Below the pieces are notes generated by a model. The model saw only the letters and a program-made list of their open reading frames with translations, made no database searches and had not been told where the DNA came from. A stretch of 64,000 nucleotides of DNA from positions 143,322 through 207,321 of the forward strand of contig JAEZTQ010000005.1 of assembly GCA_023443625.1 (NCBI GenBank), written 5' to 3'. Made by a program: the position numbers and the translations under genes. Source of the DNA: Bacillota bacterium (lineage in GTDB: Bacteria > Bacillota_A > Clostridia > Lachnospirales > Lachnospiraceae). Positions 1 through 64,000 of this stretch are shown one piece after another (position 1 is the stretch's first letter; every line of letters begins with the position of its first letter).

Positions 1-598
1 CAAAGTATAGAGCACAGCGGCTTGCTGCCACATAACAGATATCGAGAGCCGCTGACCCACTTCTTCTAATGTCCAAGGAATTATTATACAATTTTTGTAT
101 TATTTGGAAGGTTTCCTCTGATTTTTCTCTATAATATGGGCATGTACCAAAATTAACAATACCATCTTTTAAGCTAACATCATTAATAAGCAGCCTTCTG
201 CCATTAAGAAATGCTCCCTTTCCCTTCTCAGCATAAAAAAGTTCATTCATATAGGGATTATATACTACACCCATATATATCTCCTCATGATGTAATACCC
301 CCACAGAAATGCAACTGTGCCTGTAGTCAAAGATAAAATTGGTCGTGCCGTCTATAGGGTCAATAATAAAGCAGTATTCTGCCTTAACCTTTTCCCTCTT
401 CTCATCTTCTTCCCCAATGAAAGCAGCTTTTGGAAATACTTTTTTCAATTCCTGGTACAGGAAATTTTGAACCTCTACATCATATTTTGTAACAAAGTTG
501 GCTCTGCCTTCTTTACTTTCCACCCCATCCTGAATATGATGGGCAGAAAGAATAATCTCCCCTGCTGCTATAACTACTTTCTTAATCTCTTCTAGCAT
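1..598 (-). CDS. suhB: Inositol monophosphatase family protein, 3' end outside window
   Basis: The protein starts MLEEIKKVVIAAGEII, seven bases after a GGAGGATAAGG ribosome site, and stays open to the window edge, so about 199 codons are visible and the C-terminus is missing. The metal-binding signature GEEDE followed by DPIDGTTNF is intact and identifies the Mg-dependent inositol monophosphatase fold, which removes phosphate from inositol phosphates or similar sugar phosphates in the cytoplasm. A GSAALDICYVA segment near the cut end fits the family's second conserved motif. It lies 30 bp downstream of the lipoprotein gene. The substrate is not decided by sequence: phosphatases of this family also act on nucleotide (PAP) or sugar phosphates. 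Confidence 0.9.
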   Translation of the reverse strand, partial: MLEEIKKVVIAAGEIILSAHHIQDGVESKEGRANFVTKYDVEVQNFLYQELKKVFPKAAFIGEEDEKREKVKAEYCFIIDPIDGTTNFIFDYRHSCISVGVLHHEEIYMGVVYNPYMNELFYAEKGKGAFLNGRRLLINDVSLKDGIVNFGTCPYYREKSEETFQIIQKLYNNSLDIRRSGSAALDICYVAASRCALYF

Positions 599-627
599 CC
601 TTATCCTCCGCTTTGTTCTTTATTTTA

Positions 628-1320
628 TTACTCTTTAATCTCAATGCTTTCTGTAATTATTTCATCGCCTTCAATTAAATCAAAGGATATATGGTTATCC
701 TGTTCCCATATAAGATTTGCAATGGTTTTTCCTTTGGGCGCTTGATATAGCATCTCATCTTCATAGTTCTTTATCATTGGAAAAGTACCTTTTCTTGTAA
801 AGTGTGGTTCTGGTACTATATATATCAAAGTTGCTATATCATTCTCCTTCCAGATAAAGTCCCTACCATACTTCTCAAGAATAATCTTATCCCTATCTAG
901 ATCATAGATTAAAAGACACTCCAAGGAGGGATTAACATGTCCTATCACCACTAACTGTTGAGGATCAAGCCAGAATAAATCCTCAACAGAGGTTATTAAG
1001 CCCAGGCTGTCACTGACTTTAATCTTTTTCTCATATTCATCAATAATAACTTCTCCAATATTCTCCGGATTAACATGTGCCTCTGGTCCATCCTCAAAAT
1101 TCTCATTCACCTGGTATTCATCTCTTGTTTCCACTTTTGCAAAGCTGGAGGAATCTTCTTTCATGGATACCCTTTCTTCCCTGCCAGTAATTGCCCCTGC
1201 TTCTTCCTCTTGTATTTTCTTACTGTTATTTTCTGCAGGTAAAATAACATTCTTCTCATTACATCCTGTCATCACTTGTAATAATATCAAACTCAATATA
1301 AGGATAGAAATTTTCCTCAT
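628..1320 (-). CDS. Lipoprotein of unknown function
   Basis: The frame is open further upstream, but the start is placed at MRKISILILSLILL because a GGAGGTAATA ribosome site lies just before it and the protein then begins with a lipoprotein signal peptide ending in VMTGC. That gives 230 residues. After the lipidated Cys comes an acidic, low-complexity linker of about 65 residues, then a compact domain rich in beta-prone segments (for example ECLLIYDLDRDKIILEKYG and a C-terminal FDLIEGDEIITESIEI). It is probably anchored on the outer face of the cytoplasmic membrane. I recognise no family. It lies between gpsA and the inositol monophosphatase gene in the same orientation. Confidence 0.75.
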   Translation of the reverse strand: MRKISILILSLILLQVMTGCNEKNVILPAENNSKKIQEEEAGAITGREERVSMKEDSSSFAKVETRDEYQVNENFEDGPEAHVNPENIGEVIIDEYEKKIKVSDSLGLITSVEDLFWLDPQQLVVIGHVNPSLECLLIYDLDRDKIILEKYGRDFIWKENDIATLIYIVPEPHFTRKGTFPMIKNYEDEMLYQAPKGKTIANLIWEQDNHISFDLIEGDEIITESIEIKE

Positions 1321-1523
1321 TATTACCTCCATCTGCCCCTTAGGCGGTATAAATATATACTTGTACATAATTGTCCTATACATAGCTACTTCAGAATAGT
1401 AAAGACCATCTAAGTATATATTCATTATTAGGTATTATTTAGTAAATTATGTAATGTATTGAATTTAATATGTGGTAAGTAATGAATTAACTTATTCTAT
1501 AGTTATTTGTAAAACTACAGGAT

Positions 1524-1585
1524 ATGAGGGAGTCTCATCCTCACCATGGAAAAAATTCTCATTGGCAAGGATAATACTCCCTCAT
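1524..1585 (-). terminator. Large stem-loop downstream of gpsA
   Basis: Two perfect 10-bp arms (ATGAGGGAGT and ACTCCCTCAT) enclose about 42 bases that pair partly again (ATCCT with AGGAT). It sits about 30 bp past the gpsA stop and could end that transcript. No U-run follows the stem on the minus strand; the only T-run is in the loop, so it is not a textbook terminator. Confidence 0.5.
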
Positions 1586-1615
1586 GATCTATCTCAGATT
1601 GTAATCAATCTAATT

Positions 1616-2626
1616 CTAATCCCATTCTAGGGATCGATATTCACTTCTTTTATCCCTCATGAGCAGATCGGATAAGGCTTCCCGTGGGGACTTGCCTTCA
1701 AACAATACCATATTAATCTGCTCTACAATGGGCATTTCTACTTCATTTCTACTAGCAAGGGCCAATGCAGCTTTGGCAGAATTAACCCCTTCTACCACCT
1801 GATTTACCTGTTTCATAGCCTCTTCCATAGACATACCCTGTCCAATTAAATTACCTGCATTCCAATTACGGCTATGCTTACTGGTACAGGTTACAAATAA
1901 ATCTCCAAAGCCTGATAAACCTGAGAAGGTCTCTATCTTGCCACCCAGCTTTATACCAAGACGACTAATCTCTGCCATACCTCTTGTCATTAAAGCTGCT
2001 TTTGTATTATCTCCATATCCTAAACCATCCACAACACCAGCAGCTAAGGCAATGACATTTTTAAGAGATCCGCCAAGTTCAATGCCGATAATATCAGGAC
2101 TTGTATAAACACGAAACATATCTGTCATAAAGATGTCCTGTATAAATTTGGCTGTTTCCTTGGTTTCTGCACCCACAACGATTGTAGTAGGTATGCCCCT
2201 GCTAACCTCTTCTGCATGACTGGGACCTGATAGGACTGCTATATCAGCCTGGGGTATCTCTTCCTTAATAACTTCGGATAAAGTGTAAAGTGTACCATCT
2301 TCAATTCCTTTGGATACATTGACTAAAATCTGTCCCTCTTTAATATAGGGCTTGGCACTATGAGCAGTTGCACGAATATAAGGAGATGCTACAGACAATA
2401 CAATTAAGTCTTTGTCCTTACAAGCTTCCTCTAGATCAAGGGTTATACCTACCTCCTCAGGAAGCTGTGCCCCTGGTAGATTTTTCATTGCTTTTCTATT
2501 ATTATTTAACGCGTGAGCTTCATTTTCAATTTTAGTCCAAATAGTTACATCATGACCTTTACCTGCAAGTAGAATTGCCAGTGCACAACCCCAGGTTCCG
2601 GCTCCTAAAACACCAATCTTACTCAT
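1616..2626 (-). CDS. gpsA: NAD(P)-dependent glycerol-3-phosphate dehydrogenase
   Basis: GpsA reduces dihydroxyacetone phosphate to sn-glycerol 3-phosphate, the backbone precursor for membrane phospholipids. The N-terminal Rossmann motif IGVLGAGTWG is present, as are the GPSHAEEV segment and the catalytic-domain stretch around ELGGSLKNVIALAAG. The start MSKIGVLG is preferred over an ATG eight codons upstream because GGAGGAGCTT precedes it; the protein is then 336 residues, normal for the family. It follows plsY by 24 bp, and PlsY uses glycerol 3-phosphate as its acceptor, so the two consecutive genes supply and consume the same metabolite. Confidence 0.97.
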   Translation of the reverse strand: MSKIGVLGAGTWGCALAILLAGKGHDVTIWTKIENEAHALNNNRKAMKNLPGAQLPEEVGITLDLEEACKDKDLIVLSVASPYIRATAHSAKPYIKEGQILVNVSKGIEDGTLYTLSEVIKEEIPQADIAVLSGPSHAEEVSRGIPTTIVVGAETKETAKFIQDIFMTDMFRVYTSPDIIGIELGGSLKNVIALAAGVVDGLGYGDNTKAALMTRGMAEISRLGIKLGGKIETFSGLSGFGDLFVTCTSKHSRNWNAGNLIGQGMSMEEAMKQVNQVVEGVNSAKAALALASRNEVEMPIVEQINMVLFEGKSPREALSDLLMRDKRSEYRSLEWD

Positions 2627-2650
2627 AAGCTCCTCCTTTACCTTATGCAT

Positions 2651-3277
2651 TTATTTATTTTCGATTTTTACTCTATGTCCGATTTTATTCTCAGTACCAT
2701 TTAATAAGCGTTTTATATTAGACTTGTGTTTAATAAAAGCTAATATCATAAATAGTAATGCCACAATCAACATATGTATTTCTCCAGGGTGAGTAATCAC
2801 AATCCATATGGGAAAGAAAACTGCTACAAACAAAGAACCCAGGGAAACATATCTTGTAATTGCTACAATCAGAACAAATAAGGGTAAGGCGATTGGAATG
2901 ATCAAGGGATCAAAAGCTGCCATAGCTCCACCCGTCGCAGCAATTCCCTTTCCTCCCTTAAATTTCAACCATACAGGATAATTATGACCCATTACAACTC
3001 CCAGTCCTGTATATAAAGAAAGTAATTCTACACTATCATAATCTGCAAATAGTAAAAATCTTACGAGGAGAATGGCTATCACTGCCTTAAGAGCATCACC
3101 CAATAAGGTGATTGCTCCTGCCTTCGCTCCCAGGGTACGCAAGGCATTGGTCATCCCAATATTGCCGCTCCCATATTGTCTGATATCTACTTTATTTATC
3201 TTTCCAACAAAATAGCCTGTTGAAAAACAACCGAATAAATAACCCAACAGTAAACACAGTATGATTTTAAGAAGCAT
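2651..3277 (-). CDS. plsY: Acyl-phosphate:glycerol-3-phosphate acyltransferase
   Basis: PlsY is the membrane acyltransferase that moves an acyl group from acyl phosphate to glycerol 3-phosphate, the first step of phosphatidic acid synthesis. The 208 residues include several hydrophobic helices, the glycine-rich motif YGSGNIGMTN near residue 36, and a second motif KFKGGKGIA with the GHNYPVW segment, all family landmarks. The ATG directly follows the der stop codon and its ribosome site (GGAGAACGC) lies inside the end of der, so translational coupling is likely. The acyl-phosphate supplier PlsX is encoded separately near 36 kb. Confidence 0.97.
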   Translation of the reverse strand: MLLKIILCLLLGYLFGCFSTGYFVGKINKVDIRQYGSGNIGMTNALRTLGAKAGAITLLGDALKAVIAILLVRFLLFADYDSVELLSLYTGLGVVMGHNYPVWLKFKGGKGIAATGGAMAAFDPLIIPIALPLFVLIVAITRYVSLGSLFVAVFFPIWIVITHPGEIHMLIVALLFMILAFIKHKSNIKRLLNGTENKIGHRVKIENK

Positions 3278-4603
3278 TTATGCGTTCTCCTTTCGCTCCC
3301 TAATAATAAACTTTAATGGCGTTCCCACAAATCCGAAGGCCTCTCTAACTTTATTTTCAATATATCGGGTGTAGGAATAATGCATCAATTCCTTGTCATT
3401 AACAAAGATTACAAAGCATGGTGGTTTCACCGAGACTTGTGTAATATAAAATAACTTCAATCGTTTGCCCTTGTCTGAGGGTGGCTGCTGTAAGGCAGTT
3501 GCTTCCATCATTATTTCATTTAATACTCCGGTTGCAATACGTAGATTTTGATTTTGAATAATCACTTCAATCGTCTCAAAAAGTCTATGGAGTCTTTGTC
3601 CTGTTTCTGCTGATAAGAAGAGAATTTCAGCATAGGGCATAAAGGATAGAATTGTTTTAATATCCTCGGTATATTCCTTAACCGTCTTATTATTCTTCTC
3701 AATAAGATCCCATTTATTAACGCAAATAACCATTCCCTTGCCTCTGTCATGGGCTATACCTGCTATCTTGGCATCCTGTTCCGTAACACCTTCTGTTGCA
3801 TCAATGACCAGTACCACAACATCCGCACGCTCCACAGCACTTACGGTACGGATGATACTAAAACGCTCCAGTTCTTCTTTAATTTTGCTTTTTCTTCGAA
3901 GACCAGCTGTATCAATTAATATATATTCTTTTCCATTTCTACGAATCGGTGTATCAATAGCATCTCTGGTGGTACCTGCTATATCAGAAACGATGACTCT
4001 ATTTTCACCTACTAACTTATTAACTATGGAAGATTTACCCACATTAGGCTTTCCAACAATGGCTACTCGCGGACGCTCATCTACGCTTTCTTCTGTTTTA
4101 CCATGGGTAAAATGCTTTACAACCTCGTCCAGCATCTCTCCAAAGCCTAGCTTACCGGAAGCAGATATGGGAAAGGGTTCGCCTATACCTAGATTATAAA
4201 ATTCATAAACATCGGGCATAAGCTTTTCAAAACTATCTACTTTATTGACCACAAGAACTATGGGTTTGCTCGAACGTCTTAACATATCAGCTACTTTTGA
4301 ATCTGCATCTACCAGTCCCTGTCTCACATCAACAAGAAAAACAATAACATCTGCCGTATCAATGGCAATCTGGGCCTGTTCCCTCATATAGGATAACATT
4401 AAATCCTTGCTGTCCGGCTCAATACCTCCCGTATCTATCATGGTAAATTGTGAATTAAGCCAAGTAACGTCAGCATAAATACGGTCTCTGGTTACACCTG
4501 GATAGTCTTTTACAATGGAAATACGTTCTCCAGCTAACGCATTAAATAATGTGGATTTTCCTACATTTGGCCTGCCTACAATGGCTACTATGGGTCTACT
4601 CAT
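3278..4603 (-). CDS. der: Ribosome biogenesis GTPase Der (EngA)
   Basis: Der has two consecutive GTPase domains and acts in 50S subunit maturation. Both P-loops are visible (GRPNVGKS at residue 10 and GKPNVGKS near 184), each followed by DTGG or DTAG G3 motifs and NKVD or NKWD G4 motifs, then a C-terminal KH-like domain. The 441-residue length is normal. A GGAGGTATTAG ribosome site precedes the ATG. It is the first gene of the compact der-plsY-gpsA unit. Confidence 0.98.
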   Translation of the reverse strand: MSRPIVAIVGRPNVGKSTLFNALAGERISIVKDYPGVTRDRIYADVTWLNSQFTMIDTGGIEPDSKDLMLSYMREQAQIAIDTADVIVFLVDVRQGLVDADSKVADMLRRSSKPIVLVVNKVDSFEKLMPDVYEFYNLGIGEPFPISASGKLGFGEMLDEVVKHFTHGKTEESVDERPRVAIVGKPNVGKSSIVNKLVGENRVIVSDIAGTTRDAIDTPIRRNGKEYILIDTAGLRRKSKIKEELERFSIIRTVSAVERADVVVLVIDATEGVTEQDAKIAGIAHDRGKGMVICVNKWDLIEKNNKTVKEYTEDIKTILSFMPYAEILFLSAETGQRLHRLFETIEVIIQNQNLRIATGVLNEIMMEATALQQPPSDKGKRLKLFYITQVSVKPPCFVIFVNDKELMHYSYTRYIENKVREAFGFVGTPLKFIIRERKENA

Positions 4604-4713
4604 CTAATACCTCCAAAAATCTATAACATAATATTGATGAATATTCATTATCAATATTATATAAAACATGCTTCATCTTCGTCACAACATTAAAATAAAC
4701 GAAGAAGTATTCC

Positions 4714-6030
4714 TTACATTATAATGGAATCAATGAAGGACTTTCCATCTGATTGTACAATACGTATATTGGTTTGTAAAGCATTTTCCATCTCTTCTAC
4801 AGTGACATCATCCAGTAGTACCCTTTCACCTGCTCTTAATAATACCTCAGGTAATAAGAGAGAATCACCTAGTTTCTTATCCTTAAGCTGAGTGATGATG
4901 TCTCCTCCCGTCAGTAAGCCTGCAACCGTGATTTGGGTTCCAAAGAATTGATTTTCTATTTGGTATACTTCCACCTTAATATTTGGGAATTTTTCCATAA
5001 TCTTTTCAGTTAAGGAACGTATTACAGGTGCTGCCAGCTCCCCTGTGGCAATTGTAATATTTCTTTCTCGTAAATCGCCTGAAAGCTTAACATAACCCTC
5101 ATCAAATTCCTTCTGTAAGGAGCGAATTAAGCCTACTCCATTCTCAATCTGTGGATATCCTTCATAGGCCTCTTCACTAGGAATTGGCAGTCCTGCTTTT
5201 AAGTACCATTCATCACTTGCATAGATAAAGCGTGTCCCATAATGGGCTAAAAATATATTCTGCCATCTATGAATCTGCTCAAGAACAAACTGGGAATCTT
5301 CCTTAGTAAAACTCTCAAGCTTTTCAAGACCTTCCCGGAATTTCGTAAGCCCAACAGGAACAACGGATACACTTTCCATCTCAGGTAGATAAGCCCCTAA
5401 ATCATGTATGGTCTTCTCTAACTCTTCCTTATCATTCCAGTCTTTACATAGGACAATTTGGCCATTCATGACGATGCCTGCGTCCTTTAATTTTTTAAGT
5501 TTTTGCAGTGAATTTCCCGCAAAACGGTTATGAAGCATTCTGCAACGAAGTTCCTCCTTGGTGGTATGCACTGAGATATTAATGGGCGACAGTTTATAAA
5601 ATATTATTCGATCTACTTCATCATCACTTAAATTCGTCAGTGTGATATAATTGCCTTGAAGAAAGGACAGCCTAGCATCATCATCTTTAAAATACAGAGT
5701 ATCTCTCATTCCGGGAGGCATCTGGTCGATAAAACAGAAAATACATTTATTCTTACAGGACCGATATTCATCCATCAATCCTTCTTCAAATTCAATCCCT
5801 AAATCCTCATCATAGTCCTTCTCAATCTCCAGTTCCCATTCCTCACCATCTGGTTTCTTAACCAAAACAGTTAAATACTCATCCTTAACCAGGTAATGAT
5901 AATCAAGAACATCCTTGATCTGCGTACCATTGATGGAAATTAGCTCATCCCCTGGTGATAGCTCTAATTCCTCAGCAATACTTCCTGCTTCTACCTCTTT
6001 AATAATGTGCGCTTTTTTCTTCATCAACAT
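4714..6030 (-). CDS. PDZ and radical-SAM-like DUF512 protein
   Basis: The 438-residue protein starts with a PDZ-like segment (AGSIAEELELSPGDELISING), then a cysteine cluster CKNKCIFCF near residue 93 that resembles a CxxxCxxC radical-SAM iron-sulfur site, and ends with the DUF512 domain (LTGGDIITQLK, LLLPEVLLRAGERVLLDDVT). This architecture is widely conserved next to der in Firmicutes, but its reaction is not established. A second ATG two codons downstream is an equally plausible start. Confidence 0.85.
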   Translation of the reverse strand: MLMKKKAHIIKEVEAGSIAEELELSPGDELISINGTQIKDVLDYHYLVKDEYLTVLVKKPDGEEWELEIEKDYDEDLGIEFEEGLMDEYRSCKNKCIFCFIDQMPPGMRDTLYFKDDDARLSFLQGNYITLTNLSDDEVDRIIFYKLSPINISVHTTKEELRCRMLHNRFAGNSLQKLKKLKDAGIVMNGQIVLCKDWNDKEELEKTIHDLGAYLPEMESVSVVPVGLTKFREGLEKLESFTKEDSQFVLEQIHRWQNIFLAHYGTRFIYASDEWYLKAGLPIPSEEAYEGYPQIENGVGLIRSLQKEFDEGYVKLSGDLRERNITIATGELAAPVIRSLTEKIMEKFPNIKVEVYQIENQFFGTQITVAGLLTGGDIITQLKDKKLGDSLLLPEVLLRAGERVLLDDVTVEEMENALQTNIRIVQSDGKSFIDSIIM

Positions 6031-6107
6031 ACACCAAACTCTCTATCATTAATCTAATATTTTTAATTATTTATATTCCCTATTAACTTGCTATAATCTT
6101 CTATGAT

Positions 6108-6956
6108 TTATTCAGCAATTGCAAGAAATGCAGCTAAATTCCCTCGTTTTCCTTCTGTTTTACGGTGTGAAAATAATAAATCACTATTACAGCAAGTACA
6201 AACATCACTAATATGAATATTCTCTGGATTTAAGCCCGCTTCAGCTAATACTGTATGGTTTGCAGCCCACAAATCACATAAGAATTTACCATTCTCCTTT
6301 GCCCTAAGAATTCCTGTCTCCCAGTTCATAGGAAAGGCATTTTTAAACTCTGTAGCTACCTCATCACCAATTTCATAACAATCACGACATATGGATGGTC
6401 CAATTACTGCAATAATATCCGTAGGGTCAGATCCAAAGCTATTTTTCATTTCTTCTACCGTTACCTTGCCTATTCTTTTCACCGTTCCTCTCCAACCAGA
6501 ATGTGATAAAGCAATAACTTTTTTCTTTGGATCAACAAAGTAGAGGGGAACACAATCTGCATATTTTGTAACCAGGGTGATATCTTTTTTATTTGTTATC
6601 AATCCGTCAATTTCTTCATAATCAGCTGGTATGTATAACCCTTTTCCACGGTCCTTCTCTTCTACAATACGAATATTAGTTTTGTGTACTTGTTTAGAAA
6701 TGACAAAAGACTTTGGGTCCACTCCTAAACTTTTTGCAATTCTATTATAATTCTCTTTTATATTCGCAGGGTCGTCCTGATAGGGACTGGTATCAGCACC
6801 AAAATTCATGGATGAAAAGATACCGCTGCTTACACCACCTAACCTAGTGGAAAAGCCATGCCGTATAAAAGAAAATCGAGACAGAGCAGGAAATGAAATA
6901 TAGGGAACCTCCATTGTCATATGGATCTGCGCTGAGGTATTATTTTCAAAAGTCAT
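6108..6956 (-). CDS. pgeF: Peptidoglycan editing factor PgeF (laccase-domain, YfiH family)
   Basis: The 282-residue protein carries the multicopper-polyphenol-oxidase-like fold of the YfiH/PgeF family. Metal-site residues are visible in SKQVHKT, KYADCVPLYF and ALSHSGWRGT, followed by GPSICRDCYEIG. In E. coli the homologue corrects cell-wall precursors in which L-alanine has been replaced by L-serine; some homologues deaminate purine nucleosides, so the activity here is inferred from family only. Start supported by GAAAGGCTTG upstream. Confidence 0.9.
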   Translation of the reverse strand: MTFENNTSAQIHMTMEVPYISFPALSRFSFIRHGFSTRLGGVSSGIFSSMNFGADTSPYQDDPANIKENYNRIAKSLGVDPKSFVISKQVHKTNIRIVEEKDRGKGLYIPADYEEIDGLITNKKDITLVTKYADCVPLYFVDPKKKVIALSHSGWRGTVKRIGKVTVEEMKNSFGSDPTDIIAVIGPSICRDCYEIGDEVATEFKNAFPMNWETGILRAKENGKFLCDLWAANHTVLAEAGLNPENIHISDVCTCCNSDLLFSHRKTEGKRGNLAAFLAIAE

Positions 6957-7015
6957 AATATCAAGCCTTTCATTTATGTTAATTTAATAAGTCATAGAGT
7001 TATCCTTGAGGTACA

Positions 7016-7390
7016 TCATAGTCCATCAAAGGCATTTTTAATAAGTGATATCTCATGCTCAAGTATTACCACTACATCAAAACGACAGGGGGTATTTTGG
7101 GGCAGCTTATGTAGCAGCATATAAAACTGGGCTGTTCTAGTTATTCTGCGGATCTTATTTAAGTTTATGGCTTCCGCTGGATATCCCTTTGTCATGCCTG
7201 AACGGTATTTAACCTCAATAAAACATAGATATCCCTCATTTCTTGCAATAAGGTCAATCTCTCCAATCCTGCAACGAAAATTCTTTGCAAGTATTTGATA
7301 ACCCTTTTCAAGAAGATATTCCTTTGCTTTCTCTTCATATATACTACCAACAGCCCTGTTATTCATTGTAATTACCATGTCTTTCTTCAA
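7016..7390 (-). CDS. yraN: YraN family endonuclease-like protein (UPF0102)
   Basis: The 124-residue protein has the YraN nuclease-like core: GSIYEEKAKEYLLEKGYQIL, then GEIDLIARNEG and FIEVKYRS, matching the E...D...ExK pattern of restriction-endonuclease-like folds. The family is conserved beside rnhB and rbgA in Firmicutes and Proteobacteria, but its cellular role is unproven. ATGs at codons 5 and 9 are alternative starts. It lies 70 bp downstream of ylqH. Confidence 0.9.
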   Translation of the reverse strand: MKKDMVITMNNRAVGSIYEEKAKEYLLEKGYQILAKNFRCRIGEIDLIARNEGYLCFIEVKYRSGMTKGYPAEAINLNKIRRITRTAQFYMLLHKLPQNTPCRFDVVVILEHEISLIKNAFDGL

Positions 7391-7459
7391 AGCCTGGGAA
7401 TTAATCCTTCGTATTTTAGTTTCCTTAATTTCAAATTATTTGGCAACACGAAAGTCTTC

Positions 7460-7762
7460 TTACCTATCCTTAGTTTCTTCTAATTTTCCTTTTATACGGT
7501 CCATCTTATCAACAAATAGCAAAACTTCTGCAACCACTTCATATAATTCTGGAGGAATCATATTACCAATTTCAATTTTAGACAAAGAGCTTGCCAGCTT
7601 CTCATCTTGATGAAGGGGTATGTCTACTTCCTTTGCCCTTGCAATAATTTTATCTGCCAAATAACCCTTACCAGAGGCTAATACCTTAGGCGCCTCATCT
7701 CTTGGATCATATGCAATTGCCACTGCAGTTTTCGTCTTTGGCGTATTACTTTGCTGTTTCAT
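7460..7762 (-). CDS. ylqH: Orphan FlhB C-terminal-like protein (YlqH)
   Basis: This 100-residue protein resembles only the cytoplasmic C-terminal domain of the flagellar export switch FlhB (AVAIAYDPRDEAPKVLASGKGYLADKIIARAKE, IPPELYEVVAEVL). It has no membrane part, and the NPTH autocleavage site of FlhB is replaced by DPRD, so it should not self-cleave. The position beside rnhB and rbgA matches ylqH of B. subtilis. Its role is unknown and it need not be flagellar. Confidence 0.85.
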   Translation of the reverse strand: MKQQSNTPKTKTAVAIAYDPRDEAPKVLASGKGYLADKIIARAKEVDIPLHQDEKLASSLSKIEIGNMIPPELYEVVAEVLLFVDKMDRIKGKLEETKDR

Positions 7763-7851
7763 TCAATAACCATGGCCTTTCATAACCTGCAAACTTTAGA
7801 TTCCAAAATACCTTAGGAAATAAAATTAATAGCTGACAGTCAAATTAAGTT

Positions 7852-8643
7852 TTATACTCCTAATATATTTTTCAAGAAACTTTTTCTATGTATTGGGGTA
7901 ATACCCAATCTTTTAATAGCTTCAATATGTTTGGCAGCGCCGTATCCTTTATTACTTGCCCAATCATAACCAGGAAATATCTTATCATATGCAACCATAA
8001 GACGGTCTCTTGTAACCTTAGCAACAATACTTGCCGCTGCTATGGATACACTTTTAGCATCACCTTTAATAATGGGCACTTGCTTAATATCAACTTGGGG
8101 TATGGTAACTGCATCATTTAATAATATATCGGGCTTAACTTGCAAATTACTTATAGCCTTACGCATAGCTTCATAGGTGGCCTGTAGGATATTCATTTCA
8201 TCAATTTGTTCAGGAGGTACACTACCAATACCAAGGGCTATGGCCTTGGAAACTATCTCATCATATAATTCTTCCCGTTTCTTTTCGGATAATTGCTTAG
8301 AATCATTTAGATATAGTATATTGCAGTCCTTTGGTAAAATTACGGCACTGGCAATAACCGGCCCTGCAAAGGGACCTCTTCCCACCTCATCAACACCGCA
8401 GATATATTGATAGTTACTATATTTATTCTCGTATTCCTTCATAGCCTCCAAGCGATTTATTTCATTTTGTTTAGCCTCTAATCTATTTCTATATTGATTA
8501 CAAATTGTAATTACACCGCTTCTCTCATCTTGTTCATACTTTTTAAGCAATTGGGGAAGCTCTGTCTCCATTGCCTGCATAAATTCCAACTTAATGAGGG
8601 ATATCTTCTTAGGTATATCGAAAGTATCATTGTCCTTTTCCAT
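7852..8643 (-). CDS. rnhB: Ribonuclease HII
   Basis: RNase HII nicks RNA-DNA hybrids and removes misincorporated ribonucleotides from DNA. The catalytic core begins at YICGVDEVGRGPFAGPV, with acidic residues also at LNDSKQLSEKKRE and the later NDAVTI and KGDAKSVSIAAASIVAKV segments. About 70 residues precede the core, longer than the E. coli protein but as in other Firmicutes. The start is put at MEKDNDTF because GGGAGACACTTTT precedes that ATG, giving 263 residues. It is the next gene after rbgA in the same direction. Confidence 0.96.
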   Translation of the reverse strand: MEKDNDTFDIPKKISLIKLEFMQAMETELPQLLKKYEQDERSGVITICNQYRNRLEAKQNEINRLEAMKEYENKYSNYQYICGVDEVGRGPFAGPVIASAVILPKDCNILYLNDSKQLSEKKREELYDEIVSKAIALGIGSVPPEQIDEMNILQATYEAMRKAISNLQVKPDILLNDAVTIPQVDIKQVPIIKGDAKSVSIAAASIVAKVTRDRLMVAYDKIFPGYDWASNKGYGAAKHIEAIKRLGITPIHRKSFLKNILGV

Positions 8644-8697
8644 AAAAGTGTCTCCCATATATCATATTATCCATAAATTCATTGTTGCTAAGTATTA

Positions 8698-9582
8698 TTA
8701 TATAAACGTGCCTACCTTCTCCTCTGGCGGAAACTCTAAAGTGATATTTCCAAGCTTGGTGCCTCGAAAATCATCTAATAATATCAAAGCGGCACGTTCT
8801 AAATCCGGTTCTCCGCCTTTTAGAAGGCATGCTCTCTTAATGGCTATTCTCTCAAGAATTATTGCTGCTCCCTTAATATCATCCTCAGTATCCTCAGTTT
8901 CAATTTCAAAACGATTGGCTAAAACTGATGGATAATGTTTGTTTAATATCATAATTAGTTCTAGAGATAAATCCCTTGTTTCAACAATATTATCATTAAT
9001 TGAGCCAATGAGTGCCAATCTTAAGCCTACGGACTGATCTTCAAACTTTGGCCATAGAATTCCTGGGGTATCAAGTAGTTCCGTGAATTTATTCAGCCTA
9101 ATCCATTGCTTACCCTTAGTAACACCAGGCTTATTACCTGTCTTAGCACTAGCCTTGCCAACAAAGCTATTGATAAAGGTGGATTTGCCCACATTGGGTA
9201 TTCCCACAATCATGGCTCTTACAGGGCGATTTAATATGCCCTTCTTTCTGTCTCGTTCAATTTTGGCCTGACAGGCTTTATTAACAATATCCTGAACCTG
9301 TTTTACTCCGCTACCACTTTTAGAATTAATCAAAGCAGCATAAAAGCCCTTTGCTTCAAAATAATCTTTCCAAGCATAGTTATACCGTTGATCTGCCATA
9401 TCACTTTTATTTAAAAGAATTACTCTCGATTTATTTCTCGCCAATGCATCAATATCAGGATTCTTGCTGGAAAATGGGATTCTGGCATCCACCAACTCAA
9501 TCACCACATCAATCAGCTTCATATCCTCTTGCATCATACGCCTTGCCTTGGCCATATGGCCTGGGTACCATTGAAAATGCAT
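8698..9582 (-). CDS. rbgA: Ribosome biogenesis GTPase RbgA (YlqF)
   Basis: RbgA is a circularly permuted GTPase needed for late 50S assembly. The permuted motif order is visible: G4 NKSD near residue 58, then the P-loop GIPNVGKST near 126 and G3 DTPG near 171. The start MHFQWYPGHMAKARR is typical of the family. It lies next to lepB and the ribosomal protein gene rplS, as in B. subtilis. Confidence 0.97.
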   Translation of the reverse strand: MHFQWYPGHMAKARRMMQEDMKLIDVVIELVDARIPFSSKNPDIDALARNKSRVILLNKSDMADQRYNYAWKDYFEAKGFYAALINSKSGSGVKQVQDIVNKACQAKIERDRKKGILNRPVRAMIVGIPNVGKSTFINSFVGKASAKTGNKPGVTKGKQWIRLNKFTELLDTPGILWPKFEDQSVGLRLALIGSINDNIVETRDLSLELIMILNKHYPSVLANRFEIETEDTEDDIKGAAIILERIAIKRACLLKGGEPDLERAALILLDDFRGTKLGNITLEFPPEEKVGTFI

Positions 9583-9591
9583 AAAATCCTC

Positions 9592-10221
9592 CTATTTTTT
9601 CACTGTATCACCGGAGTCCGTGCCCTCATTGTTCTGAGCATCACTTAATAAGTTCAATTTATTTACAAAATTAAAGGGATTCAAACGTATAAAAGCTTCT
9701 CCTACTATCTCATCCCTTCGAATAGTTCCAACACTTGCAAAACGGCTGTCCTCGCTATTATTACGATTATCTCCCAGAACGAAATATTCATTCTCCTCCA
9801 ATTTAATTTCTTCCTTCGCAAGGCCATAGTTATTCATTGTTTCAGAGACAATGATATCCATAACTATTTCACCATTGATATAGATTTGTCCATCCTTTAT
9901 CTGAATAGTCTCTCCAGGTAATCCTATAACACGTTTGATATTATAATAGCTATGTTCTTTACTGCCTCTTTTAAATACAATAACATCAAAACGCTTCGGT
10001 TCGATGAAGTGATAAGTAAATTTATTGATAATAATTGAATCACCATCATATAAGGTCTTTTCCATTGATATGCCCACCATATTAGTCTTCTCCAGGGCAT
10101 AATTAATGATAAAATAGGCTAAAAAAATCACAGCAGCAATCTGAGCCGCCCAGATAAAAATTTTGATTAATATTTTCCTGATTTTAGACCCTTTGCCTTC
10201 ATTATCAAAATCAAAATTCAT
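9592..10221 (-). CDS. lepB: Signal peptidase I
   Basis: Type I signal peptidase removes signal peptides from exported proteins. One membrane segment (residues about 18-42) precedes the catalytic serine in GISMEKTL and the catalytic lysine in YNIKRVIGLPGE; the GDNRNNSEDSR box is also present. A cytoplasmic N-terminus rich in Asp, Gly and Lys and a polar C-terminal tail complete about 210 residues. GTG and ATG codons are adjacent; the ATG is chosen because AGGGATAGGTG precedes it. It lies just upstream of rbgA, 9 bp from its start. Confidence 0.95.
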   Translation of the reverse strand: MNFDFDNEGKGSKIRKILIKIFIWAAQIAAVIFLAYFIINYALEKTNMVGISMEKTLYDGDSIIINKFTYHFIEPKRFDVIVFKRGSKEHSYYNIKRVIGLPGETIQIKDGQIYINGEIVMDIIVSETMNNYGLAKEEIKLEENEYFVLGDNRNNSEDSRFASVGTIRRDEIVGEAFIRLNPFNFVNKLNLLSDAQNNEGTDSGDTVKK

Positions 10222-10303
10222 CACCTATCCCTACCCCTCCTCAATAAATAAAATCTGTTACATTTATTGTTTATAGATATCTTCTCTTAAGATGTTGTAT
10301 TTT

Positions 10304-10336
10304 TAATGATATAGGATATAACTTCCTATATCATTA
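10304..10336 (-). terminator. Second terminator hairpin after rplS
   Basis: A 12-bp perfect stem (TAATGATATAGG and CCTATATCATTA) with a nine-base loop, flanked by A/T runs on both sides, follows the first rplS terminator. It could also act for plus-strand transcripts. Confidence 0.7.
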
Positions 10337-10340
10337 AAAA

Positions 10341-10365
10341 GGGACAATCACTTAAGTATTGTCCC
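10341..10365 (-). terminator. Intrinsic terminator of rplS
   Basis: On the minus strand GGGACAAT, nine bases, ATTGTCCC and then TTTTT lie 11 bp beyond the rplS stop, a standard Rho-independent terminator that isolates rplS from lepB. Confidence 0.9.
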
Positions 10366-10375
10366 TTCGCTGTAT

Positions 10376-10723
10376 TTATCTGATTAACTCTTTAACTTTA
10401 GCTTTCTTACCTACTCTGGAACGTAAATAGAAGAGCTTAGCTTTTCTAACTTTACCATATCTTATAACTTCGATTCTATCGATGCTAGGACTGTGAAGCG
10501 GCCAGGTTTTCTCAACGCCGATACCGTTGGATGTTTTTCTAACAGTAAAGGTTTCTCTTGCTCCGCCGTTCTGTCTCTTTAATACGGTTCCTTCAAATAC
10601 CTGTAATCTTTCACGATTACCTTCTTTTACTTTTGCGTATACTTGAATTGTATCGCCTACGTTGAAGTCTGCAACTTCAGCTTTAAGCTGTTCAGCTTCA
10701 ATACTTTTAATAATATCGTTCAT
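10376..10723 (-). CDS. rplS: 50S ribosomal protein L19
   Basis: L19 sits at the 30S-50S interface. The 115-residue sequence is typical: [26 protein letters not shown] near the N-terminus and [17 protein letters not shown] at the end. An AGGAGG ribosome site precedes the ATG. The gene has its own promoter and tandem terminators, so it is a separate transcription unit between trmD and lepB. Confidence 0.99.
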
Positions 10724-10807
10724 TTTGTGACCTCCTATTATTTAGATGTTCTTAACACGAATCGGCTTTGCCCTGTATCAGAGGACCATCCTTTCTCACA
10801 TCTAGTT

Positions 10808-10836
10808 ACTTTAGCATAAATCAGGACAATTTGCAA
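10808..10836 (-). promoter_or_regulatory. Sigma-A-type promoter of rplS
   Basis: Minus strand: TTGCAA (10831-10836), 17-bp spacer, TAAAGT (10808-10813). It leaves a leader of roughly 80 nt before rplS; a GC-rich segment near 10760-10790 in the leader may fold, as in other L19 leaders. Confidence 0.7.
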
Positions 10837-10941
10837 GAGCTTTTTTTCTTGACTAATATGATTAATATTCATTTCTCTCTGGTCTTATGCCTTAGACTAG
10901 TTGAAGCCAAACTATAACATTAACATTGAACAAATACAAAG

Positions 10942-11718
10942 TTAATTAACCTCGTAGTTCTTCTGGAAAATTAAACGGGTAAGATATTCACGTTCTTTTT
11001 CCGTAAGTTCCGCATTTTCCAGTAAATCAGGCCTTCTTTCATAGGTACGTAGAATGGACTGCTCTCGTCTCCAAGCCTCTATATTAGCATGATGCCCTGA
11101 CAAAAGTACCCCAGGTACTTTTGTCCCCATAAAAGTCTCCGGCCTGGTATACTGGGGATATTCTAAGAGGTTGTCCTGCAAGGATTCAAATTCGCTAGAA
11201 ACCTCATTATTAAGTACACCGGGTACCAACCTTGCAATTGCATCTATCATAACCATAGCTGGCAATTCTCCACCTGTTAAAACATAGTCTCCGATGGAAA
11301 TATAATCCGTAACCACCATTTCCAATACTCTTTCATCTATTCCTTCATAATGTCCGCATAAAAAGATTAAATCCTCTTCTCTAGACAGTTCCTGAGCCAT
11401 TTTCTGGGTAAATAAGCTTCCTTGAGGTGTTACATAGATAACACGGGGGTTTTTCGTATCAGAAACATGGCTATTTGACATTTTAATATGGTTTGCCAGG
11501 TAACCATAGGCTTTATAGATTGGTTCTGCCTGCATCACCATTCCAGCTCCACCACCGTAAGGATAATCATCAACTCTGCTATGCTTATCCTCACTAAAAT
11601 CTCTTATATTTACCGTATTAACCGAAATCAAACCTTTATCTATAGCTCTGCCCGTGATGCTGGTGTTAAGTCCTTGCTGTATCATTTCCGGAAAAAGCGT
11701 AAGTACGTGAAAATCCAT
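10942..11718 (-). CDS. trmD: tRNA (guanine-N1)-methyltransferase
   Basis: TrmD methylates G37 next to the anticodon using S-adenosylmethionine, which prevents frameshifting. Knot-fold landmarks are present: [12 protein letters not shown] at the start, [24 protein letters not shown] and [14 protein letters not shown]. At 258 residues it is slightly longer than the E. coli protein. It starts 4 bp after the rimM stop, so the pair is probably co-translated. Confidence 0.98.
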
Positions 11719-11722
11719 AATC

Positions 11723-12229
11723 TTATATTAACCCCTTCATTAAATGTACTGTTATTCTCTTATTTTCAAGATCTACATCCAGGATACATTCCTTGATGGA
11801 GGGCAATAGAATTTCTTTCCCCTCTAAGGTTTTAACCACATATACATCATTGGCAGCAGATGTAAGTATCTCCTTTAATATTCCTAGCTTTTCCCCTTCA
11901 TCAGAAAACACTTCCGAATCAATCAAATCACAAATAAAATATTCATCCTCTTCCAGCTTAACTGCTTTATCTCTTGTTATAAGCAAATCCCTGCCCCGGT
12001 ATTTTTCAATATCATTAATATTGTCAATCCCCTTAAACTTCAAGATAACCATTTGCTTGAAATATTTAACTCCTTCAATCTCTAAAGGAATAAGTTCTTT
12101 ACCCGTATCAAGTAAAATATCTTTTAACTGTGTAAAACGATTGAAATCGTCCGTTGTGGGGAAGACCTTTACCTCTCCCTTAATTCCATGTGTCGAGGAG
12201 ATAACCCCAACTCTAAGATACTCTTCCAT
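11723..12229 (-). CDS. rimM: Ribosome maturation factor RimM
   Basis: RimM assists assembly of the 30S head with ribosomal protein S19. The 168-residue protein shows the RimM N-terminal barrel ([21 protein letters not shown]) and a C-terminal PRC-barrel ([33 protein letters not shown]). The ATG has GAGGACATTAAG upstream. Unlike in many Firmicutes it is separated from khpA by about 500 bp containing a terminator and a repeat array, so it probably uses its own promoter. Confidence 0.96.
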
Positions 12230-12446
12230 ATGCTTAATGTCCTCTTTATACTATATTTATTTATAATAATATCAAATGATATAATTTTCATCTTCATTAT
12301 AGTTATAGCTATAATAATCCCACAATAATTCATGCTATTTAGTTTATATAAAATATTCTCAGCTTATCTAGTTTGTATTATCATACTTATAATACTTCTT
12401 GTCTTAATTATTAATTTATTTTCTCTATTCTATAATACTATTATTA

Positions 12447-12452
12447 TAGTGT
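12447..12452 (-). promoter_or_regulatory. Probable -10 box for rimM-trmD
   Basis: A TATAAT hexamer on the minus strand lies directly after the repeat array and about 215 bp before rimM. The -35 region falls at the edge of the array (AAAATT), so it is weak by sequence. About 200 nt of AT-rich leader follow, in which I see no clear riboswitch. Confidence 0.4.
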
Positions 12453-12470
12453 AAAAATAAAAAGCAATTT

Positions 12471-12640
12471 TCACACTTAGAAGTTTGTGCCTGCGTAATC
12501 CTCGGCACAACCTAGCTCAAAGGGAAGGAATGTACTGTTAGTGTGAATTATTAAAAAGCATAATTCACACCTAGAAGTTTGTGCCTGCGTAATCCTCGGC
12601 ACAACCTAACTCAAAGGGAAGGAATGTACTGTTAGTATGT
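12471..12640. repeat. Two 76-bp structured repeats with 94-bp period
   Basis: Two copies (12471-12546 and 12565-12640) are nearly identical. Each contains the perfect hairpin TTGTGCC / GGCACAA around a conserved 12-base loop, then a conserved segment ending in GGAAGGAATGTACTGTTAG, and outer arms CACAC / GTGTG that close the unit. Substitutions between copies are few and fall mainly at paired or outer positions. Lies between the khpA terminator and the probable rimM promoter. I do not recognise the element. Confidence 0.85.
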
Positions 12641-12649
12641 ATAAAAAGA

Positions 12650-12688
12650 AGCTGATCTATTATGCCATTTAGACATAACAGACAGCCT
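12650..12688 (-). terminator. Terminator of the ylxM-ffh-rpsP-khpA unit
   Basis: Minus strand: AGGCTGTCTGTTATG pairs with CATAATAGATCAGCTT across a nine-base loop, followed by CTTTTTATAC. It lies about 40 bp past the khpA stop. Confidence 0.85.
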
Positions 12689-12727
12689 CCTGGATTCTGC
12701 TTAGGAAAAACTGCAAATGGAGTACTG

Positions 12728-12964
12728 CTACTGCAGAATCTCAACAACTACCTTCTTGTCATCCTTTGTTGCGGCTGCCTTAACTACGGTACGAATGGAT
12801 TTTGCGATACGGCCTTGTTTACCGATCACTTTACCCATATCATCAGAAGCGACCTTTAATTCCACAACAATTGCTTTCTCGGTTTCTTTTTCCGTAACAA
12901 CAACCTCATCGGGATGATCCACGAGTGATTTAGCGATAACTTCGACTAATTCCTTCATCTTCAC
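12728..12964 (-). CDS. khpA: KH-domain RNA-binding protein KhpA
   Basis: A 78-residue single KH domain with the GKxG loop in KVIGKQGRIAKSIRT. KhpA (YlqC) is a conserved small RNA chaperone that pairs with KhpB in several Firmicutes and affects cell division and small-RNA stability. It follows rpsP with a 71-bp gap, the common order ffh-rpsP-khpA. GGAGGTAGTGA precedes the start. Confidence 0.96.
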   Translation of the reverse strand: MKMKELVEVIAKSLVDHPDEVVVTEKETEKAIVVELKVASDDMGKVIGKQGRIAKSIRTVVKAAATKDDKKVVVEILQ

Positions 12965-13035
12965 TACCTCCTATACAAAATATAGAAGTGGAAAAAGACA
13001 CAAAGTGTCTTCTCCATACTCCACACCGATGCTTA

Positions 13036-13278
13036 TTAAAGAATACCAGAATTCTTAAAAATCTTGCCTACTGTATCTGTCGGTTGTGCACCATTTGCTA
13101 ACCATTTCTTTGCTGCTTCCTCGTTTACGCTGAAAGCGCTAGGGTTTTTGGTAGGATCATAAGTACCGATTTCCTCGATAAATCTACCATCTCTTGGTGA
13201 CTTGGAATCAGAAACAACGATTCTATAGAAAGGAGCCTTTTTTTGTCCCATTCTCTTTAATCTAATTTTTACTGCCAT
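13036..13278 (-). CDS. rpsP: 30S ribosomal protein S16
   Basis: An 80-residue S16 with the typical start [32 protein letters not shown] and the GTYDP motif. S16 is an early 30S assembly protein. AAGGAGGTGAAAT precedes the ATG. It is encoded between ffh and khpA. Confidence 0.99.
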
Positions 13279-13458
13279 TTTATTTCACCTCCTTAAATTC
13301 ATAAGTATTAGAATGCCAATTCTAAGGAATCAGCTACTAACTATTATATCACTGACGGATTACTCCAAACTATGATATAAATTTATATTGTAAATGTTAA
13401 TATCTTTGGAAGCTCCTTATTTCATAAGCTTCTTAGTTTTACAACAATACAAGACGAA

Positions 13459-14802
13459 TTAAAATCCGAAAGGCATCTTAAATTTATTATGTTTTCCGCC
13501 TTTTCCTAACATTCCAGAGAACTGCTTTGACATCTTCTTAAACTGCTCTACTTGCTTAACAAGAGCATTAACTTCACTGATATCCACACCTGCTCCGGCT
13601 GCAATTCGTTTCTTACGAGAAGGATTTAATAAGGACGGATTAGACCGTTCTGCCTTCGTCATAGAATTTATGATTGCTTCGGGTTTAGAGAGGGCATTAT
13701 CATCAATATCTATCCCCTTTAGCTGCTTGCCCATACCCGGTATCATACCAAGTAAATCTGTAATACCACCCATCTTCTTAACTTGCTGCATATTCTCTAG
13801 GAAATCATTAAAATCAAATTCCGCTTTTTTTAGCTTCTTTTCTAATTCCTTAGCTTTTGTTTCATCAAACTCAGCCTGTGCTTTATCAATGAGGGTAAGG
13901 ATATCTCCCATTCCTAGAATTCTTGATGCCATACGATCTGGATAAAATTGCTCCAAATCAGAAAGCTTCTCACCCATACCAATATATAAAATCGGGCGTC
14001 CAGTAACAGCTTTAATGGAAAGAGCTGCACCACCTCTGGTATCACCATCTAACTTAGTTAAAATAACGCCGTCAATTGTTAGCTTTTCATTGAACATCTC
14101 GGATACATTAACCGCATCCTGTCCTGTCATAGCATCTACTACGAGAATTGTCTGATGTACAGTAATATTTGCTTTAATCTCCTGAAGCTCTTCCATCATG
14201 GCTTCATCAATATGAAGTCGACCTGCTGTATCTAATATAACCACATTGTAATTATTCTTAGCTGCATGTTCCATAGCAGCCTTTGCTATATTCACAGGCT
14301 TATGCTTATCGCCCATTGAGAATACACTGACTCCCTGTTTGTCTCCATTGATTTGCAGCTGATCAATCGCTGCCGGACGATAGATATCGCAAGCAACTAA
14401 TAATGGATTTCTTCCCTTTGATTTAAGCTTTCCTGCTAACTTTGCTACAGTCGTTGTTTTACCTGCACCCTGAAGACCGCACATCATAAGTACAGTGATT
14501 TCATTAGAGGGTCGTAACTGTAGTTCAACGGTATTTTCACCTAATAGATTAACCATCTCTTCGTTAACAATCTTTATAACCATCTGTCCTGGAGTCAAGC
14601 TGTTTAGAACATCCTGTCCAACTGCACGCTCAGAAACTCTGTTCACAAAACTCTTAACAACCTTAAAGTTAACATCGGCTTCTAGAAGAGCCATCTTTAC
14701 TTCCTTTAAAGCAGCTTTAACATCTGCCTCAGAAAGTCTTCCTTTTCCCTTTAAGCTTTTAAATATATTCTGAAGTTTATCGGATAAGTTTTCAAATGCC
14801 AT
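13459..14802 (-). CDS. ffh: Signal recognition particle protein Ffh
   Basis: Ffh binds 4.5S RNA and signal sequences and delivers nascent membrane proteins to FtsY. The order is N domain, G domain (P-loop GLQGAGKTTT near residue 107, DTAGR, TKLDGDTRGG) and methionine-rich M domain (LGMIPGMGKQLKG, RKKRIAAGAGVDISEVN). The 447 residues are a normal length. It starts 3 bp after ylxM, and its receptor ftsY is at about 30 kb. Confidence 0.98.
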   Translation of the reverse strand: MAFENLSDKLQNIFKSLKGKGRLSEADVKAALKEVKMALLEADVNFKVVKSFVNRVSERAVGQDVLNSLTPGQMVIKIVNEEMVNLLGENTVELQLRPSNEITVLMMCGLQGAGKTTTVAKLAGKLKSKGRNPLLVACDIYRPAAIDQLQINGDKQGVSVFSMGDKHKPVNIAKAAMEHAAKNNYNVVILDTAGRLHIDEAMMEELQEIKANITVHQTILVVDAMTGQDAVNVSEMFNEKLTIDGVILTKLDGDTRGGAALSIKAVTGRPILYIGMGEKLSDLEQFYPDRMASRILGMGDILTLIDKAQAEFDETKAKELEKKLKKAEFDFNDFLENMQQVKKMGGITDLLGMIPGMGKQLKGIDIDDNALSKPEAIINSMTKAERSNPSLLNPSRKKRIAAGAGVDISEVNALVKQVEQFKKMSKQFSGMLGKGGKHNKFKMPFGF

Positions 14803-14805
14803 AAA

Positions 14806-15180
14806 TTAAAGCTCCTTTAAAATATCGTCTGCCAAGGTTACTATGTTACTGATATTTGCTATATCTCCTGAATATGTTGTATCATCTACGATCGTTTTGA
14901 TCGTGTTTAATTTATCTTTAATTGATTGAAATTTACTTACTAAGGATAGCTTCGCCTCATATTCTCTTAATTCTAAGGTGCAGCGCTTTACGATGTCATA
15001 CACACCCTGTCTGCTGATACCCTGTTCAGCGGCTATCTCACTAAGGGATAGATCATTTAATACATAATCCTCAAAAATTTGCTTCTTATGGTCACTTAAT
15101 AATTCACCATAAAAGTCGTAAAGTATGGATTGCTGGACAATTTCCTCTAATTTATCTATCTGTGTTTTACTTTGCCCCAT
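14806..15180 (-). CDS. ylxM: YlxM, helix-turn-helix partner of the SRP operon
   Basis: The frame stays open for 66 more codons upstream, but those overlap the terminator of the ABC transporter unit and the promoter, so the start is placed at MGQSKTQIDKLEEIVQ, which has AGGTGGTGA upstream. This gives 124 residues, the normal YlxM size. A sigma-factor-like HTH is visible (LSLSEIAAEQGISRQGVYDIVKRC). In other Gram-positives YlxM binds SRP components and modulates FtsY activity. It heads the ylxM-ffh unit. Confidence 0.93.
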   Translation of the reverse strand: MGQSKTQIDKLEEIVQQSILYDFYGELLSDHKKQIFEDYVLNDLSLSEIAAEQGISRQGVYDIVKRCTLELREYEAKLSLVSKFQSIKDKLNTIKTIVDDTTYSGDIANISNIVTLADDILKEL

Positions 15181-15189
15181 TTCATTCAC

Positions 15190-15218
15190 CACCTGTAAAG
15201 GTTTTTTCTTTACAGGTG
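15190..15218. promoter_or_regulatory. Perfect inverted repeat over the ylxM start site
   Basis: CACCTGTAAAG and CTTTACAGGTG, 11 bp each, are separated by seven bases. The repeat begins one base after the -10 box and ends within the ylxM ribosome site, so it covers the likely transcription start. It could be an operator, or form a short RNA hairpin hiding AGGTGG. Confidence 0.7.
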
Positions 15219-15219
15219 C

Positions 15220-15248
15220 AGTATATATGAATTTAGGAGTATTGTCAA
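15220..15248 (-). promoter_or_regulatory. Sigma-A promoter of ylxM-ffh
   Basis: Minus strand: consensus TTGACA (15243-15248), exactly 17 bp, TATACT (15220-15225). Transcription should start near 15213, leaving a very short leader. Confidence 0.88.
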
Positions 15249-15306
15249 GTAGAATATTTGAATTTACATCAATAAGAACGGCTACTGAACGACCTAAGAA
15301 CGGCTC

Positions 15307-15348
15307 GTAAAAGGACAGGGTATAATTTCTTATACACTGCCCTTTTAG
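15307..15348 (-). terminator. Terminator of the ABC exporter unit
   Basis: Minus strand AAAAGGGCAGTGTATAA and TTATACCCTGTCCTTTT form a long stem with a short loop, followed by a T-rich end. It lies about 60 bp beyond the stop of the second exporter gene and just before the ylxM promoter. A and T runs on both sides may make it bidirectional. Confidence 0.85.
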
Positions 15349-15408
15349 GCTATTCAGGCTAGATGACATTGGTTTCACAACAACATAACCTTTTTCATAT
15401 AAATTTCT

Positions 15409-17106
15409 TTATGCCTTCTGTTCTTGATTTGAATATAACTGATAAAAATAACCCTTTTTATCAATCAGTTCTTTAAAATTGCCTTTCTCTTCGACCATGC
15501 CATTTTTCATTACTATAATTTCGTCATAGCCTAGCAATACTTCCTTTGCAATCCTATGCGTAATAGATATAATAGTAATATTTGATAGTAGGATAAGATT
15601 TTGCTCGATTTTTAAATAGTTTTCTTCATCTAGTGCTGATGTTGCCTCATCTAAAAATAGAACATCCTTATTATTTAGTAATGCCCTGGCTATAGAAATG
15701 CGTTGTTTTTCACCCCCAGAGAAATTTTTTCCTCCCTCTTCAATCACAGTCTTCAATCCATGCTCTAAAGCAGCAATCTTTTCCTTCATCTCAACCATCT
15801 CAAGCACTTTATTTATTGTATCATCTTCTATCGATTGTCGAAACATTGTTAGATTATCTTTAATGGAGCCTTGAAAAAGATATGTATTTTGTGAAACGCA
15901 GGCAATAAAATTATAGATTGAATTCATGTCTTTGTTTTTAATTGATTGATTATCAACCAATATTTCTCCGGTATAATTTTCATAATATCCAAGAATTAGT
16001 TTAAAAAGAGTGCTTTTACCGGAACCACTTTCCCCTATGATTGTATACTTTTTATTTTTATCTAATTCTAAAGAAACATTGTTTAACACAGGCTTATCAA
16101 AAGAAAGTGACACATGATCAAGCCTGATATTCTGTTCCATTGGAGATATCGGTTCCTTATTATTTGGTGTAATCAAAAACCCATTATATTTCATAAGGAA
16201 GGCATCCGAGCCTTGTATCTTCGGTAAATAATTACTAATATTTCCCAAAGGACCAGAAACACCGTTGGATATAAAACTAATTGCAAATACCTCGCCTATT
16301 GTTAACTGTCCATGTATTGCCAAAAACATACCTACCAGCAACACTCCTATAGTAATTAAAATTGAAGAAACTGCCACGGAATTTGAAACAAAATCGAGAT
16401 AAAGAAAAGCCTTGCGTTTCTGTCTGGCTAATTCTTTATTATATACACCATGTTTCTCAAATACTTTTAATTCTACATTATTATATTTAAAGAACTCATA
16501 CCCTGCCAGATAATCATTTATTTTTAGTGTATACTGCTGTAGCTCATTACCATAGGAATTCATCTTATGATTTAATTTTTTCATAAACAAATTAGGCAAT
16601 AAAATAGGTACAAAGCTTACACATCCGATAAATAATGTTGTCCAAATATTAATCTGAAGCAGTGTAATCAACGAAATAATCAGTAAGATAATTTCTTTCG
16701 ATACCTCAATGTATGGCTTTATATAATTATCCTCCAATACACGAATATCGTTAATCAGATTGGAGGAAAGAGCTGCATCTCCTTCTTCTATATATTGCGA
16801 CATTGGTTTATTCATAATTCCATTGAATAATTTAGTTCTTGTTGATGTATACACGTTCTCTAAATACCTGGCTTCAAAATAGCTATAGATAAAGTACATC
16901 AAAATAACTGATACGGTTATAATCAATAAATGTATCAAAAATTCCTGAAAATATTCCCTGTCCTTACTCTGTGCAACATCAAGGGACAATCCGATGAGTT
17001 TTGAAAAAATAACCGTTAAGTAACTATAGATCAGATAAGTAATAAAAAATGTTATGATCCATTTTCCTCCGGTAGTAAAATTATTTCTAAAAAAGGTTTT
17101 ATGCAT
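15409..17106 (-). CDS. ABC exporter half-transporter, second subunit
   Basis: A fused membrane and ATPase half-transporter. About six hydrophobic helices fill residues 15-300, then a nucleotide-binding domain with Walker A GESGSGKST, signature NFSGGEKQRIS, Walker B VLFLDEATSALD and H-loop SITHR. The reading frame overlaps the end of the preceding exporter gene. A GTG three codons earlier exists, but the ATG giving MHKTFFRNN has GGGGGTGA at better spacing. With its neighbour it should form a heterodimeric exporter for a peptide, lipid or drug; the cargo is not evident. Confidence 0.9.
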   Translation of the reverse strand: MHKTFFRNNFTTGGKWIITFFITYLIYSYLTVIFSKLIGLSLDVAQSKDREYFQEFLIHLLIITVSVILMYFIYSYFEARYLENVYTSTRTKLFNGIMNKPMSQYIEEGDAALSSNLINDIRVLEDNYIKPYIEVSKEIILLIISLITLLQINIWTTLFIGCVSFVPILLPNLFMKKLNHKMNSYGNELQQYTLKINDYLAGYEFFKYNNVELKVFEKHGVYNKELARQKRKAFLYLDFVSNSVAVSSILITIGVLLVGMFLAIHGQLTIGEVFAISFISNGVSGPLGNISNYLPKIQGSDAFLMKYNGFLITPNNKEPISPMEQNIRLDHVSLSFDKPVLNNVSLELDKNKKYTIIGESGSGKSTLFKLILGYYENYTGEILVDNQSIKNKDMNSIYNFIACVSQNTYLFQGSIKDNLTMFRQSIEDDTINKVLEMVEMKEKIAALEHGLKTVIEEGGKNFSGGEKQRISIARALLNNKDVLFLDEATSALDEENYLKIEQNLILLSNITIISITHRIAKEVLLGYDEIIVMKNGMVEEKGNFKELIDKKGYFYQLYSNQEQKA

Positions 17107-18805
17107 GTACTTCACCCCCGATTTCTTCCGGGTATTCTACAGCGATGGCACTGATATTTTTTAGTTCTTCATAGGTTCCTTCCTGTGCAATATATCCATT
17201 TTTTAATACATAGATCTTATCATACATAAATATCGTTTCGTTGGTTCTGTGGATAATCGAAATGATGGTTTTATCCTTGAACCCTAACAATGTTTTCTCA
17301 ATATTAACAGCTGTGATATTATCTAACGCTGAAGACCCTTCATCAATCAGAAGTATATCTGCATCAGCTATGTATGCTCTGGCAATGGCGATACGCTGTT
17401 TTTCACCTCCAGAAAAATTTTTACCTCCCTCAGAAATAATACTATCCAAACCGTCTGGTAATGAATTTATTAAATCTTTTAATCCTGCTGCCTCTATTGC
17501 TAATTGAATTTTATCATCACTATACTCTTTAAATAATGTTATATTCTCTCTTACAGTGCCTTCCATGACGAAAACATTCTGATGGATGTATGCAATTCGA
17601 GACCATATACTTTTTAATTTCAATTCTTTAAGCTCCGTTTTATCTAGGTGAATACTTCCCTTGTATTCTGAGTAATAACCCATAATAAGCTTAAGTAACG
17701 TACTCTTCCCACTGCCACTCTCTCCCATTAGGGCATAGTGCTTCCCTTTTTGAAAAGTTGCTGTAATATCCTTCAAAACTATCTTGTCTCCAAAAGCTAT
17801 ACCTACATGCTCTAAGCGGATCGAATGGGTGAACTCCTCAAGGATCTTTACTGTCAAATCATTTTGTATACTCTCATTATCATTTGTGATAAATATAGAT
17901 ATTTTATCCCGTATATCATTGGTCGAATTAATGGCTGTGAAATAGCTTAATATACTCGCTATCGGATTCCCTACATTATTGGCAAGTCCGAACAATAGAG
18001 TAACCATTGCTACGGATATTGCTCCCATGATAGAACTATAGGTAAAGAATAATTGTGAACCTATTTTTATTAAATAAACTGCACTGATAACCAGACACAT
18101 ATTTACTGCCTTACAGATATTCTGATTTCGTTTAATCTTTTCCAGCTTTTGTACTTCCTTTAAGAAAAACTTCTTAATCAATGCTTCCCTTTGAAAGGTT
18201 TTTATTAGCTCAAAAGCATATACATATTCTTTTACTTTATTCGTATAACTCGATAATTTATCAGAAACCAATAACCCATGTCTGCCTAATTTTTTTTTCA
18301 TAATAAAGGGCTGTATCACAGAAGGAATCGCAAAAAGAATAATGATAAACATATATTGATACCCGATTAAACAAATCGAAAGAAGCATAATCACTAACTG
18401 AACCGAATCCCCAATCAACTCCAGAACATTTGTATAATAATTATCTTCCAGTATACTTACATCGTTAAAAAGCAGGGATGAATAATATGAGGTGTTTTCT
18501 TTGTTATATTCAGAAATCTCCATATCATATACTCTAGCGAAGATATCCTTACGTAATTTAATTGAAATTTCATATAGAATATATCGTTTTGCTACTGCAA
18601 GAATTAAAATAAGTATCAATAAGGTTAGCAGGATTATTACGCAAAATAACGTAATTTGATATGCCTTTGTTAAATTCATTTCCTCTGTAATTTCAGTTAT
18701 CCAGGAATATGCTCGAAATACGAAAGTCAGGCATGCATATGTCAGTATTGAGATTAAGAAATAGCATACCAGAAGTCTTTTTTGTTTAAAAAAATATTGA
18801 TTCAT
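17099..18805 (-). CDS. ABC exporter half-transporter, first subunit
   Basis: A 568-residue half-transporter with an N-terminal six-helix membrane domain and an ATPase domain: Walker A GESGSGKST, signature NFSGGEKQRIA, Walker B ILLIDEGSSALD, H-loop SIIHR. All catalytic residues appear present, so neither subunit of the pair is obviously a dead half. The start MNQYFFKQKR is preferred over an upstream ATG because AGAAGGAATG precedes it. Its stop overlaps the next gene by a few bases. A decayed gene fragment lies immediately upstream. Confidence 0.9.
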   Translation of the reverse strand: MNQYFFKQKRLLVCYFLISILTYACLTFVFRAYSWITEITEEMNLTKAYQITLFCVIILLTLLILILILAVAKRYILYEISIKLRKDIFARVYDMEISEYNKENTSYYSSLLFNDVSILEDNYYTNVLELIGDSVQLVIMLLSICLIGYQYMFIIILFAIPSVIQPFIMKKKLGRHGLLVSDKLSSYTNKVKEYVYAFELIKTFQREALIKKFFLKEVQKLEKIKRNQNICKAVNMCLVISAVYLIKIGSQLFFTYSSIMGAISVAMVTLLFGLANNVGNPIASILSYFTAINSTNDIRDKISIFITNDNESIQNDLTVKILEEFTHSIRLEHVGIAFGDKIVLKDITATFQKGKHYALMGESGSGKSTLLKLIMGYYSEYKGSIHLDKTELKELKLKSIWSRIAYIHQNVFVMEGTVRENITLFKEYSDDKIQLAIEAAGLKDLINSLPDGLDSIISEGGKNFSGGEKQRIAIARAYIADADILLIDEGSSALDNITAVNIEKTLLGFKDKTIISIIHRTNETIFMYDKIYVLKNGYIAQEGTYEELKNISAIAVEYPEEIGGEVHA

Positions 18806-18870
18806 TTTATCATTCCTTCTATGAGTTTTCCTCTTAGTTTCATTCGGGTATGGTTCTTTGTAAGGCATCT

Positions 18871-19113
18871 TTATACTGCTTGTATCTTTAAACTGGAAAC
18901 CTTGATTTTTCCATTATCTCTTGAAAACTTTATGATACTGTTTCTCTCAATACAGCTACCAAATTTTTTGGCATGCATTATATCAATATCAAATTGATAA
19001 ATAATATCTTTTTGATTATCGCTTTGATAATAATCGTATAGTAAATCCTCACAATGAAGTATTTCAGAAAAATGCTTTGATTTATTCTTTCTTCTCTCGT
19101 CAGATCCAGGCGT
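18871..19113 (-). pseudogene. Gene fragment upstream of the ABC exporter
   Basis: An open minus-strand frame of about 80 codons has protein-like composition (for example HFSEILHCEDLLYDYYQSDNQ trimmed at its core, then FDIDIMHAKKFGSC and IIKFSRDNGKIKVSSL) and ends 66 bp before the exporter gene. Two stop codons lie immediately upstream of the open part, and there is no ATG with a ribosome site near the front. It is probably the 3' remnant of a longer gene. Function unknown. Confidence 0.4.
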
Positions 19114-19583
19114 TTATATTTAGTTCGTACGGGTGAATCAAAAGTATAATATAATACAATTCTAAGGAAACTATACTCTTATGATTTCCATATGTCAATA
19201 TTTTACATATATTATGATAATTTATTTTTTTCTATATTACGACCGAATTGGTCCTAATTTATGATTTTATTTCGCCAGATGATGCAGTTATATCTCTTTT
19301 TTAGTTCATTCTTGACTAATTAACCCGTCCAATAGTTAAACTCTTACCCTGTCAAACCTTCAAAATGAATGCTCCAACATACCCATAAAAGGACCCTATC
19401 GCTGGCTGAAAATATGAAAATAGAGAGCTTTAGATTTTATATCTAAATCTCTCCATCAACAAATATTATCAAATATTAATATGTTTTAATCCCCCATTAT
19501 AATCCAATAATCCACTGCACTTTTCAAGTTAATATAACTGCTGACTCACATACCTTAAGAGTATCGCAAAATGCATCAGTATT
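19114..19583. other. AT-rich intergenic stretch without recognisable gene
   Basis: No frame with protein-like content on either strand. Apart from the hairpin at 19422-19454 I see no feature I can name. Confidence 0.5.
19422..19454 (-). terminator. Possible terminator after the Hpt gene
   Basis: GAGAGCTTTAGAT and ATCTAAATCTCTC form an imperfect stem with a short loop; on the minus strand it is followed by TATTTTCATATTTTC. It lies about 130 bp beyond the Hpt stop. Confidence 0.5.
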
Positions 19584-19946
19584 TCAGTTAGAATCCGCAT
19601 TTTCACTATTTAATATATTAATTATTTTATTGTATTCCTTTGATAATTCGTTAATATCTCGCTGCATTGGTTCCTTATTATTTTTTACATCCTCAAGGAT
19701 TACCTTACTTATTTGTTCTAATCGAACAAAACCTAAATTAGCAGCTAATCCTTTTAAGGTATGAATTTGTATTAGGGTATTATTATAATCCTTTGCAGCA
19801 ATCGCATCTTGGAACCCTTGATAATTCGGATCTTTACTGAATTTTCTGCATATTGATATATATAGCTGCTCATTATCACCAAGGCGACTTATAATATTAT
19901 TAACATCTACACCAATTTTACTTAGACTAAGGGTTATATTATCCAT
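19584..19946 (-). CDS. Histidine phosphotransfer (Hpt) protein
   Basis: A 120-residue stand-alone Hpt domain. The phospho-accepting histidine is in IHTLKGLAANLGF near residue 69, the standard HxLKGxAxxxG motif. It follows the hybrid histidine kinase gene in the same direction. The kinase has HisKA, HATPase and receiver domains but no Hpt domain of its own, so this protein probably completes the phosphorelay. No output regulator is encoded nearby. Confidence 0.92.
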   Translation of the reverse strand: MDNITLSLSKIGVDVNNIISRLGDNEQLYISICRKFSKDPNYQGFQDAIAAKDYNNTLIQIHTLKGLAANLGFVRLEQISKVILEDVKNNKEPMQRDINELSKEYNKIINILNSENADSN

Positions 19947-20043
19947 GATATTACCATTCCTCTTTTGCTAAATTCTTTCTATAAGTTTTTGCAATTACTA
20001 ATCATATTTAGTCCTATTTACCTTAGGAATCCTTTTTATTAAC

Positions 20044-20118
20044 TATTACTTATAAAAACTTTTACTTATTATAACTTTTACTTATTATAACTTTTACTTA
20101 TAATGACTTATACTTATA
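20044..20118. repeat. Short AT-rich tandem repeat between kinase and Hpt gene
   Basis: About four copies of a 17-bp unit like ACTTTTACTTATTATAA, the last ones degenerate, fill the spacer between the two phosphorelay genes. Confidence 0.8.
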
Positions 20119-20121
20119 TTA

Positions 20122-21825
20122 CTACATAATAATATTATGTAAAGCTTTATAAATATCTTCAATTTGTATTAATTTTGAAATATGATAATTCATACCAGAT
20201 TCATAACTTAATTGATCCTCAGAATAATCATCTGCTGTTTGCGCTATGATACATATGGTCTTTGCATCTGGATGGGAGGATTCCCTAATTGCTTTAGCTG
20301 TTTCATATCCATCTAATTCTGGCATTTGCAAATCCATTAGGATAATATCAAAATATCCTTTCTCTGAAGCTAAAAATAACTCTAAGGCCTCATATCCATT
20401 CCTAGCTGTTTCAACCTTCATATTAGTTTTTTTAAGAAGTTCATATGTGATTACCATATTTATTTCGTTATCTTCTACTACTAGAACCCGTTTACCCTTC
20501 AAATCATACTCCATGGATTTCGTGCTTAATTTTGTACCCTCTTCTTGTAAAAGGGGCTTCATATTGATACGAAAGACAATTTGAATTGTGATGGTTGTCC
20601 CTTTATCAACTATGCTATTTACATGGATATTGCCCCCCATCAATTCAACTAAATCCTTTACTATGGTCATGCCTATCCCTGTACCGCCATATTCTTCTCC
20701 AATTGAAGTGTTTTCCTGTTCAAAGGGTTCATAAAGATGATTTATATACTCCTGCTCCATACCCCTGCCTGTATCAGAAATTATAAAATTAAATAAAGTC
20801 TTATCCGCATGACTTTCCATCTCCGTTACCTCGAATATGATTTTGCCTCTCTTAGGTGTAAATTTTATTGAATTTGATAGGCAGTTTTCTAAGATCTGTA
20901 TCAAACGAAGACTATCACCTAATAGATAATCATTCCTTAGGTTATTTATAGTAAATCTATACTCTTGATTTTTTAACTCAGCCTGAGAATTCATTAGAGA
21001 GGAAAATGACCTTAATACTTCACTGATTTGAAAAGGTTTCTTCGATAATATGAGCTTATCACTATCCATTTTAGAAAAATCTAAAATATTATTTATCAAT
21101 GTTAAAAGCTTATTAGAAGAATTATGAATACTATTTAAGTAATATTCAATTTTATTACTATCATTCATTGAATCAAGTGCCAGCTGAGTCATTCCTATAA
21201 TACCATTGATAGGTGTTTTTAACTCATGACTCATATGAGATAAAAATATCTTTTTTGCATCATTGGCTTTATGTAATTTTAATAAAGCATCTTTTAATGC
21301 TATTTGTGTTTTCTTTTCTCTAGTTATATCTACTGTATTTATAACATACCTAATTTCATTTTTACTAATATGTATGCGGTATATCCTAAGTAAAATCCAA
21401 CATCTTATTTTTGACACTGGCTTAATATATTCGAAATCATCTTCCAATAGATCATCACTGCCGTAGGGAGTAAAAAAATCCAATATTCTCTTTCTTTTTT
21501 CAAAAGTTAAGAAATTCAGCAATTTTTCTTTTTCCTTTTGCAATACTCTATTGTTCACCTCTAGAGCTTTTACAATATTTTGTGATATATATTCAAATCT
21601 CCTATTGTTAAAATCATAGATTATGAATACATTGTCAACATAAGCATCTAGGGAGTATATAAGTCCACTATTGTATTTAAATCCATTCCTTCTTCTATTT
21701 ATTCTTATTGCAAGATATACAGTAAGAAGCAAAATGAAAGCAGAGATAGCAACAAGCAGAATAACAGTTGCATAAGCCATCCTACTAGTTTCACTAAGCT
21801 TGAATAAATATATTCTATTCAACAC
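20122..21825 (-). CDS. Hybrid sensor histidine kinase with receiver domain
   Basis: A 567-residue membrane kinase. One N-terminal helix (residues about 14-40) anchors it, a PAS-like region follows (about 55-180), then HisKA with the phospho-histidine in FLSHMSHELKTPINGIIGM, HATPase boxes ENCLSNSIKF (N), DTGRGM (G1) and GGTGIGMTIV (G2), and a C-terminal receiver domain with RVLVVEDNEIN, phospho-acceptor ILMDLQMPELDG and a late conserved lysine in ISKLI. It starts at GTG or the adjacent TTG after GGGGAGG. There is no extracellular sensor domain of any size. Signal and target are unknown. Confidence 0.93.
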   Translation of the reverse strand: MLNRIYLFKLSETSRMAYATVILLVAISAFILLLTVYLAIRINRRRNGFKYNSGLIYSLDAYVDNVFIIYDFNNRRFEYISQNIVKALEVNNRVLQKEKEKLLNFLTFEKRKRILDFFTPYGSDDLLEDDFEYIKPVSKIRCWILLRIYRIHISKNEIRYVINTVDITREKKTQIALKDALLKLHKANDAKKIFLSHMSHELKTPINGIIGMTQLALDSMNDSNKIEYYLNSIHNSSNKLLTLINNILDFSKMDSDKLILSKKPFQISEVLRSFSSLMNSQAELKNQEYRFTINNLRNDYLLGDSLRLIQILENCLSNSIKFTPKRGKIIFEVTEMESHADKTLFNFIISDTGRGMEQEYINHLYEPFEQENTSIGEEYGGTGIGMTIVKDLVELMGGNIHVNSIVDKGTTITIQIVFRINMKPLLQEEGTKLSTKSMEYDLKGKRVLVVEDNEINMVITYELLKKTNMKVETARNGYEALELFLASEKGYFDIILMDLQMPELDGYETAKAIRESSHPDAKTICIIAQTADDYSEDQLSYESGMNYHISKLIQIEDIYKALHNIIM

Positions 21826-21839
21826 ATCCTCCCCTATCC

Positions 21840-22210
21840 CCCAATATTATTATTTTTTTGGAATAACTTATTTTTTAGAATAACTGTTTTTAGGAATAAC
21901 TGTTTTTGGAATAACTGTTCTTAGGAATAAACTGTTTTTTGGAATAACTGTTTTTTGGAATAACTGTTTTTGGAATAACTGTTTTTAGGAATAACTTTTT
22001 TTAGGAATAAACTGTTTTTTAGGAATAACTTTTTTTTAGAATAACTGTTTTTTAAAAATTAATTTCTTTAGTAATGGTTGTTTTCGTAATGATTTTTTAG
22101 TAATGATTAATTTTTCGTAATGATTGCCTTTGGTTATAATTTTATAGTAATGATTATCTTTAGTAATAATTTTTCGTAATGATTATTTTTTCGTAATAAT
22201 CATTTTTACC
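21840..22210. repeat. AT-rich degenerate tandem arrays upstream of the kinase gene
   Basis: Two adjoining arrays fill the kinase upstream region. From 21850 to about 22055 there are around 13 copies of GGAATAACTGTTTTTA, spaced 15-18 bp with variable T-runs. From about 22065 to 22205 a second family of around nine copies resembling AGTAATGATTATTTTT follows. Unit lengths drift, mostly in the T-runs, as expected from slippage. No coding frame spans them. Confidence 0.9.
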
Positions 22211-22242
22211 ACAGTATATATCGAATAATTCACTAATAAATA

Positions 22243-22279
22243 AAACACTAAAAGTATTATAAGCTTACTTTTAGTGTTT
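22243..22279. terminator. Bidirectional terminator downstream of the carboxylase operon
   Basis: A 14-bp perfect stem (AAACACTAAAAGTA and TACTTTTAGTGTTT) with a nine-base loop has T-rich sequence on both exits. It lies about 95 bp beyond the oadA-like stop. A 19-bp direct repeat (TCATCAAAATGCTATATTT, near 22312 and 22354) lies between them. Confidence 0.85.
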
Positions 22280-22374
22280 TTTCTGTAATAAGATGAAAGT
22301 ATAAAGTATTCATCAAAATGCTATATTTTGATTATGATGAAGGTATAATGGTTTCATCAAAATGCTATATTTTA

Positions 22375-23787
22375 TTATACGGGATATGCTTTGTTTGCTT
22401 TATCAGCAGCCGTTACATCAATCCCTGTTTTTTGTGCTTGACGATACTTAAAGAAATCAAGGGCAACCTGGGGGAATAGAGCGTAGGATAATACATCCTC
22501 ATCTTGTTCCTTCCAATCAGCTATTTCAGCTTCAATTTTGTGAAGCTCTGGCTCTATTAAGTCTGCTGGACGGCAAGTAATGGGTTTTTTATCTCCATTA
22601 ACCTTCTTCTGAACTTCCGCATTAAAAGGTTTTACAGTCTGACCATATTCTCCTGCTAACAAAGCCTTTGTTTCTTTTGTAACCATCTTATAACGTTCTC
22701 CAGCAATAACATTCAGTACTGCCTGAGTTCCAACAATTTGACTGGAAGGGGTTACTAATGGTGGTTCACCAAAATCTTTACGAACCCTGGGAATTTCCTT
22801 TAATACATCATAATATTTATCTTCTTGATTGCTTTCTTTTAATTGGGATACCAAGTTGGATAACATTCCACCTGGAACCTGGTATAGAAGTGTCTTAATA
22901 TCAACACCCATAACCTTAGGATTTAATAATCCGGTCTCTAAAGCTTTATCACGAAGAGGACGGAAATAATCTGCGATTTCAGCCAATAAATTCTGATCAA
23001 AACCTGTGTCATAAGGGGTTCCTTTAAAGGTTTCAACCATTACTTCTGTTGCTGGCTGGCTAGTACCCATAGCAAAAGGCGACATTGCTGTATCAATAAT
23101 ATCACAGCCTGCTTCAACAGCCTTTAAATAACTCATTCCACCCACACCACTGGTGTAATGGGTATGAAGATCTATAGGAATACTTACAGCGGATTTTAAT
23201 GTAGTAATTAGGGAGGTTGCTTCATATGGCACTAAAAGACCTGCCATATCCTTGATACAAATGGAGGATGCACCCAATTCCTCAATTCTCTTAGCCATCT
23301 TAACATAATATTCTGGTGTATAAGCATCGCCTAAGGTATAGGAAATAGCAATCTGTGCATGACCCTTTTCCTTATTCGTCGCTTTTACTGCACATTCAAG
23401 GTTACGAATATCATTTAAAGCATCAAAAATACGAATTATATCAATACCATTAGCAAAGGATTTCTGCACAAAATATTCAACAACATCATCAGCATAGTGA
23501 CGATATCCAAGAATATTTTGACCACGAAATAGCATTTGTAATTTTGTATTTTTAAAGCCTTTTCTAATTACTCTTAATCTTTCCCATGGGTCTTCTTTAA
23601 GGAAACGTAAGGAAGCGTCAAAGGTCGCGCCGCCCCAACATTCCACTGCATGATAACCTACTTTATCCATAGTTTCAAGAATGGGAATCATCTCATCTGT
23701 TGCCATTCTTGTAGCAATCAGGGATTGGTGGGCATCACGTAATATAGTTTCGGTTATTTTAACCGGTCTTTTTACTTGTTCAGCCAT
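22375..23787 (-). CDS. oadA: Oxaloacetate decarboxylase alpha / transcarboxylase 5S-like subunit
   Basis: The 470-residue protein holds the pyruvate/oxaloacetate carboxyltransferase module: ETILRDAHQSLIATRM at the start, the metal-site region IDLHTHYTSG, the carbamylated-lysine region CIKDMAGLL and the conserved carboxylase domain PLVTPSSQIVGTQA. It ends before any biotinyl domain; biotin is on the separate protein encoded just upstream. It should transfer CO2 between biotin and pyruvate/oxaloacetate. It is the last gene of the four-gene operon. Confidence 0.93.
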   Translation of the reverse strand: MAEQVKRPVKITETILRDAHQSLIATRMATDEMIPILETMDKVGYHAVECWGGATFDASLRFLKEDPWERLRVIRKGFKNTKLQMLFRGQNILGYRHYADDVVEYFVQKSFANGIDIIRIFDALNDIRNLECAVKATNKEKGHAQIAISYTLGDAYTPEYYVKMAKRIEELGASSICIKDMAGLLVPYEATSLITTLKSAVSIPIDLHTHYTSGVGGMSYLKAVEAGCDIIDTAMSPFAMGTSQPATEVMVETFKGTPYDTGFDQNLLAEIADYFRPLRDKALETGLLNPKVMGVDIKTLLYQVPGGMLSNLVSQLKESNQEDKYYDVLKEIPRVRKDFGEPPLVTPSSQIVGTQAVLNVIAGERYKMVTKETKALLAGEYGQTVKPFNAEVQKKVNGDKKPITCRPADLIEPELHKIEAEIADWKEQDEDVLSYALFPQVALDFFKYRQAQKTGIDVTAADKANKAYPV

Positions 23788-23814
23788 TACTCTACCTCCT
23801 GTTAATAATTTTGG

Positions 23815-24222
23815 TTAGTTTAATGTAGCCAAAAGAGTACCTGCTTCTACTGTTTGACCTGCAGTTACATTTATACTTGCTATAACGCCATCCTGAGGTG
23901 AAACAATTTCATTCTCCATCTTCATGGCTTCAAGAATTAATATAACATCACCTTTTTTCACTGTCTGGCCTACTGAAGCCTTTGCAGTGATAATCTTACC
24001 TGGCATAGGAGAGCTAACTTTAACGCTTCCAGCGCTTCCACCAGCAGGTGCTGGAGCAGGCGCTTCTGCCTTTGGAGCAGGTGCTGGTGCAGCTGCAGGT
24101 GCAGGCGCTGCTGTAGCAACAGGTGCAGGGGTATAAACAGGAGCAGGTGCAGGGGCAGCAACTCCTTCTTCAACTGATACATTATAAGTATTTCCATTAA
24201 CAGTAATTGTATAATATTTCAT
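23815..24222 (-). CDS. Biotin carboxyl carrier protein (biotinyl-lipoyl domain)
   Basis: The protein has three parts: an N-terminal MKYYTITVNGNTYNVSVEE strand region, a flexible linker made almost wholly of Ala and Pro (about residues 22-60), and a biotinyl domain with the attachment lysine in LEAMKMENEI. The start is placed after GGAGGATCTCATA, ten codons inside the longest frame, giving 135 residues. The carrier shuttles carboxyl groups between the two carboxyltransferases of the operon. The Ala-Pro linker resembles those of 1.3S or gamma-carrier subunits. Confidence 0.94.
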   Translation of the reverse strand: MKYYTITVNGNTYNVSVEEGVAAPAPAPVYTPAPVATAAPAPAAAPAPAPKAEAPAPAPAGGSAGSVKVSSPMPGKIITAKASVGQTVKKGDVILILEAMKMENEIVSPQDGVIASINVTAGQTVEAGTLLATLN

Positions 24223-24285
24223 TATGAGATCCTCCTTGTTCATTGGCACCACATGGTGTCCTACTATAACTTCCTAATAATCAGC

Positions 24286-24660
24286 CTATGCATTCATCCA
24301 TTTCTTACTGTTTACTTTACGAATGGAGCGAACAACGAAACCGTCTGCCGGAACGTCTCCTCCCATGGAAGCATAAATTGCAGCTGTTATAACAGCTACT
24401 AACTCATAATCATTTACTAATTCCTCTTGCTCATTGCTTTCTATCTGGGAGATAACATTATCTATAGAAGGGTTTGACGATGCTGTCTGTTCTGAAACAC
24501 TACCCTTTAAATTGGGCTTAATCTTAACAAAATAGGTGATTAACATAATTAGTATCAGAACTGATAAAGCAACAACCGCATAAAACAACATATTGATATT
24601 ATCTATAATATCTCTCGTTATAGCTGCAGGGCTGATTACTACGTACTCTAATATACTCAT
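24286..24660 (-). CDS. OadG-like small membrane subunit
   Basis: A 124-residue protein with one membrane helix (about residues 25-47, AVVALSVLILIMLITYFV), a linker, and a C-terminal part ending VVRSIRKVNSKKWMNA, as in gamma subunits of sodium-pumping decarboxylases. OadG anchors and assembles the complex. The position between the carboxyltransferase and biotin-carrier genes supports the call. Confidence 0.85.
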   Translation of the reverse strand: MSILEYVVISPAAITRDIIDNINMLFYAVVALSVLILIMLITYFVKIKPNLKGSVSEQTASSNPSIDNVISQIESNEQEELVNDYELVAVITAAIYASMGGDVPADGFVVRSIRKVNSKKWMNA

Positions 24661-24674
24661 AATCTCACCTCATC

Positions 24675-26111
24675 CTATATTGTGCCATGCTTTTTAGCAG
24701 GGCGGCTCTCTCTTTTTGTGAAGAGCATTTCAAAGGAATATATAGCATGCTTACGAACAGCTTCTGGTTCAATAATACTATCCACATATCCCCGTCTTGC
24801 TGCTGCTTCTGCACTGGATTGAAGAGATGCATATTCTGTTGCCTTCTCGCTTATTGTATCTGCAGCTTCGCCATCATACATAATCTGTGCTGCTAATTGG
24901 GCATTCATCATTCCAATCTGAGCGCTAGGTAATGCAAACACTAAATCAGCACCAATATGCTTTGAGTTCATAGAAAGATAGGATGTACCATAAGCTTTAC
25001 CCACAATAAAGTTAACCTTAGGTACCGTTGCATTAGCAAATGCATAAGTTAATTTAGCGGAGGCTTTTGCAATGGATTTTTCTTCTTCCACTGTAGCCTT
25101 ATAGCCATTAACATTGGTTAATGATAATAGGGGGATATTAAAAGCATCACAGAAATTAACAAAATCTGCAGCCTTTTCACAGCCTGCTTTTGTTAAGGTA
25201 CCATCAAAACGCTCGGTAACCTTACCTGCCTCATCAGTAACCTCTAAGCGATTGGCTACTGCACCCACGGTCATGCCGTTTAATCTGATAAAGCCTGTAA
25301 CCATTTCCTTAGCATAATCAGCCTTTATTTCAAAGAAATAATGATTATCTGAAATATCAATTAATGCTTTTTTGGTATCATTTACTTCACTTTCAAAATC
25401 AGGAAGTAGGCGATTAAGGTCATCTGTACATTCATCAAAAGAAGCATCATCTTCGTTATTTGTTGGTAATATTGCTATTAAGTCACGAATCTTTGCAATT
25501 ACTTCTTCCTCAGTTTGTCCAACATAATCCACCAAACCAGTCTTAGCCTGGTATGCAGCCTTAGAGGTATCATTTTTATCTTTGTTATTACCAGCTAAAG
25601 CATTGGGAGAGTTAACGAATAATCTAGCATCTTTACCCTCCATAAAAGAAAAGTCACTTAAAGAAGCCATCACAGCTAAACCACCACCGGAATTACCAAA
25701 CACAGCAGTAATCTGAGGGATTACACCTGAAGCCAAAGTCTGCTTCATATAAATCTCTCCAAAGCCGTTAAGAGCATCAGTTGCTTCCTGTAATCTAAGT
25801 CCAGTAGAATCAATAAACCCTACCACAGGAGCTCCTACTTTAAGTGCCATATCATAAATATGCGATATTTTTTTTGCATGCATTTCACCTACGGAACCAC
25901 CCATGGATGAAGCATCCTGACTAAATACATAAACAAGATTCCCATGAATTACACCATAACCGGTAATAACGCCATCAGCCGGGGTATCTTTTTGCAAAAG
26001 ATTAAAGTCTGTACTTCTTTTTGTAACGAAAGCGCCGACTTCAACAAAACTATTGTCGTCCAGCAAAGAAATAATTCTATCCTTTGCTGACAGTTGTGCT
26101 GTACTGCTCAT
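24675..26111 (-). CDS. Acyl-CoA carboxyltransferase (MmdA / 12S-like) subunit
   Basis: A 478-residue carboxyltransferase of the crotonase-like ACC/PCC beta family. Visible features are GVIHGNLVYVFSQDASSMGGSVGE trimmed to its core DASSMGG, the glycine-rich loops NSGGGLAVMASLSDF and NVNGYKATVEEE, and VGKAYGTSYLSM. It is shorter than typical MmdA (about 510). The substrate is not certain: methylmalonyl-CoA, propionyl-CoA or another acyl-CoA. It is the first gene of the operon. Confidence 0.9.
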   Translation of the reverse strand: MSSTAQLSAKDRIISLLDDNSFVEVGAFVTKRSTDFNLLQKDTPADGVITGYGVIHGNLVYVFSQDASSMGGSVGEMHAKKISHIYDMALKVGAPVVGFIDSTGLRLQEATDALNGFGEIYMKQTLASGVIPQITAVFGNSGGGLAVMASLSDFSFMEGKDARLFVNSPNALAGNNKDKNDTSKAAYQAKTGLVDYVGQTEEEVIAKIRDLIAILPTNNEDDASFDECTDDLNRLLPDFESEVNDTKKALIDISDNHYFFEIKADYAKEMVTGFIRLNGMTVGAVANRLEVTDEAGKVTERFDGTLTKAGCEKAADFVNFCDAFNIPLLSLTNVNGYKATVEEEKSIAKASAKLTYAFANATVPKVNFIVGKAYGTSYLSMNSKHIGADLVFALPSAQIGMMNAQLAAQIMYDGEAADTISEKATEYASLQSSAEAAARRGYVDSIIEPEAVRKHAIYSFEMLFTKRESRPAKKHGTI

Positions 26112-26165
26112 TTTCAGCCCTCCATTTTATATTGTTATATATAAATCAATTCTATGCCAAGTATA

Positions 26166-26194
26166 ATTGTATAATATTTATCACAAAAAGGCAA
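26166..26194 (-). promoter_or_regulatory. Probable promoter of the carboxylase operon
   Basis: Minus strand TTGCCT (26189-26194), 17 bp, TACAAT (26166-26171), about 55 bp before the first gene of the operon. Confidence 0.65.
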
Positions 26195-26382
26195 GGACAA
26201 AATAAGGAGTATTATGACAGTTTAAACAATATTAAACAATTCAAATCAATTCTCCCAGATTATCTCAGATTTACCTGTCAAATTATTAATATTATCAAGT
26301 GTAGTTAAACTTTGATATAATATATCTCACAATTAAAGGGCATTCTATCTGAATTTACTAATAAATTACTTCCATAAGATCT

Positions 26383-27009
26383 TTACATGTCAATATTGCA
26401 ATCTAATACTTTCTTGATTTTATTAATCTGAAAACCTTTTCGGTAAAGAGATGCTAATAGTTTTTGCTTTTCTTCCACAGATAATGCATCTATATCTTTG
26501 GATTTCTTTGCGACTACCTTTTGGATAGCTTTTAACTCTGGGTCTTCCTCTGACTCCAGATTATCATATTCCTCCACAAAAGCTTTATCTATGATCTCCT
26601 TGTTAATACCCTTTTGCTGAAGCTGTGTTTTTATAACAAGTTTGCTTTTGGTATACATCTTCTTTTTAACATAGTCCAAGGCATAGCGATCATCACTTAA
26701 AAATCCATATTGGGATACATAGGATATGGTTCGCCTTATGATATCTTTTGCATATCCAGCATCTTCAAGTTTTTTTCTTAACTCCTCTTCTGTACGATCC
26801 ATATATTTTAAAATGGATAAGGCTTTTTCCTTGGCTCGATAATAAATTTTTTCTTCTATTATGATTTCATAGCTAGATTGAGATATCTCTTCTCCCTCTC
26901 TTAAATTAAAATGATTGATTTCTTTCTGATATAATAAAAAGGCATATTCATCATCAATATATACTTTGACTTTAGATCGTCCCACATCCTCAAGCTGTGT
27001 AATTATCAT
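26383..27009 (-). CDS. recX: Regulatory protein RecX
   Basis: RecX binds RecA filaments and limits recombinase activity. The 208-residue protein is made of three-helix repeats typical of RecX (ALSILKYMDRTEEELRKKLE, YGFLSDDRYALDYVKKK, KQKLLASLYRKGFQINKIKK). The start is the ATG after AAGGAG; a GTG three codons earlier overlaps that ribosome site. It lies directly downstream of recA behind a terminator-like hairpin. Confidence 0.93.
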   Translation of the reverse strand: MIITQLEDVGRSKVKVYIDDEYAFLLYQKEINHFNLREGEEISQSSYEIIIEEKIYYRAKEKALSILKYMDRTEEELRKKLEDAGYAKDIIRRTISYVSQYGFLSDDRYALDYVKKKMYTKSKLVIKTQLQQKGINKEIIDKAFVEEYDNLESEEDPELKAIQKVVAKKSKDIDALSVEEKQKLLASLYRKGFQINKIKKVLDCNIDM

Positions 27010-27029
27010 ACAATGCACTCCTTAAAAAC

Positions 27030-27109
27030 AGGCTGTCCTATAGAATATTCAAGTATAGGTGTTATATAACTTAAAACCCATCTACCTGCTACTCCCCCTT
27101 GGACAGCCT
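27030..27109 (-). terminator. Terminator between recA and recX
   Basis: Minus strand AGGCTGTCC and GGACAGCCT, 9 bp perfect, enclose about 60 bases and are followed by GTTTTTAAGGAG. The T-run runs directly into the recX ribosome site, so read-through would control recX dose. Confidence 0.75.
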
Positions 27110-27137
27110 TTGTTTCTATTAATTACTTATAGATTAA

Positions 27138-28163
27138 TTATTCTAATACTTCTGTATATCTTTTAGTTGGAGCCAAGGAATACTTCTCCCGAACCTTAGT
27201 CTCAACCTCTTCAAATATCTGAGGATTTTCTAATAAGTACTGCTTGGCATTCTCCCTGCCCTGACCGATTTTAGCATCGTTATAAGCATACCAGGCACCA
27301 CTTTTATTAATGATTCCAGAATCGGCTGCCAAATCAAGAACATCACCTTCTCTAGAGATACCTTTACCAAACATAATATCAAATTCCGCTTCTCTAAAAG
27401 GAGGTGCAATTTTATTCTTAACAATCTTAACTCTTGTTCTATTACCAACAACCTCTCCGCCCTGCTTTAGGGATTCAATTCTTCGTACATCCAGTCGGAT
27501 TGAGGAATAGAATTTGAGAGCACGTCCACCAGTTGTTGTCTCTGGATTACCAAACATAATACCAACCTTCTCACGCAACTGGTTAATAAATACAACAATA
27601 CAATTGGACTTACTAATGACTGCTGTTAATTTACGAAGAGCCTGTGACATGAGCCTTGCTTGAAGACCTACATGGGCATCTCCCATCTCGCCGTCAATCT
27701 CAGCCCTAGGTACTAAGGCTGCTACAGAGTCCACAATAATTATATCTACAGCACCGGAACGTACCATAGTCTCTGTAATTTCCAAAGCCTGTTCACCATT
27801 ATCTGGCTGGGAAATATATAAATTATCAATATCTACACCTATATTCTTAGCATATGCAGGATCAAGCGCATGCTCTGCATCAATAAAACCTGCGATACCG
27901 CCCATCTTCTGTACCTCGGATACCATATGTAGGGCAACGGTTGTCTTACCACTTGATTCAGGACCATAAACCTCGATAATTCTTCCCCTGGGAACTCCTC
28001 CTAGGCCCAGAGCAATATCCAAACTAATGGAACCAGTAGGAACGGTCTCAATGTTCATATTTGCATTGGTATCACCAAGCTTCATTACGGAACCTTTTCC
28101 ATATTGCTTCTCAATCTGTGCAAGAGCAGATTCCAAAGCTCTTATTTTATCATCCTTTGCCAT
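27138..28163 (-). CDS. recA: Recombinase A
   Basis: RecA catalyses DNA strand exchange and LexA self-cleavage. The Walker [10 protein letters not shown], the [11 protein letters not shown] loop and [19 protein letters not shown] segment are intact. The start [14 protein letters not shown] is preferred over an upstream ATG because GGGAGATTGG precedes it; the protein is then 341 residues. It has its own promoter with an SOS box in the leader, so DNA damage should induce it. Confidence 0.99.
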
Positions 28164-28203
28164 ATCCAATCTCCCTTTTAATGAAGGATCACCCTTCAAA
28201 ATA

Positions 28204-28217
28204 CGAACTAATGTTCT
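28204..28217. promoter_or_regulatory. LexA (SOS) box at recA
   Basis: Minus-strand AGAACATTAGTTCG matches the Gram-positive LexA consensus CGAACnnnnGTTCG except for the first base. It lies immediately downstream of the -10 box, over the start site. Confidence 0.88.
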
Positions 28218-28223
28218 GAACAC

Positions 28224-28252
28224 ATATTAACTTATTTTTAAAGTAATGTCAA
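28224..28252 (-). promoter_or_regulatory. Sigma-A promoter of recA
   Basis: Minus strand TTGACA (28247-28252), 17 bp, TAATAT (28224-28229), about 60 bp before the recA ATG. Confidence 0.88.
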
Positions 28253-28592
28253 TACTTTTGCCAAATTGCTTCAATTATTAAAATAAAATCTTTAATCGGA
28301 AAGTTTTTATTTAGATTAGGTATTAAGTATTAGAGTTAAATCAAGAAATCGACGGAAACCATGAACCCAACTGACATGATAACAGAATATAAAGATATTC
28401 ATATTATATCAAAAGCAGCTCCCTATGTAAATAGAAGCCATTCTGTCATTTCGCTGAATTTTTCTCTCTATTCTGTATACTTATACCATAACCCTCTTTT
28501 CACAACTTCAAGATAATGAAATGATAAGAGGGCTTTATCCAGCATAAGAGCAATATAATGATAATTATACTTTAGAAATTATCTATAGGTAT
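28253..28592. other. Intergenic region between ilvA and recA
   Basis: AT-rich, no coding frame. A weak stem (CCCTCTTTTCA near 28492 with TGATAAGAGGG near 28522) could end the ilvA transcript but lacks a U-run. Nothing else recognised. Confidence 0.4.
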
Positions 28593-29810
28593 TTAGTATA
28601 CCTTATTCGGCATTACTATCTTGGGGTTATATCCATGATCCATTAATGTCTGAACAATCTGCTGCTTGTGTTCCTGTCCAAAGGTCTCCATGGTGATTGT
28701 CAGCTCAACAGCACTATTACGGTTAATGCTTACAAATTGGTTGTGATCCAGACGAATTACATTACCCTGAGCCTTTGCGATAATTGAGGCTACATTCACT
28801 AACTCACCCGGTCTATCTGGAAGCAATACCGATACGGTAAATACTCTTCCTCTCTGGATTAGACCATGCTGAACTATGGAGGACACAGTAATTATGTCCA
28901 TATTACCCCCACTTAAAATAGAGACAATTTTTTTGTTTTTACAATCCAGATGTTTTAGAGCTGCAACGGTTAATAAGCCGGAATTTTCAACTACCATTTT
29001 ATGATTTTCCATCATATCCAGGAAATTTACAATAAGCTCTTGATCTTCTATTGTGATAATATCATCAACATTTTGCTTGATGTAGGGGAAGACAACATCT
29101 CCTGGAGTTTTAACTGCAGTACCATCTGCAATTGTATCAACTAGCGGAAGGGTAACAACTTCACCGGCTGCTAAGGATGCTTTCATACAGGCTGCACCAG
29201 CGGGCTCAACTCCTATAACTGTAATATTAGGATTAAGCATTTTTGCCAAGGTAGCTACTCCTGCCAGTAATCCTCCCCCTCCAACAGGAGCAAGAATGAT
29301 ATCAACGGTGGGTAAATCCTTAAATATTTCCATTGCAATTGTACCCTGACCCGTAGCTACAAGCTCATCATTAAAGGGATGAATAAAGGTATAGCCCTTC
29401 TCTTCTGCCAGTTTTAAAGCATGTGCGCAAGCTTCATCATAAACATCTCCATATAGAATTACTTCTGCACCATAGCCCTTTGTTCGATTAACCTTAATTA
29501 AAGGTGTTGTAGAAGGCATAACAATAATAGCCTTTACACCGTAGAGCTTCGCTGCATAAGCAACTCCCTGGGCATGGTTTCCTGCAGATGCAGTAACCAA
29601 ACCCCGCTTTCTTTCTTCTTTGGTCAAGGTGCTAATCTTATAATAGGCTCCACGAACCTTATAGGCACCTGTAAACTGCATATTCTCTGGTTTTAAGTAT
29701 ACCTTATTACCCGTTGTATCGGAAAAATAGTCACTATAAACCAGTTCCGTACGAAGAATTACTTTCTTGACCGCTTCTGTTGCTTCCTCAAATTTCTCTA
29801 ACGTCATCAT
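28593..29810 (-). CDS. ilvA: Threonine ammonia-lyase (threonine dehydratase)
   Basis: A pyridoxal-phosphate enzyme that deaminates threonine to 2-oxobutanoate. The PLP lysine is in FTGAYKVRGAYYK, the phosphate-binding loop is GGGGLLAG, and SAGNHAQGVA is present. A C-terminal ACT-like domain (VSVLLPDRPGELVNVASII) of about 80 residues follows, as in the 400-residue TdcB/IlvA type. The start follows GGAGGGTAATATC. It lies downstream of ftsY by about 80 bp. Biosynthetic or catabolic use is not resolved by sequence alone. Confidence 0.93.
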   Translation of the reverse strand: MMTLEKFEEATEAVKKVILRTELVYSDYFSDTTGNKVYLKPENMQFTGAYKVRGAYYKISTLTKEERKRGLVTASAGNHAQGVAYAAKLYGVKAIIVMPSTTPLIKVNRTKGYGAEVILYGDVYDEACAHALKLAEEKGYTFIHPFNDELVATGQGTIAMEIFKDLPTVDIILAPVGGGGLLAGVATLAKMLNPNITVIGVEPAGAACMKASLAAGEVVTLPLVDTIADGTAVKTPGDVVFPYIKQNVDDIITIEDQELIVNFLDMMENHKMVVENSGLLTVAALKHLDCKNKKIVSILSGGNMDIITVSSIVQHGLIQRGRVFTVSVLLPDRPGELVNVASIIAKAQGNVIRLDHNQFVSINRNSAVELTITMETFGQEHKQQIVQTLMDHGYNPKIVMPNKVY

Positions 29811-29887
29811 GATATTACCCTCCATTACGTGCTAAGCAAACTTCATACTTTAAGCACAATCTATAAACCGTCCAGGATTATCTACCT

Positions 29888-30817
29888 CTATTCTACTTTT
29901 TGAAATAATGCATTTATAAAATCATCTGCACTAAATTTCTGTAGATCATCGATTTTTTCTCCTATACCTATATATTTAACAGGAATTCCTAGTTCTGATT
30001 GTATTGCGATAGCAATTCCACCCTTGGCAGTTCCATCCAGCTTTGTTAATACGATGCCTGTTATGTCTGCCACTTCATTAAATTCTTTTGCCTGGGCTAA
30101 GGCATTCTGTCCAGTAGTTCCATCTAATACCACAAGGGTTTCACGGTATGCCTCAGGATACTCACGTTCAATAACACGATCAATCTTTTTTAATTCTTCC
30201 ATAAGATTTTTCTTATTATGAAGACGTCCTGCCGTATCACAGAGAAGAATATCAATATCCCTTGCTTTGGCAGCCTTCACGGCATCATAAATAACCGCTG
30301 CAGGGTCGGAACCTTCTTTTTGAGAAATGATGCCTACATTTGCCCTATGAGCCCATTCTGTAAGCTGTTCGATAGCTGCCGCTCGAAAAGTATCTGCCGC
30401 CGCCACCATAACCTTTTTACCTTTATCCTTCATCTGACCTGCTAATTTACCAACAGAGGTTGTCTTACCAACTCCATTAACACCAATGAGCAATACAACA
30501 GACTTCTGGTTTTCAAAGTCATAGGCGGTTTCTTTCAACTGCATTTGCTCTTTCATGCTGTTAATTAATAGCTGCCTGCACTCACTAGGATCCTTGATTT
30601 TATTTTCTTTAACTTTCTGTCTAAGATTTTCAATAATAGCTGTTGTCGTATTAATCCCTATATCCGCCATAATCAGAGTTTCTTCCAGTTCCTCATAGAA
30701 ATCATCATCTATGCTGGAGAAACCGCTAAAAATAGCATCTATACCATGTGCAATGCTATTTCTGGTCTTAGATAAGCCTTGTACTAATTTGCCAAAAAAA
30801 CCTGTTTTTTCTCCCAT
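29888..30817 (-). CDS. ftsY: Signal recognition particle receptor FtsY
   Basis: FtsY is the SRP receptor GTPase at the membrane. The 309-residue protein has the N domain and G domain but no long acidic A domain, as usual in Firmicutes. Motifs: GVNGVGKTTS P-loop, DTFRAAAIEQL, DTAGRL, TKLDGTAKGG and the closing GIGEKIDDLQKF. GGAGATTTGT supports the ATG. It follows smc by about 100 bp, the typical rnc-smc-ftsY order. Confidence 0.98.
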   Translation of the reverse strand: MGEKTGFFGKLVQGLSKTRNSIAHGIDAIFSGFSSIDDDFYEELEETLIMADIGINTTTAIIENLRQKVKENKIKDPSECRQLLINSMKEQMQLKETAYDFENQKSVVLLIGVNGVGKTTSVGKLAGQMKDKGKKVMVAAADTFRAAAIEQLTEWAHRANVGIISQKEGSDPAAVIYDAVKAAKARDIDILLCDTAGRLHNKKNLMEELKKIDRVIEREYPEAYRETLVVLDGTTGQNALAQAKEFNEVADITGIVLTKLDGTAKGGIAIAIQSELGIPVKYIGIGEKIDDLQKFSADDFINALFQKVE

Positions 30818-30921
30818 ACAAATCTCCATTCTACCAAGGCACCACTAATTTGGGTGTCCGTATTATATTTACAAAGTGAATTGTCTTAGGGATAGAACTG
30901 TCTATCACTAAAACACTTAAA

Positions 30922-33900
30922 TTATTTATCTAGCTCATTCTCAATTAAGTTAACAGAAACCAAGGTGGATACGCCTTTTTCCTGCATGGTAATACCATAT
31001 AAAATATCTGCAGAAGCCATGGTTCCTCTTCGATGTGTAATAACTATAAATTGTGTATCCTTGGTTAATTTATTCAGATATTTAGCAAAACGCTTTACAT
31101 TTGAATCATCCAAAGCAGCTTCAATTTCGTCTAAGAGACAGAAGGGAGAAGGTTTTAAGTTCTGGATTGCAAATAGTAAGGAAATTGCTGTCAATGCCTT
31201 TTCGCCACCGGATAGCTGCATCATATTCTGAAGTTTCTTGCCAGGAGGCTGAGCATTAATACGAATTCCGGCTTCCAGAATATCCTCATTCTCTGTTAAT
31301 TCCAAATCGGCTTTACCACCACCAAAGAGTTCACCGAATACTACGTCAAACTGCTCATTGATAGCTTTAAACTTTTCACTAAATTGAATTCGCATCTCTG
31401 TGTCAAGCTCTTGAATGATTTGCAGAAGTACCTCCTCTGCCTTGATTAAATCTTCTCTTTGCTCTGATAAAAATTCATACCGCTCAGACAAATTCTTATA
31501 GTCCTCAATGGCATTGACATTAACATCACCCAGCTCTTTTATTTTTGCCTTAATCTCACCAACTAACTTCTTGGCTTGAGTAAGACTGATGTCATCATCA
31601 ATGGGAATATTTAAGGCTGTTGTATATGTAAGCTCATATTCCTCCCACATATAACTCATCTGCTGGTCAGTTTGTTCTTGCAGCTTATCCTTTTGGCCAT
31701 TCAAACGATAGCATTCCTTATCCAGTTCATTCATCCTGCTTGAAAGCTCTTCTCTTTTTGCAAAGAAGCTCTTGTGGATACTAGTAATATGCTCTTTTTC
31801 TTTCGTTTTAGTTTTAATCTTATCTTCCAGTTCCATAATAGCTTGCTGGTAGTTCTTAATAACACTTTCTGTCTGGCTAATAATTTGCTTCTTTTCATCT
31901 ACCGCTTGAGAAGCCTTTTGGATGTCACCCTTTAATGAAGCCTCTTCCTCAAAGAGTTTTTCCATCTCTCTCTTAACACGCTTTACGTTCTCTAGTATGA
32001 ATTGATTGTTTTGCTCTAAAGAGGATAATTCCAGCTTTAACTGGGAGGTCTTATCCACTGCCCCCTGTTCTTTTTCTCTTTCTACTCCAAGAAGCTTGGT
32101 AAGCTGTTCAATCCTATCTTCTTTTTCTTTATTTAGCTGAGAGTTTTGAGAGAGGGATAGGGTTAATTTATCTAAATTATCCTTTAAGTCCTTCGCTTGA
32201 ATTTCTATTTCGCTAAGTTCTCGTAAATATTCCTGATATACAGCCTCATACTCCCTTTTCCTTACTAATTCTCTGTCTAAATTCATTTTAGCAGTATTCT
32301 GCTCTAAGAATTTATCTTGCAAGAGTAGTTTTATACTTTCTAAATTTGTACGATGCTTAGACTTAGCTTCCTTATATTCTTCTTTACTTTGAAGTAAATC
32401 AGTAGACTTTTCCTTTAGGGAAGCAACAACTTCTTCCATTTCCTCTATCTCACGTCTTCTTCCTAAAAGGTTGCTGGCATTTTTATAAGCTCCACCAGAG
32501 ATTGAACCGCCGGGAGTTAATAATTCACCCTCAAGGGTTACAATTCTTAAGCTGTAATTATATTTTTTGGCAATGATTGTAGCATGATCGATATGATCAA
32601 CAACAATAATTTTACCGAGAAGGTAGCCAATTAATGCATTAAATTTATTATCTGCCTCTACCAAATTGCTGGCAACTCCCAGAACCCCTGGTTCCTTAAG
32701 AACCCTATCATTATGAATGCCTGTACCTGAGGATATATTCGTAAGAGGTAAAAAGGTCGCTCTACCAAACTTATTCTTCTTTAAATATGCAATAAGTTCT
32801 TTGGCTGTAGCTTCATTATCCGTAACGATATTTTGAATAGTTCCGCCAAGGGCAGTCTCAATGGCTGTCTCATAGGTTTTTTCCACCTTAATGATATCAG
32901 CTACAACTCCGACTATACCCTTTAGTACTGCCTTACGCTCCATAACCTTCTTTATACTGATGCCGTAGCCTTCGTAACGTTCCGTTAAGTTCATTAATGA
33001 TTCTAAACGAGATTTTTCACCCAAGAATTGTGCTTGTACCTCGTTATATTCCCTACTAACACCATCAATCTGGGCCTGGATATCAATAAGGGATTGCTCT
33101 AATGTATTGCTTTCCTGGGTCTTTTGAAGAATCACCTCTGAAATCCTTTGTATATTGGTTTCACAGCCCTTAATAGCCTCTGAATACTGACTTTCTTCGC
33201 TTTTATTCTTTAATATTTTTTGATTTAATTCTGCTCTGCGGATATTGTTTTGTTCCAGCATGGTCTCATAACGCTGCATATTACTCTTAATTCCGGAATT
33301 AACATTAAGTTGTTCAAATATTTTATTATTACACTCTTCTATTTCCTTGGAATATTTGAGTATGTTTTCTTTAATTTCATTCAATTCAACAAGAGCAGTA
33401 CTGAGTAAGTCATCCATAGCGGATAATTTTTCATCAATTCCTGCTTTTTCCGTCAGATAACTCTTTTCTTCTTCTTTTTTAACTTGGATATCTTGGTTAT
33501 TTGTATGTATGCGATTTTGAATATATTCATCATTTTGAATCAAAGAACTGATTTGTTCCTGTAGAACCTTAATCTCTCCCTCGGATTTCTCAACCCTAAG
33601 CTTTAAATCGTTGTAGCTGTTCTTATCCTCTTCAATGGTTTTATCGCACTCTTCCAACTGTTCTTCCAAACGGACATATTCTTCCTTCGTATTCTCATAC
33701 TCCACCTTGGCCTGATCTAGGTCGGCAGAGGCAATAACTAATTTTTCTTCTAATTGCTCTCTTGAGGTACGAAGCTTGTCATATTCCTTCAAGAATTGAT
33801 TTACTTCAAGATTTTTCAATTCTTCCTTAAGTTTTAAATAAACCTTGGCAACAGCTGACTGCTTTTCTAAAGGGGACAGCTGCTTTTCTATTTCTTTAAT

Positions 33901-34482
33901 AATATCTGTGATACGAGATAAATTCAGTTTCTCTTCTTCTAAATTCTTTTCTGCTGTACTCTTTCTTCTTTTAAATTTAACGATACCTGCCGCTTCATCA
34001 AATAGCTCACGACGATCTTCCGGCTTACCACTTAAGATTTTATCTATCTGGCCTTGTCCAATGATGGAATAGCCTTCTTTACCGATACCCGTATCTAAGA
34101 AAAGTTCATGAACATCCTTAAGACGACAAGTAGATCCATTGATCAAGTATTCACTTTCACCAGAGCGATATACTCTTCTGGCAATGGTTACTTCTTCGTA
34201 ATCAATGGGCAACTTATGATCGGAATTGTCCATGGTTATTGCTACAAAAGCGTAGCCTAAGGGCTTACGGGTCTGTGTTCCAGAGAAAATAACATCCTCC
34301 ATCTTAGCTCCCCTAAGCTGTTTGGCACTTTGTTCACCAAGTACCCATCTTACCGCATCTGCAACATTACTTTTACCACTTCCGTTTGGTCCTACAATTC
34401 CCGTAATACCATCATGAAATTCTAAAACAATCTTATTAGCAAAAGATTTAAAACCATGAATTTCAATACTTTTTAAATACAT
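30922..34482 (-). CDS. smc: Chromosome segregation protein SMC
   Basis: A full-length 1186-residue SMC ATPase. The N-terminal head has [10 protein letters not shown] (Walker A), then two long coiled-coil arms (about residues 170-500 and 670-1000) around a hinge (about 510-660, [13 protein letters not shown] to [10 protein letters not shown]), and the C-terminal head with signature [10 protein letters not shown] and Walker [15 protein letters not shown]. It compacts and separates chromosomes with ScpA and ScpB, which are not in this window. Confidence 0.99.
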
Positions 34483-34551
34483 TAAAAGTCTCCCATCTAT
34501 TTCTTATATCCGTACACGGACAAAAAAGCAGCTATGTGAACCTTTGTCTGC

Positions 34552-35286
34552 TTATTCCTGCAATGGATTATTCACTTTTGATTTACTTCGCAGTGCTTGG
34601 ATTGCCTGATATGCAGCTTCCTGTTCTGCTCCTTTTTTAGTCCTGCCTACCCCACATCCTATTTCATCATTACCTACGTATACAGCAATCTTAAAGGTTT
34701 TGTTATGATCCGGCCCCTCCTCAGATATAAGTTTGTAACGAAGTTTTTGCTTGTTATTATCATTTTGAATAATTTCTTGTAAAATAGTTTTACTATCGAA
34801 AAAGAGATCTTTATTTTTAATATCAGCAAGTATAAATTCGTGAATAAACTCTTTTGCATTAGTAAAACCACCGTCAAGATAAATAGCACCAATAATAGCC
34901 TCAAGGGTATCGGATAATATGGAATCCCTGTTTCTTCCGCCGGATATATCCTCTCCTTTACCAAGAAGTAGAAAATCGCCAATATTTAAATCTCTGGCAC
35001 ATCTTGATAAAGTCTGCTCGCATACAATGCTGGCTCTAAGCTTTGTTAAGTCACCCTCACTGAGATTGGTATATTCCTTATATACTGTCTCGCTGGTAAT
35101 AAGTTCCAGAACCGCATCTCCCAAGAATTCCAACCGTTCATTATTCTTTTCTTTATCCAGCCGCATCTCATTAGCATAGGAGCTGTGAGTCAATGCATGT
35201 AACAAAATAGTTAGATCAGAAAAATGATACTTGATTCTATCTTCCAATACAAGCAACTTATCGTTTTCCTTTTTGCGCAATTTCAT
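34552..35286 (-). CDS. rnc: Ribonuclease III
   Basis: RNase III cuts double-stranded RNA in rRNA precursors and regulatory RNAs. The catalytic signature NERLEFLGDAVLEL and the later DTLEAIIGAIYLDGG acidic residues are present, followed by a C-terminal dsRNA-binding domain (GVGRTKKGAEQEAAYQAIQAL). The start MKLRKKENDK gives 244 residues; the nearest ribosome site (AAGGAGGT) is 13 bp away, longer than usual, so an upstream non-ATG start remains possible. Confidence 0.97.
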   Translation of the reverse strand: MKLRKKENDKLLVLEDRIKYHFSDLTILLHALTHSSYANEMRLDKEKNNERLEFLGDAVLELITSETVYKEYTNLSEGDLTKLRASIVCEQTLSRCARDLNIGDFLLLGKGEDISGGRNRDSILSDTLEAIIGAIYLDGGFTNAKEFIHEFILADIKNKDLFFDSKTILQEIIQNDNNKQKLRYKLISEEGPDHNKTFKIAVYVGNDEIGCGVGRTKKGAEQEAAYQAIQALRSKSKVNNPLQE

Positions 35287-35334
35287 GTATTTAAATAATA
35301 CCTCCTTCCCATAATTAATCTGCAAGCCTATATG

Positions 35335-35375
35335 AAAAGCCCATAAATAAGGCAAGCCTTATTCACAGGGCTTTT
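35335..35375. terminator. Terminator between acpP and rnc
   Basis: AAAAGCCC and GGGCTTTT flank an inner perfect stem AATAAGGC / GCCTTATT. With A and T runs on either side it can act in both directions; it ends the plsX-acpP unit. Confidence 0.85.
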
Positions 35376-35450
35376 ATTTAACATATTTTATTATTTACAA
35401 ATTCATCAATATTGATTTATAGTTTAACAAATAAAAATCAAAAAATATAC

Positions 35451-35684
35451 CTAATTATTCATTGCATTCTTAATCTGCTCAATTGCATCTCCAACAGTAA
35501 CGATGTTCTCTGCCTCTTCATTTGCAATTTCGATATCAAACTCTTCTTCAATACCCATAATTATCTGAAACACATCCAGTGAATCAGCACCTAGATCATC
35601 CACAAAAGTGGTCTCCGTAGTAATCTCATCTTCGTCTACATTTAATACTTCGCTAATAATTTTTTGTAATTTTTCAAATTCCAT
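35451..35684 (-). CDS. acpP: Acyl carrier protein
   Basis: A 77-residue acyl carrier protein. The phosphopantetheine serine is in DDLGADSLDVFQIIMGIEEEF. It carries growing fatty acyl chains. It follows plsX by 20 bp. PlsX uses acyl-ACP as substrate, so the pair is functionally coherent. Confidence 0.98.
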   Translation of the reverse strand: MEFEKLQKIISEVLNVDEDEITTETTFVDDLGADSLDVFQIIMGIEEEFDIEIANEEAENIVTVGDAIEQIKNAMNN

Positions 35685-35704
35685 AACAATTCACCCTTCT
35701 TTTA

Positions 35705-36715
35705 TTATTCATTATTATTAAGTTTGTTTTTAATCTTATCATTTATATGCTGCTTAGTAAATGTTACACATTGTATAATAGAATTACTTATTTCAACACT
35801 TTTAGAATTACCATGTGTTTTTACCACTAGACCATTTAATCCCAGCAATGGAGCACCACCATATTTCGATGAATCAAAGTCTTTTAAGGTTTCTTTTAAA
35901 GCCGGCTTACATAATAGAGCTCCGATTTTACTTTTCGTTGTACTCATTAGCCCTGTCTTTATTTTCTTCACTAATGCTGTTCCTAAGCCCTCATACAGTT
36001 TAAGTATAACATTACCTACAAATGCCTCACATACAATAACATCTGCACCACCGTTAGGGATTTCTCTTGCTTCAATACTTCCGATAAAATTAATATCATT
36101 ACAGTTTTTCAAAAGAGGAAAGGTTTCTTTCACTAGCATATTACCTTTCTCTTCTTCAGCTCCAATATTTACAATAGCAACTCTTGGGTTCTTTATTCCA
36201 ATAACATTCTCCATATAAATGGATCCCATTTTGGCAAACTGAACCAAATGAGAAGATCTTGCGTCTACATTAGCTCCACAGTCCACTAGCAAGGAGACAC
36301 CATTCACCGTAGGAATTAAAGGTGCGAGGGGTGGTCTCTCCACTCCAGGTATTCTTCCTATAATCAGCTGACCACCAGCTAATACTGCTCCGGTGCTACC
36401 AGCTGAGACAAATGCATCTGCTTCTCCATGCTTAACCATGTTCATCGCTACTACAATAGAGGAGTTTTTCTTACGTCTAATTGCCATAACCGGTGCTTCA
36501 TTATTCGTTATGATTTCAGGCGCATGTACGACCGTAATACGTTCTTTGTCATAATTATACTCCCGTAATCCCTTTAAAATAACCTCTTCATCGCCAGTAA
36601 GAATTACTTTAATATCTGTATTCTCTGATATCGCTAGCACTGCTCCTTTAATTATCTCAGCAGGTGCGTTATCGCCGCCCATGGCATCAACTGCAACCGT
36701 AATTAATTTCTGCAT
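35705..36715 (-). CDS. plsX: Phosphate acyltransferase PlsX
   Basis: PlsX turns acyl-ACP plus phosphate into acyl phosphate, the donor for PlsY. The 336-residue protein begins ITVAVDAMGGDNAPAEIIKG and contains the family motifs SAGSTGAVLAGG and FVGNVILKLYEG. GGAGGATAAT precedes the ATG. Together with plsY and gpsA elsewhere in this window it gives the full route to lysophosphatidic acid. Confidence 0.98.
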   Translation of the reverse strand: MQKLITVAVDAMGGDNAPAEIIKGAVLAISENTDIKVILTGDEEVILKGLREYNYDKERITVVHAPEIITNNEAPVMAIRRKKNSSIVVAMNMVKHGEADAFVSAGSTGAVLAGGQLIIGRIPGVERPPLAPLIPTVNGVSLLVDCGANVDARSSHLVQFAKMGSIYMENVIGIKNPRVAIVNIGAEEEKGNMLVKETFPLLKNCNDINFIGSIEAREIPNGGADVIVCEAFVGNVILKLYEGLGTALVKKIKTGLMSTTKSKIGALLCKPALKETLKDFDSSKYGGAPLLGLNGLVVKTHGNSKSVEISNSIIQCVTFTKQHINDKIKNKLNNNE

Positions 36716-36884
36716 ATTATCCTCCGTTCATAGCTAATAAACTTATAATACGTAGTATACATATGACAATGTTAGCTAATCTATTAAACAATATACTCGA
36801 TATCATTACAAAAATCAACCACATTTTTGAACTGTTTGTATCAAGCATTTATTGGCAAAAAGAAATGGTTCTAAATATAGTAAT

Positions 36885-36911
36885 GGAGCGGGATTTAGAA
36901 AATCCCGCTCC
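36885..36911 (-). terminator. Hairpin downstream of cheR
   Basis: A perfect 12-bp GC-rich stem (GGAGCGGGATTT and AAATCCCGCTCC) with a three-base loop lies 23 bp past the cheR stop. The U-run after it on the minus strand is poor (CATTACTATATT), so termination may be inefficient. Confidence 0.7.
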
Positions 36912-36933
36912 AGACAAAAACCTTTTGTTATTA

Positions 36934-37713
36934 TTATGCTTTCTTATAAAAAAACGATTTATAATTATTAAAACCTATTTGCTGCGATTGAATGATCTGT
37001 TCTGTGCTTCCTACAAATAAAAGTGCATCCTTTTTCAGTGCTTTATGAAAATCTACATAAATTTTATTCTTAGCCTCATCAGTGAAATAAATAAGGACAT
37101 TACGGCACACAATCAAATCACAACTAGAAGGATATGGATCCTTTAGCAAATCATGCTGTTTAAAATCTACACAGGCTTTTACAGCATCAGAAATCTGATA
37201 TGTTCGGTCATTAATTCTTGTGAAATACTTTTTAAGGAATTCCTCAGGCAACCCTTTCAGGCTTTTTTCATGATAAAGACCTATTTTTGCTTTCTCTAGA
37301 ACTTGTTTATCAATATCAGTAGCAATAATCTTTATCTTGTTTAGAGGAAGAAACTTTGAAAGTAGCATAACCAAGGAATAGGGTTCATCACCAGTGGAAC
37401 AAGCGGCACTCCATATCTTTAAATCCCTTCCGAAACGATCCATTAAACTTGGAAACACTTCCTTCTCAAGAAGCACCCATTGTTCTGGATTACGAAAGAA
37501 CTCCGATACATTAATGGTAATATAATTAATAAATTCATCATATGCTGCTTTATCTGCTTTAAGCTTATTCACATACTCCCCATAAGAACTAATGTTGTGC
37601 TTAGCAATCAGAGCTTCAATACGCCTTTTCATCTGACGTTCTTTATAAGAATTCAAATCAATCTTCGTCATATCATAGATAGATTGTTTAAAAGCTTCAT
37701 AAGTTCCGAGCAA
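36934..37713 (-). CDS. cheR: CheR-type protein-glutamate methyltransferase
   Basis: CheR methylates glutamates on chemoreceptors with S-adenosylmethionine. The 259-residue protein has the N-terminal CheR helix bundle and the C-terminal methyltransferase fold: AACSTGDEPYSLVMLL, ATDIDKQVLEKAK and DLIVCRNVLIYF. It probably starts at TTG after AAAGGAG. No other chemotaxis gene is present; it lies directly downstream of the ispH-rpsA gene. The receptor it serves is unknown. Confidence 0.93.
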   Translation of the reverse strand: MLGTYEAFKQSIYDMTKIDLNSYKERQMKRRIEALIAKHNISSYGEYVNKLKADKAAYDEFINYITINVSEFFRNPEQWVLLEKEVFPSLMDRFGRDLKIWSAACSTGDEPYSLVMLLSKFLPLNKIKIIATDIDKQVLEKAKIGLYHEKSLKGLPEEFLKKYFTRINDRTYQISDAVKACVDFKQHDLLKDPYPSSCDLIVCRNVLIYFTDEAKNKIYVDFHKALKKDALLFVGSTEQIIQSQQIGFNNYKSFFYKKA

Positions 37714-37743
37714 ATCATTTCTCCTTTGTTCTATGATGTCTTA

Positions 37744-39726
37744 TTATTCTTCAGTAGTCTCTGATGCTTCAGCAACCTCAGGAGCGGACTCTTCTTCCTT
37801 CTCTGGAGCTTCTAAAGCCTTAACACTTAAGCTAATCTTCTTCTCTTCTTTATTAAATTCAACAACCTTAGCTGTTATCTCTTGACTGATTTTTAGTACA
37901 TCAGAAGGTTTTTCAACATGATCTCTAGAAATCTGAGAAACATGAAGAAGTGCATCAATACCAGCCTCTAATTCAACGAATGCTCCAAAGTCTGTCATAC
38001 GAGCAACTGTACCAGTTACAACATTACCTACGCAATATTTGGATTCTGCATCAATCCAAGGATTTGCATCTTCAAATTTTAAGCTAAGAGCAATCTTCTC
38101 ACCTTGAATATCCTTAACAAAAGCTTTTACTGTATCTCCTACCTTAAATACCTTCTTAGGATTCTCAACTCTACCCCAAGACATCTCGGAAATATGAAGA
38201 AGACCATCCGCACCACCAAGATCGATGAATGCACCGAAATCTGTAATATTCTTAACTGTTCCCTCGATGGTCATGCCAATGGATATCCTACTAAATAATT
38301 CTTTCTTTAAGGTTTCCTTCTTAGCAACGATTAACTGCTTACGATCACCGATAATTCTTCTCTTCTTAGGATTAAATTCTGTAATAACAAAGTCAATGGT
38401 CTCGCCAGCATATTTTTGAAGATCTTTCTCATAGCTATCTGAAATTAAGCTTGCAGGAATAAATACTCTAGCCTCATCAACGATGACACTTAAGCCGCCA
38501 TTTAATACTGCAGCAACTTTTGCTGTTAAAACTTCCTTCTTCTCGAAAGCTTCCTCAAGTCTCTTGTTACCCTTTTCTGCAGCAAGTCTCTTATAAGTTA
38601 GGGCAACTTGTCCTTCTCCATCATTTACTTTAAGGATCTTAGCCTGCATTACGTCCCCTACATTAACAACAGTTCTTAAATCCAGATTTGGAGTATTGGT
38701 ATATTCATTCTTTGTGATAATACCTTCCGACTTGTAGCCTATATTTAAGATGATTTCATCTTCCTTAACAGCCAAGACAATTCCTTCTACAACATCACCG
38801 TTGTTTATTTGCACTACTTTCTCTTCTTCCAATAATTGTTCAAAACTCTTTTCTGACATAGCGGTATGAACCTCCTTGATAATATTGTTTGGGGTCGATG
38901 CCCCTGCTGTAATACCTACGTTTCGATAAGATTTAAATAAACTTAAATCCAGGTCATCAAGTTTCTGTATATAGTAAGTATTTTCACATTCTTTTTTGCA
39001 TATTTCGTATAGCTTTCTTGTATTAGAGCTATGCTTCCCACCTATTACAATCATAGCATCTGATTGGCTTGCCAACCTGTAGGCTTCTGTTTGCCGATCT
39101 TGTGTGGCATTGCAAATCGTATTTAAAACAAGTATATCATAACCCTTTTCCGCAATAATTTCAACTAAATCTTGAAATTTCTTGTAAGTAAATGTCGTCT
39201 GTGCGACAATATACAACTTAACTTCCTTGGGAATATTAAGGGCTTTTGCCTCCGCTTCATTTTCAATCACTGTATAACCACAAGAATTAGGTAAAGTCTC
39301 ATTCTTACGGCACCATCCTTTAATCCCTTCTACTTCCGGATGAGTCCCATTTCCAATTATGATGATATGATGCCCTTCTACACTCTTGTTATCGACTGCT
39401 TTATGAATTTTTCTAACATAGGGGCAGGTTGCGTTAATAATTTTATGTCCATAAGAAGAAAGTTGTTTATAAAGTTCTTCCGATACTCCGTGGGAACGTA
39501 TGATTATTGTTCCCTCAGGTAAGGTTTTTAATTCCTCTGGGTCTTCAATCACTTTAACACCTTTTTTGCATAAATCGTCAACTACTTCTTCATTATGAAT
39601 AATTGGACCAAAAGTATATACTCTTTGTCCAGCTTCAACTTCTTTATAAACCAAATCAACTGCTCTTTGGACTCCAAAACAAAATCCTGCAGTATTTGCT
39701 ATTGCTACATTCAAAATATCAGGCAT
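37744..39726 (-). CDS. ispH: IspH reductase fused to ribosomal protein S1-like domains
   Basis: A 660-residue bifunctional protein. Residues 1-290 are 4-hydroxy-3-methylbut-2-enyl diphosphate reductase, the last step of the MEP isoprenoid pathway, with the three iron-sulfur cysteines in GFCFGV, ATCPYV and TICNAT and the ASTPN motif. After a short linker four S1 RNA-binding domains follow (for example VKNITDFGAFIDLG and VARMTDFGAFVELE), ending in an acidic tail. This fusion is characteristic of Clostridia. The ATG directly abuts AAAGG; a TTG four codons later has better spacing and may be the true start. Confidence 0.97.
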   Translation of the reverse strand: MPDILNVAIANTAGFCFGVQRAVDLVYKEVEAGQRVYTFGPIIHNEEVVDDLCKKGVKVIEDPEELKTLPEGTIIIRSHGVSEELYKQLSSYGHKIINATCPYVRKIHKAVDNKSVEGHHIIIIGNGTHPEVEGIKGWCRKNETLPNSCGYTVIENEAEAKALNIPKEVKLYIVAQTTFTYKKFQDLVEIIAEKGYDILVLNTICNATQDRQTEAYRLASQSDAMIVIGGKHSSNTRKLYEICKKECENTYYIQKLDDLDLSLFKSYRNVGITAGASTPNNIIKEVHTAMSEKSFEQLLEEEKVVQINNGDVVEGIVLAVKEDEIILNIGYKSEGIITKNEYTNTPNLDLRTVVNVGDVMQAKILKVNDGEGQVALTYKRLAAEKGNKRLEEAFEKKEVLTAKVAAVLNGGLSVIVDEARVFIPASLISDSYEKDLQKYAGETIDFVITEFNPKKRRIIGDRKQLIVAKKETLKKELFSRISIGMTIEGTVKNITDFGAFIDLGGADGLLHISEMSWGRVENPKKVFKVGDTVKAFVKDIQGEKIALSLKFEDANPWIDAESKYCVGNVVTGTVARMTDFGAFVELEAGIDALLHVSQISRDHVEKPSDVLKISQEITAKVVEFNKEEKKISLSVKALEAPEKEEESAPEVAEASETTEE

Positions 39727-39746
39727 CCTTTACTATTACAAATTTA

Positions 39747-40409
39747 TTATTTACGGATATAGGAGATAATCTTATTAACAACTTCATCAATTGTCATATG
39801 GGAGCAATCTAAAAACACTGCATCCTCAGCCTGTTTTAAGGGAGCAAATTCTCTGGTCATATCACGATGATCTCGTTCCATTATATCCTTCTCAATCAAA
39901 TCCATATCAGCAGCTATACCTCTACTTTTAAGCTCTGCCCATCTTCTCCTAGCACGTTCCTTTGAAGTTGCTGTCAGATAGACTTTTAGATCAGCATTGG
40001 GAAGTACATAAGTTCCGATGTCCCTGCCATCCATTACAACATTCTCTTGTTTGGCAAGCTTTTGCTGAAGTTCAACCAATTTAAGCCTTACCTCTTTATT
40101 AACTGAAGTTGCACTAGCCATGTTACCAACTTCTTCTGTCCGAATCAGACCGTTAACATTCTCACCATTAAGAATAACCAACTGCTCTCCATCCTTATAT
40201 TCAATGGTTACATTCACGTCCTTACAAGCTTTTTCAATTTTATCACTCTGTGCTGCATCAATCTGATTTCTTAAAAAATGTAATGCCATAGCCCGATACA
40301 TTGCACCAGTATCTACATAGATAAACCCAAGTTCTTTTGCAATTCTCTTTGCTATGGTACTTTTACCGGCTCCGGCCGGCCCGTCAATTGCAAGATTAAA
40401 TTTCTTCAT
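39747..40409 (-). CDS. cmk: Cytidylate kinase
   Basis: Phosphorylates CMP and dCMP. P-loop IDGPAGAGKSTIAKR, then DTGAMYRA, the DGRDIGTYV core and REFAPL near the C-terminus. The start MKKFNLAIDGPAG follows GGAGGGTAATTGCC, giving 220 residues. It is the upstream neighbour of ispH-rpsA by 20 bp, as in most Clostridia. Confidence 0.98.
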   Translation of the reverse strand: MKKFNLAIDGPAGAGKSTIAKRIAKELGFIYVDTGAMYRAMALHFLRNQIDAAQSDKIEKACKDVNVTIEYKDGEQLVILNGENVNGLIRTEEVGNMASATSVNKEVRLKLVELQQKLAKQENVVMDGRDIGTYVLPNADLKVYLTATSKERARRRWAELKSRGIAADMDLIEKDIMERDHRDMTREFAPLKQAEDAVFLDCSHMTIDEVVNKIISYIRK

Positions 40410-40479
40410 GGCAATTACCCTCCGAGTTACTAATTTATAGAAATATGAATTAGCAGACCAATTCATCCTCTATTTCATA

Positions 40480-41715
40480 TTATTTGACTGATATACCTGC
40501 AAGATACGCAGTTGACCAGGCAATCTGTAGATTGAAACCACCGGTTAAAGCATCTAAATCCAAGACTTCGCCAATGTAATATACATTCTTTATTAGTTTT
40601 GATTCCATTGTAGAAGGATTAATCTCTTTCACATCAATTCCTCCCCTAGTAATAACCGCCTGATTATAGTCACTAAGCTTGGTAATATGAAGGGGGAAAT
40701 TTTTAAGAAGATTAACCAGACGTAATCTTTCTTCCTTTGTCACAGAATTTACTTTCTTTTCCGAATCAATATGGCTTAGTCGAATGATAACATCAATTAA
40801 TTTATTTGGCAATAGGCGGTCAAGACAATTCTTAAATTGTTTATTTTTAAATTCCTCAAAATCCCGTAAGATTCGTGCGTCTAATTGCTCTACGGTCAAA
40901 GCTGGTTTCAAATCAATACTAAGGGTTAATGGTTCCTGCTTAATAATATATGGAACTAGATAACTACTAGCACTTAGAATAACCGGGCCACTTACTCCAA
41001 AATGTGTAAATAGCATTTCACCAAAATCCTCATAGATTTGTTTATTGCCAGCAGTAATTTTTATTTGAATATTCTTTAAGGAAAGCCCCATAAGCTCTTT
41101 TACAAAGCCTTCCTTCACATGCACTGGCACAAGGCAAGGATGTAAATCCGTAACCCTATGTCCCATAGACTTGGCAAAATTGTAACCATCTCCTGTTGAA
41201 CCTGTGGTTTGATAGGATAAACCACCCGTTGCTACAATTACTGCATCTGCTACATATTCTTCTTTTGAGTTTTTTAGAAGGAGGCTATGAAAGCTCCCCT
41301 CCTTTGTAATGATCTTTGACACTTCACTGTGATATCGAACCATTACACCCTGACCTTCCAGTTCTCTTTTTAGAACTGCAATGACATCGCTTGATTTATC
41401 CGAGGTTGGAAATACTCTATTACCTCGCTCTACCTTAATGGCTAGTCCCAGTTGTTCAAAGAAATCCATGGTGTCATAATTGCTAAAGGTATGATATGCC
41501 CGGAATAAGAATTTGGGATTAGTAACAAGCTGTTCAAAGAACTCATCTTTATCACAGGCGTTAGTCAGATTACATCTACCTTTACCGGTGATAAATAATT
41601 TCTTACCTAGCTTTTCATTCTTCTCAAACAAAACCACCTGATGCCCGCTTCTAGCAGCAATAATTGCTGACAGCATTCCGGCAGCTCCGCCTCCCACTAC
41701 CAGTACCTTGCTCAT
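40480..41715 (-). CDS. HI0933-family flavoprotein (NAD(P)/FAD-dependent oxidoreductase)
   Basis: A 411-residue FAD protein: dinucleotide-binding motif VLVVGGGAAGMLSAIIAA at the N-terminus, GKGRCNLTNACD, and a C-terminal FAD-contact segment VYYIGEVLDLDALTGGFNLQ. Its substrate is unknown; the family (HI0933/YhiN) is widely conserved. The ATG after GGAGATCTAT is chosen over one four codons earlier. It precedes cmk in the same direction. Confidence 0.93.
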   Translation of the reverse strand: MSKVLVVGGGAAGMLSAIIAARSGHQVVLFEKNEKLGKKLFITGKGRCNLTNACDKDEFFEQLVTNPKFLFRAYHTFSNYDTMDFFEQLGLAIKVERGNRVFPTSDKSSDVIAVLKRELEGQGVMVRYHSEVSKIITKEGSFHSLLLKNSKEEYVADAVIVATGGLSYQTTGSTGDGYNFAKSMGHRVTDLHPCLVPVHVKEGFVKELMGLSLKNIQIKITAGNKQIYEDFGEMLFTHFGVSGPVILSASSYLVPYIIKQEPLTLSIDLKPALTVEQLDARILRDFEEFKNKQFKNCLDRLLPNKLIDVIIRLSHIDSEKKVNSVTKEERLRLVNLLKNFPLHITKLSDYNQAVITRGGIDVKEINPSTMESKLIKNVYYIGEVLDLDALTGGFNLQIAWSTAYLAGISVK

Positions 41716-41844
41716 ATAGATCTCCATTCTATCAAATATTAATAATCAAATATGACTTCCTAATCAAAGATAAAATAATATTAGGTAATTGACGAATATA
41801 TTCCAAAGTATCGCAATTACCTAACACCTGATTCATATTCAGTT

Positions 41845-42489
41845 TTATCTTTCCATGTAAGCTTCATTTACTTCCATTTCATAAACACCACTAGCATAGA
41901 CCTGACCTTCTATTCGAAAAATAACTTTGTTACAATCGGTATTGTCAAGCAAGCTATAAGCAAATGCATCTAAGATTGATCCTTCATATCCTGAACCCAT
42001 ATTAGAAGCTGGGGAATTATCCTTCGTAAAGCTTACAATAACAGCATCCTTCTCTATTGTAACACTATCTTTACCTATGGTTATGGATTGATCGGCTAAT
42101 ACTTCTATTACCGTATCTACAATTAACTCCGGTGTAAGTTCAATGCCCTCTGGAATACGGGAAGTTACAACCTCTATATTACCATCTTCAGCATTCACTG
42201 TATAAACCTGAAGATCCATATTCGCTGCTGCTTGCTTTAATTGTTCTGTTGGTAAGGGGCTAACATTAGTCACTGAATTAACAGGATCAGGAGTTGCCTC
42301 ATTGTCATCATTATTATCTTTTTTATTGCCTTCTTCTTTCCCTTTATCATCAGGTGTTTCTGTAATTTCTGTATTAATCTTCTTGTCAGATTCATCAAAT
42401 ATACCAAAACTGAATTTATCACATCCAGCTAAAAGGAAGATTCCTGACAAAAGAATTACCAATATAAACTTCTTATTGAATCGTACCAT
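41845..42489 (-). CDS. GerMN-domain lipoprotein
   Basis: A 214-residue lipoprotein. The signal peptide ends in LLAGC at residue 22. An Asp/Glu/Lys-rich linker follows (about 30-75), and then one GerMN domain (IPEGIELTPELIVDTVIEVL to VIFRIEGQVYASG). In B. subtilis GerM has two such domains and acts in spore cortex and germination; a single-domain lipoprotein may have a more general envelope role. Confidence 0.85.
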   Translation of the reverse strand: MVRFNKKFILVILLSGIFLLAGCDKFSFGIFDESDKKINTEITETPDDKGKEEGNKKDNNDDNEATPDPVNSVTNVSPLPTEQLKQAAANMDLQVYTVNAEDGNIEVVTSRIPEGIELTPELIVDTVIEVLADQSITIGKDSVTIEKDAVIVSFTKDNSPASNMGSGYEGSILDAFAYSLLDNTDCNKVIFRIEGQVYASGVYEMEVNEAYMER

Positions 42490-42610
42490 ACTATATCTCC
42501 ATAAATGACTTTTTTTAAGTTTCTATCATTATAATAGGACATAACTGTGTCATTATTATGGTATTATGGCCATTTTTTAAAAATAATTGCATTTGTATCT
42601 ATTTTTTAAA

Positions 42611-43870
42611 TTATAAGCTCTTAAGCATGCTTCGTCGCAACAAATCCATGGCATAAATAACACTAAGTTCACGGATTTTCTGACGATTACCCTTTAATCT
42701 GTATTCATTTACATGGACTTTATCTTTTACAAAACAAGCAATATAGACAAGTCCCACAGGCTTTAGCTTTGTTCCACCTTCCGGTCCTGCAATACCTGTA
42801 ATCGCCAGTGCTGCAGCTGCACCAGTGGCCTTTGCTGTACCTATAACCATTTCTCTTGCTACTTCCTCGCTAACTGCTCCATATTCTCGTAAGGTTTCCT
42901 CTTTCACTCCAAGGTATTTCATTTTTGCTTCATTAGAATAGGTGATAAAACCTTCCTTAAAGACATCTGAAACTCCAGGCACATTGACAAAACGCCCAGA
43001 TAACAATCCTCCGGTACAGGATTCTGCTGTAGAAAGAACTAATTTTCTCTTCTGTAACTCTTTTACAACAACCTCTTCTAAGGTTTCTTTTTCCTCTGTA
43101 GTATAGATGTTTTCTTTAAAACGGAGAAAGAGCTCTTCTACTACGGGCTTTAGAAGCTTTTGGGCCTCTTCTTCATTATCAGCTGCCGCAGTTACACGAA
43201 AATGCACCTCTCCTTCCTTTGCATAAGGTGCTATGGTGGGATTACTTTGGCTGTCAATCAAGTCTAATATATCTGTCTCAGCCTTGCTCTCTCCTATGCC
43301 ACAGATTTTAATCATTCTAGAAACAAAGACCTTTTCCTGCTTCTTCTCAAGATAGGGAAGAATATGCGCCTCAAACATGGGTGTCATCTCCAAAGGAGGT
43401 CCCGGCAGTAAGATAATGACCTTTCCCTCATGCTCTACAATATAACCAGGAGCAGTTCCGTTATCGTTGTCTACAACGATAGAACCTTTTATTTTCATGG
43501 CCTGTTTCCAATTATTATCTGTAATAACCCTTGGAACTGTACTACCACTGTATCTAAAATTAAAATAAGAAGTAATCCGTTCCTTAGAAGTCTCGTCCAT
43601 CACAAGCTCTAGATTTAAGACCTGAGCCAGAGCTTCCTTGGTCATATCATCCTGGGTAGGACCAAGACCACCGGTTAAGATAAGAATATCACAACGCTGC
43701 AAGGAAGCCTTAACAACCTCACAGAGTCTCTTGGTATTGTCTCCGACGGTCATTTGATAATAAAGGGTAAAACCTAGCTCTGCACACTTTTTTGATAAAT
43801 AATTGGCATTGGTGTTAACGATATTGCCAAGCAGTAATTCTGTTCCTACGCTAATTAATTCCACTGTCAT
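42611..43870 (-). CDS. cinA: CinA family competence/damage-inducible protein
   Basis: A 419-residue two-domain protein. The N-terminal MoaB/CinA domain (VELISVGTELLLGNIVNTNA, LTGGLGPTQDDMTKE, LLPGPPLEM) is probably an ADP-ribose pyrophosphatase-type module. The C-terminal domain (STAESCTGGLLSGRFVNVPG, ALAITGIAGPEGG) is NMN amidohydrolase-like (PncC). Together they recycle pyridine nucleotides; the link with competence comes from Streptococcus. GGGAGGATTTAT precedes the ATG. Confidence 0.95.
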   Translation of the reverse strand: MTVELISVGTELLLGNIVNTNANYLSKKCAELGFTLYYQMTVGDNTKRLCEVVKASLQRCDILILTGGLGPTQDDMTKEALAQVLNLELVMDETSKERITSYFNFRYSGSTVPRVITDNNWKQAMKIKGSIVVDNDNGTAPGYIVEHEGKVIILLPGPPLEMTPMFEAHILPYLEKKQEKVFVSRMIKICGIGESKAETDILDLIDSQSNPTIAPYAKEGEVHFRVTAAADNEEEAQKLLKPVVEELFLRFKENIYTTEEKETLEEVVVKELQKRKLVLSTAESCTGGLLSGRFVNVPGVSDVFKEGFITYSNEAKMKYLGVKEETLREYGAVSEEVAREMVIGTAKATGAAAALAITGIAGPEGGTKLKPVGLVYIACFVKDKVHVNEYRLKGNRQKIRELSVIYAMDLLRRSMLKSL

Positions 43871-43917
43871 ATAAATCCTCCCTTCTTATATATCAATTTC
43901 TCCGTTGGGTTTTTTGA

Positions 43918-43956
43918 TCTTATCTTATATTCTTATCTTATATCCTTATCTTATAT
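43918..43956. repeat. Three copies of a 12-14-bp AT-rich repeat
   Basis: CTTATCTTATAT occurs three times with 1-3-bp joins, in the spacer before cinA and next to the long hairpin. Confidence 0.8.
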
Positions 43957-44017
43957 GAAAGAACACCATTTATTTATTAAGACTCCTAAGAGTATATAAA
44001 TAAATCGTGCTCCTTTC
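43957..44017 (-). terminator. Long hairpin between pgsA and cinA
   Basis: Minus-strand GAAAGGAGCACGATTTATTTAT pairs (with a few mismatches) with ATAAATAAATGGTGTTCTTTC around an inner ACTC/GAGT loop. About 20 bp of paired stem. It lies about 35 bp past the pgsA stop; no clear U-run follows, so it may protect or process the transcript rather than terminate it. Confidence 0.55.
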
Positions 44018-44052
44018 GTAGGTATATCATTTTATTATATTTTCTTCAAATG

Positions 44053-44592
44053 CTAGAATTTCCCGTCTAAAACCTTTTTATTCTTAATCAAATAGTCTAT
44101 TAAGGAGACTACGGTCAGCACTACAGCAAGATAAATAGCAACTTGCTCTAATACATTAATAAAAGTGAAATCCAGATCTATAATTAGCATAATGCTCATC
44201 ACCATCTGAACTGTAGTTTTTATCTTTGCCCACCAACTAGCAGCAATAACAATCCCATTATCAGAGGCAATTAATCTAAATCCGCTGATAATAAATTCAC
44301 GAGCTATAATAATAATTACGATCCAAGCGGGAAGCTGCCCCAATTGAACAAAACATATTAAAGCACTACAAACTAATAATTTGTCCGCCATTGGATCCAT
44401 AAATTTGCCAAAGTTAGTGACTAGATTATTCTTTCTGGCAAGATAACCATCCAAAAGATCCGTTAGGGCTGCAATAATAAAGATAGAAGCTGCTAAGATA
44501 CGTCCATTGGGTATCTGAGGCACTAGTAATAAAACCAAAAATATAGGAATTAAAAACACTCTAAATAGTGTAATCTTATTTGGCAAATTCAT
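44053..44592 (-). CDS. pgsA: CDP-diacylglycerol-glycerol-3-phosphate 3-phosphatidyltransferase
   Basis: PgsA makes phosphatidylglycerol phosphate in the membrane. The CDP-alcohol phosphotransferase signature is intact: LTDLLDGYLARKNNLVTNFGKFMDPMADK, quoted here by its core DGYLARK and GKFMDPMAD. The 179 residues include several helices. GGAGGTTTAT precedes the chosen ATG. It follows rimO by about 110 bp. Confidence 0.97.
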   Translation of the reverse strand: MNLPNKITLFRVFLIPIFLVLLLVPQIPNGRILAASIFIIAALTDLLDGYLARKNNLVTNFGKFMDPMADKLLVCSALICFVQLGQLPAWIVIIIIAREFIISGFRLIASDNGIVIAASWWAKIKTTVQMVMSIMLIIDLDFTFINVLEQVAIYLAVVLTVVSLIDYLIKNKKVLDGKF

Positions 44593-44700
44593 ATAAACCT
44601 CCATTCCGTGAATTTGTGCTGGTGCCCAAACTCACTGTTTGAAAAATTATGATTTTTCAAACTTATCTTTCATAGTGTTATTACATAAGAGAGTAAATAA

Positions 44701-46032
44701 TTAATCAATTAACTCTCCAACAAGATCATAACCCTTAGCTCCTGTTACCTTTGCAGTTACCAAATCACCGGATATTAACTCTCTTTCTGAATGAATAAAG
44801 AGAAAACCATCGACTGAAGGTGCATCCATATACGTTCTACCAATGTAGACATTGTTCTCATCTGCTATTCTGCCTTCGATTAATACCTGATAGGAATTAC
44901 CCACCAGCCTGTGAGAGCGATTAAAGGCAATCTCTTGTTGTAATTTCATAATTTCCTTCTGTCTTTGCTTCTTAACCTTAGCGGTAATTTGTGGCCTCAA
45001 CTTTGCTGCTGGAGTCTGTTCTTCTTTAGAATAGGTAAAGACACCGAGCCTTTCAAATTTCATGTTTTCTACAAACTCTACCAATTCTTCATGTTCCTCA
45101 TCTGTCTCTGTAGGAAATCCTGTGATCAGGGTTGTACGAAGCACAATATCTGGCAGGTTGCTTCTTAGTTTTGATATAATCTGTATCAAATCTTCTTTAC
45201 TGGTTCTTCTTCCCATTAATTTCAAAATACGATCAGAAGCATGTTGAATGGGAATATCCAGGTAACGACAGATTTTTGCTTCCTTCTTCATCGCATCAAT
45301 CAACTCATCGGTAATTTCTTCTGGATAGCAGTATAAAATTCTGATCCACTGAATATTCTCTATCTTAGCTAAAGCAGATAAAAGCTTTGGTAGAGATTTC
45401 TCACCATAGAGATCTTTTCCATACACCGTTGTTTCCTGGGCTACTAAAATAAGTTCTTTTACACCTTGGCTTGCAAGATACTCTGCTTCACTTATTAAAT
45501 CCTCCATAGGAACACTGCGGTAATTTCCTCTAACCTGAGGAATGATACAATAAGTGCAATGCTTATCACAGCCCTCAGCAATCTTTAAGTATGTGGAATA
45601 AGTACCTGAGGTAAGCATTCGCTTGCTTTCTGTCTTAGGTAGTTTGTCCAAGGATACAAAGCAGGAATGCTTTGTGTTTCCCTCCATGATTTTCTTAATT
45701 ACTTTTAATATTTCTGAAAAGCTGGAAGTTCCAAGCAGGGCATCGACCTCAGGAATTTCTGTAAGTATCTCTTCCTTATAACGCTCTGCCAGACATCCGG
45801 CAACAATTAAAGCCTTTAAGTTTCCATTCTTTTTATATTCAGCCATTTCCAAAATGGCATTGATGCTTTCTTGTTTGGCATCATGGATAAAACAGCAGGT
45901 ATTAACTATAATAATATCTGCTTCCTGTTCCTCATTGGTAATTCTGTATCCATTCTCGTGTAGTATACCGAGCATATTTTCACTGTCTACGAGGTTTTTG
46001 TCACAACCAAGAGAAATAAAGTATATATTCAT
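44701..46032 (-). CDS. rimO: Ribosomal protein S12 methylthiotransferase RimO
   Basis: RimO is a radical-SAM enzyme that methylthiolates an aspartate of ribosomal protein S12. It shows an N-terminal UPF0004 domain (ISLGCDKNLVDSE), the radical-SAM motif CDKHCTYCIIPQVRG and a C-terminal TRAM domain. The family start MNIYFISLGC is used (443 residues), although the best ribosome site lies slightly far upstream. Confidence 0.97.
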   Translation of the reverse strand: MNIYFISLGCDKNLVDSENMLGILHENGYRITNEEQEADIIIVNTCCFIHDAKQESINAILEMAEYKKNGNLKALIVAGCLAERYKEEILTEIPEVDALLGTSSFSEILKVIKKIMEGNTKHSCFVSLDKLPKTESKRMLTSGTYSTYLKIAEGCDKHCTYCIIPQVRGNYRSVPMEDLISEAEYLASQGVKELILVAQETTVYGKDLYGEKSLPKLLSALAKIENIQWIRILYCYPEEITDELIDAMKKEAKICRYLDIPIQHASDRILKLMGRRTSKEDLIQIISKLRSNLPDIVLRTTLITGFPTETDEEHEELVEFVENMKFERLGVFTYSKEEQTPAAKLRPQITAKVKKQRQKEIMKLQQEIAFNRSHRLVGNSYQVLIEGRIADENNVYIGRTYMDAPSVDGFLFIHSERELISGDLVTAKVTGAKGYDLVGELID

Positions 46033-46112
46033 TCTATGTCCATGCCTTTCAATCATTCTCCAAAATGCTGCATCAAACATTGTAACAGCTTTTTCTATAA
46101 AAATAAACTCTT

Positions 46113-46769
46113 TTATTCATTTATTTTATCTGTCTGAATTGTCTTCTCCATCTTCTGATTAACACAATGAACAGATTGCAATACATTATCTATATAATTC
46201 GTCTTCATATCCTGAAGATACTTCATCCGACTCTTCGTGAGGGAGAATCTTTTATAATCCCCAACGAAAGAAGAGTTTATAAAACGTCTAATACATCTAT
46301 AATCTCTTTTGTTATTGATGCTGCGAAGACCCATTTCAATATTCTTACGTATCCGAAGCATAGCCTTACTCTGATCAATTGTTGTAATTAATATGCCATC
46401 TTCAAAAACTAATTCATATACATTCTGATAGGAAAAGCAAGCCAAATCCTCGTTCTTCATATAATATTCTTTTACAATTACTGCTCCAATTAGTATTGCA
46501 CCACTATATAAAGATTTAAAATTATTAAGCTCATAATGCTTATCATTATTCTCAGTATTAAGACTGTTGGACCCATCATTGGTTAATATTATTTTGTCTA
46601 AGTAAAGTCTATAATCTTCAACATGAAAATAACTTTCAAAGGAGCTTTGTAGGGAAAGCTTGGATAGGGGAATTAAGCCAAGGGCCATTGGATGAACAAT
46701 AAACTCCTGCTCTGCCTTTATAATTTTATATTCCAAATCCGAATATACTATATGATGATCAAAATTCAT
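46113..46769 (-). CDS. Hypothetical protein between folD and rimO
   Basis: A 218-residue soluble protein without signal peptide or membrane helix. The longest frame begins inside folD; the start MNFDHHIVYS is chosen because GGAGGTCCG precedes it. A lysine- and arginine-rich C-terminal half (about residues 145-210) suggests nucleic-acid or membrane-surface contact, but I recognise no family. It directly follows folD. Confidence 0.6.
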   Translation of the reverse strand: MNFDHHIVYSDLEYKIIKAEQEFIVHPMALGLIPLSKLSLQSSFESYFHVEDYRLYLDKIILTNDGSNSLNTENNDKHYELNNFKSLYSGAILIGAVIVKEYYMKNEDLACFSYQNVYELVFEDGILITTIDQSKAMLRIRKNIEMGLRSINNKRDYRCIRRFINSSFVGDYKRFSLTKSRMKYLQDMKTNYIDNVLQSVHCVNQKMEKTIQTDKINE

Positions 46770-46804
46770 GACACAACGGACCTCCACTTTGTCTAAAAAT
46801 CTCT

Positions 46805-47644
46805 TTAAGCTTGTACTGCTTCCACACAATTGTTCATTAACATAGCGATGGTCATAGGTCCAACACCTCCAGGTACAGGAGTAATGGCGGATACCTGGGA
46901 GAGAACATCTTCATAATCTACATCCCCGCAGAGCTTATTATCTGTTCCCCTATGAATTCCCACATCAATCACCACAGCACCTTCTTTTACAAAATCCTTG
47001 GTCACATAACGCGGCTTTCCAAGGGCAACAATCAAAATATCTGCTCGTTTGGCTACTTCCTTAAGATTCTTTGTTCTAGAATGGCAGATAGTAACCGTCG
47101 CATTCTCACGAAGCATAAGTAGTGCCATAGGTTTACCTACTATATTGCTTCTTCCTATAATGACACATTCCTTCCCTTGTATCTCTATATTGGAGCGCTT
47201 TAAAAGCTCTATAACACCAGCAGGGGTACAGGATACAAACCCTTTCTGGCCAATACTTAAGGCTCCAACGCTCTGGGGATGAAAACCATCTACATCTTTC
47301 AAAGGATCAATTGTCTTTATAATCGTATCCTCATCAATGTGTGCAGGTAAGGGGAGCTGAACTAGAATTCCCTTTACCTCTTCCTTCCTATTTAATTCTT
47401 CAACTAAATCCACTAATTCTTCCTGGGACGTTGTCTCAGGCAACTCATAAGCCAAAGACTTAATTCCTATATATTCACAGGCCTTCTTCTTGTTGCCCAC
47501 ATATACTGTTGAGGCCGGATCATTTCCCACTTGAATAACTGCTAAGGTAACCTCAATTCCTTTATTATTAAGTTCTGATACCTTATCACGTAATTCATCC
47601 TTGATGTCTGAAGATATTCTTTTCCCATCGATTATTAATGCCAT
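46805..47644 (-). CDS. folD: Methylenetetrahydrofolate dehydrogenase/cyclohydrolase
   Basis: Bifunctional FolD interconverts methylene-, methenyl- and formyl-tetrahydrofolate. The 279-residue protein shows the catalytic lysine in VYVGNKKKACEYIGI, VQLPLPAHID, DGFHP and the NADP-binding GRSNIVGKPMALLM, then PGGVGPMTIAMLM. It lies upstream of the hypothetical gene and rimO in the same orientation. Confidence 0.98.
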   Translation of the reverse strand: MALIIDGKRISSDIKDELRDKVSELNNKGIEVTLAVIQVGNDPASTVYVGNKKKACEYIGIKSLAYELPETTSQEELVDLVEELNRKEEVKGILVQLPLPAHIDEDTIIKTIDPLKDVDGFHPQSVGALSIGQKGFVSCTPAGVIELLKRSNIEIQGKECVIIGRSNIVGKPMALLMLRENATVTICHSRTKNLKEVAKRADILIVALGKPRYVTKDFVKEGAVVIDVGIHRGTDNKLCGDVDYEDVLSQVSAITPVPGGVGPMTIAMLMNNCVEAVQA

Positions 47645-47998
47645 TATTTACACTCCTATCTTATCGTTAAAGTATTTTATTTATCATAACAAGCCAATTT
47701 CTATTAATGTTTTTTCATGTAGCATTTCTAATATATTCTAATATATTCTTTCCAAGATAACAAGGTATATTTATTAGGAATGTATTTCGCTGGCTCTTAG
47801 GCAATTAATGATGCCAAATGCCTCTTATTTCATTTTTCTATCTTTGCCTTCGCCATAGTAAGTCCAACCAAAAAGCTTACTCCGATAAACATTTCCACCT
47901 TTTCTTTAGGTATAGACAAGAAAAAAGTGCAAATCCAGAGTCTGGAATCGCACTTTTATACTTTATAATTCAATATAGCTGAAGTTATATCAATCCTA
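47645..47998. other. Intergenic region upstream of folD
   Basis: Contains an AT-rich direct repeat (TATTCTAATATATTC near 47729) and, at its far end, the terminator at 47923-47957. I see no gene. Confidence 0.5.
47923..47957 (-). terminator. Terminator of the 136-residue hypothetical gene
   Basis: Minus-strand AAAAGTGC..ATTCCAGA and TCTGGAT..GCACTTTT, followed by TTCTTG, lies 40 bp beyond the stop. The stem is long and ends in a U-rich arm. Confidence 0.85.
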
Positions 47999-48409
47999 TT
48001 AGTTTATAGCTAACAGTTTAAGCTGACGGTCTTTTTCTTCCCTTACTTCATAATCCTTCGCTATAAACTCATATAGCCCTCTAGAATCTATATATACTGC
48101 ATAATGCTTCGGTTGTAATATATTATATTCGTAACTGTACATTTGTTTTATTTCTTTTAGCCATTGGGAAACATCTATTTTAACTAAGGTATCATAAGCA
48201 TCATACAATTCTCTTGTAAAGCAATCGGTTGTATATCGATAACATAATACCGTATCAAACGTTATTATAGTTTTCTGCTTGATGTCTGGAAAAAAAGGGT
48301 TAGAATACTGAATACTTAATGATATAGTAGATCCGTCAATAATCACTTGAAAATCATCTTCTAATTCATGGGATATCATTGGTATTTCCCATAACTTAAC
48401 TATTTTCAT
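47999..48409 (-). CDS. Hypothetical protein, 136 residues
   Basis: A small soluble protein with a good ribosome site (GGAGGTAAAT). Beta-rich first half (FQVIIDGSTISLSIQYSN) and an aromatic, tyrosine-rich second half. No recognised domain and no signal peptide. It has its own terminator and lies alone between folD and the aconitase-family gene. Confidence 0.65.
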   Translation of the reverse strand: MKIVKLWEIPMISHELEDDFQVIIDGSTISLSIQYSNPFFPDIKQKTIITFDTVLCYRYTTDCFTRELYDAYDTLVKIDVSQWLKEIKQMYSYEYNILQPKHYAVYIDSRGLYEFIAKDYEVREEKDRQLKLLAIN

Positions 48410-48562
48410 CTAATTTACCTCCGTTCACAACCATTAACTAATGCAACTTTTATCATATTATAGCAAATTTTAATGTTTTTTCGAGTTAAATTGACATGAA
48501 CGTCGATTTTTGTTACATAAACGTACCTAAATCACAAAACTACTATCCCTATAACAAAATAA

Positions 48563-48612
48563 CGATACAAGCTCCTACTAGTGATATGTAATCACATAGA
48601 AGTCTTGTATCG
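48563..48612. terminator. Bidirectional terminator after the aconitase-family gene
   Basis: CGATACAAG and CTTGTATCG flank an inner, partly paired stem (CTACTAGTGAT / ATCACATAGAAG). T-rich sequence follows on both strands. Confidence 0.85.
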
Positions 48613-48657
48613 TTTTATTTGTATTAAGATATTTACTTATTGATCCAGAATTATCAC

Positions 48658-50940
48658 TTATCCTCTGTAATAATTGATCAGACACCCACTTAAGATTATC
48701 TCTCTCTCATCGTCTGTAAGTTCACCAATCTTTAAAGTGAATTCCTTCATATCCTTATTTACAACATATGCCTTTACTTCAGATATCTTCTCAGTAATAG
48801 CCTTCTTAATATCCTTAATAAAGATATAATCACCATTGGCAAAGGGCAACTCTTCTTTAAAGATGAAGGGCAGCATTCCCCAGTTGATTAAGTTGGAGCG
48901 ATAACGCTTGGTTGCATACTCATTGGCTATATTAGCGAAGCCTCCCAGTACCTTCTGACAGCTGGCTGCCTGTTCTCTGGCAGAACCATCACCGGGCTTA
49001 ACTGCAAAGATGGTACTTCCAATCTGAGTAGATTTCATATCTATATCAAACTTAGTGCCAATCTTATCATATACAGCCTTGAGCTCTTCATTCGCTCCTA
49101 CAATATCCTCTCCGGCAATTCTAGCTTTCTCCGCCTTCTGTACTGCCTTGGCACGACCAACATAGGCAGGATCCTTACGAGACAAGGTAAACTCAGCCAA
49201 GCCCAGAGGGTTAGAACGATAGGAGGAGGTCTCTCCGGAAGGAATTAATTCATCCGTAGTGGTTACAGGGTCATGTATCTCTGATACTACCTTTAGTATC
49301 ATGTCATCTGAAAGTGCTGTCATTGCAGGCCAATCAACAATTCCAGGGCCAAATTTGATATCTACATTAGAATCCCCTTTACCATAGCCATGATATACTC
49401 TGTTATCATAAATGGTACTATCAAAGTAATACTTAGGTCTCTTAAAGCTCACATCAATATCCTCAGCAGAGGTCAAATAACCCTGATTTGCAGCAGTTGC
49501 AGCAATGGATCTAGCATCCATTAATGCTACAGAGGCAACCTGGCCACTGGTAATCTTAGAACCTTCTCTATTGGGGAAGTTTCTTGTTGTATGACGGATA
49601 CTGAGGCCATTGTTAGAAGGAACATCTCCTGCCCCAAAGCATGGTCCACAGAAAGCAGTACGTATAGTAGCACCTGTCGCCATTAATTTGGCTATAGAGC
49701 CATTCTTCACCAATTCCATAAATACAGGCTGGCTTGCCGGATATACACTTAAGGAGAACTCATCCGAGCCTATGTATTTGCCCTCAAGAATATCTGTAGC
49801 ATCACAGATATTTTCAAAGCCACCACCAGCACAGCCTGCGATGGTTCCCTGCTCTACATATAATCTGCCATTACGAACCTTATCCTTTAAGGTGTATTTA
49901 ATCTTATTATTATCAAGACTAATTAATGCCTTCTTCTCAACTTCGTCTAAGATATCATAGAGATTAGCATTTAACTCATCAATGGTATATACATTGCTTG
50001 GATGGAAGGGCATTGCAATCATAGGTTTAATCTCTGATAAATCAACATAAACCATTCCATCATAATAAGCCACCTTACCAGGTTTAAGCTCTTTATAATC
50101 GGAGGCTCTGTGATGAATCTCATAGAACTCCTTCACAGAGTCATCTGTTGTCCATATGGAGGATAGACAGGTGGTCTCCGTAGTCATAACATCAATACCA
50201 ATTCTAAAGTCTACACTTAGATTATTGATGCCATCACCAACGAACTCCATTACCTTATTATTCACATAACCATTGGCAAATACCTTTCCAATAATAGCCA
50301 GGGCTACGTCCTGAGGACCAACACCTTTTCTAGGTGTACCAGTTAAGTAGATTGCTACCACCTCTGGCATATTGATATCATAAGTCTTATCAAGAAGCTG
50401 CTTTACAATCTCAGGGCCACCCTCACCCACTGCCATGGTACCAAGGGCACCATAACGGGTATGGCTGTCAGAACCCAGCACCATACTGCCACAGGCTGCT
50501 AACATCTCACGAGCATACTGATGAATAACTGCCTGATGAGGTGGAACATAGATACCACCATATTTCTTAGCACAGGAAAGTCCAAACATATGGTCATCCT
50601 CATTAATGGTACCACCTACTGCACATAAGCTGTTATGACAGTTTGTTAATACATAGGGTACAGGAAATTTCTCCAGACCACTGGCTCTGGCAGTCTGAAT
50701 GATACCTACAAAGGTAATATCATGAGAGGTTAATTTATCAAACTTAACCTTTAATTTCTTATCATTACCAGAGGTATTATGGCTAGTTAATATATCATAA
50801 GCCATGGTCTCCTGCCTTGCTGCCTCTTTGCTAACCTCAGCACCGGTTTTAGCTTTCAGAGCTGCTTTCACCTCAAAATTATCTTCCACTATTTCAGTGC
50901 CATTTAATAGATAGACACCGTTATCGTATAATTTAATCAT
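48658..50940 (-). CDS. Aconitase-superfamily hydratase (YbhJ-like)
   Basis: A 760-residue hydratase of the aconitase superfamily. Iron-sulfur cluster and active-site segments resemble the family: [31 protein letters not shown] and [10 protein letters not shown], with a C-terminal swivel domain ([18 protein letters not shown]). It is closer in layout to the YbhJ hydratase group than to canonical AcnA or LeuC. Substrate not known. ATG after GGGAGATGACT. No citrate-cycle or leucine genes flank it. Confidence 0.85.
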
Positions 50941-51085
50941 AGTCATCTCCCAACCGCCGAACTTCCATTTTCATGATGTCGGCTAATAATTTTTAGTGAC
51001 GATAATACCTATCCTCACCCTTTGTCCATTGTTTGTCCAATTCTTGTAAATTACTTATTCACTTTCTTAATCAGAGCACCTTGTC

Positions 51086-51640
51086 TTACTCTAATACTTT
51101 TCCTTGATTCAAGTCAATTGTATATTCTTCGTCACAGTCTATTAAGCCAGAGGTCAATATACCATTGCTTGCTTTTATCTTCATTTTAATAATCTTAGGA
51201 TCATCGGTTTTCTTGAATTCAACTTTAATATTACCACTGAATTTCTCGTTAAAATAACCAGCATCCACTAATAACTCTTCATGATTTTCAAATTTAAAGC
51301 GCATCTCATAATTTGCTTCAAAGCCTAATAAATTAATGGGCTCGAGTTCTTCCGTAAAAGTTTTATGAGCTTCAATCTTATCAATCTCCATAAGCTCAGT
51401 GATGTCCCCCTCCATATATACGAATTTGGCATCAAAATACTCCAAATTAAGGTCACTTTTATTTTTAATAATTAATTTACCATAGCCTGTCTCCATATAC
51501 ATTAATACAATTGATAATAGTAATAACACGGAAGCTACCACAATGGCTGTAATAACCTTACCCTTGGTATTTAGTATCTTAAGGCCTTGGCTTGCCCCAT
51601 GCTTTGTTGATTTCTTTGTAGCTTTCTTTATCTTCTTCAT
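51086..51640 (-). CDS. Membrane-anchored hypothetical protein
   Basis: The 184-residue protein has a lysine-rich N-terminus, one membrane helix (about residues 28-50, VITAIVVASVLLLLSIVLMY), and an extracytoplasmic beta-rich domain. The start follows AGGGGGATTTGTG, eight codons inside the longest frame. No recognised family; the surface domain recalls small lipid- or ligand-binding barrels, but that is only an impression. Confidence 0.65.
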   Translation of the reverse strand: MKKIKKATKKSTKHGASQGLKILNTKGKVITAIVVASVLLLLSIVLMYMETGYGKLIIKNKSDLNLEYFDAKFVYMEGDITELMEIDKIEAHKTFTEELEPINLLGFEANYEMRFKFENHEELLVDAGYFNEKFSGNIKVEFKKTDDPKIIKMKIKASNGILTSGLIDCDEEYTIDLNQGKVLE

Positions 51641-51750
51641 CACAAATCCCCCTAAAATATTCATCCTATATTTTCAGACATTCTTAATAATAATAGGTAT
51701 GGACAAAATAATCAAGTCCCAAGTAACCATTTGTGCGATATTGTTTTAGC

Positions 51751-51779
51751 TTGACCTTTATACAAAATCATGATACTCT
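51751..51779 (+). promoter_or_regulatory. Sigma-A promoter of the mntP riboswitch transcript
   Basis: TTGACC, 17 bp, TGATACTCT (extended -10). Transcription would begin near 51786, directly at the riboswitch. Confidence 0.8.
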
Positions 51780-51785
51780 ATCACT

Positions 51786-51882
51786 AATTGAAAATACCCG
51801 TGAGGGAGTAGTTAGCGCAAATTTGCGCGACAAGTCAACATACTGACCGGCAGCGGTCTGGCTTGTCTTAAAAAACGAGACT
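51786..51882 (+). ncRNA. yybP-ykoY manganese riboswitch
   Basis: The conserved GGGAGTAG loop, the GC-rich hairpin GCGCAAATTTGCGC, the ACATACTGACC segment, the helix GACAAGTC / GGCTTGTC and a downstream AGACT element match the yybP-ykoY (Mn2+) aptamer. It precedes a gene for a manganese exporter and is followed by an intrinsic terminator, fitting Mn-dependent antitermination. Confidence 0.9.
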
Positions 51883-51918
51883 CATGTATAACTTTTACAG
51901 CTATACATGGTCTTTTTT
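51883..51918 (+). terminator. Riboswitch expression-platform terminator
   Basis: CATGTATA / TATACATG with an 11-base loop, then a T-rich run (TCTTTTTTT). It should form when manganese is low. Confidence 0.85.
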
Positions 51919-51924
51919 TATTGT

Positions 51925-51969
51925 AAAAACCTAGATATACGCTCGTATGAGTAAATACTTAGGTTTTTT
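51925..51969 (+). terminator. Second terminator-like hairpin before mntP
   Basis: AAAAACCTA / TAGGTTTTT with an inner ATACG/CGTAT stem and trailing T-rich sequence, 37 bp before the mntP start. Confidence 0.65.
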
Positions 51970-52005
51970 CTTTTGTATATCATACTTTGTGAAGGAGAAT
52001 ATGTT

Positions 52006-52638
52006 ATGAATTTACTAGAATTATTCCTCATTGCTATTGGACTTTCTATGGATGCTTTTGCCGTAGCTATTTGTACCGGATTGACCATGCCTAAGGTGAC
52101 CATTAAAAAATCATTGGTTGTCGGCTTGTACTTTGGTTTTTTTCAAGGGATTATGCCGCTTATGGGGTATATGCTTGGCACACAGTTTTCAGATAAAATA
52201 ATTACATTTGATCACTGGATTGCATTCGCTCTGCTCAGCATTATAGGCAGTAAAATGCTTATCGACAGCTTTAAGAAAGAAGGATGTGCAGATAGGGAAT
52301 GTCCTTCTATAACATGCACGGATAGAGAATGTCCAGGCGGAGAGCGTCCCAAGACTAAGGAAGCCTCCTTAAAACCTGCAGAAATGCTGCCTCTTGCTCT
52401 GGCCACAAGTATAGACGCACTGGCAGTAGGTGTATCATTTGCTTTTCTAAATATTAGTATTACACCTGCAGTTTTATCCATCGGGATTATCACGCTCATT
52501 TTATCTATGATGGGTGTAAAAATCGGCAATATATTCGGTGTGAAATTCAAATCGAAAGCTGAACTCCTTGGTGGTATTATACTGGTTTTAATGGGTTTGA
52601 AGATATTACTTGAACATATGGGGGTCATTGGCTTTTAA
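52006..52638 (+). CDS. mntP: Manganese efflux pump MntP
   Basis: The only plus-strand gene. The 210-residue protein has six membrane helices in two homologous halves; LFLIAIGLSMDAFAVAI opens the first and LALATSIDALAVGVSF the second, with the conserved acidic residues of the MntP family. A cytosolic-loop insertion at about residues 92-120 has four cysteines at five-residue spacing (C94, C99, C104, C109) with DREC twice, not usual in MntP. Start after GAAGGAGAATATGTT. It exports excess Mn2+, consistent with its riboswitch. Confidence 0.95.
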   Translation: MNLLELFLIAIGLSMDAFAVAICTGLTMPKVTIKKSLVVGLYFGFFQGIMPLMGYMLGTQFSDKIITFDHWIAFALLSIIGSKMLIDSFKKEGCADRECPSITCTDRECPGGERPKTKEASLKPAEMLPLALATSIDALAVGVSFAFLNISITPAVLSIGIITLILSMMGVKIGNIFGVKFKSKAELLGGIILVLMGLKILLEHMGVIGF

Positions 52639-52645
52639 ATATAAT

Positions 52646-52678
52646 ACCCAGCACGATCATTTTAGTGGTGTGCTGGGT
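52646..52678. terminator. Terminator between mntP and the chaperone cluster
   Basis: ACCCAGCAC and GTGCTGGGT with an inner GAYCA/TGGT pairing. It lies between two convergent genes and is very similar to the hairpin at 60041-60070. Confidence 0.8.
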
Positions 52679-52692
52679 GTATGAATATCTAT

Positions 52693-54531
52693 TTATTGAC
52701 GTAGTAAATTAACAAATTGGTCTAAATCATTACGAAATATCTGCTCCCGTTCTTCACTATAACCTATTAATATATGGGTATAATTCTTATTATATAACCG
52801 TAATATTTCTTCAAAATATTTGCATTCTATGGGAATAATCACCTTATCCCTTCTGCTATATACATATAAATATCCCCTATTATTGCTCTTTGCTTGGTAA
52901 TAAGTCCATATAATCTTTTTATTATCTATAATATTAGGCAATCTCAATTCATTCATATAGAAAGTCCAATGTCTTCCTACCCAGAACCTTGGGCCAAACC
53001 TTTCTGCCTCACAAAAGTCCTTTTCTAAATCCTCCATCATAAAATGTGAGTTCTGTATCAGATATTCCTTCAGTAAACGAAAACAGTCAAACTTAGTTAT
53101 AAAATATAGCAATATCAACCCTACACTAAGTAAGATCGCTGAACTGGCTACCGCTATGGGAATATATCGAACACTACCAATAATTCCAAAAAGCAGTATT
53201 ACGGTTCCTAACAAGAGGCAAAGAATTGCAGGTGGTATAAATCTTTTTATGTATTCCTGTTTCATCTGCTTTTTTAAGAGTGTCCTATTGCCCGGGGATT
53301 TCACTGCATTTAGATTTTTAGTAGCATCAACAGAATCCGATTTATCACATGAATTCGGTGTATCCATAACAATCTCTGGGGAGATTGTTATATCTGGAGT
53401 ATATAAGCTATTGTCATTTTTACTAACTTCTTTATGTTCTTTGCTTTTCCTTGCTTCCCCTTCAATATACTGAAGGATTTCAGGACTACTCTTTTCTTGA
53501 AGTGTTAGAAGCATAATCTCTAACTCATCTCCACCATTTTGAATGTCCTGTATTTCGAATAGTTGATACAAAGCATAGTACATTTCTTTTGTAATTTGAT
53601 CATGCATCTCCAAAAAAATAGTTAATAGCTCAAATACAAGCGGAGACCTCTCAATCTGGAGGTAAACTAAATCATGTTCATTGTGAGTGATTTTTATAAG
53701 ATCTTCGGCTTTCTGACTAATTTCATAAGTAGCATCCTCCAAAATCCTAATCCAATCATTCATTGTTTGGTCTGATGCATCCTTTTCAGCTTCTCTTAAA
53801 ACATTCCTGTAAATATAAAATGCATAACGTCTATCCAATATACTTTTTTGACGGGTCATCATATATGAATGATCAAAATGCATATAATTTTGATACATGA
53901 CATCAATCAAAGGTTTAACATAGTCCTCATTATAAACCTCATCATCGGTCATAATGCCATAAGCAGTACATAATTCGTAAAATAAATTCTTAGGTAATTT
54001 ACGCACTTCGATATATTGCTGTTCCATCAGAAAATCTGCTAAATACCGTATAAATTTTTTATCATATTGTGCCTTTAAAAAAGTTGTCGATTCAACATAC
54101 TGCTTCCAGGGCTCCCAATGATATACTTTAGCCTTATTTGAGAATATACGGATAAAATCAACCATAGCTGCACTATTGTAATACTCTCTCTTTTCAAGGT
54201 CTACATAGTTTATTAGACTACTAAATAATAATTCATCCTGTAGCTTCTGGCTATTTTTCTCCTGGCTTTGGGCTTCCTCATAATCCTGTTTCTTTTTATT
54301 ACCATTTACCTCTAAGTCCAATTCTATTTCATTATTAAAACAAGAATTATGCTCTACCTCAGATTTAGAGGCTTTTGCCATCTCCATCGCTCTCTGATAA
54401 GCTTTATAAAGCAATTGAAAGCCTTCCGGATCAGCTTCTGGATGATGTATTCTTGTTTGTTTTGCATATGCCTTTTTAATTACTCTTTCATCTGTTGTGG
54501 ATTTTATTCCAAGAACTTCCCACATCGTCAT
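52693..54531 (-). CDS. Membrane-anchored J-domain protein, full-length paralogue
   Basis: A 612-residue protein. Residues 1-60 form a J-domain (WEVLGI.TTDERVIKKAYAKQ), but the invariant HPD is HPE (HHPEADPEGFQ). A long cytosolic helical region (about 60-400) follows, then two membrane helices (about 431-450 and 459-479) and a C-terminal domain of about 130 residues with the motif WVGRHWTFYMNE and the aromatic core GYLYVYS. The domain order resembles DjlB/DjlC, partners of HscC in E. coli, though the C-terminal domain is additional. It is the last gene of the hscC cluster. Confidence 0.85.
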   Translation of the reverse strand: MTMWEVLGIKSTTDERVIKKAYAKQTRIHHPEADPEGFQLLYKAYQRAMEMAKASKSEVEHNSCFNNEIELDLEVNGNKKKQDYEEAQSQEKNSQKLQDELLFSSLINYVDLEKREYYNSAAMVDFIRIFSNKAKVYHWEPWKQYVESTTFLKAQYDKKFIRYLADFLMEQQYIEVRKLPKNLFYELCTAYGIMTDDEVYNEDYVKPLIDVMYQNYMHFDHSYMMTRQKSILDRRYAFYIYRNVLREAEKDASDQTMNDWIRILEDATYEISQKAEDLIKITHNEHDLVYLQIERSPLVFELLTIFLEMHDQITKEMYYALYQLFEIQDIQNGGDELEIMLLTLQEKSSPEILQYIEGEARKSKEHKEVSKNDNSLYTPDITISPEIVMDTPNSCDKSDSVDATKNLNAVKSPGNRTLLKKQMKQEYIKRFIPPAILCLLLGTVILLFGIIGSVRYIPIAVASSAILLSVGLILLYFITKFDCFRLLKEYLIQNSHFMMEDLEKDFCEAERFGPRFWVGRHWTFYMNELRLPNIIDNKKIIWTYYQAKSNNRGYLYVYSRRDKVIIPIECKYFEEILRLYNKNYTHILIGYSEEREQIFRNDLDQFVNLLRQ

Positions 54532-54601
54532 ATTTCGCCTTCACCAGCTTTCAATCATCCCTGCAATCATAATGTTCTCACTGTTTCATGGATTATAGAG
54601 A

Positions 54602-55234
54602 TCATTTTATGTATCTTTTTAAAAGATATGTTACCAAATGATCATATTGATTTTCTATACTAGCATATGATAATACTTCTTCATTGAATTCATTTTCATT
54701 ACAGATTACAGGAATATCGATTAAATAATCTGAAAATCCATATTTTACAGTATCTTCCGCTGATAAATAGTACTCTGTAAATAATACATTTCTCATTTCC
54801 TCAAAGGAATGATCCGTCTGAACAGCATATTCCTTAATAATTTTAATAATGATCTCTTCCAGGATAGTAATGTTTTTATCAATACCTTCTTCCTTAGCGT
54901 ATGTATATAGAGTAGGAACAAGGACAGCCTCAATACATATATATCGTTTGCCTTTTGTTCCTGCTACAAGGAGTAGGCCTGCTATTGCGCATATTTCACC
55001 TACGGCTATGGTACATATATTACATCGACACCATTTAATAACATCATAAATTGCCATGGCGGCTGTAGTCTTTCCACCATTGCTATTAATTAATATAAAT
55101 ATATCTTTAGAAGCATCTTGATTATTTAGTTCGATCAACTTACATACAACATTATAAGACAGCTCATCTGTTATTTCCCCATCTATGATTATGATACGGT
55201 TTAATGTATATTTCGTAATAAGTTCTAAATTCAT
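54602..55234 (-). CDS. ClpP-fold protein with all catalytic residues replaced
   Basis: A 210-residue protein that aligns by eye with ClpP along its length: INSNGGKTTAAMAIYDVI, VGEICAIAGLLLVAGTKGKRY and LSAEDTVKYGFSDYLID. The catalytic serine (GxxxSxGA box) is Ala83, the histidine (VMIHQP box) is replaced by Pro107 and the aspartate near FLSA is Glu154. It is therefore very probably proteolytically dead and perhaps structural, like ClpR-type or other pseudo-subunits. The start is the ATG after GAGAAGGTAATT; an ATG 18 codons upstream lacks a ribosome site. Confidence 0.85.
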   Translation of the reverse strand: MNLELITKYTLNRIIIIDGEITDELSYNVVCKLIELNNQDASKDIFILINSNGGKTTAAMAIYDVIKWCRCNICTIAVGEICAIAGLLLVAGTKGKRYICIEAVLVPTLYTYAKEEGIDKNITILEEIIIKIIKEYAVQTDHSFEEMRNVLFTEYYLSAEDTVKYGFSDYLIDIPVICNENEFNEEVLSYASIENQYDHLVTYLLKRYIK

Positions 55235-55273
55235 AGCAATTACCTTCTCATTTTCGTTTATTTTGATATTGTC

Positions 55274-55474
55274 CGTCAATTTGCACAATCTAATTTATGA
55301 GTGCGTGATGAAAAAACTTGTTTGTTCGCAACACACTCTCGCTTGGATGAAGCACGTAGTGGTGCATAAGGCCCTAAAATACAGGACCTAAGCACCAACG
55401 GCTTCATAACAGTTGCTCACTAAACTAAGTTTCTTTCATCCCGCCTGGCAAGCTTGTATATGTGCAAATTGACG
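55274..55474. repeat. 201-bp imperfect palindrome with 14-bp perfect ends
   Basis: The element begins with CGTCAATTTGCACA and ends with its exact complement. Inside, arms pair nearly continuously: GCGTGATGAAA with TTTCATCCCGC, AAACTTGTTT with AAACTAAGTTT, GCAAC with GTTGC, ATGAAGC with GCTTCAT, and a central GGTGC..AAGG / CCTAAGCACC hairpin. It contains no gene and lies between the 178-residue protein gene and the ClpP-like gene. Confidence 0.85.
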
Positions 55475-55522
55475 AAATCACGTTTGAGGAATACCTTTTG
55501 ACACCCTAATCCTATTGGTTAT

Positions 55523-56059
55523 TTATTTCTTTCCAATTACAATATGGGAATACTTCTCCTCATACATTCCTAATAATATTTTTGCATTCTTTTTACTAAT
55601 TGGAACTTTAGTCAGTTCTTGTTGATTATTATATATATAAATAAAACCATTACTTGTTTTACCATGATGTTCTCTGTGAAAATATGCCTGCGCTATTTCA
55701 GAATTTTCTAATATATCTGGCAGACTTCCTTCATCCATATAGAAAGTCCAACGTCTTCCAAGCCAAACTCTACTACCGATCTTATTGGCCTGCATAAAGT
55801 CATTTTCGATATCATGAATGGTTATTTGGGGGTTCTTATTCATATGATCCTTTATCATAATAAGGTAATCCATGGTTATAATTCTGTGTAAAAGGAATAA
55901 CCCAAGTACAATCATTAAAATGCCCCCTATGATCCCTGCCATGGAATTATTAAGATTTCCAGATAATCCTCCATATAATAGTACCCCTCCCATAGAAAAC
56001 GACAATATTATAAGAAATATATATACGATGGAATATTGCCTTCTCAATTGCTTCTCCAT
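55523..56059 (-). CDS. Two-helix membrane protein matching the C-terminus of the J-proteins
   Basis: A 178-residue protein with two N-terminal membrane helices (about residues 10-28 and 38-57) and a C-terminal domain homologous to residues 430-600 of the neighbouring 612-residue J-protein; the shared motif here is WLGRRWTFYMDE, and GFIYIYN corresponds to GYLYVYS. It has its own ribosome site (GGGAGGCTTTGT) and is therefore a real separate gene, not just a frameshift tail. It follows the short J-protein gene directly and may supply the missing half in trans. Confidence 0.8.
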   Translation of the reverse strand: MEKQLRRQYSIVYIFLIILSFSMGGVLLYGGLSGNLNNSMAGIIGGILMIVLGLFLLHRIITMDYLIMIKDHMNKNPQITIHDIENDFMQANKIGSRVWLGRRWTFYMDEGSLPDILENSEIAQAYFHREHHGKTSNGFIYIYNNQQELTKVPISKKNAKILLGMYEEKYSHIVIGKK

Positions 56060-56111
56060 ACAAAGCCTCCCTTCTGCTAAGCATTGATATCAGTCTCTAA
56101 ACTGTCCACTG

Positions 56112-57347
56112 CTATGGAAATAAATCGAATACTACTACCAATATTTCAAAAAAACGTATTAAGCCAATTAACAAGAGGAAAATTATTATTGGTATCTTAA
56201 ATCTTTGTATGAATGGATGTTTTAATCCAGTCGATTGAACTTCATTATATTTTGCTGGACTACTTTTTTTCTTAAGGGTTAAAAGCATAATCTCTAACTC
56301 ATCTCCACCTTGAATTTCCTGAATTTCAAACAATTGATACAAAGCAAAGTACAATTCATGTGTAATATATTCATGCATTTCTAAGAAATATGTTAATAGC
56401 TCAAATACAAGGGGAGATCTTTCAACCTTAAGATATACTACATCAGGGTTATAGTAGTTGACTTTGATATGCTTTTCAACTTTTTGACTAATACTAAATG
56501 TAGCATCCTCCAAGATACTGATCCAATTAGTCATCGTTTGGCATGATGCTTCCTTTTCAAACTCTTGTAGAACACTTCTATAAATATAGAAGGCATAACG
56601 TCTCTCTACTACGTTTTTTTCACAGGTCATCATATTTATATAACTTACTTTTCTTTCATTTTGATCCATGATATCTATCAAAGGTTGGATATCATGCTGC
56701 CTATAAACCTCATCATCCGTCATAATCCCATAGGCAGTACACAATTCACAAAATAAATTCTGAGGCAATTTACTCAGTTTGATATCTTGTTGCTCCTTCA
56801 GGTATTCTACTAAATATCTTATAAATTTTCTATCAAATTGTGCCCTTAAAAAAGCTGACGATTCAACATACTTCCTCCATGGAGCCCAAGTATGTCTTAT
56901 ATCCTGATTTGAGAATATGCGGATAAATTCAGCTATAGCTGGGCTATTGTAGTATTTTCTTTTTTCAAGGTCTACATAGTTTATTAGCTTACCAAATAAT
57001 GATTCGCTTTGCTGCTCCTGGTTATTTTGCTTCTCTCTTAGGGTCTCCTCATGGCGTATTTCTTTCTCATTAACATCTCCAATATTAAATTCTATTAATT
57101 CACCCTGTTTCTTGCTTTTACCCAATTCCTCCAAATCCAGCTCTATGTCGTGAGCAAAATATGACTCCTCAGCCTCATTCTTAGATGCCTTTGCTATCTT
57201 TATCGCTTTCTGATAAGCATTATAAACCAATTGAAAGCCTTCCGGATCAGTCTCTGGATGATGTAGTTTTGATTGCTTTGCATAAGCTTTTTTAATCACT
57301 CTCTCATCCTTCGTGAATTCTATTTCTAATATTTCCCATATCGTCAT
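56112..57347 (-). CDS. J-domain protein truncated inside its first membrane helix
   Basis: A 411-residue paralogue of the 612-residue J-protein: J-domain with HPE (HHPETDPEGFQ), long cytosolic region with strong matches (ELCTAYGIMTDDEVY), then FIQRFKIPIIIFLLLIGLIRFF and a short unrelated tail. The DNA beyond stays similar to the paralogue (encoding GSSIRFISIAV in another frame) for about 40 bp, so an old frameshift cut the protein. It starts 20 bp after the hscC stop. Confidence 0.85.
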   Translation of the reverse strand: MTIWEILEIEFTKDERVIKKAYAKQSKLHHPETDPEGFQLVYNAYQKAIKIAKASKNEAEESYFAHDIELDLEELGKSKKQGELIEFNIGDVNEKEIRHEETLREKQNNQEQQSESLFGKLINYVDLEKRKYYNSPAIAEFIRIFSNQDIRHTWAPWRKYVESSAFLRAQFDRKFIRYLVEYLKEQQDIKLSKLPQNLFCELCTAYGIMTDDEVYRQHDIQPLIDIMDQNERKVSYINMMTCEKNVVERRYAFYIYRSVLQEFEKEASCQTMTNWISILEDATFSISQKVEKHIKVNYYNPDVVYLKVERSPLVFELLTYFLEMHEYITHELYFALYQLFEIQEIQGGDELEIMLLTLKKKSSPAKYNEVQSTGLKHPFIQRFKIPIIIFLLLIGLIRFFEILVVVFDLFP

Positions 57348-57366
57348 ATTTCTACTTCACCAACTT

Positions 57367-59115
57367 TCAATCATCCCTTTCATCAAATTCATCAAACTTT
57401 GCAAAATCTAACTCATCTAGGGTATCAAAAATACTTCTATTGACCTGCATATTTATCCGTACTAAATGCATGACTACTTTCTCTCTAGTTTTAAGAATTC
57501 GTATCTTGGAATTACTGGAAAGTGCAGCAGTAAATACCTGTATGCAATTTACAACAAAGTCTCTTACTACACCATCTGTTTCCATATATAATCTTTCTGC
57601 AAGTGCAAGTACTGACCTATTTTCCTCTTGGTCTGTAGCAAGCATTTTAACTTTTGATAAGGCTTTACAATTTTCTTCGATCTCTTTCTCAGTCAAAGTT
57701 GAATTCTTGTCAATAATTACTTTTCTTGATTTCTCCCCTAATCTGTTTAAGATTTCCACCTCTAACACCCCATTAATATCATAGGTAAATGTCACATGTA
57801 CTACTTCCTGACCCTTCGGTGCAGGAGGTACAGTAATCGTTAATTTGCCCAGTAAAATATTTTCATTACAATAGTAGGCCTCACCTTGATAGACACCAAA
57901 TTCGATATGGCGTTGATTATCCACTGTTGTAACAAATGCTTTCGTTATACTATTGGGTAAAATACTATTTCTCGGAATCATAACCGCCATCACCAAGGGT
58001 CCTTCACCGTTGGGATTAACAATATCAATACCAAGGGTAAAAGGGCACACATCCGTCATCATAATATCCTGTATCTCTTCTTTGCGTTGCATAATCCCGG
58101 TGTATACTCCGATTCCTGACCCGATTAATAAATCCGCTTCCTCTTTCGTATTGAGAGAGCATTTGAAAAGATAAGATATATATCTTCTAACCACCGGCAT
58201 TTTGCTGGAGCCACCCACAAGAATAATATCAGTAATATTTTCAAGGGCAATATGACTGTCCTTAATCGCTTTTTCAATGACTGTTTTAAGTCGCAATAAT
58301 AATGAGGCTGCACACTTAGTGAGCAATTCATTTGTAAAAGTCATTCGTTTTTCTTCGTTCTTATAACTAAACCAGATTTCTGCCTCCTCTTTTTCGGAGA
58401 GTTCTCGTTTACACTGTTCTGCCTTGCGCATCAGTATAGCTTTTTCATTAGATGACAATTTATCTATCTCATTCCTTTGACAAAATTCCTCAAAAATTAT
58501 ATCATCAAAATCATTTCCACCCAAACGATTATCACCGGCAACTGCTACTATTTCAATTACATTTTCATAACAGTCAACGACAGACACATCTAATGTACCT
58601 CCACCAAAGTCCACAACAAGGAATACTTGCTCTGTCCTAGTATCTTCATATCTACATGCCAAAGCAGCCGCGGATGGTTCATTTACAATTCTATCTATCT
58701 TCAGTCCAGCCATTCTTGCAGCGGTTTTTGTAGCCTGTCGTTGGTTATCGTTAAAATAGGCAGGAACACTTATTACAACTTCTGTCACAGTCTCTCCCAA
58801 AGCGACTTCTGCATCCATCTTGATTTTACGTAATACAAAGGATGAGAGCTCTTCTGGTGTATAATTCTTATCCCCTACTTTGAAAACCTTTGTCATTCCC
58901 ATGTATCTTTTAAAATAAGCAACTGATAAATCAGGATGGGAAATTAGTCTATCTTTGGCAGCTTCTCCAACTAGTATTTGTCCATCTGAATCAACACTTA
59001 CTACACTTGGCGTTAAATAAGACCCCAAATTATTCTTTAACAATTGAACCTTTCCATCTTTCCATATGGACGCAAGAGAGTTGCTTGTTCCTAAATCAAT
59101 ACCTATAATCGCCAT
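57367..59115 (-). CDS. hscC: Hsp70-family chaperone HscC
   Basis: The 582-residue Hsp70 has the nucleotide-binding signatures IGIDLGTSNSLASIWKDG, VVDFGGGTLDVSV and ILVGGSSKMPVVRRYI, then a substrate-binding domain beginning TDVCPFTLGIDIV. It is shorter than DnaK (about 640), lacks a glycine-rich EEVD-like tail and ends in an acidic DEFDERDD stretch. By length and wording of motifs it matches the HscC branch, which works with membrane J-proteins rather than DnaJ. GGAGGAATAT precedes the ATG. It is the second gene of the cluster. Confidence 0.93.
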   Translation of the reverse strand: MAIIGIDLGTSNSLASIWKDGKVQLLKNNLGSYLTPSVVSVDSDGQILVGEAAKDRLISHPDLSVAYFKRYMGMTKVFKVGDKNYTPEELSSFVLRKIKMDAEVALGETVTEVVISVPAYFNDNQRQATKTAARMAGLKIDRIVNEPSAAALACRYEDTRTEQVFLVVDFGGGTLDVSVVDCYENVIEIVAVAGDNRLGGNDFDDIIFEEFCQRNEIDKLSSNEKAILMRKAEQCKRELSEKEEAEIWFSYKNEEKRMTFTNELLTKCAASLLLRLKTVIEKAIKDSHIALENITDIILVGGSSKMPVVRRYISYLFKCSLNTKEEADLLIGSGIGVYTGIMQRKEEIQDIMMTDVCPFTLGIDIVNPNGEGPLVMAVMIPRNSILPNSITKAFVTTVDNQRHIEFGVYQGEAYYCNENILLGKLTITVPPAPKGQEVVHVTFTYDINGVLEVEILNRLGEKSRKVIIDKNSTLTEKEIEENCKALSKVKMLATDQEENRSVLALAERLYMETDGVVRDFVVNCIQVFTAALSSNSKIRILKTREKVVMHLVRINMQVNRSIFDTLDELDFAKFDEFDERDD

Positions 59116-59201
59116 ATATTCCTCCTTCGTAGTTTATTATACAATTAACATTTTGGCATTAGTTGCATTGTAACTCTTTGCCTCATATTGATTGGGTTTG
59201 A

Positions 59202-59834
59202 TCATCCATGGTTCTTATTTCTTACTGCTACCTCTTTTGCTTTCATAATATATATCCCTAACTCATGAGCACTTCGCAAACACATTTCTGCTTCTTCTGA
59301 GTTGGCAGGTATAGCAAATGTGGATCGATATCCTCGTCCATTATATGTATATGCAAGGTACTTCTTCCCGCATATCTGGATTTCTAACCCGATCTCTTCA
59401 TACTGCTTTCTGGCTGGTGCATTTAAGTTTGGATGAATAGTAACCCCATCTATATAAGATGCATCGATCACTTGGATTTTAAAAGGGTTTTTCACTGCAA
59501 CAACTGCTAATCGACCATTTTCTTCATCAACAATCCAATAATCATGCTTATATTCGAGACAATAGGAAAAAGGGAAACCTCCTTCTTTGAATTTCTGAAC
59601 TAATTTCTTAGAACGCTTATAGGGCAGTATCTCAAATAGTAAATATGTCCAATATAGAATTATTGCCACAAGGGCAATATCTAATATTACATTTACCACC
59701 ATTGGAAAACCCGGATCAAATCTAACCCATATAGCTATTGCTATAGCAATAGGAAGTATCCAAGAAAAACATAAAACTATGATTAAATATGCAATAAACC
59801 TCAAACTAAATTTTTTAATATAGATATTATCCAC
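59202..59834 (-). CDS. Two-helix membrane protein at the head of the hscC cluster
   Basis: A membrane protein of about 210 residues with two helices (about residues 10-34 and 42-64 of this start) and a C-terminal cytosolic domain with PH-like strands (WIVDEENGRLAVVAV, FKIQVIDASYIDGVTIHPN). A GTG start is chosen because AAGGAAGGATTAATAGTT precedes it; the ATG 12 codons upstream has no ribosome site. The layout (two helices then a beta domain) is the same as in the J-protein C-terminal halves, suggesting a common partner site. Family not recognised. Confidence 0.7.
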   Translation of the reverse strand: MDNIYIKKFSLRFIAYLIIVLCFSWILPIAIAIAIWVRFDPGFPMVVNVILDIALVAIILYWTYLLFEILPYKRSKKLVQKFKEGGFPFSYCLEYKHDYWIVDEENGRLAVVAVKNPFKIQVIDASYIDGVTIHPNLNAPARKQYEEIGLEIQICGKKYLAYTYNGRGYRSTFAIPANSEEAEMCLRSAHELGIYIMKAKEVAVRNKNHG

Positions 59835-59943
59835 AACTATTAATCCTTCCTTGTTGAATATTGATATCATAGATAGAATTTGATATTATCCAATTTTGTC
59901 CTAATTAGAGTTTATTTGTAAAATAAAGTTGTATATCACCAGT

Positions 59944-59971
59944 ATTATACCATTGTATCTATTAAAATCAA
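59944..59971 (-). promoter_or_regulatory. Promoter of the hscC cluster
   Basis: Minus strand TTGATT (59966-59971), 16 bp, TATAAT (59944-59949), about 110 bp before the first gene of the cluster. Confidence 0.7.
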
Positions 59972-60040
59972 AATGTTTTTGTAAAATATGGGTTTATCTG
60001 AATTTCTTTACATCCTAATATAAATTTGGATATAAAAAAA

Positions 60041-60070
60041 CCAGCGCGACCATGTTTCGTGGTGTGCTGG
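60041..60070 (-). terminator. Terminator upstream of the hscC cluster
   Basis: Minus strand CCAGCACACCA / TGGTCGCGCTGG with a short loop then TTTTTTT. It ends the transcript of the 33-codon gene and is nearly the same hairpin as at 52646-52678. Confidence 0.9.
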
Positions 60071-60099
60071 ATGTTAGCTCGTATTAATATTATAAGCAG

Positions 60100-60201
60100 T
60101 CACTTTTCTTTAAAACTATTTGGGACAATTTTAAGTCCTTGCCTATTTAACGCTTCGTCCAGATAATCACCTGGTTTTGTTGCTTTTTGGAAATCAGCCA
60201 T
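60100..60201 (-). CDS. 33-residue peptide
   Basis: A short gene too small for routine calling: MADFQKATKPGDYLDEALNR and 13 more residues to a TGA. It has a strong ribosome site (GAGGAGAATTCCCT) eight bases before the ATG and a terminator 30 bp after the stop. The peptide is charged and soluble, with no membrane segment. I recognise no family; it could be a complete small protein or an N-terminal relic of a longer one. Confidence 0.6.
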   Translation of the reverse strand: MADFQKATKPGDYLDEALNRQGLKIVPNSFKEK

Positions 60202-60310
60202 AGGGAATTCTCCTCTTTTTTTGTTTAGGAGGTTATTTTGTGGTGATTTAATTTTACTACAAAAAGGAAGAAGTTCTCTACTGTTAAAAGTACAAATCTA
60301 GTTAGTATAC

Positions 60311-60802
60311 TTAATATGTCAAACTCTTATAAAATTCATAGTTTCCATTATTATACTCTATATACCATTCATTATAAAGAGAAGGATTTGGTTCTCCTTC
60401 TTTACTTTGTGGTGACATAAACTCTACATCGTATTGATTGTTCTTCTCTCGAAAGTGTATGTATATTCCTATTTTTATGAAGCTATTATGATATTTCTTT
60501 TTGTGATACTTAACTAAATCTTGAAAAACATTATCTGTTAATAGATATTTAGTCGTATTTTTAAATAACTCCTCTATTTCTTTTTCATTTAGTATCTTAT
60601 TAACATTATAAATTATGTTAATTTTTATTGGTAAAGTTCTATGTATAGTAATACTATTAACATATGCATAGTTATTCAATGTGTCAGCTTTAAAATCTTT
60701 CCACTTGTATATATCAATTTTAATTGCTATAAAAAAATATATAAGGATGAAGATTATGAATATTGATAATATAAATATAAAAAATTTATTTTTTACCTTC
60801 AT
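60311..60802 (-). CDS. Small membrane-anchored hypothetical protein
   Basis: A 163-residue protein with an N-terminal membrane helix (residues about 7-30, strongly Ile/Phe) and a polar outer domain rich in Asn, Lys and Tyr. GGAGGAATATA precedes the ATG. Unknown family. Proteins of this shape are common beside Rhs or other secreted toxin genes as immunity or surface proteins; that role is only an inference from the Rhs remnant at 62.6-63.4 kb. Confidence 0.65.
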   Translation of the reverse strand: MKVKNKFFIFILSIFIIFILIYFFIAIKIDIYKWKDFKADTLNNYAYVNSITIHRTLPIKINIIYNVNKILNEKEIEELFKNTTKYLLTDNVFQDLVKYHKKKYHNSFIKIGIYIHFREKNNQYDVEFMSPQSKEGEPNPSLYNEWYIEYNNGNYEFYKSLTY

Positions 60803-60812
60803 TATATTCCTC

Positions 60813-61030
60813 CTATAAAATGTCCCCTTTTATTTCAAACACATCTATGTTATCATACTGTCCAACGACTTTATTTGACGAGGTATACTCATAGATGATT
60901 TTGTCTGTAAGTGCATCAGCATATAGTAGAAACTCTTTAACATCATCCTTAGTAAAATCGTTATTCAAATTACTTGCATTCTCTTAATCTATTTCTTAAG
61001 CAGTTCCCCAATTATATCCATTAGTTATTT
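60813..61030 (-). pseudogene. Decayed gene fragment
   Basis: A minus-strand frame encodes protein-like sequence (NWGTA, then after two TAA codons NDFTKDDVKEFLLYADALTD and VVGQYDNIDVFEIKGDIL). Two in-frame stops within a few codons and no ribosome site mark it as a remnant. About 55 codons are open after the stops. It ends 11 bp before the 163-residue gene. Confidence 0.5.
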
Positions 61031-61031
61031 T

Positions 61032-61808
61032 TTAATTACTCGGATAATAATACCCGGAATGATTATTTATATTATCAGTGGAATCAACCACATATATCTT
61101 ATCCTCCAGAAAATAATAAGCTATATCAATTGTTCCGATGTCAGAAATATCTTCATAAAGCAAAACATCATTATCTATGAATTCATCACAATAAAGATTG
61201 CTTCCTGTAGCTACAAATCCATCACTAAATACAAATTTTATATCGTCATCGTGCCAATGCGTTGAAATAGTATACTTTCCATCTTCTCGAAGGTATACTT
61301 TGTCTAACTTGTACCATGAACGATCAACCTCAATCTTGCTATCCTCTGGTATAGGAATAGAAGAATCTGTATTAAATTCGGGTTCTACTATAGATGATTT
61401 ATCAAGATAATAAATACCTGAATAATCCTCATCTAATCCCAATAAATCAATAATCTCAATTTTTTCTTCCTCATCATAATATATTAGTTTTATATAACCA
61501 CCAAAATTAAATCCTTCATAAACTAATGCATTTTCAATTAATATATCATCAACAGCATCTGTTGTTGCAACGTTATGACTACCATCAAATACAAAACTCA
61601 GCAAACCACTATCATACCATCCCATATGAAACGTATGAAGTCCATCATCTCTTACAAATAAACGTTTAAACAAATACCACTGTTCTATCATGGTTCGCTG
61701 TATAATCTGCTCTTCTGTCTCTTCGGGATTTGGGGTTATCCTCGTAATATTTGCTTCTTCTGATGTACTTTGGGTACCTTCATATGATCTGTCATTGTCT
61801 ATGTACAA
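61032..61808 (-). CDS. Two-repeat surface protein body, separated from its anchor by a frameshift
   Basis: The 258-codon frame begins at a TTG with no ribosome site. It contains two tandem repeats (about residues 44-134 and 165-254) of a domain with the recurring pattern WY.....V(R/Y)LREDG.YT and W.D...(K/S)FVF..G, ending in GYYYP or GIYYL. Directly upstream, another frame encodes a good start and a membrane helix that should belong to the same protein. As it stands the gene is probably not translated in full, unless frameshifting occurs at the A-runs. Confidence 0.6.
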   Translation of the reverse strand: MYIDNDRSYEGTQSTSEEANITRITPNPEETEEQIIQRTMIEQWYLFKRLFVRDDGLHTFHMGWYDSGLLSFVFDGSHNVATTDAVDDILIENALVYEGFNFGGYIKLIYYDEEEKIEIIDLLGLDEDYSGIYYLDKSSIVEPEFNTDSSIPIPEDSKIEVDRSWYKLDKVYLREDGKYTISTHWHDDDIKFVFSDGFVATGSNLYCDEFIDNDVLLYEDISDIGTIDIAYYFLEDKIYVVDSTDNINNHSGYYYPSN

Positions 61809-61902
61809 CTTTTTTCTTGTTTTTTAGTATAAATAAAAATATCATACTTACTACAATACATATCATATTGAAAATCATTACTAAATTAAATATTGTCTGC
61901 AT
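61792..61902 (-). CDS. Short membrane-helix gene, N-terminal part of the repeat protein
   Basis: MQTIFNLVMIFNMICIVVSM and 16 further residues form a single membrane helix followed by LKNKKKV. GGAGGAATCCAA precedes the ATG. The frame stops in the next gene, which continues in the +1 frame. Two runs of six A at the junction suggest one extra base broke a gene of about 290 codons into two. Confidence 0.6.
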   Translation of the reverse strand: MQTIFNLVMIFNMICIVVSMIFLFILKNKKKVVHRQ

Positions 61903-62045
61903 TTGGATTCCTCCATTATAATGAAATCGCTCTAAAAATACCTCAAATTATTCAATCTACAGCCTAATAAACACTTGGCTGTAACCTGAATAATCTAAAT
62001 TCATTCGCAACTGGTCAAAAAATGACCCACTAGTACCTTGATCCT

Positions 62046-62085
62046 TAGCATGACGGCTCGAATATAAGTAACAGCAGTCATGCTA
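62046..62085. repeat. Inverted repeat in an accessory spacer
   Basis: TAGCATGAC and GTCATGCTA, nine bp perfect, with a 22-base loop; the plus-strand exit is CTTTTGTAG. It could be a weak plus-strand terminator. No gene found from 61903 to 62139. Confidence 0.5.
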
Positions 62086-62139
62086 CTTTTGTAGAAAGAG
62101 GAGAATGCTTATGGAAATGTAGCTTAGGATTATAAAAAA

Positions 62140-62604
62140 CTAACTGGCAATGTATAGAAAATATTTTCCGTCCTCATTTACAATAAAAGACCAGACTACG
62201 ATAGTCTTAGGGCTTGGTATGAACCAATGCTTCTCGCCTTCTGTGAAAGCGCTATAACATACAATTATGTTATTTTTATTCATATCCCACCAAGTAATGC
62301 CATAACCGTTAAATGGTATTGCGATGTTTTTAAAGTCGTATTCTTCTCCAAAATAATTTTGGAGTCTACTTTTTATACTTTCCAAATCATTACTATTAAA
62401 CTCTACTTTTACAGCAATGTCTCCATTCCAACTATTATAATCGAATTTTACTATTTTTGATGTAGACGGTAATATTAATTCAAACTTACTTTCGATTATT
62501 TGAGCTGGGCTTTCCTTTGGAATTAAGCATATGCTTATAAGTATAATGATAAAAATAATTACTACTACGATAATAATAATAATAATAATATTCTTCTTAT
62601 GCAA
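62140..62604 (-). CDS. Small membrane-anchored hypothetical protein with Ile tract
   Basis: A 154-residue protein starting at TTG, with a clear ribosome site (GGAGGGATAATACCA). The membrane helix (residues about 5-27) is an almost pure Ile/Val tract encoded by an AAT-type trinucleotide repeat. The outer domain is aromatic (NYFGEEYDF, YGITWWDMNKN). No family recognised. Same general shape as the 163-residue protein nearby. Confidence 0.65.
   Translation of the reverse strand: MHKKNIIIIIIIVVVIIFIIILISICLIPKESPAQIIESKFELILPSTSKIVKFDYNSWNGDIAVKVEFNSNDLESIKSRLQNYFGEEYDFKNIAIPFNGYGITWWDMNKNNIIVCYSAFTEGEKHWFIPSPKTIVVWSFIVNEDGKYFLYIAS
62570..62592. repeat. Trinucleotide microsatellite encoding a membrane helix
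   Basis: Seven or so consecutive AAT units on the plus strand encode Ile codons in the 154-residue protein. Length changes in steps of three would lengthen or shorten the helix without breaking the frame. Confidence 0.8.
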
Positions 62605-62650
62605 TGGTATTATCCCTCCTAGATTTAATTCATCAATCCTAGCATTCCTT

Positions 62651-63425
62651 TTATTGTGAGCGTTTCATGATTACTATAACATGTCGTATAAACTTTTCCA
62701 TCAATATATTGTATAAAACCCACCCTTCATTATCTACAGGCCAGATTCCGTTTTTGGGTCTGGATACTTTTAATTGATTGTAAAAGGCATCATCATTTTG
62801 TGATTCATATAAATAATCTCCCCATAATACATTTCTACAGTCCCATATTATAAACCGTGCCATCACTGGCCAATACGGAACCTTCATTTATTTTTTGTAA
62901 AAAAGCAGCTGCCACATTACTATCCTTATAATCAAGATGACCTGCATTACAACCAGGAAGTATTAAATCATCAATGTTTTTATTTTCCAGATTAGAAATA
63001 TCGCTTGTATTCAAAACAGTTTCATTACCATTTATACTTCCAAATCCTAATCCGGTAGCATTTGCATGCGTATCGATTAAAACTCCGTCATAGGTATAAT
63101 TCTGTACCTCTCCCCCTGCATCCTCACTAAGAAGTCTGCCAAAGATATCATAGGTATAGTTAGGCTTATTACCGTTTGCATCATAGGTGTAGGTGGTAAT
63201 CTGACCCAGGGCGCCATATTAGGTTCTACTGATTACATTACCTTTATCAACTTGTTCATATGTTGAGCCTGGGTCTCCTTCCTTTGGAGCACGTGATTTA
63301 CCTTGAGTAACATTAGCCTTACTATCACCCTTAGTCTTATACGCTCCCATAATATTATTTTTATTATCTTTTTTATTTCTATGTTCAAAAAATTTCTTAT
63401 CAAAAGAAGATGCTATCTGTATCAA
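62651..63425 (-). pseudogene. Rhs/YD-repeat protein remnant with a Cys-peptidase-like C-terminal domain
   Basis: The minus strand reads GSTYEQVDKGNVISRT, a TAA stop (63219-63221), then in the same frame YTYDANGN, YTYDIFGRL and YTYDG, which are classic YD repeats. A domain with a possible His-Cys pair follows: DTHANATG and LILPGCNAGH, then VLASDGTVY, as in caspase/CHAT-like peptidases. The frame ends in TAG at 62837 while the sequence continues in another frame (SRPKNGIWPVDNEGWVLYN) to 62651. A nonsense codon and a frameshift thus inactivate it. It is the 3' part of an Rhs toxin gene. Confidence 0.75.
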
Positions 63426-63462
63426 TTACCTGATTAGAGCATCCTCTTTAGAATTAAGAATA

Positions 63463-64000
63463 TTACTGAATGACAATACTTATTTTTTTATTATCTCTTA
63501 AAGTTATGAGACTCCCTTGTATACTGTCACTTATACCTTTTATGTCTGTTTCATCACCTGTGTCCAGATTAGTAACAGTAATTCCTACACTTGTTTTATC
63601 ATCTTCCGAACTATATTCATCGTATATTTGATACTCATACCTACCATTATCAAAAAACAAATAATTTAAATCCAATCCATCATTTTCTGTTCCCCCTCCG
63701 CGTACATAGTATGAATATGTAAACTTACTCCAAGAATCCGAATCCTTCGTTCCTGGGTATTCTACTTCTATATTATCTTTTGTGCCGAAACGATATACGA
63801 TATAATCTGGTTGACTCTTAGAAATACAGATGGATGCTGTTTTATCCGAATTAGCTATATTGAAACTAAATATAACCTCTTCCGTTTCGCTACATAGATA
63901 TTCATTTAAATTTACATCCATATTATTTGCCAGAGTTAATGTTACTGTGTTATTTGAATCCATATCATCATTTAAAGCAGGAGATATTGTTGGAACTGGT
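63463..64000 (-). CDS. Secreted or surface protein, 5' end outside window
   Basis: The frame is open to the window edge; the first visible residues PVPTISPALNDD look like a Pro/Thr linker, as after a lipoprotein signal. The visible 178 residues are acidic and beta-rich (SFNIANSDKTASICISKS, YSYYVRGGG, YEYQIYDEYSS). An internal ATG could be mistaken for the start. It lies upstream of the Rhs remnant. No family recognised. Confidence 0.6.
   Translation of the reverse strand, partial: PVPTISPALNDDMDSNNTVTLTLANNMDVNLNEYLCSETEEVIFSFNIANSDKTASICISKSQPDYIVYRFGTKDNIEVEYPGTKDSDSWSKFTYSYYVRGGGTENDGLDLNYLFFDNGRYEYQIYDEYSSEDDKTSVGITVTNLDTGDETDIKGISDSIQGSLITLRDNKKISIVIQ

What the first reader, a model, noticed from the sequence alone, without database searches (positions are those of the whole stretch)
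52693..59834. HscC chaperone cluster with paired J-proteins and a pseudo-ClpP
Seen: one minus-strand run encodes a two-helix membrane protein, an HscC-type Hsp70, a J-protein, a two-helix protein, a ClpP-fold protein and a second J-protein, with small gaps and a promoter before the first gene. Known: HscC in E. coli works with membrane J-proteins DjlB/DjlC and its task is unclear. Inference: this locus is a membrane-bound chaperone machine in which a non-proteolytic ClpP-like ring replaces or scaffolds a protease. I know of no described system with this set.
Basis: partly seen in the sequence, partly recalled or inferred. Interest (0 to 1): 0.85.

Follow-up and report, generated by a model that had tools for sequence, protein, structure and literature searches.

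The report
Membrane chaperone operon with dead protease
A Lachnospiraceae-like bacterium carries an enlarged version of a known membrane chaperone pair (HscC and its J-protein helpers) plus a lone protease-shaped protein that has lost its cutting residues; the pair is ordinary and widespread, the dead protease did not turn up elsewhere in the searches made, and a hairpin element between the genes belongs to a dispersed family that the RNA catalogue searched does not list.

Summary
The six genes are real. The Hsp70 is a true HscC; J1 and J2 carry the HPE motif of E. coli DjlB/DjlC. J2 is a duplicate of J1 fused to a membrane module; the two small membrane proteins are detached forms of modules that related J-proteins carry fused. 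The ClpP-fold protein has lost all three catalytic residues and the N-terminal axial loop. HscC-plus-J is a common pair: 87 of 98 loci found by HscC have a same-strand J-gene within 300 bp. The dead ClpP is not part of that pair: none in 100 HscC neighbourhoods, and no homologue above 37% identity in a word-based search of 5.8 billion proteins. The 'ClpP ring in a chaperone machine' is therefore unsupported, though not excluded. Two leads go beyond the finding: (1) the HscC-linked J-domains examined read NPE or HPE in 79 of 92, HPD in one; (2) the gap before the dead clpP is filled by a strongly folded element found in 56 of 200 genomes of one family, with two-sided changes in 36 of 41 stem pairs and no Rfam 15 match.

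The parts
59202..59870 (-). MP1, two-helix membrane protein (222 aa; 210 aa if the GTG at 59834 is used); a detached form of the C-terminal module of a related membrane J-protein
   Evidence: 42% identity over 204 columns to the C-terminus of the 700-aa J-protein P0049; no Pfam match
57367..59115 (-). HscC-type Hsp70, 582 aa
   Evidence: Pfam HSP70 1.2e-117; 37% identity to E. coli HscC over 552 columns; HscC-type deletions and insertion present
56112..57347 (-). J1: HPE J-domain protein, 411 aa, one C-terminal hydrophobic helix
   Evidence: Pfam DnaJ 9.9e-07; HPE motif; hydropathy
55523..56059 (-). two-helix protein with the C-terminal part of DUF6709, 178 aa; detached copy of the module fused to J2
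   Evidence: PF20456 82.5 bits, cut-off 27; 32% identity to the J2 C-terminus
55245..55503 (-). dispersed foldback element (outer ends approximate, right end degenerate); inner inverted repeat 55274-55287 / 55461-55474, conserved core 55302-55446
   Evidence: MFE -84.4 kcal/mol, z -7.9; inverted repeat I22; copies in related genomes; two-sided changes; no Rfam match
54602..55234 (-). triad-less ClpP-fold protein, 210 aa
   Evidence: PF00574 1.9e-33 for the ORF as listed; S97A, H122P/T, D171E; the 50 Foldseek matches listed are all ClpPs
52693..54531 (-). J2: HPE J-domain protein, 612 aa; J1-like part fused to a two-helix DUF6709 module
   Evidence: 61% identity to J1 over 366 columns; PF20456 81.9 bits
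54532..54582 (-). 51 nt before J2 that repeat the end of hscC and the J1 leader: trace of tandem duplication
   Evidence: direct repeat D2, 54352-54582 and 57168-57398, 80% over 231 nt
52635..52695 (-). terminator-like hairpin after J2
   Evidence: -17.3 kcal/mol, z -4.4; not among the sites of the consensus scan
60030..60090 (-). terminator-like hairpin upstream of the cluster, sharing a 20-nt sequence (90%) with the one after J2
   Evidence: -12 kcal/mol, z -2.1; repeat D10; not among the sites of the consensus scan

Best explanation
An HscC-type membrane chaperone operon enlarged by duplication. HscC is the ATPase. Two J-proteins of the DjlB/DjlC type, with membrane helices, recruit it to the membrane through HPE J-domains (inferred from E. 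coli DjlC), and their variable C-terminal membrane modules, some now separate genes, choose the clients (inferred). J2 arose by tandem duplication of a unit that began in the 3' end of hscC (shown by the repeat). The dead ClpP-fold gene was added between the duplicates (inferred from its absence elsewhere). Its product is predicted to fold like a ClpP subunit but should not cut; if it does anything here, a binding role such as capture of a client or a subunit, not a proteolytic chamber, is the likeliest (inferred, weak).
For: HscC membership features and 37% identity to E. coli HscC. HPE in J1, J2, DjlB and DjlC. A same-strand J-gene within 300 bp in 87 of 98 loci found by HscC; in 65 of the 75 of these that had not already been fetched by J-protein. 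Module homology and the duplicated hscC tail. Three of the four closest HscCs (73-76%) and the J-proteins P0049, P0050 and P0051 come with equal longest-contig lengths (5831, 3336, 3942), so probably each lies beside one J-gene; after both genes only 1979, 207 and 393 nt are left, so in two of them a 633-nt clpP does not fit on the contig. J1/J2 dN/dS of 0.32 (NG86) and 0.42 (YN00) fits purifying selection on the J part. DjlC stimulates HscC and is membrane-inserted (PMC8215388, passage).
Against: No expression or interaction data. Membrane helices come from a simple hydropathy rule, which also flags a stretch of the ClpP-fold protein, probably a buried helix, and the J2 model is poor (mean pLDDT 55.6). 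J2 and the two detached proteins have two helices, J2 with a further domain behind them, unlike the single tail anchor of DjlB/DjlC. By the same rule 14 of the 43 J-proteins with H or another residue at the motif's first place (10 of 35 and 4 of 8) and 47 of the 49 with N have no helix, so membrane recruitment is not general. Nothing but position links the ClpP-fold gene to HscC. dN/dS of the module pair rests on a nearly saturated dS (1.85), and YN00 failed for it.
Confidence: 0.65

Rival explanations
1. The dead ClpP is a passenger: an acquired or decaying gene caught between the duplicated J genes, with no role in the chaperone. (Compatible with the HscC-J part of the best explanation.)
For: No triad-less ClpP in 100 HscC neighbourhoods; 45 hits other than itself in 5.8 billion proteins, none above 37% identity; at most 33% among the ten listed of 76 phage and the ten listed of 104 plasmid records; a dispersed, mobile-looking element lies directly upstream.
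Against: The ORF is intact with a good ribosome-site-like stretch and the fold is still predicted, so decay is not advanced. The protein search needs shared five-residue words and can miss far relatives.
Confidence: 0.45
2. One reading: a non-proteolytic ClpP-like ring scaffolds the membrane chaperone.
For: Position inside the run; ClpP fold; loss of all three catalytic residues while the fold is kept.
Against: No recurrence. N-terminal axial loop absent, R170T and Q123T, and changes at pocket positions such as F49E, Y62L and L24T, though others are kept or similar, e.g. Y60F, F82W, I90 (the roles are recalled). Low model confidence in the handle region (110-121).
Confidence: 0.12
3. A ClpR-like subunit that mixes into the host's own ClpP ring and tunes it.
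For: ClpP complexes with non-catalytic R subunits exist in chloroplasts and cyanobacteria (search listing and abstract starts of PMC7966870 and PMC6508832 seen; the cyanobacterial case partly recalled).
Against: Not beside a clpP gene in the run; ring-contact and docking positions changed. The host clpP could not be examined: no whole genome is held.
Confidence: 0.1
4. The cluster is an anti-phage or stress island.
For: Patchy presence among kin (HscC at E <= 1e-115 in 62 of 299 genomes of the family); a weak PADLOC match of the Hsp70 (2.1e-06).
Against: The other five proteins have no PADLOC match at 0.01; the match is partial (140-311) and may be what any Hsp70-like ATPase gives.
Confidence: 0.05

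Closest known systems
E. coli HscC with DjlB and DjlC
   Same: HscC-type Hsp70, HPE J-domain, J-genes near hscC, one C-terminal hydrophobic helix in J1, DjlB and DjlC
   Different: Same-strand run of six genes; two-helix modules fused to J2 or detached; a dead ClpP-fold gene. In E. coli djlB and djlC are on the strand opposite to hscC, with DUF1266 genes before each
ClpR and other triad-less ClpP subunits (recalled; listing)
   Same: ClpP fold without the catalytic triad
   Different: Not linked to a clpP gene; lacks the axial loop and differs at R170 and Q123; no close relatives found
Clostridial hscC with a long NPE J-protein
   Same: HscC with an adjacent J-protein
   Different: NPE instead of HPE, mostly about 1000-1300 aa; 47 of 49 J-proteins of the N class show no membrane helix by hydropathy
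MITE-like foldback elements
   Same: Short, multi-copy, with inverted repeats, mostly between genes
   Different: Two-sided changes that keep pairing in 36 of 41 stem pairs, more than I would expect of a plain DNA relic; no transposase or target duplication established

Membership tests
HscC-type Hsp70 | NBD deletion at DnaK residues 76-101 (PMC8215388, passage) | tested here: met
   76-99 missing in the window protein and in E. coli HscC; the review notes a similar deletion in many non-proteobacterial DnaKs
HscC-type Hsp70 | GrpE-signature region absent | tested here: met
   DnaK 284-289 missing; the review gives 290-295 for HscA
HscC-type Hsp70 | small NBD deletion that removes the loop with DnaK D211 | tested here: met
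   208-211 missing
HscC-type Hsp70 | insertion of 4-8 residues in L1,2 and a deletion in the lid | tested here: met
   6 residues before 406; 532-538 and 554-557 missing
[quoted passage not shown]
   needs purified proteins
DjlB/DjlC-type J-protein | HPE motif | tested here: met
   J1 and J2 HPE; DjlB and DjlC HPE
DjlB/DjlC-type J-protein | single C-terminal tail anchor | tested here: inconclusive
   J1 has one C-terminal helix; J2 has two followed by 137 residues (hydropathy)
DjlB/DjlC-type J-protein | similarity to DjlB/DjlC outside the J-domain | not tested
   only the J-domain was compared
ClpP protease (Pfam CLP_protease) | ClpP fold | tested here: met
   Foldseek TM 0.64-0.69 by query length for the 50 listed ClpPs; model mean pLDDT 69.6
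ClpP protease (Pfam CLP_protease) | Ser-His-Asp triad | tested here: not met
   A, P (or T), E
ClpP protease (Pfam CLP_protease) | N-terminal axial loop and R170/Q123 ring contacts (roles recalled) | tested here: not met
   loop absent, R170T, Q123T
ClpR | encoded with an active ClpP | tested here: not met
   no clpP in this run; the rest of the genome is not held
ClpR | co-assembles with an active ClpP | not testable with these tools
   needs proteins
DUF6709 (PF20456) | score above the gathering cut-off | tested here: met
   82.5 (178-aa protein) and 81.9 bits (J2) against 27, but only profile positions 187-339 of 339
MITE | small size, inverted repeats, many copies | tested here: met
   in the window the outer right end is degenerate
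MITE | target-site duplication and a partner transposase | tested here: inconclusive
   ends of copies read show no clear duplication; a transposase was not sought
Rfam families | match at gathering score or at E <= 5 | tested here: not met
   window copy: none at gathering or at E <= 5; eight loci with copies: none at gathering

The most novel reading that the evidence does not exclude
The element at about 55245-55503 belongs to an uncatalogued, multi-copy, structure-conserved family of Lachnospiraceae (RNA or single-stranded DNA hairpin) that moves and is kept by selection on its fold; here it sits between the membrane module and the dead clpP and may set how much of the downstream part is made.
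Probability: 0.5. Interest if true: 0.65.

Novelty: new variant of a known kind. Interest (0 to 1): 0.45.

Why it matters
HscC is a poorly understood bacterial Hsp70. This locus and its relatives show that HscC usually comes as a two-gene pair with a J-protein whose far end varies and can be detached, which points to the modules as client selectors and gives pairs to test. A 2026 review (PMC13254874, passages seen) says HPE seems to be the only tolerated replacement of HPD and that it is enigmatic whether other deviations are accidents or selected; here 48 of 92 J-domains (90 beside HscC, window J1 included, plus DjlB and DjlC) read NPE in an otherwise kept gene pair, so that question becomes testable. 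The folded dispersed element is a second, independent lead.

Tried and rejected
Rejected: the ClpP-fold gene as a conserved partner; a recent phage or plasmid source of it (the ten listed of 76 phage and the ten of 104 plasmid records match at 25-33% identity; those annotated are Clp protease subunits or hypothetical); a known RNA family for the element; a further conserved neighbour of hscC-J within 6 kb (after HscC and J, the next most frequent cluster was near 10 of 101 loci, a MATE-like transporter by my reading of its sequence).

Tried without gain: profile comparison of the two kinds of C-terminal module (one search aligned only the J parts of the full-length members); J2 structure (mean pLDDT 55.6); HscC search of the order with too strict a threshold (1e-155, 0 of 392: no information); HscC in the nearest one-genome genus G100 (0 of 1); plasmid search with the gap DNA (none). 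The J motif (H or N) and HscC residue 170 looked linked (S in 41 of 49 of the N class, 5 of 34 of the H class), but on the HscC tree six independent pairs gave no change in the same direction, so it is clade structure, not shown coevolution.

Counting notes: of 115 fetched loci (L032-L146), 40 were chosen by J-protein matches and 75 by HscC matches not yet fetched; 100 held an HscC ORF at E < 1e-95 (25 and 75); partial or weaker ones (L048, L057, second Hsp70s in L076 and L128) were dropped. 23 of the 25 are also in the HscC hit lists, which gives 98 HscC-found loci (that the lists are covered I checked by eye). 78 of the 100 have more than 5 kb on both sides. ClpP was sought with a profile of seven ClpPs at E <= 0.01 and by phmmer at 1e-3 in ORFs of 60 aa or more. 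In A9 three weak antisense matches of L181-L183 were left in, the window copy (a model row) is included, and the alignment is fitted to the model, which favours the structure. At most 16 or 25 candidates per genome were scored, so copy counts are lower bounds.
Full report
What is there. Six minus-strand ORFs run from 59.87 to 52.69 kb. Four of the products fall into one picture once compared with each other. J1 and J2 are 61% identical over the J-domain and a helical middle part. J2 continues into a two-helix module that matches the last half of DUF6709 (PF20456) and is 32% identical to the separate 178-aa protein. The first gene, which has no Pfam match, is 42% identical to the C-terminal 200 residues of a 700-aa J-protein without a named source, P0049. 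So both small membrane proteins are detached forms of modules that other members of the same J-protein family carry fused. The 51 nt before J2 repeat the end of hscC and the J1 leader (repeat D2, 80% over 231 nt), which points to a tandem duplication that started inside hscC.

The Hsp70 is HscC. It is 37% identical to E. coli HscC and has the deletions and the insertion that the review PMC8215388 (passages seen) lists for HscC: DnaK 76-99, 208-211 and 284-289 missing, six extra residues before 406, and lid deletions. J1 and J2 read HPE where DnaJ reads HPD, as do DjlB and DjlC. The review states that DjlC stimulates HscC and is inserted in the membrane.

How general. I fetched 115 loci from unnamed clostridial genomes: 40 chosen by J-protein matches, and 75 HscC matches that were not among those. 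Of the 75, 65 have a same-strand J-domain ORF within 300 bp; with the 23 HscC matches already fetched by J-protein, 87 of 98 do; of all 100 loci with a strong HscC, 89 do. Of the 11 exceptions, L106, L112 and L130 have a same-strand one 2.1-3.5 kb away and L062 one 0.8 kb away. A ClpP-fold ORF occurs in 1 of 100 (L076); it keeps S-H-D and lies beside a second, DnaK-like Hsp70. No relative of the two module types was found by phmmer at 1e-3 in these 100 loci, though DUF6709 proteins occur elsewhere in such genomes (L064, L066-L068). No other gene recurs near the pair: the third most frequent cluster is near 10 of 101 loci, window included.

The ClpP-fold protein. PF00574 matches at 1.9e-33. Against E. 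coli ClpP it has S97A, H122P (T), D171E, R170T, Q123T and P124L, begins near mature residue 18 and so lacks the axial loop, and differs at several pocket positions while keeping others. The model has mean pLDDT 69.6 and is weakest at the N-terminus, in the handle and in the C-terminal tail; the 50 Foldseek matches listed, of 1026 at E <= 0.001, are all ClpPs. The protein search returned 46 proteins: itself and 45 at 37% identity or less, Clp protease subunits where named; it needs shared five-residue words and could miss far relatives. Residue roles in ring contact and docking are recalled, not taken from a call.

What follows. The HscC-J pair is well supported as an HscC-type chaperone; its membrane site rests on predicted helices and on E. 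coli DjlC, and that the far ends of the J-proteins choose clients is inference. That the ClpP-fold protein belongs to the machine rests on position alone. I give a passenger role 0.45, a scaffold ring 0.12 and a ClpR-like role 0.1; a binding role at the subunit level is part of the main explanation and is weak.

The J motif. In 92 J-domains aligned (90 next to HscC, window J1 included, plus DjlB and DjlC) the motif is NPE in 48, HPE in 31, HPD in one and something else in 12. By a hydropathy rule 25 of 35 J-proteins with H, 4 of 8 with another residue and 2 of 49 with N have a membrane helix; the rule also flags the ClpP-fold protein, so it over-calls. PMC13254874 (passages) says HPE seems the only tolerated replacement and that the meaning of other deviations is unclear. 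The apparent link to HscC residue 170 did not survive a tree-based test. My paper searches were made, in an open-licence library; no title or abstract start listed there describes this gene set, which does not prove it unpublished.

The element in the gap. The stretch 55270-55480 folds as one long hairpin (-84.4 kcal/mol, z -7.9, none of 200 shuffles as low). Similar DNA occurs in 4 of 21 kin genomes tested, with 27, 22, 17 and 9 matches. An alignment of the window copy and 19 others gave 54 predicted pairs, 17 with two-sided changes in at least one row. A covariance model of the 143-nt core matched 56 of 200 genomes of the family (G641 and G167 had supplied model rows) and 4 of 127 of the class, whose handles were all first drawn in the family search. 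On 26 matches from the window and 20 loci of 13 genomes not used for the model, 36 of 41 pairs show two-sided changes and 97.8% of cells pair, against 65.4% in shuffles and 28-43% in slid structures. In 17 of 20 copies whose surroundings I read, no kept ORF of 80 aa or more overlaps the core. Rfam 15 has no match at E <= 5 for the window copy or at gathering score for eight loci. I read it as a mobile, fold-selected family; whether it acts as RNA is open.

The genome. No whole genome is held for the window. By RecA the five best of 250 genomes in the family of L001's genome are 87-90% identical, and L001 is titled Lachnospiraceae, so the window is most likely from that family.

Noticed in passing
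window 55245-55503: Foldback element between the 178-aa gene and the dead clpP; multi-copy family in 56 of 200 genomes of the family, with two-sided changes in 36 of 41 stem pairs and no Rfam match.
   Followed up: yes
L032-L146, J-proteins next to hscC: About half of the HscC-linked J-proteins have NPE instead of HPD or HPE; they are mostly long (about 1000-1300 aa) and 47 of 49 of the N class show no membrane helix by hydropathy.
   Followed up: partly
window 52661-52680 and 60055-60074: The terminator-like hairpins on both sides of the cluster share a 20-nt sequence (90%), so the cluster may have been inserted or exchanged as a cassette; short two-copy repeats can also be chance.
   Followed up: no
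L076 15329-17857: An S-H-D clpP directly upstream of a DnaK-like Hsp70 gene, with a J-domain ORF 119 bp from that gene, about 5 kb from an hscC-J pair.
   Followed up: no
window 60100-60201: Short minus-strand reading frame (33 codons and a stop, start ATG 60201, after AGAGGAG) just before the cluster's upstream terminator-like hairpin; perhaps a remnant gene.
   Followed up: no
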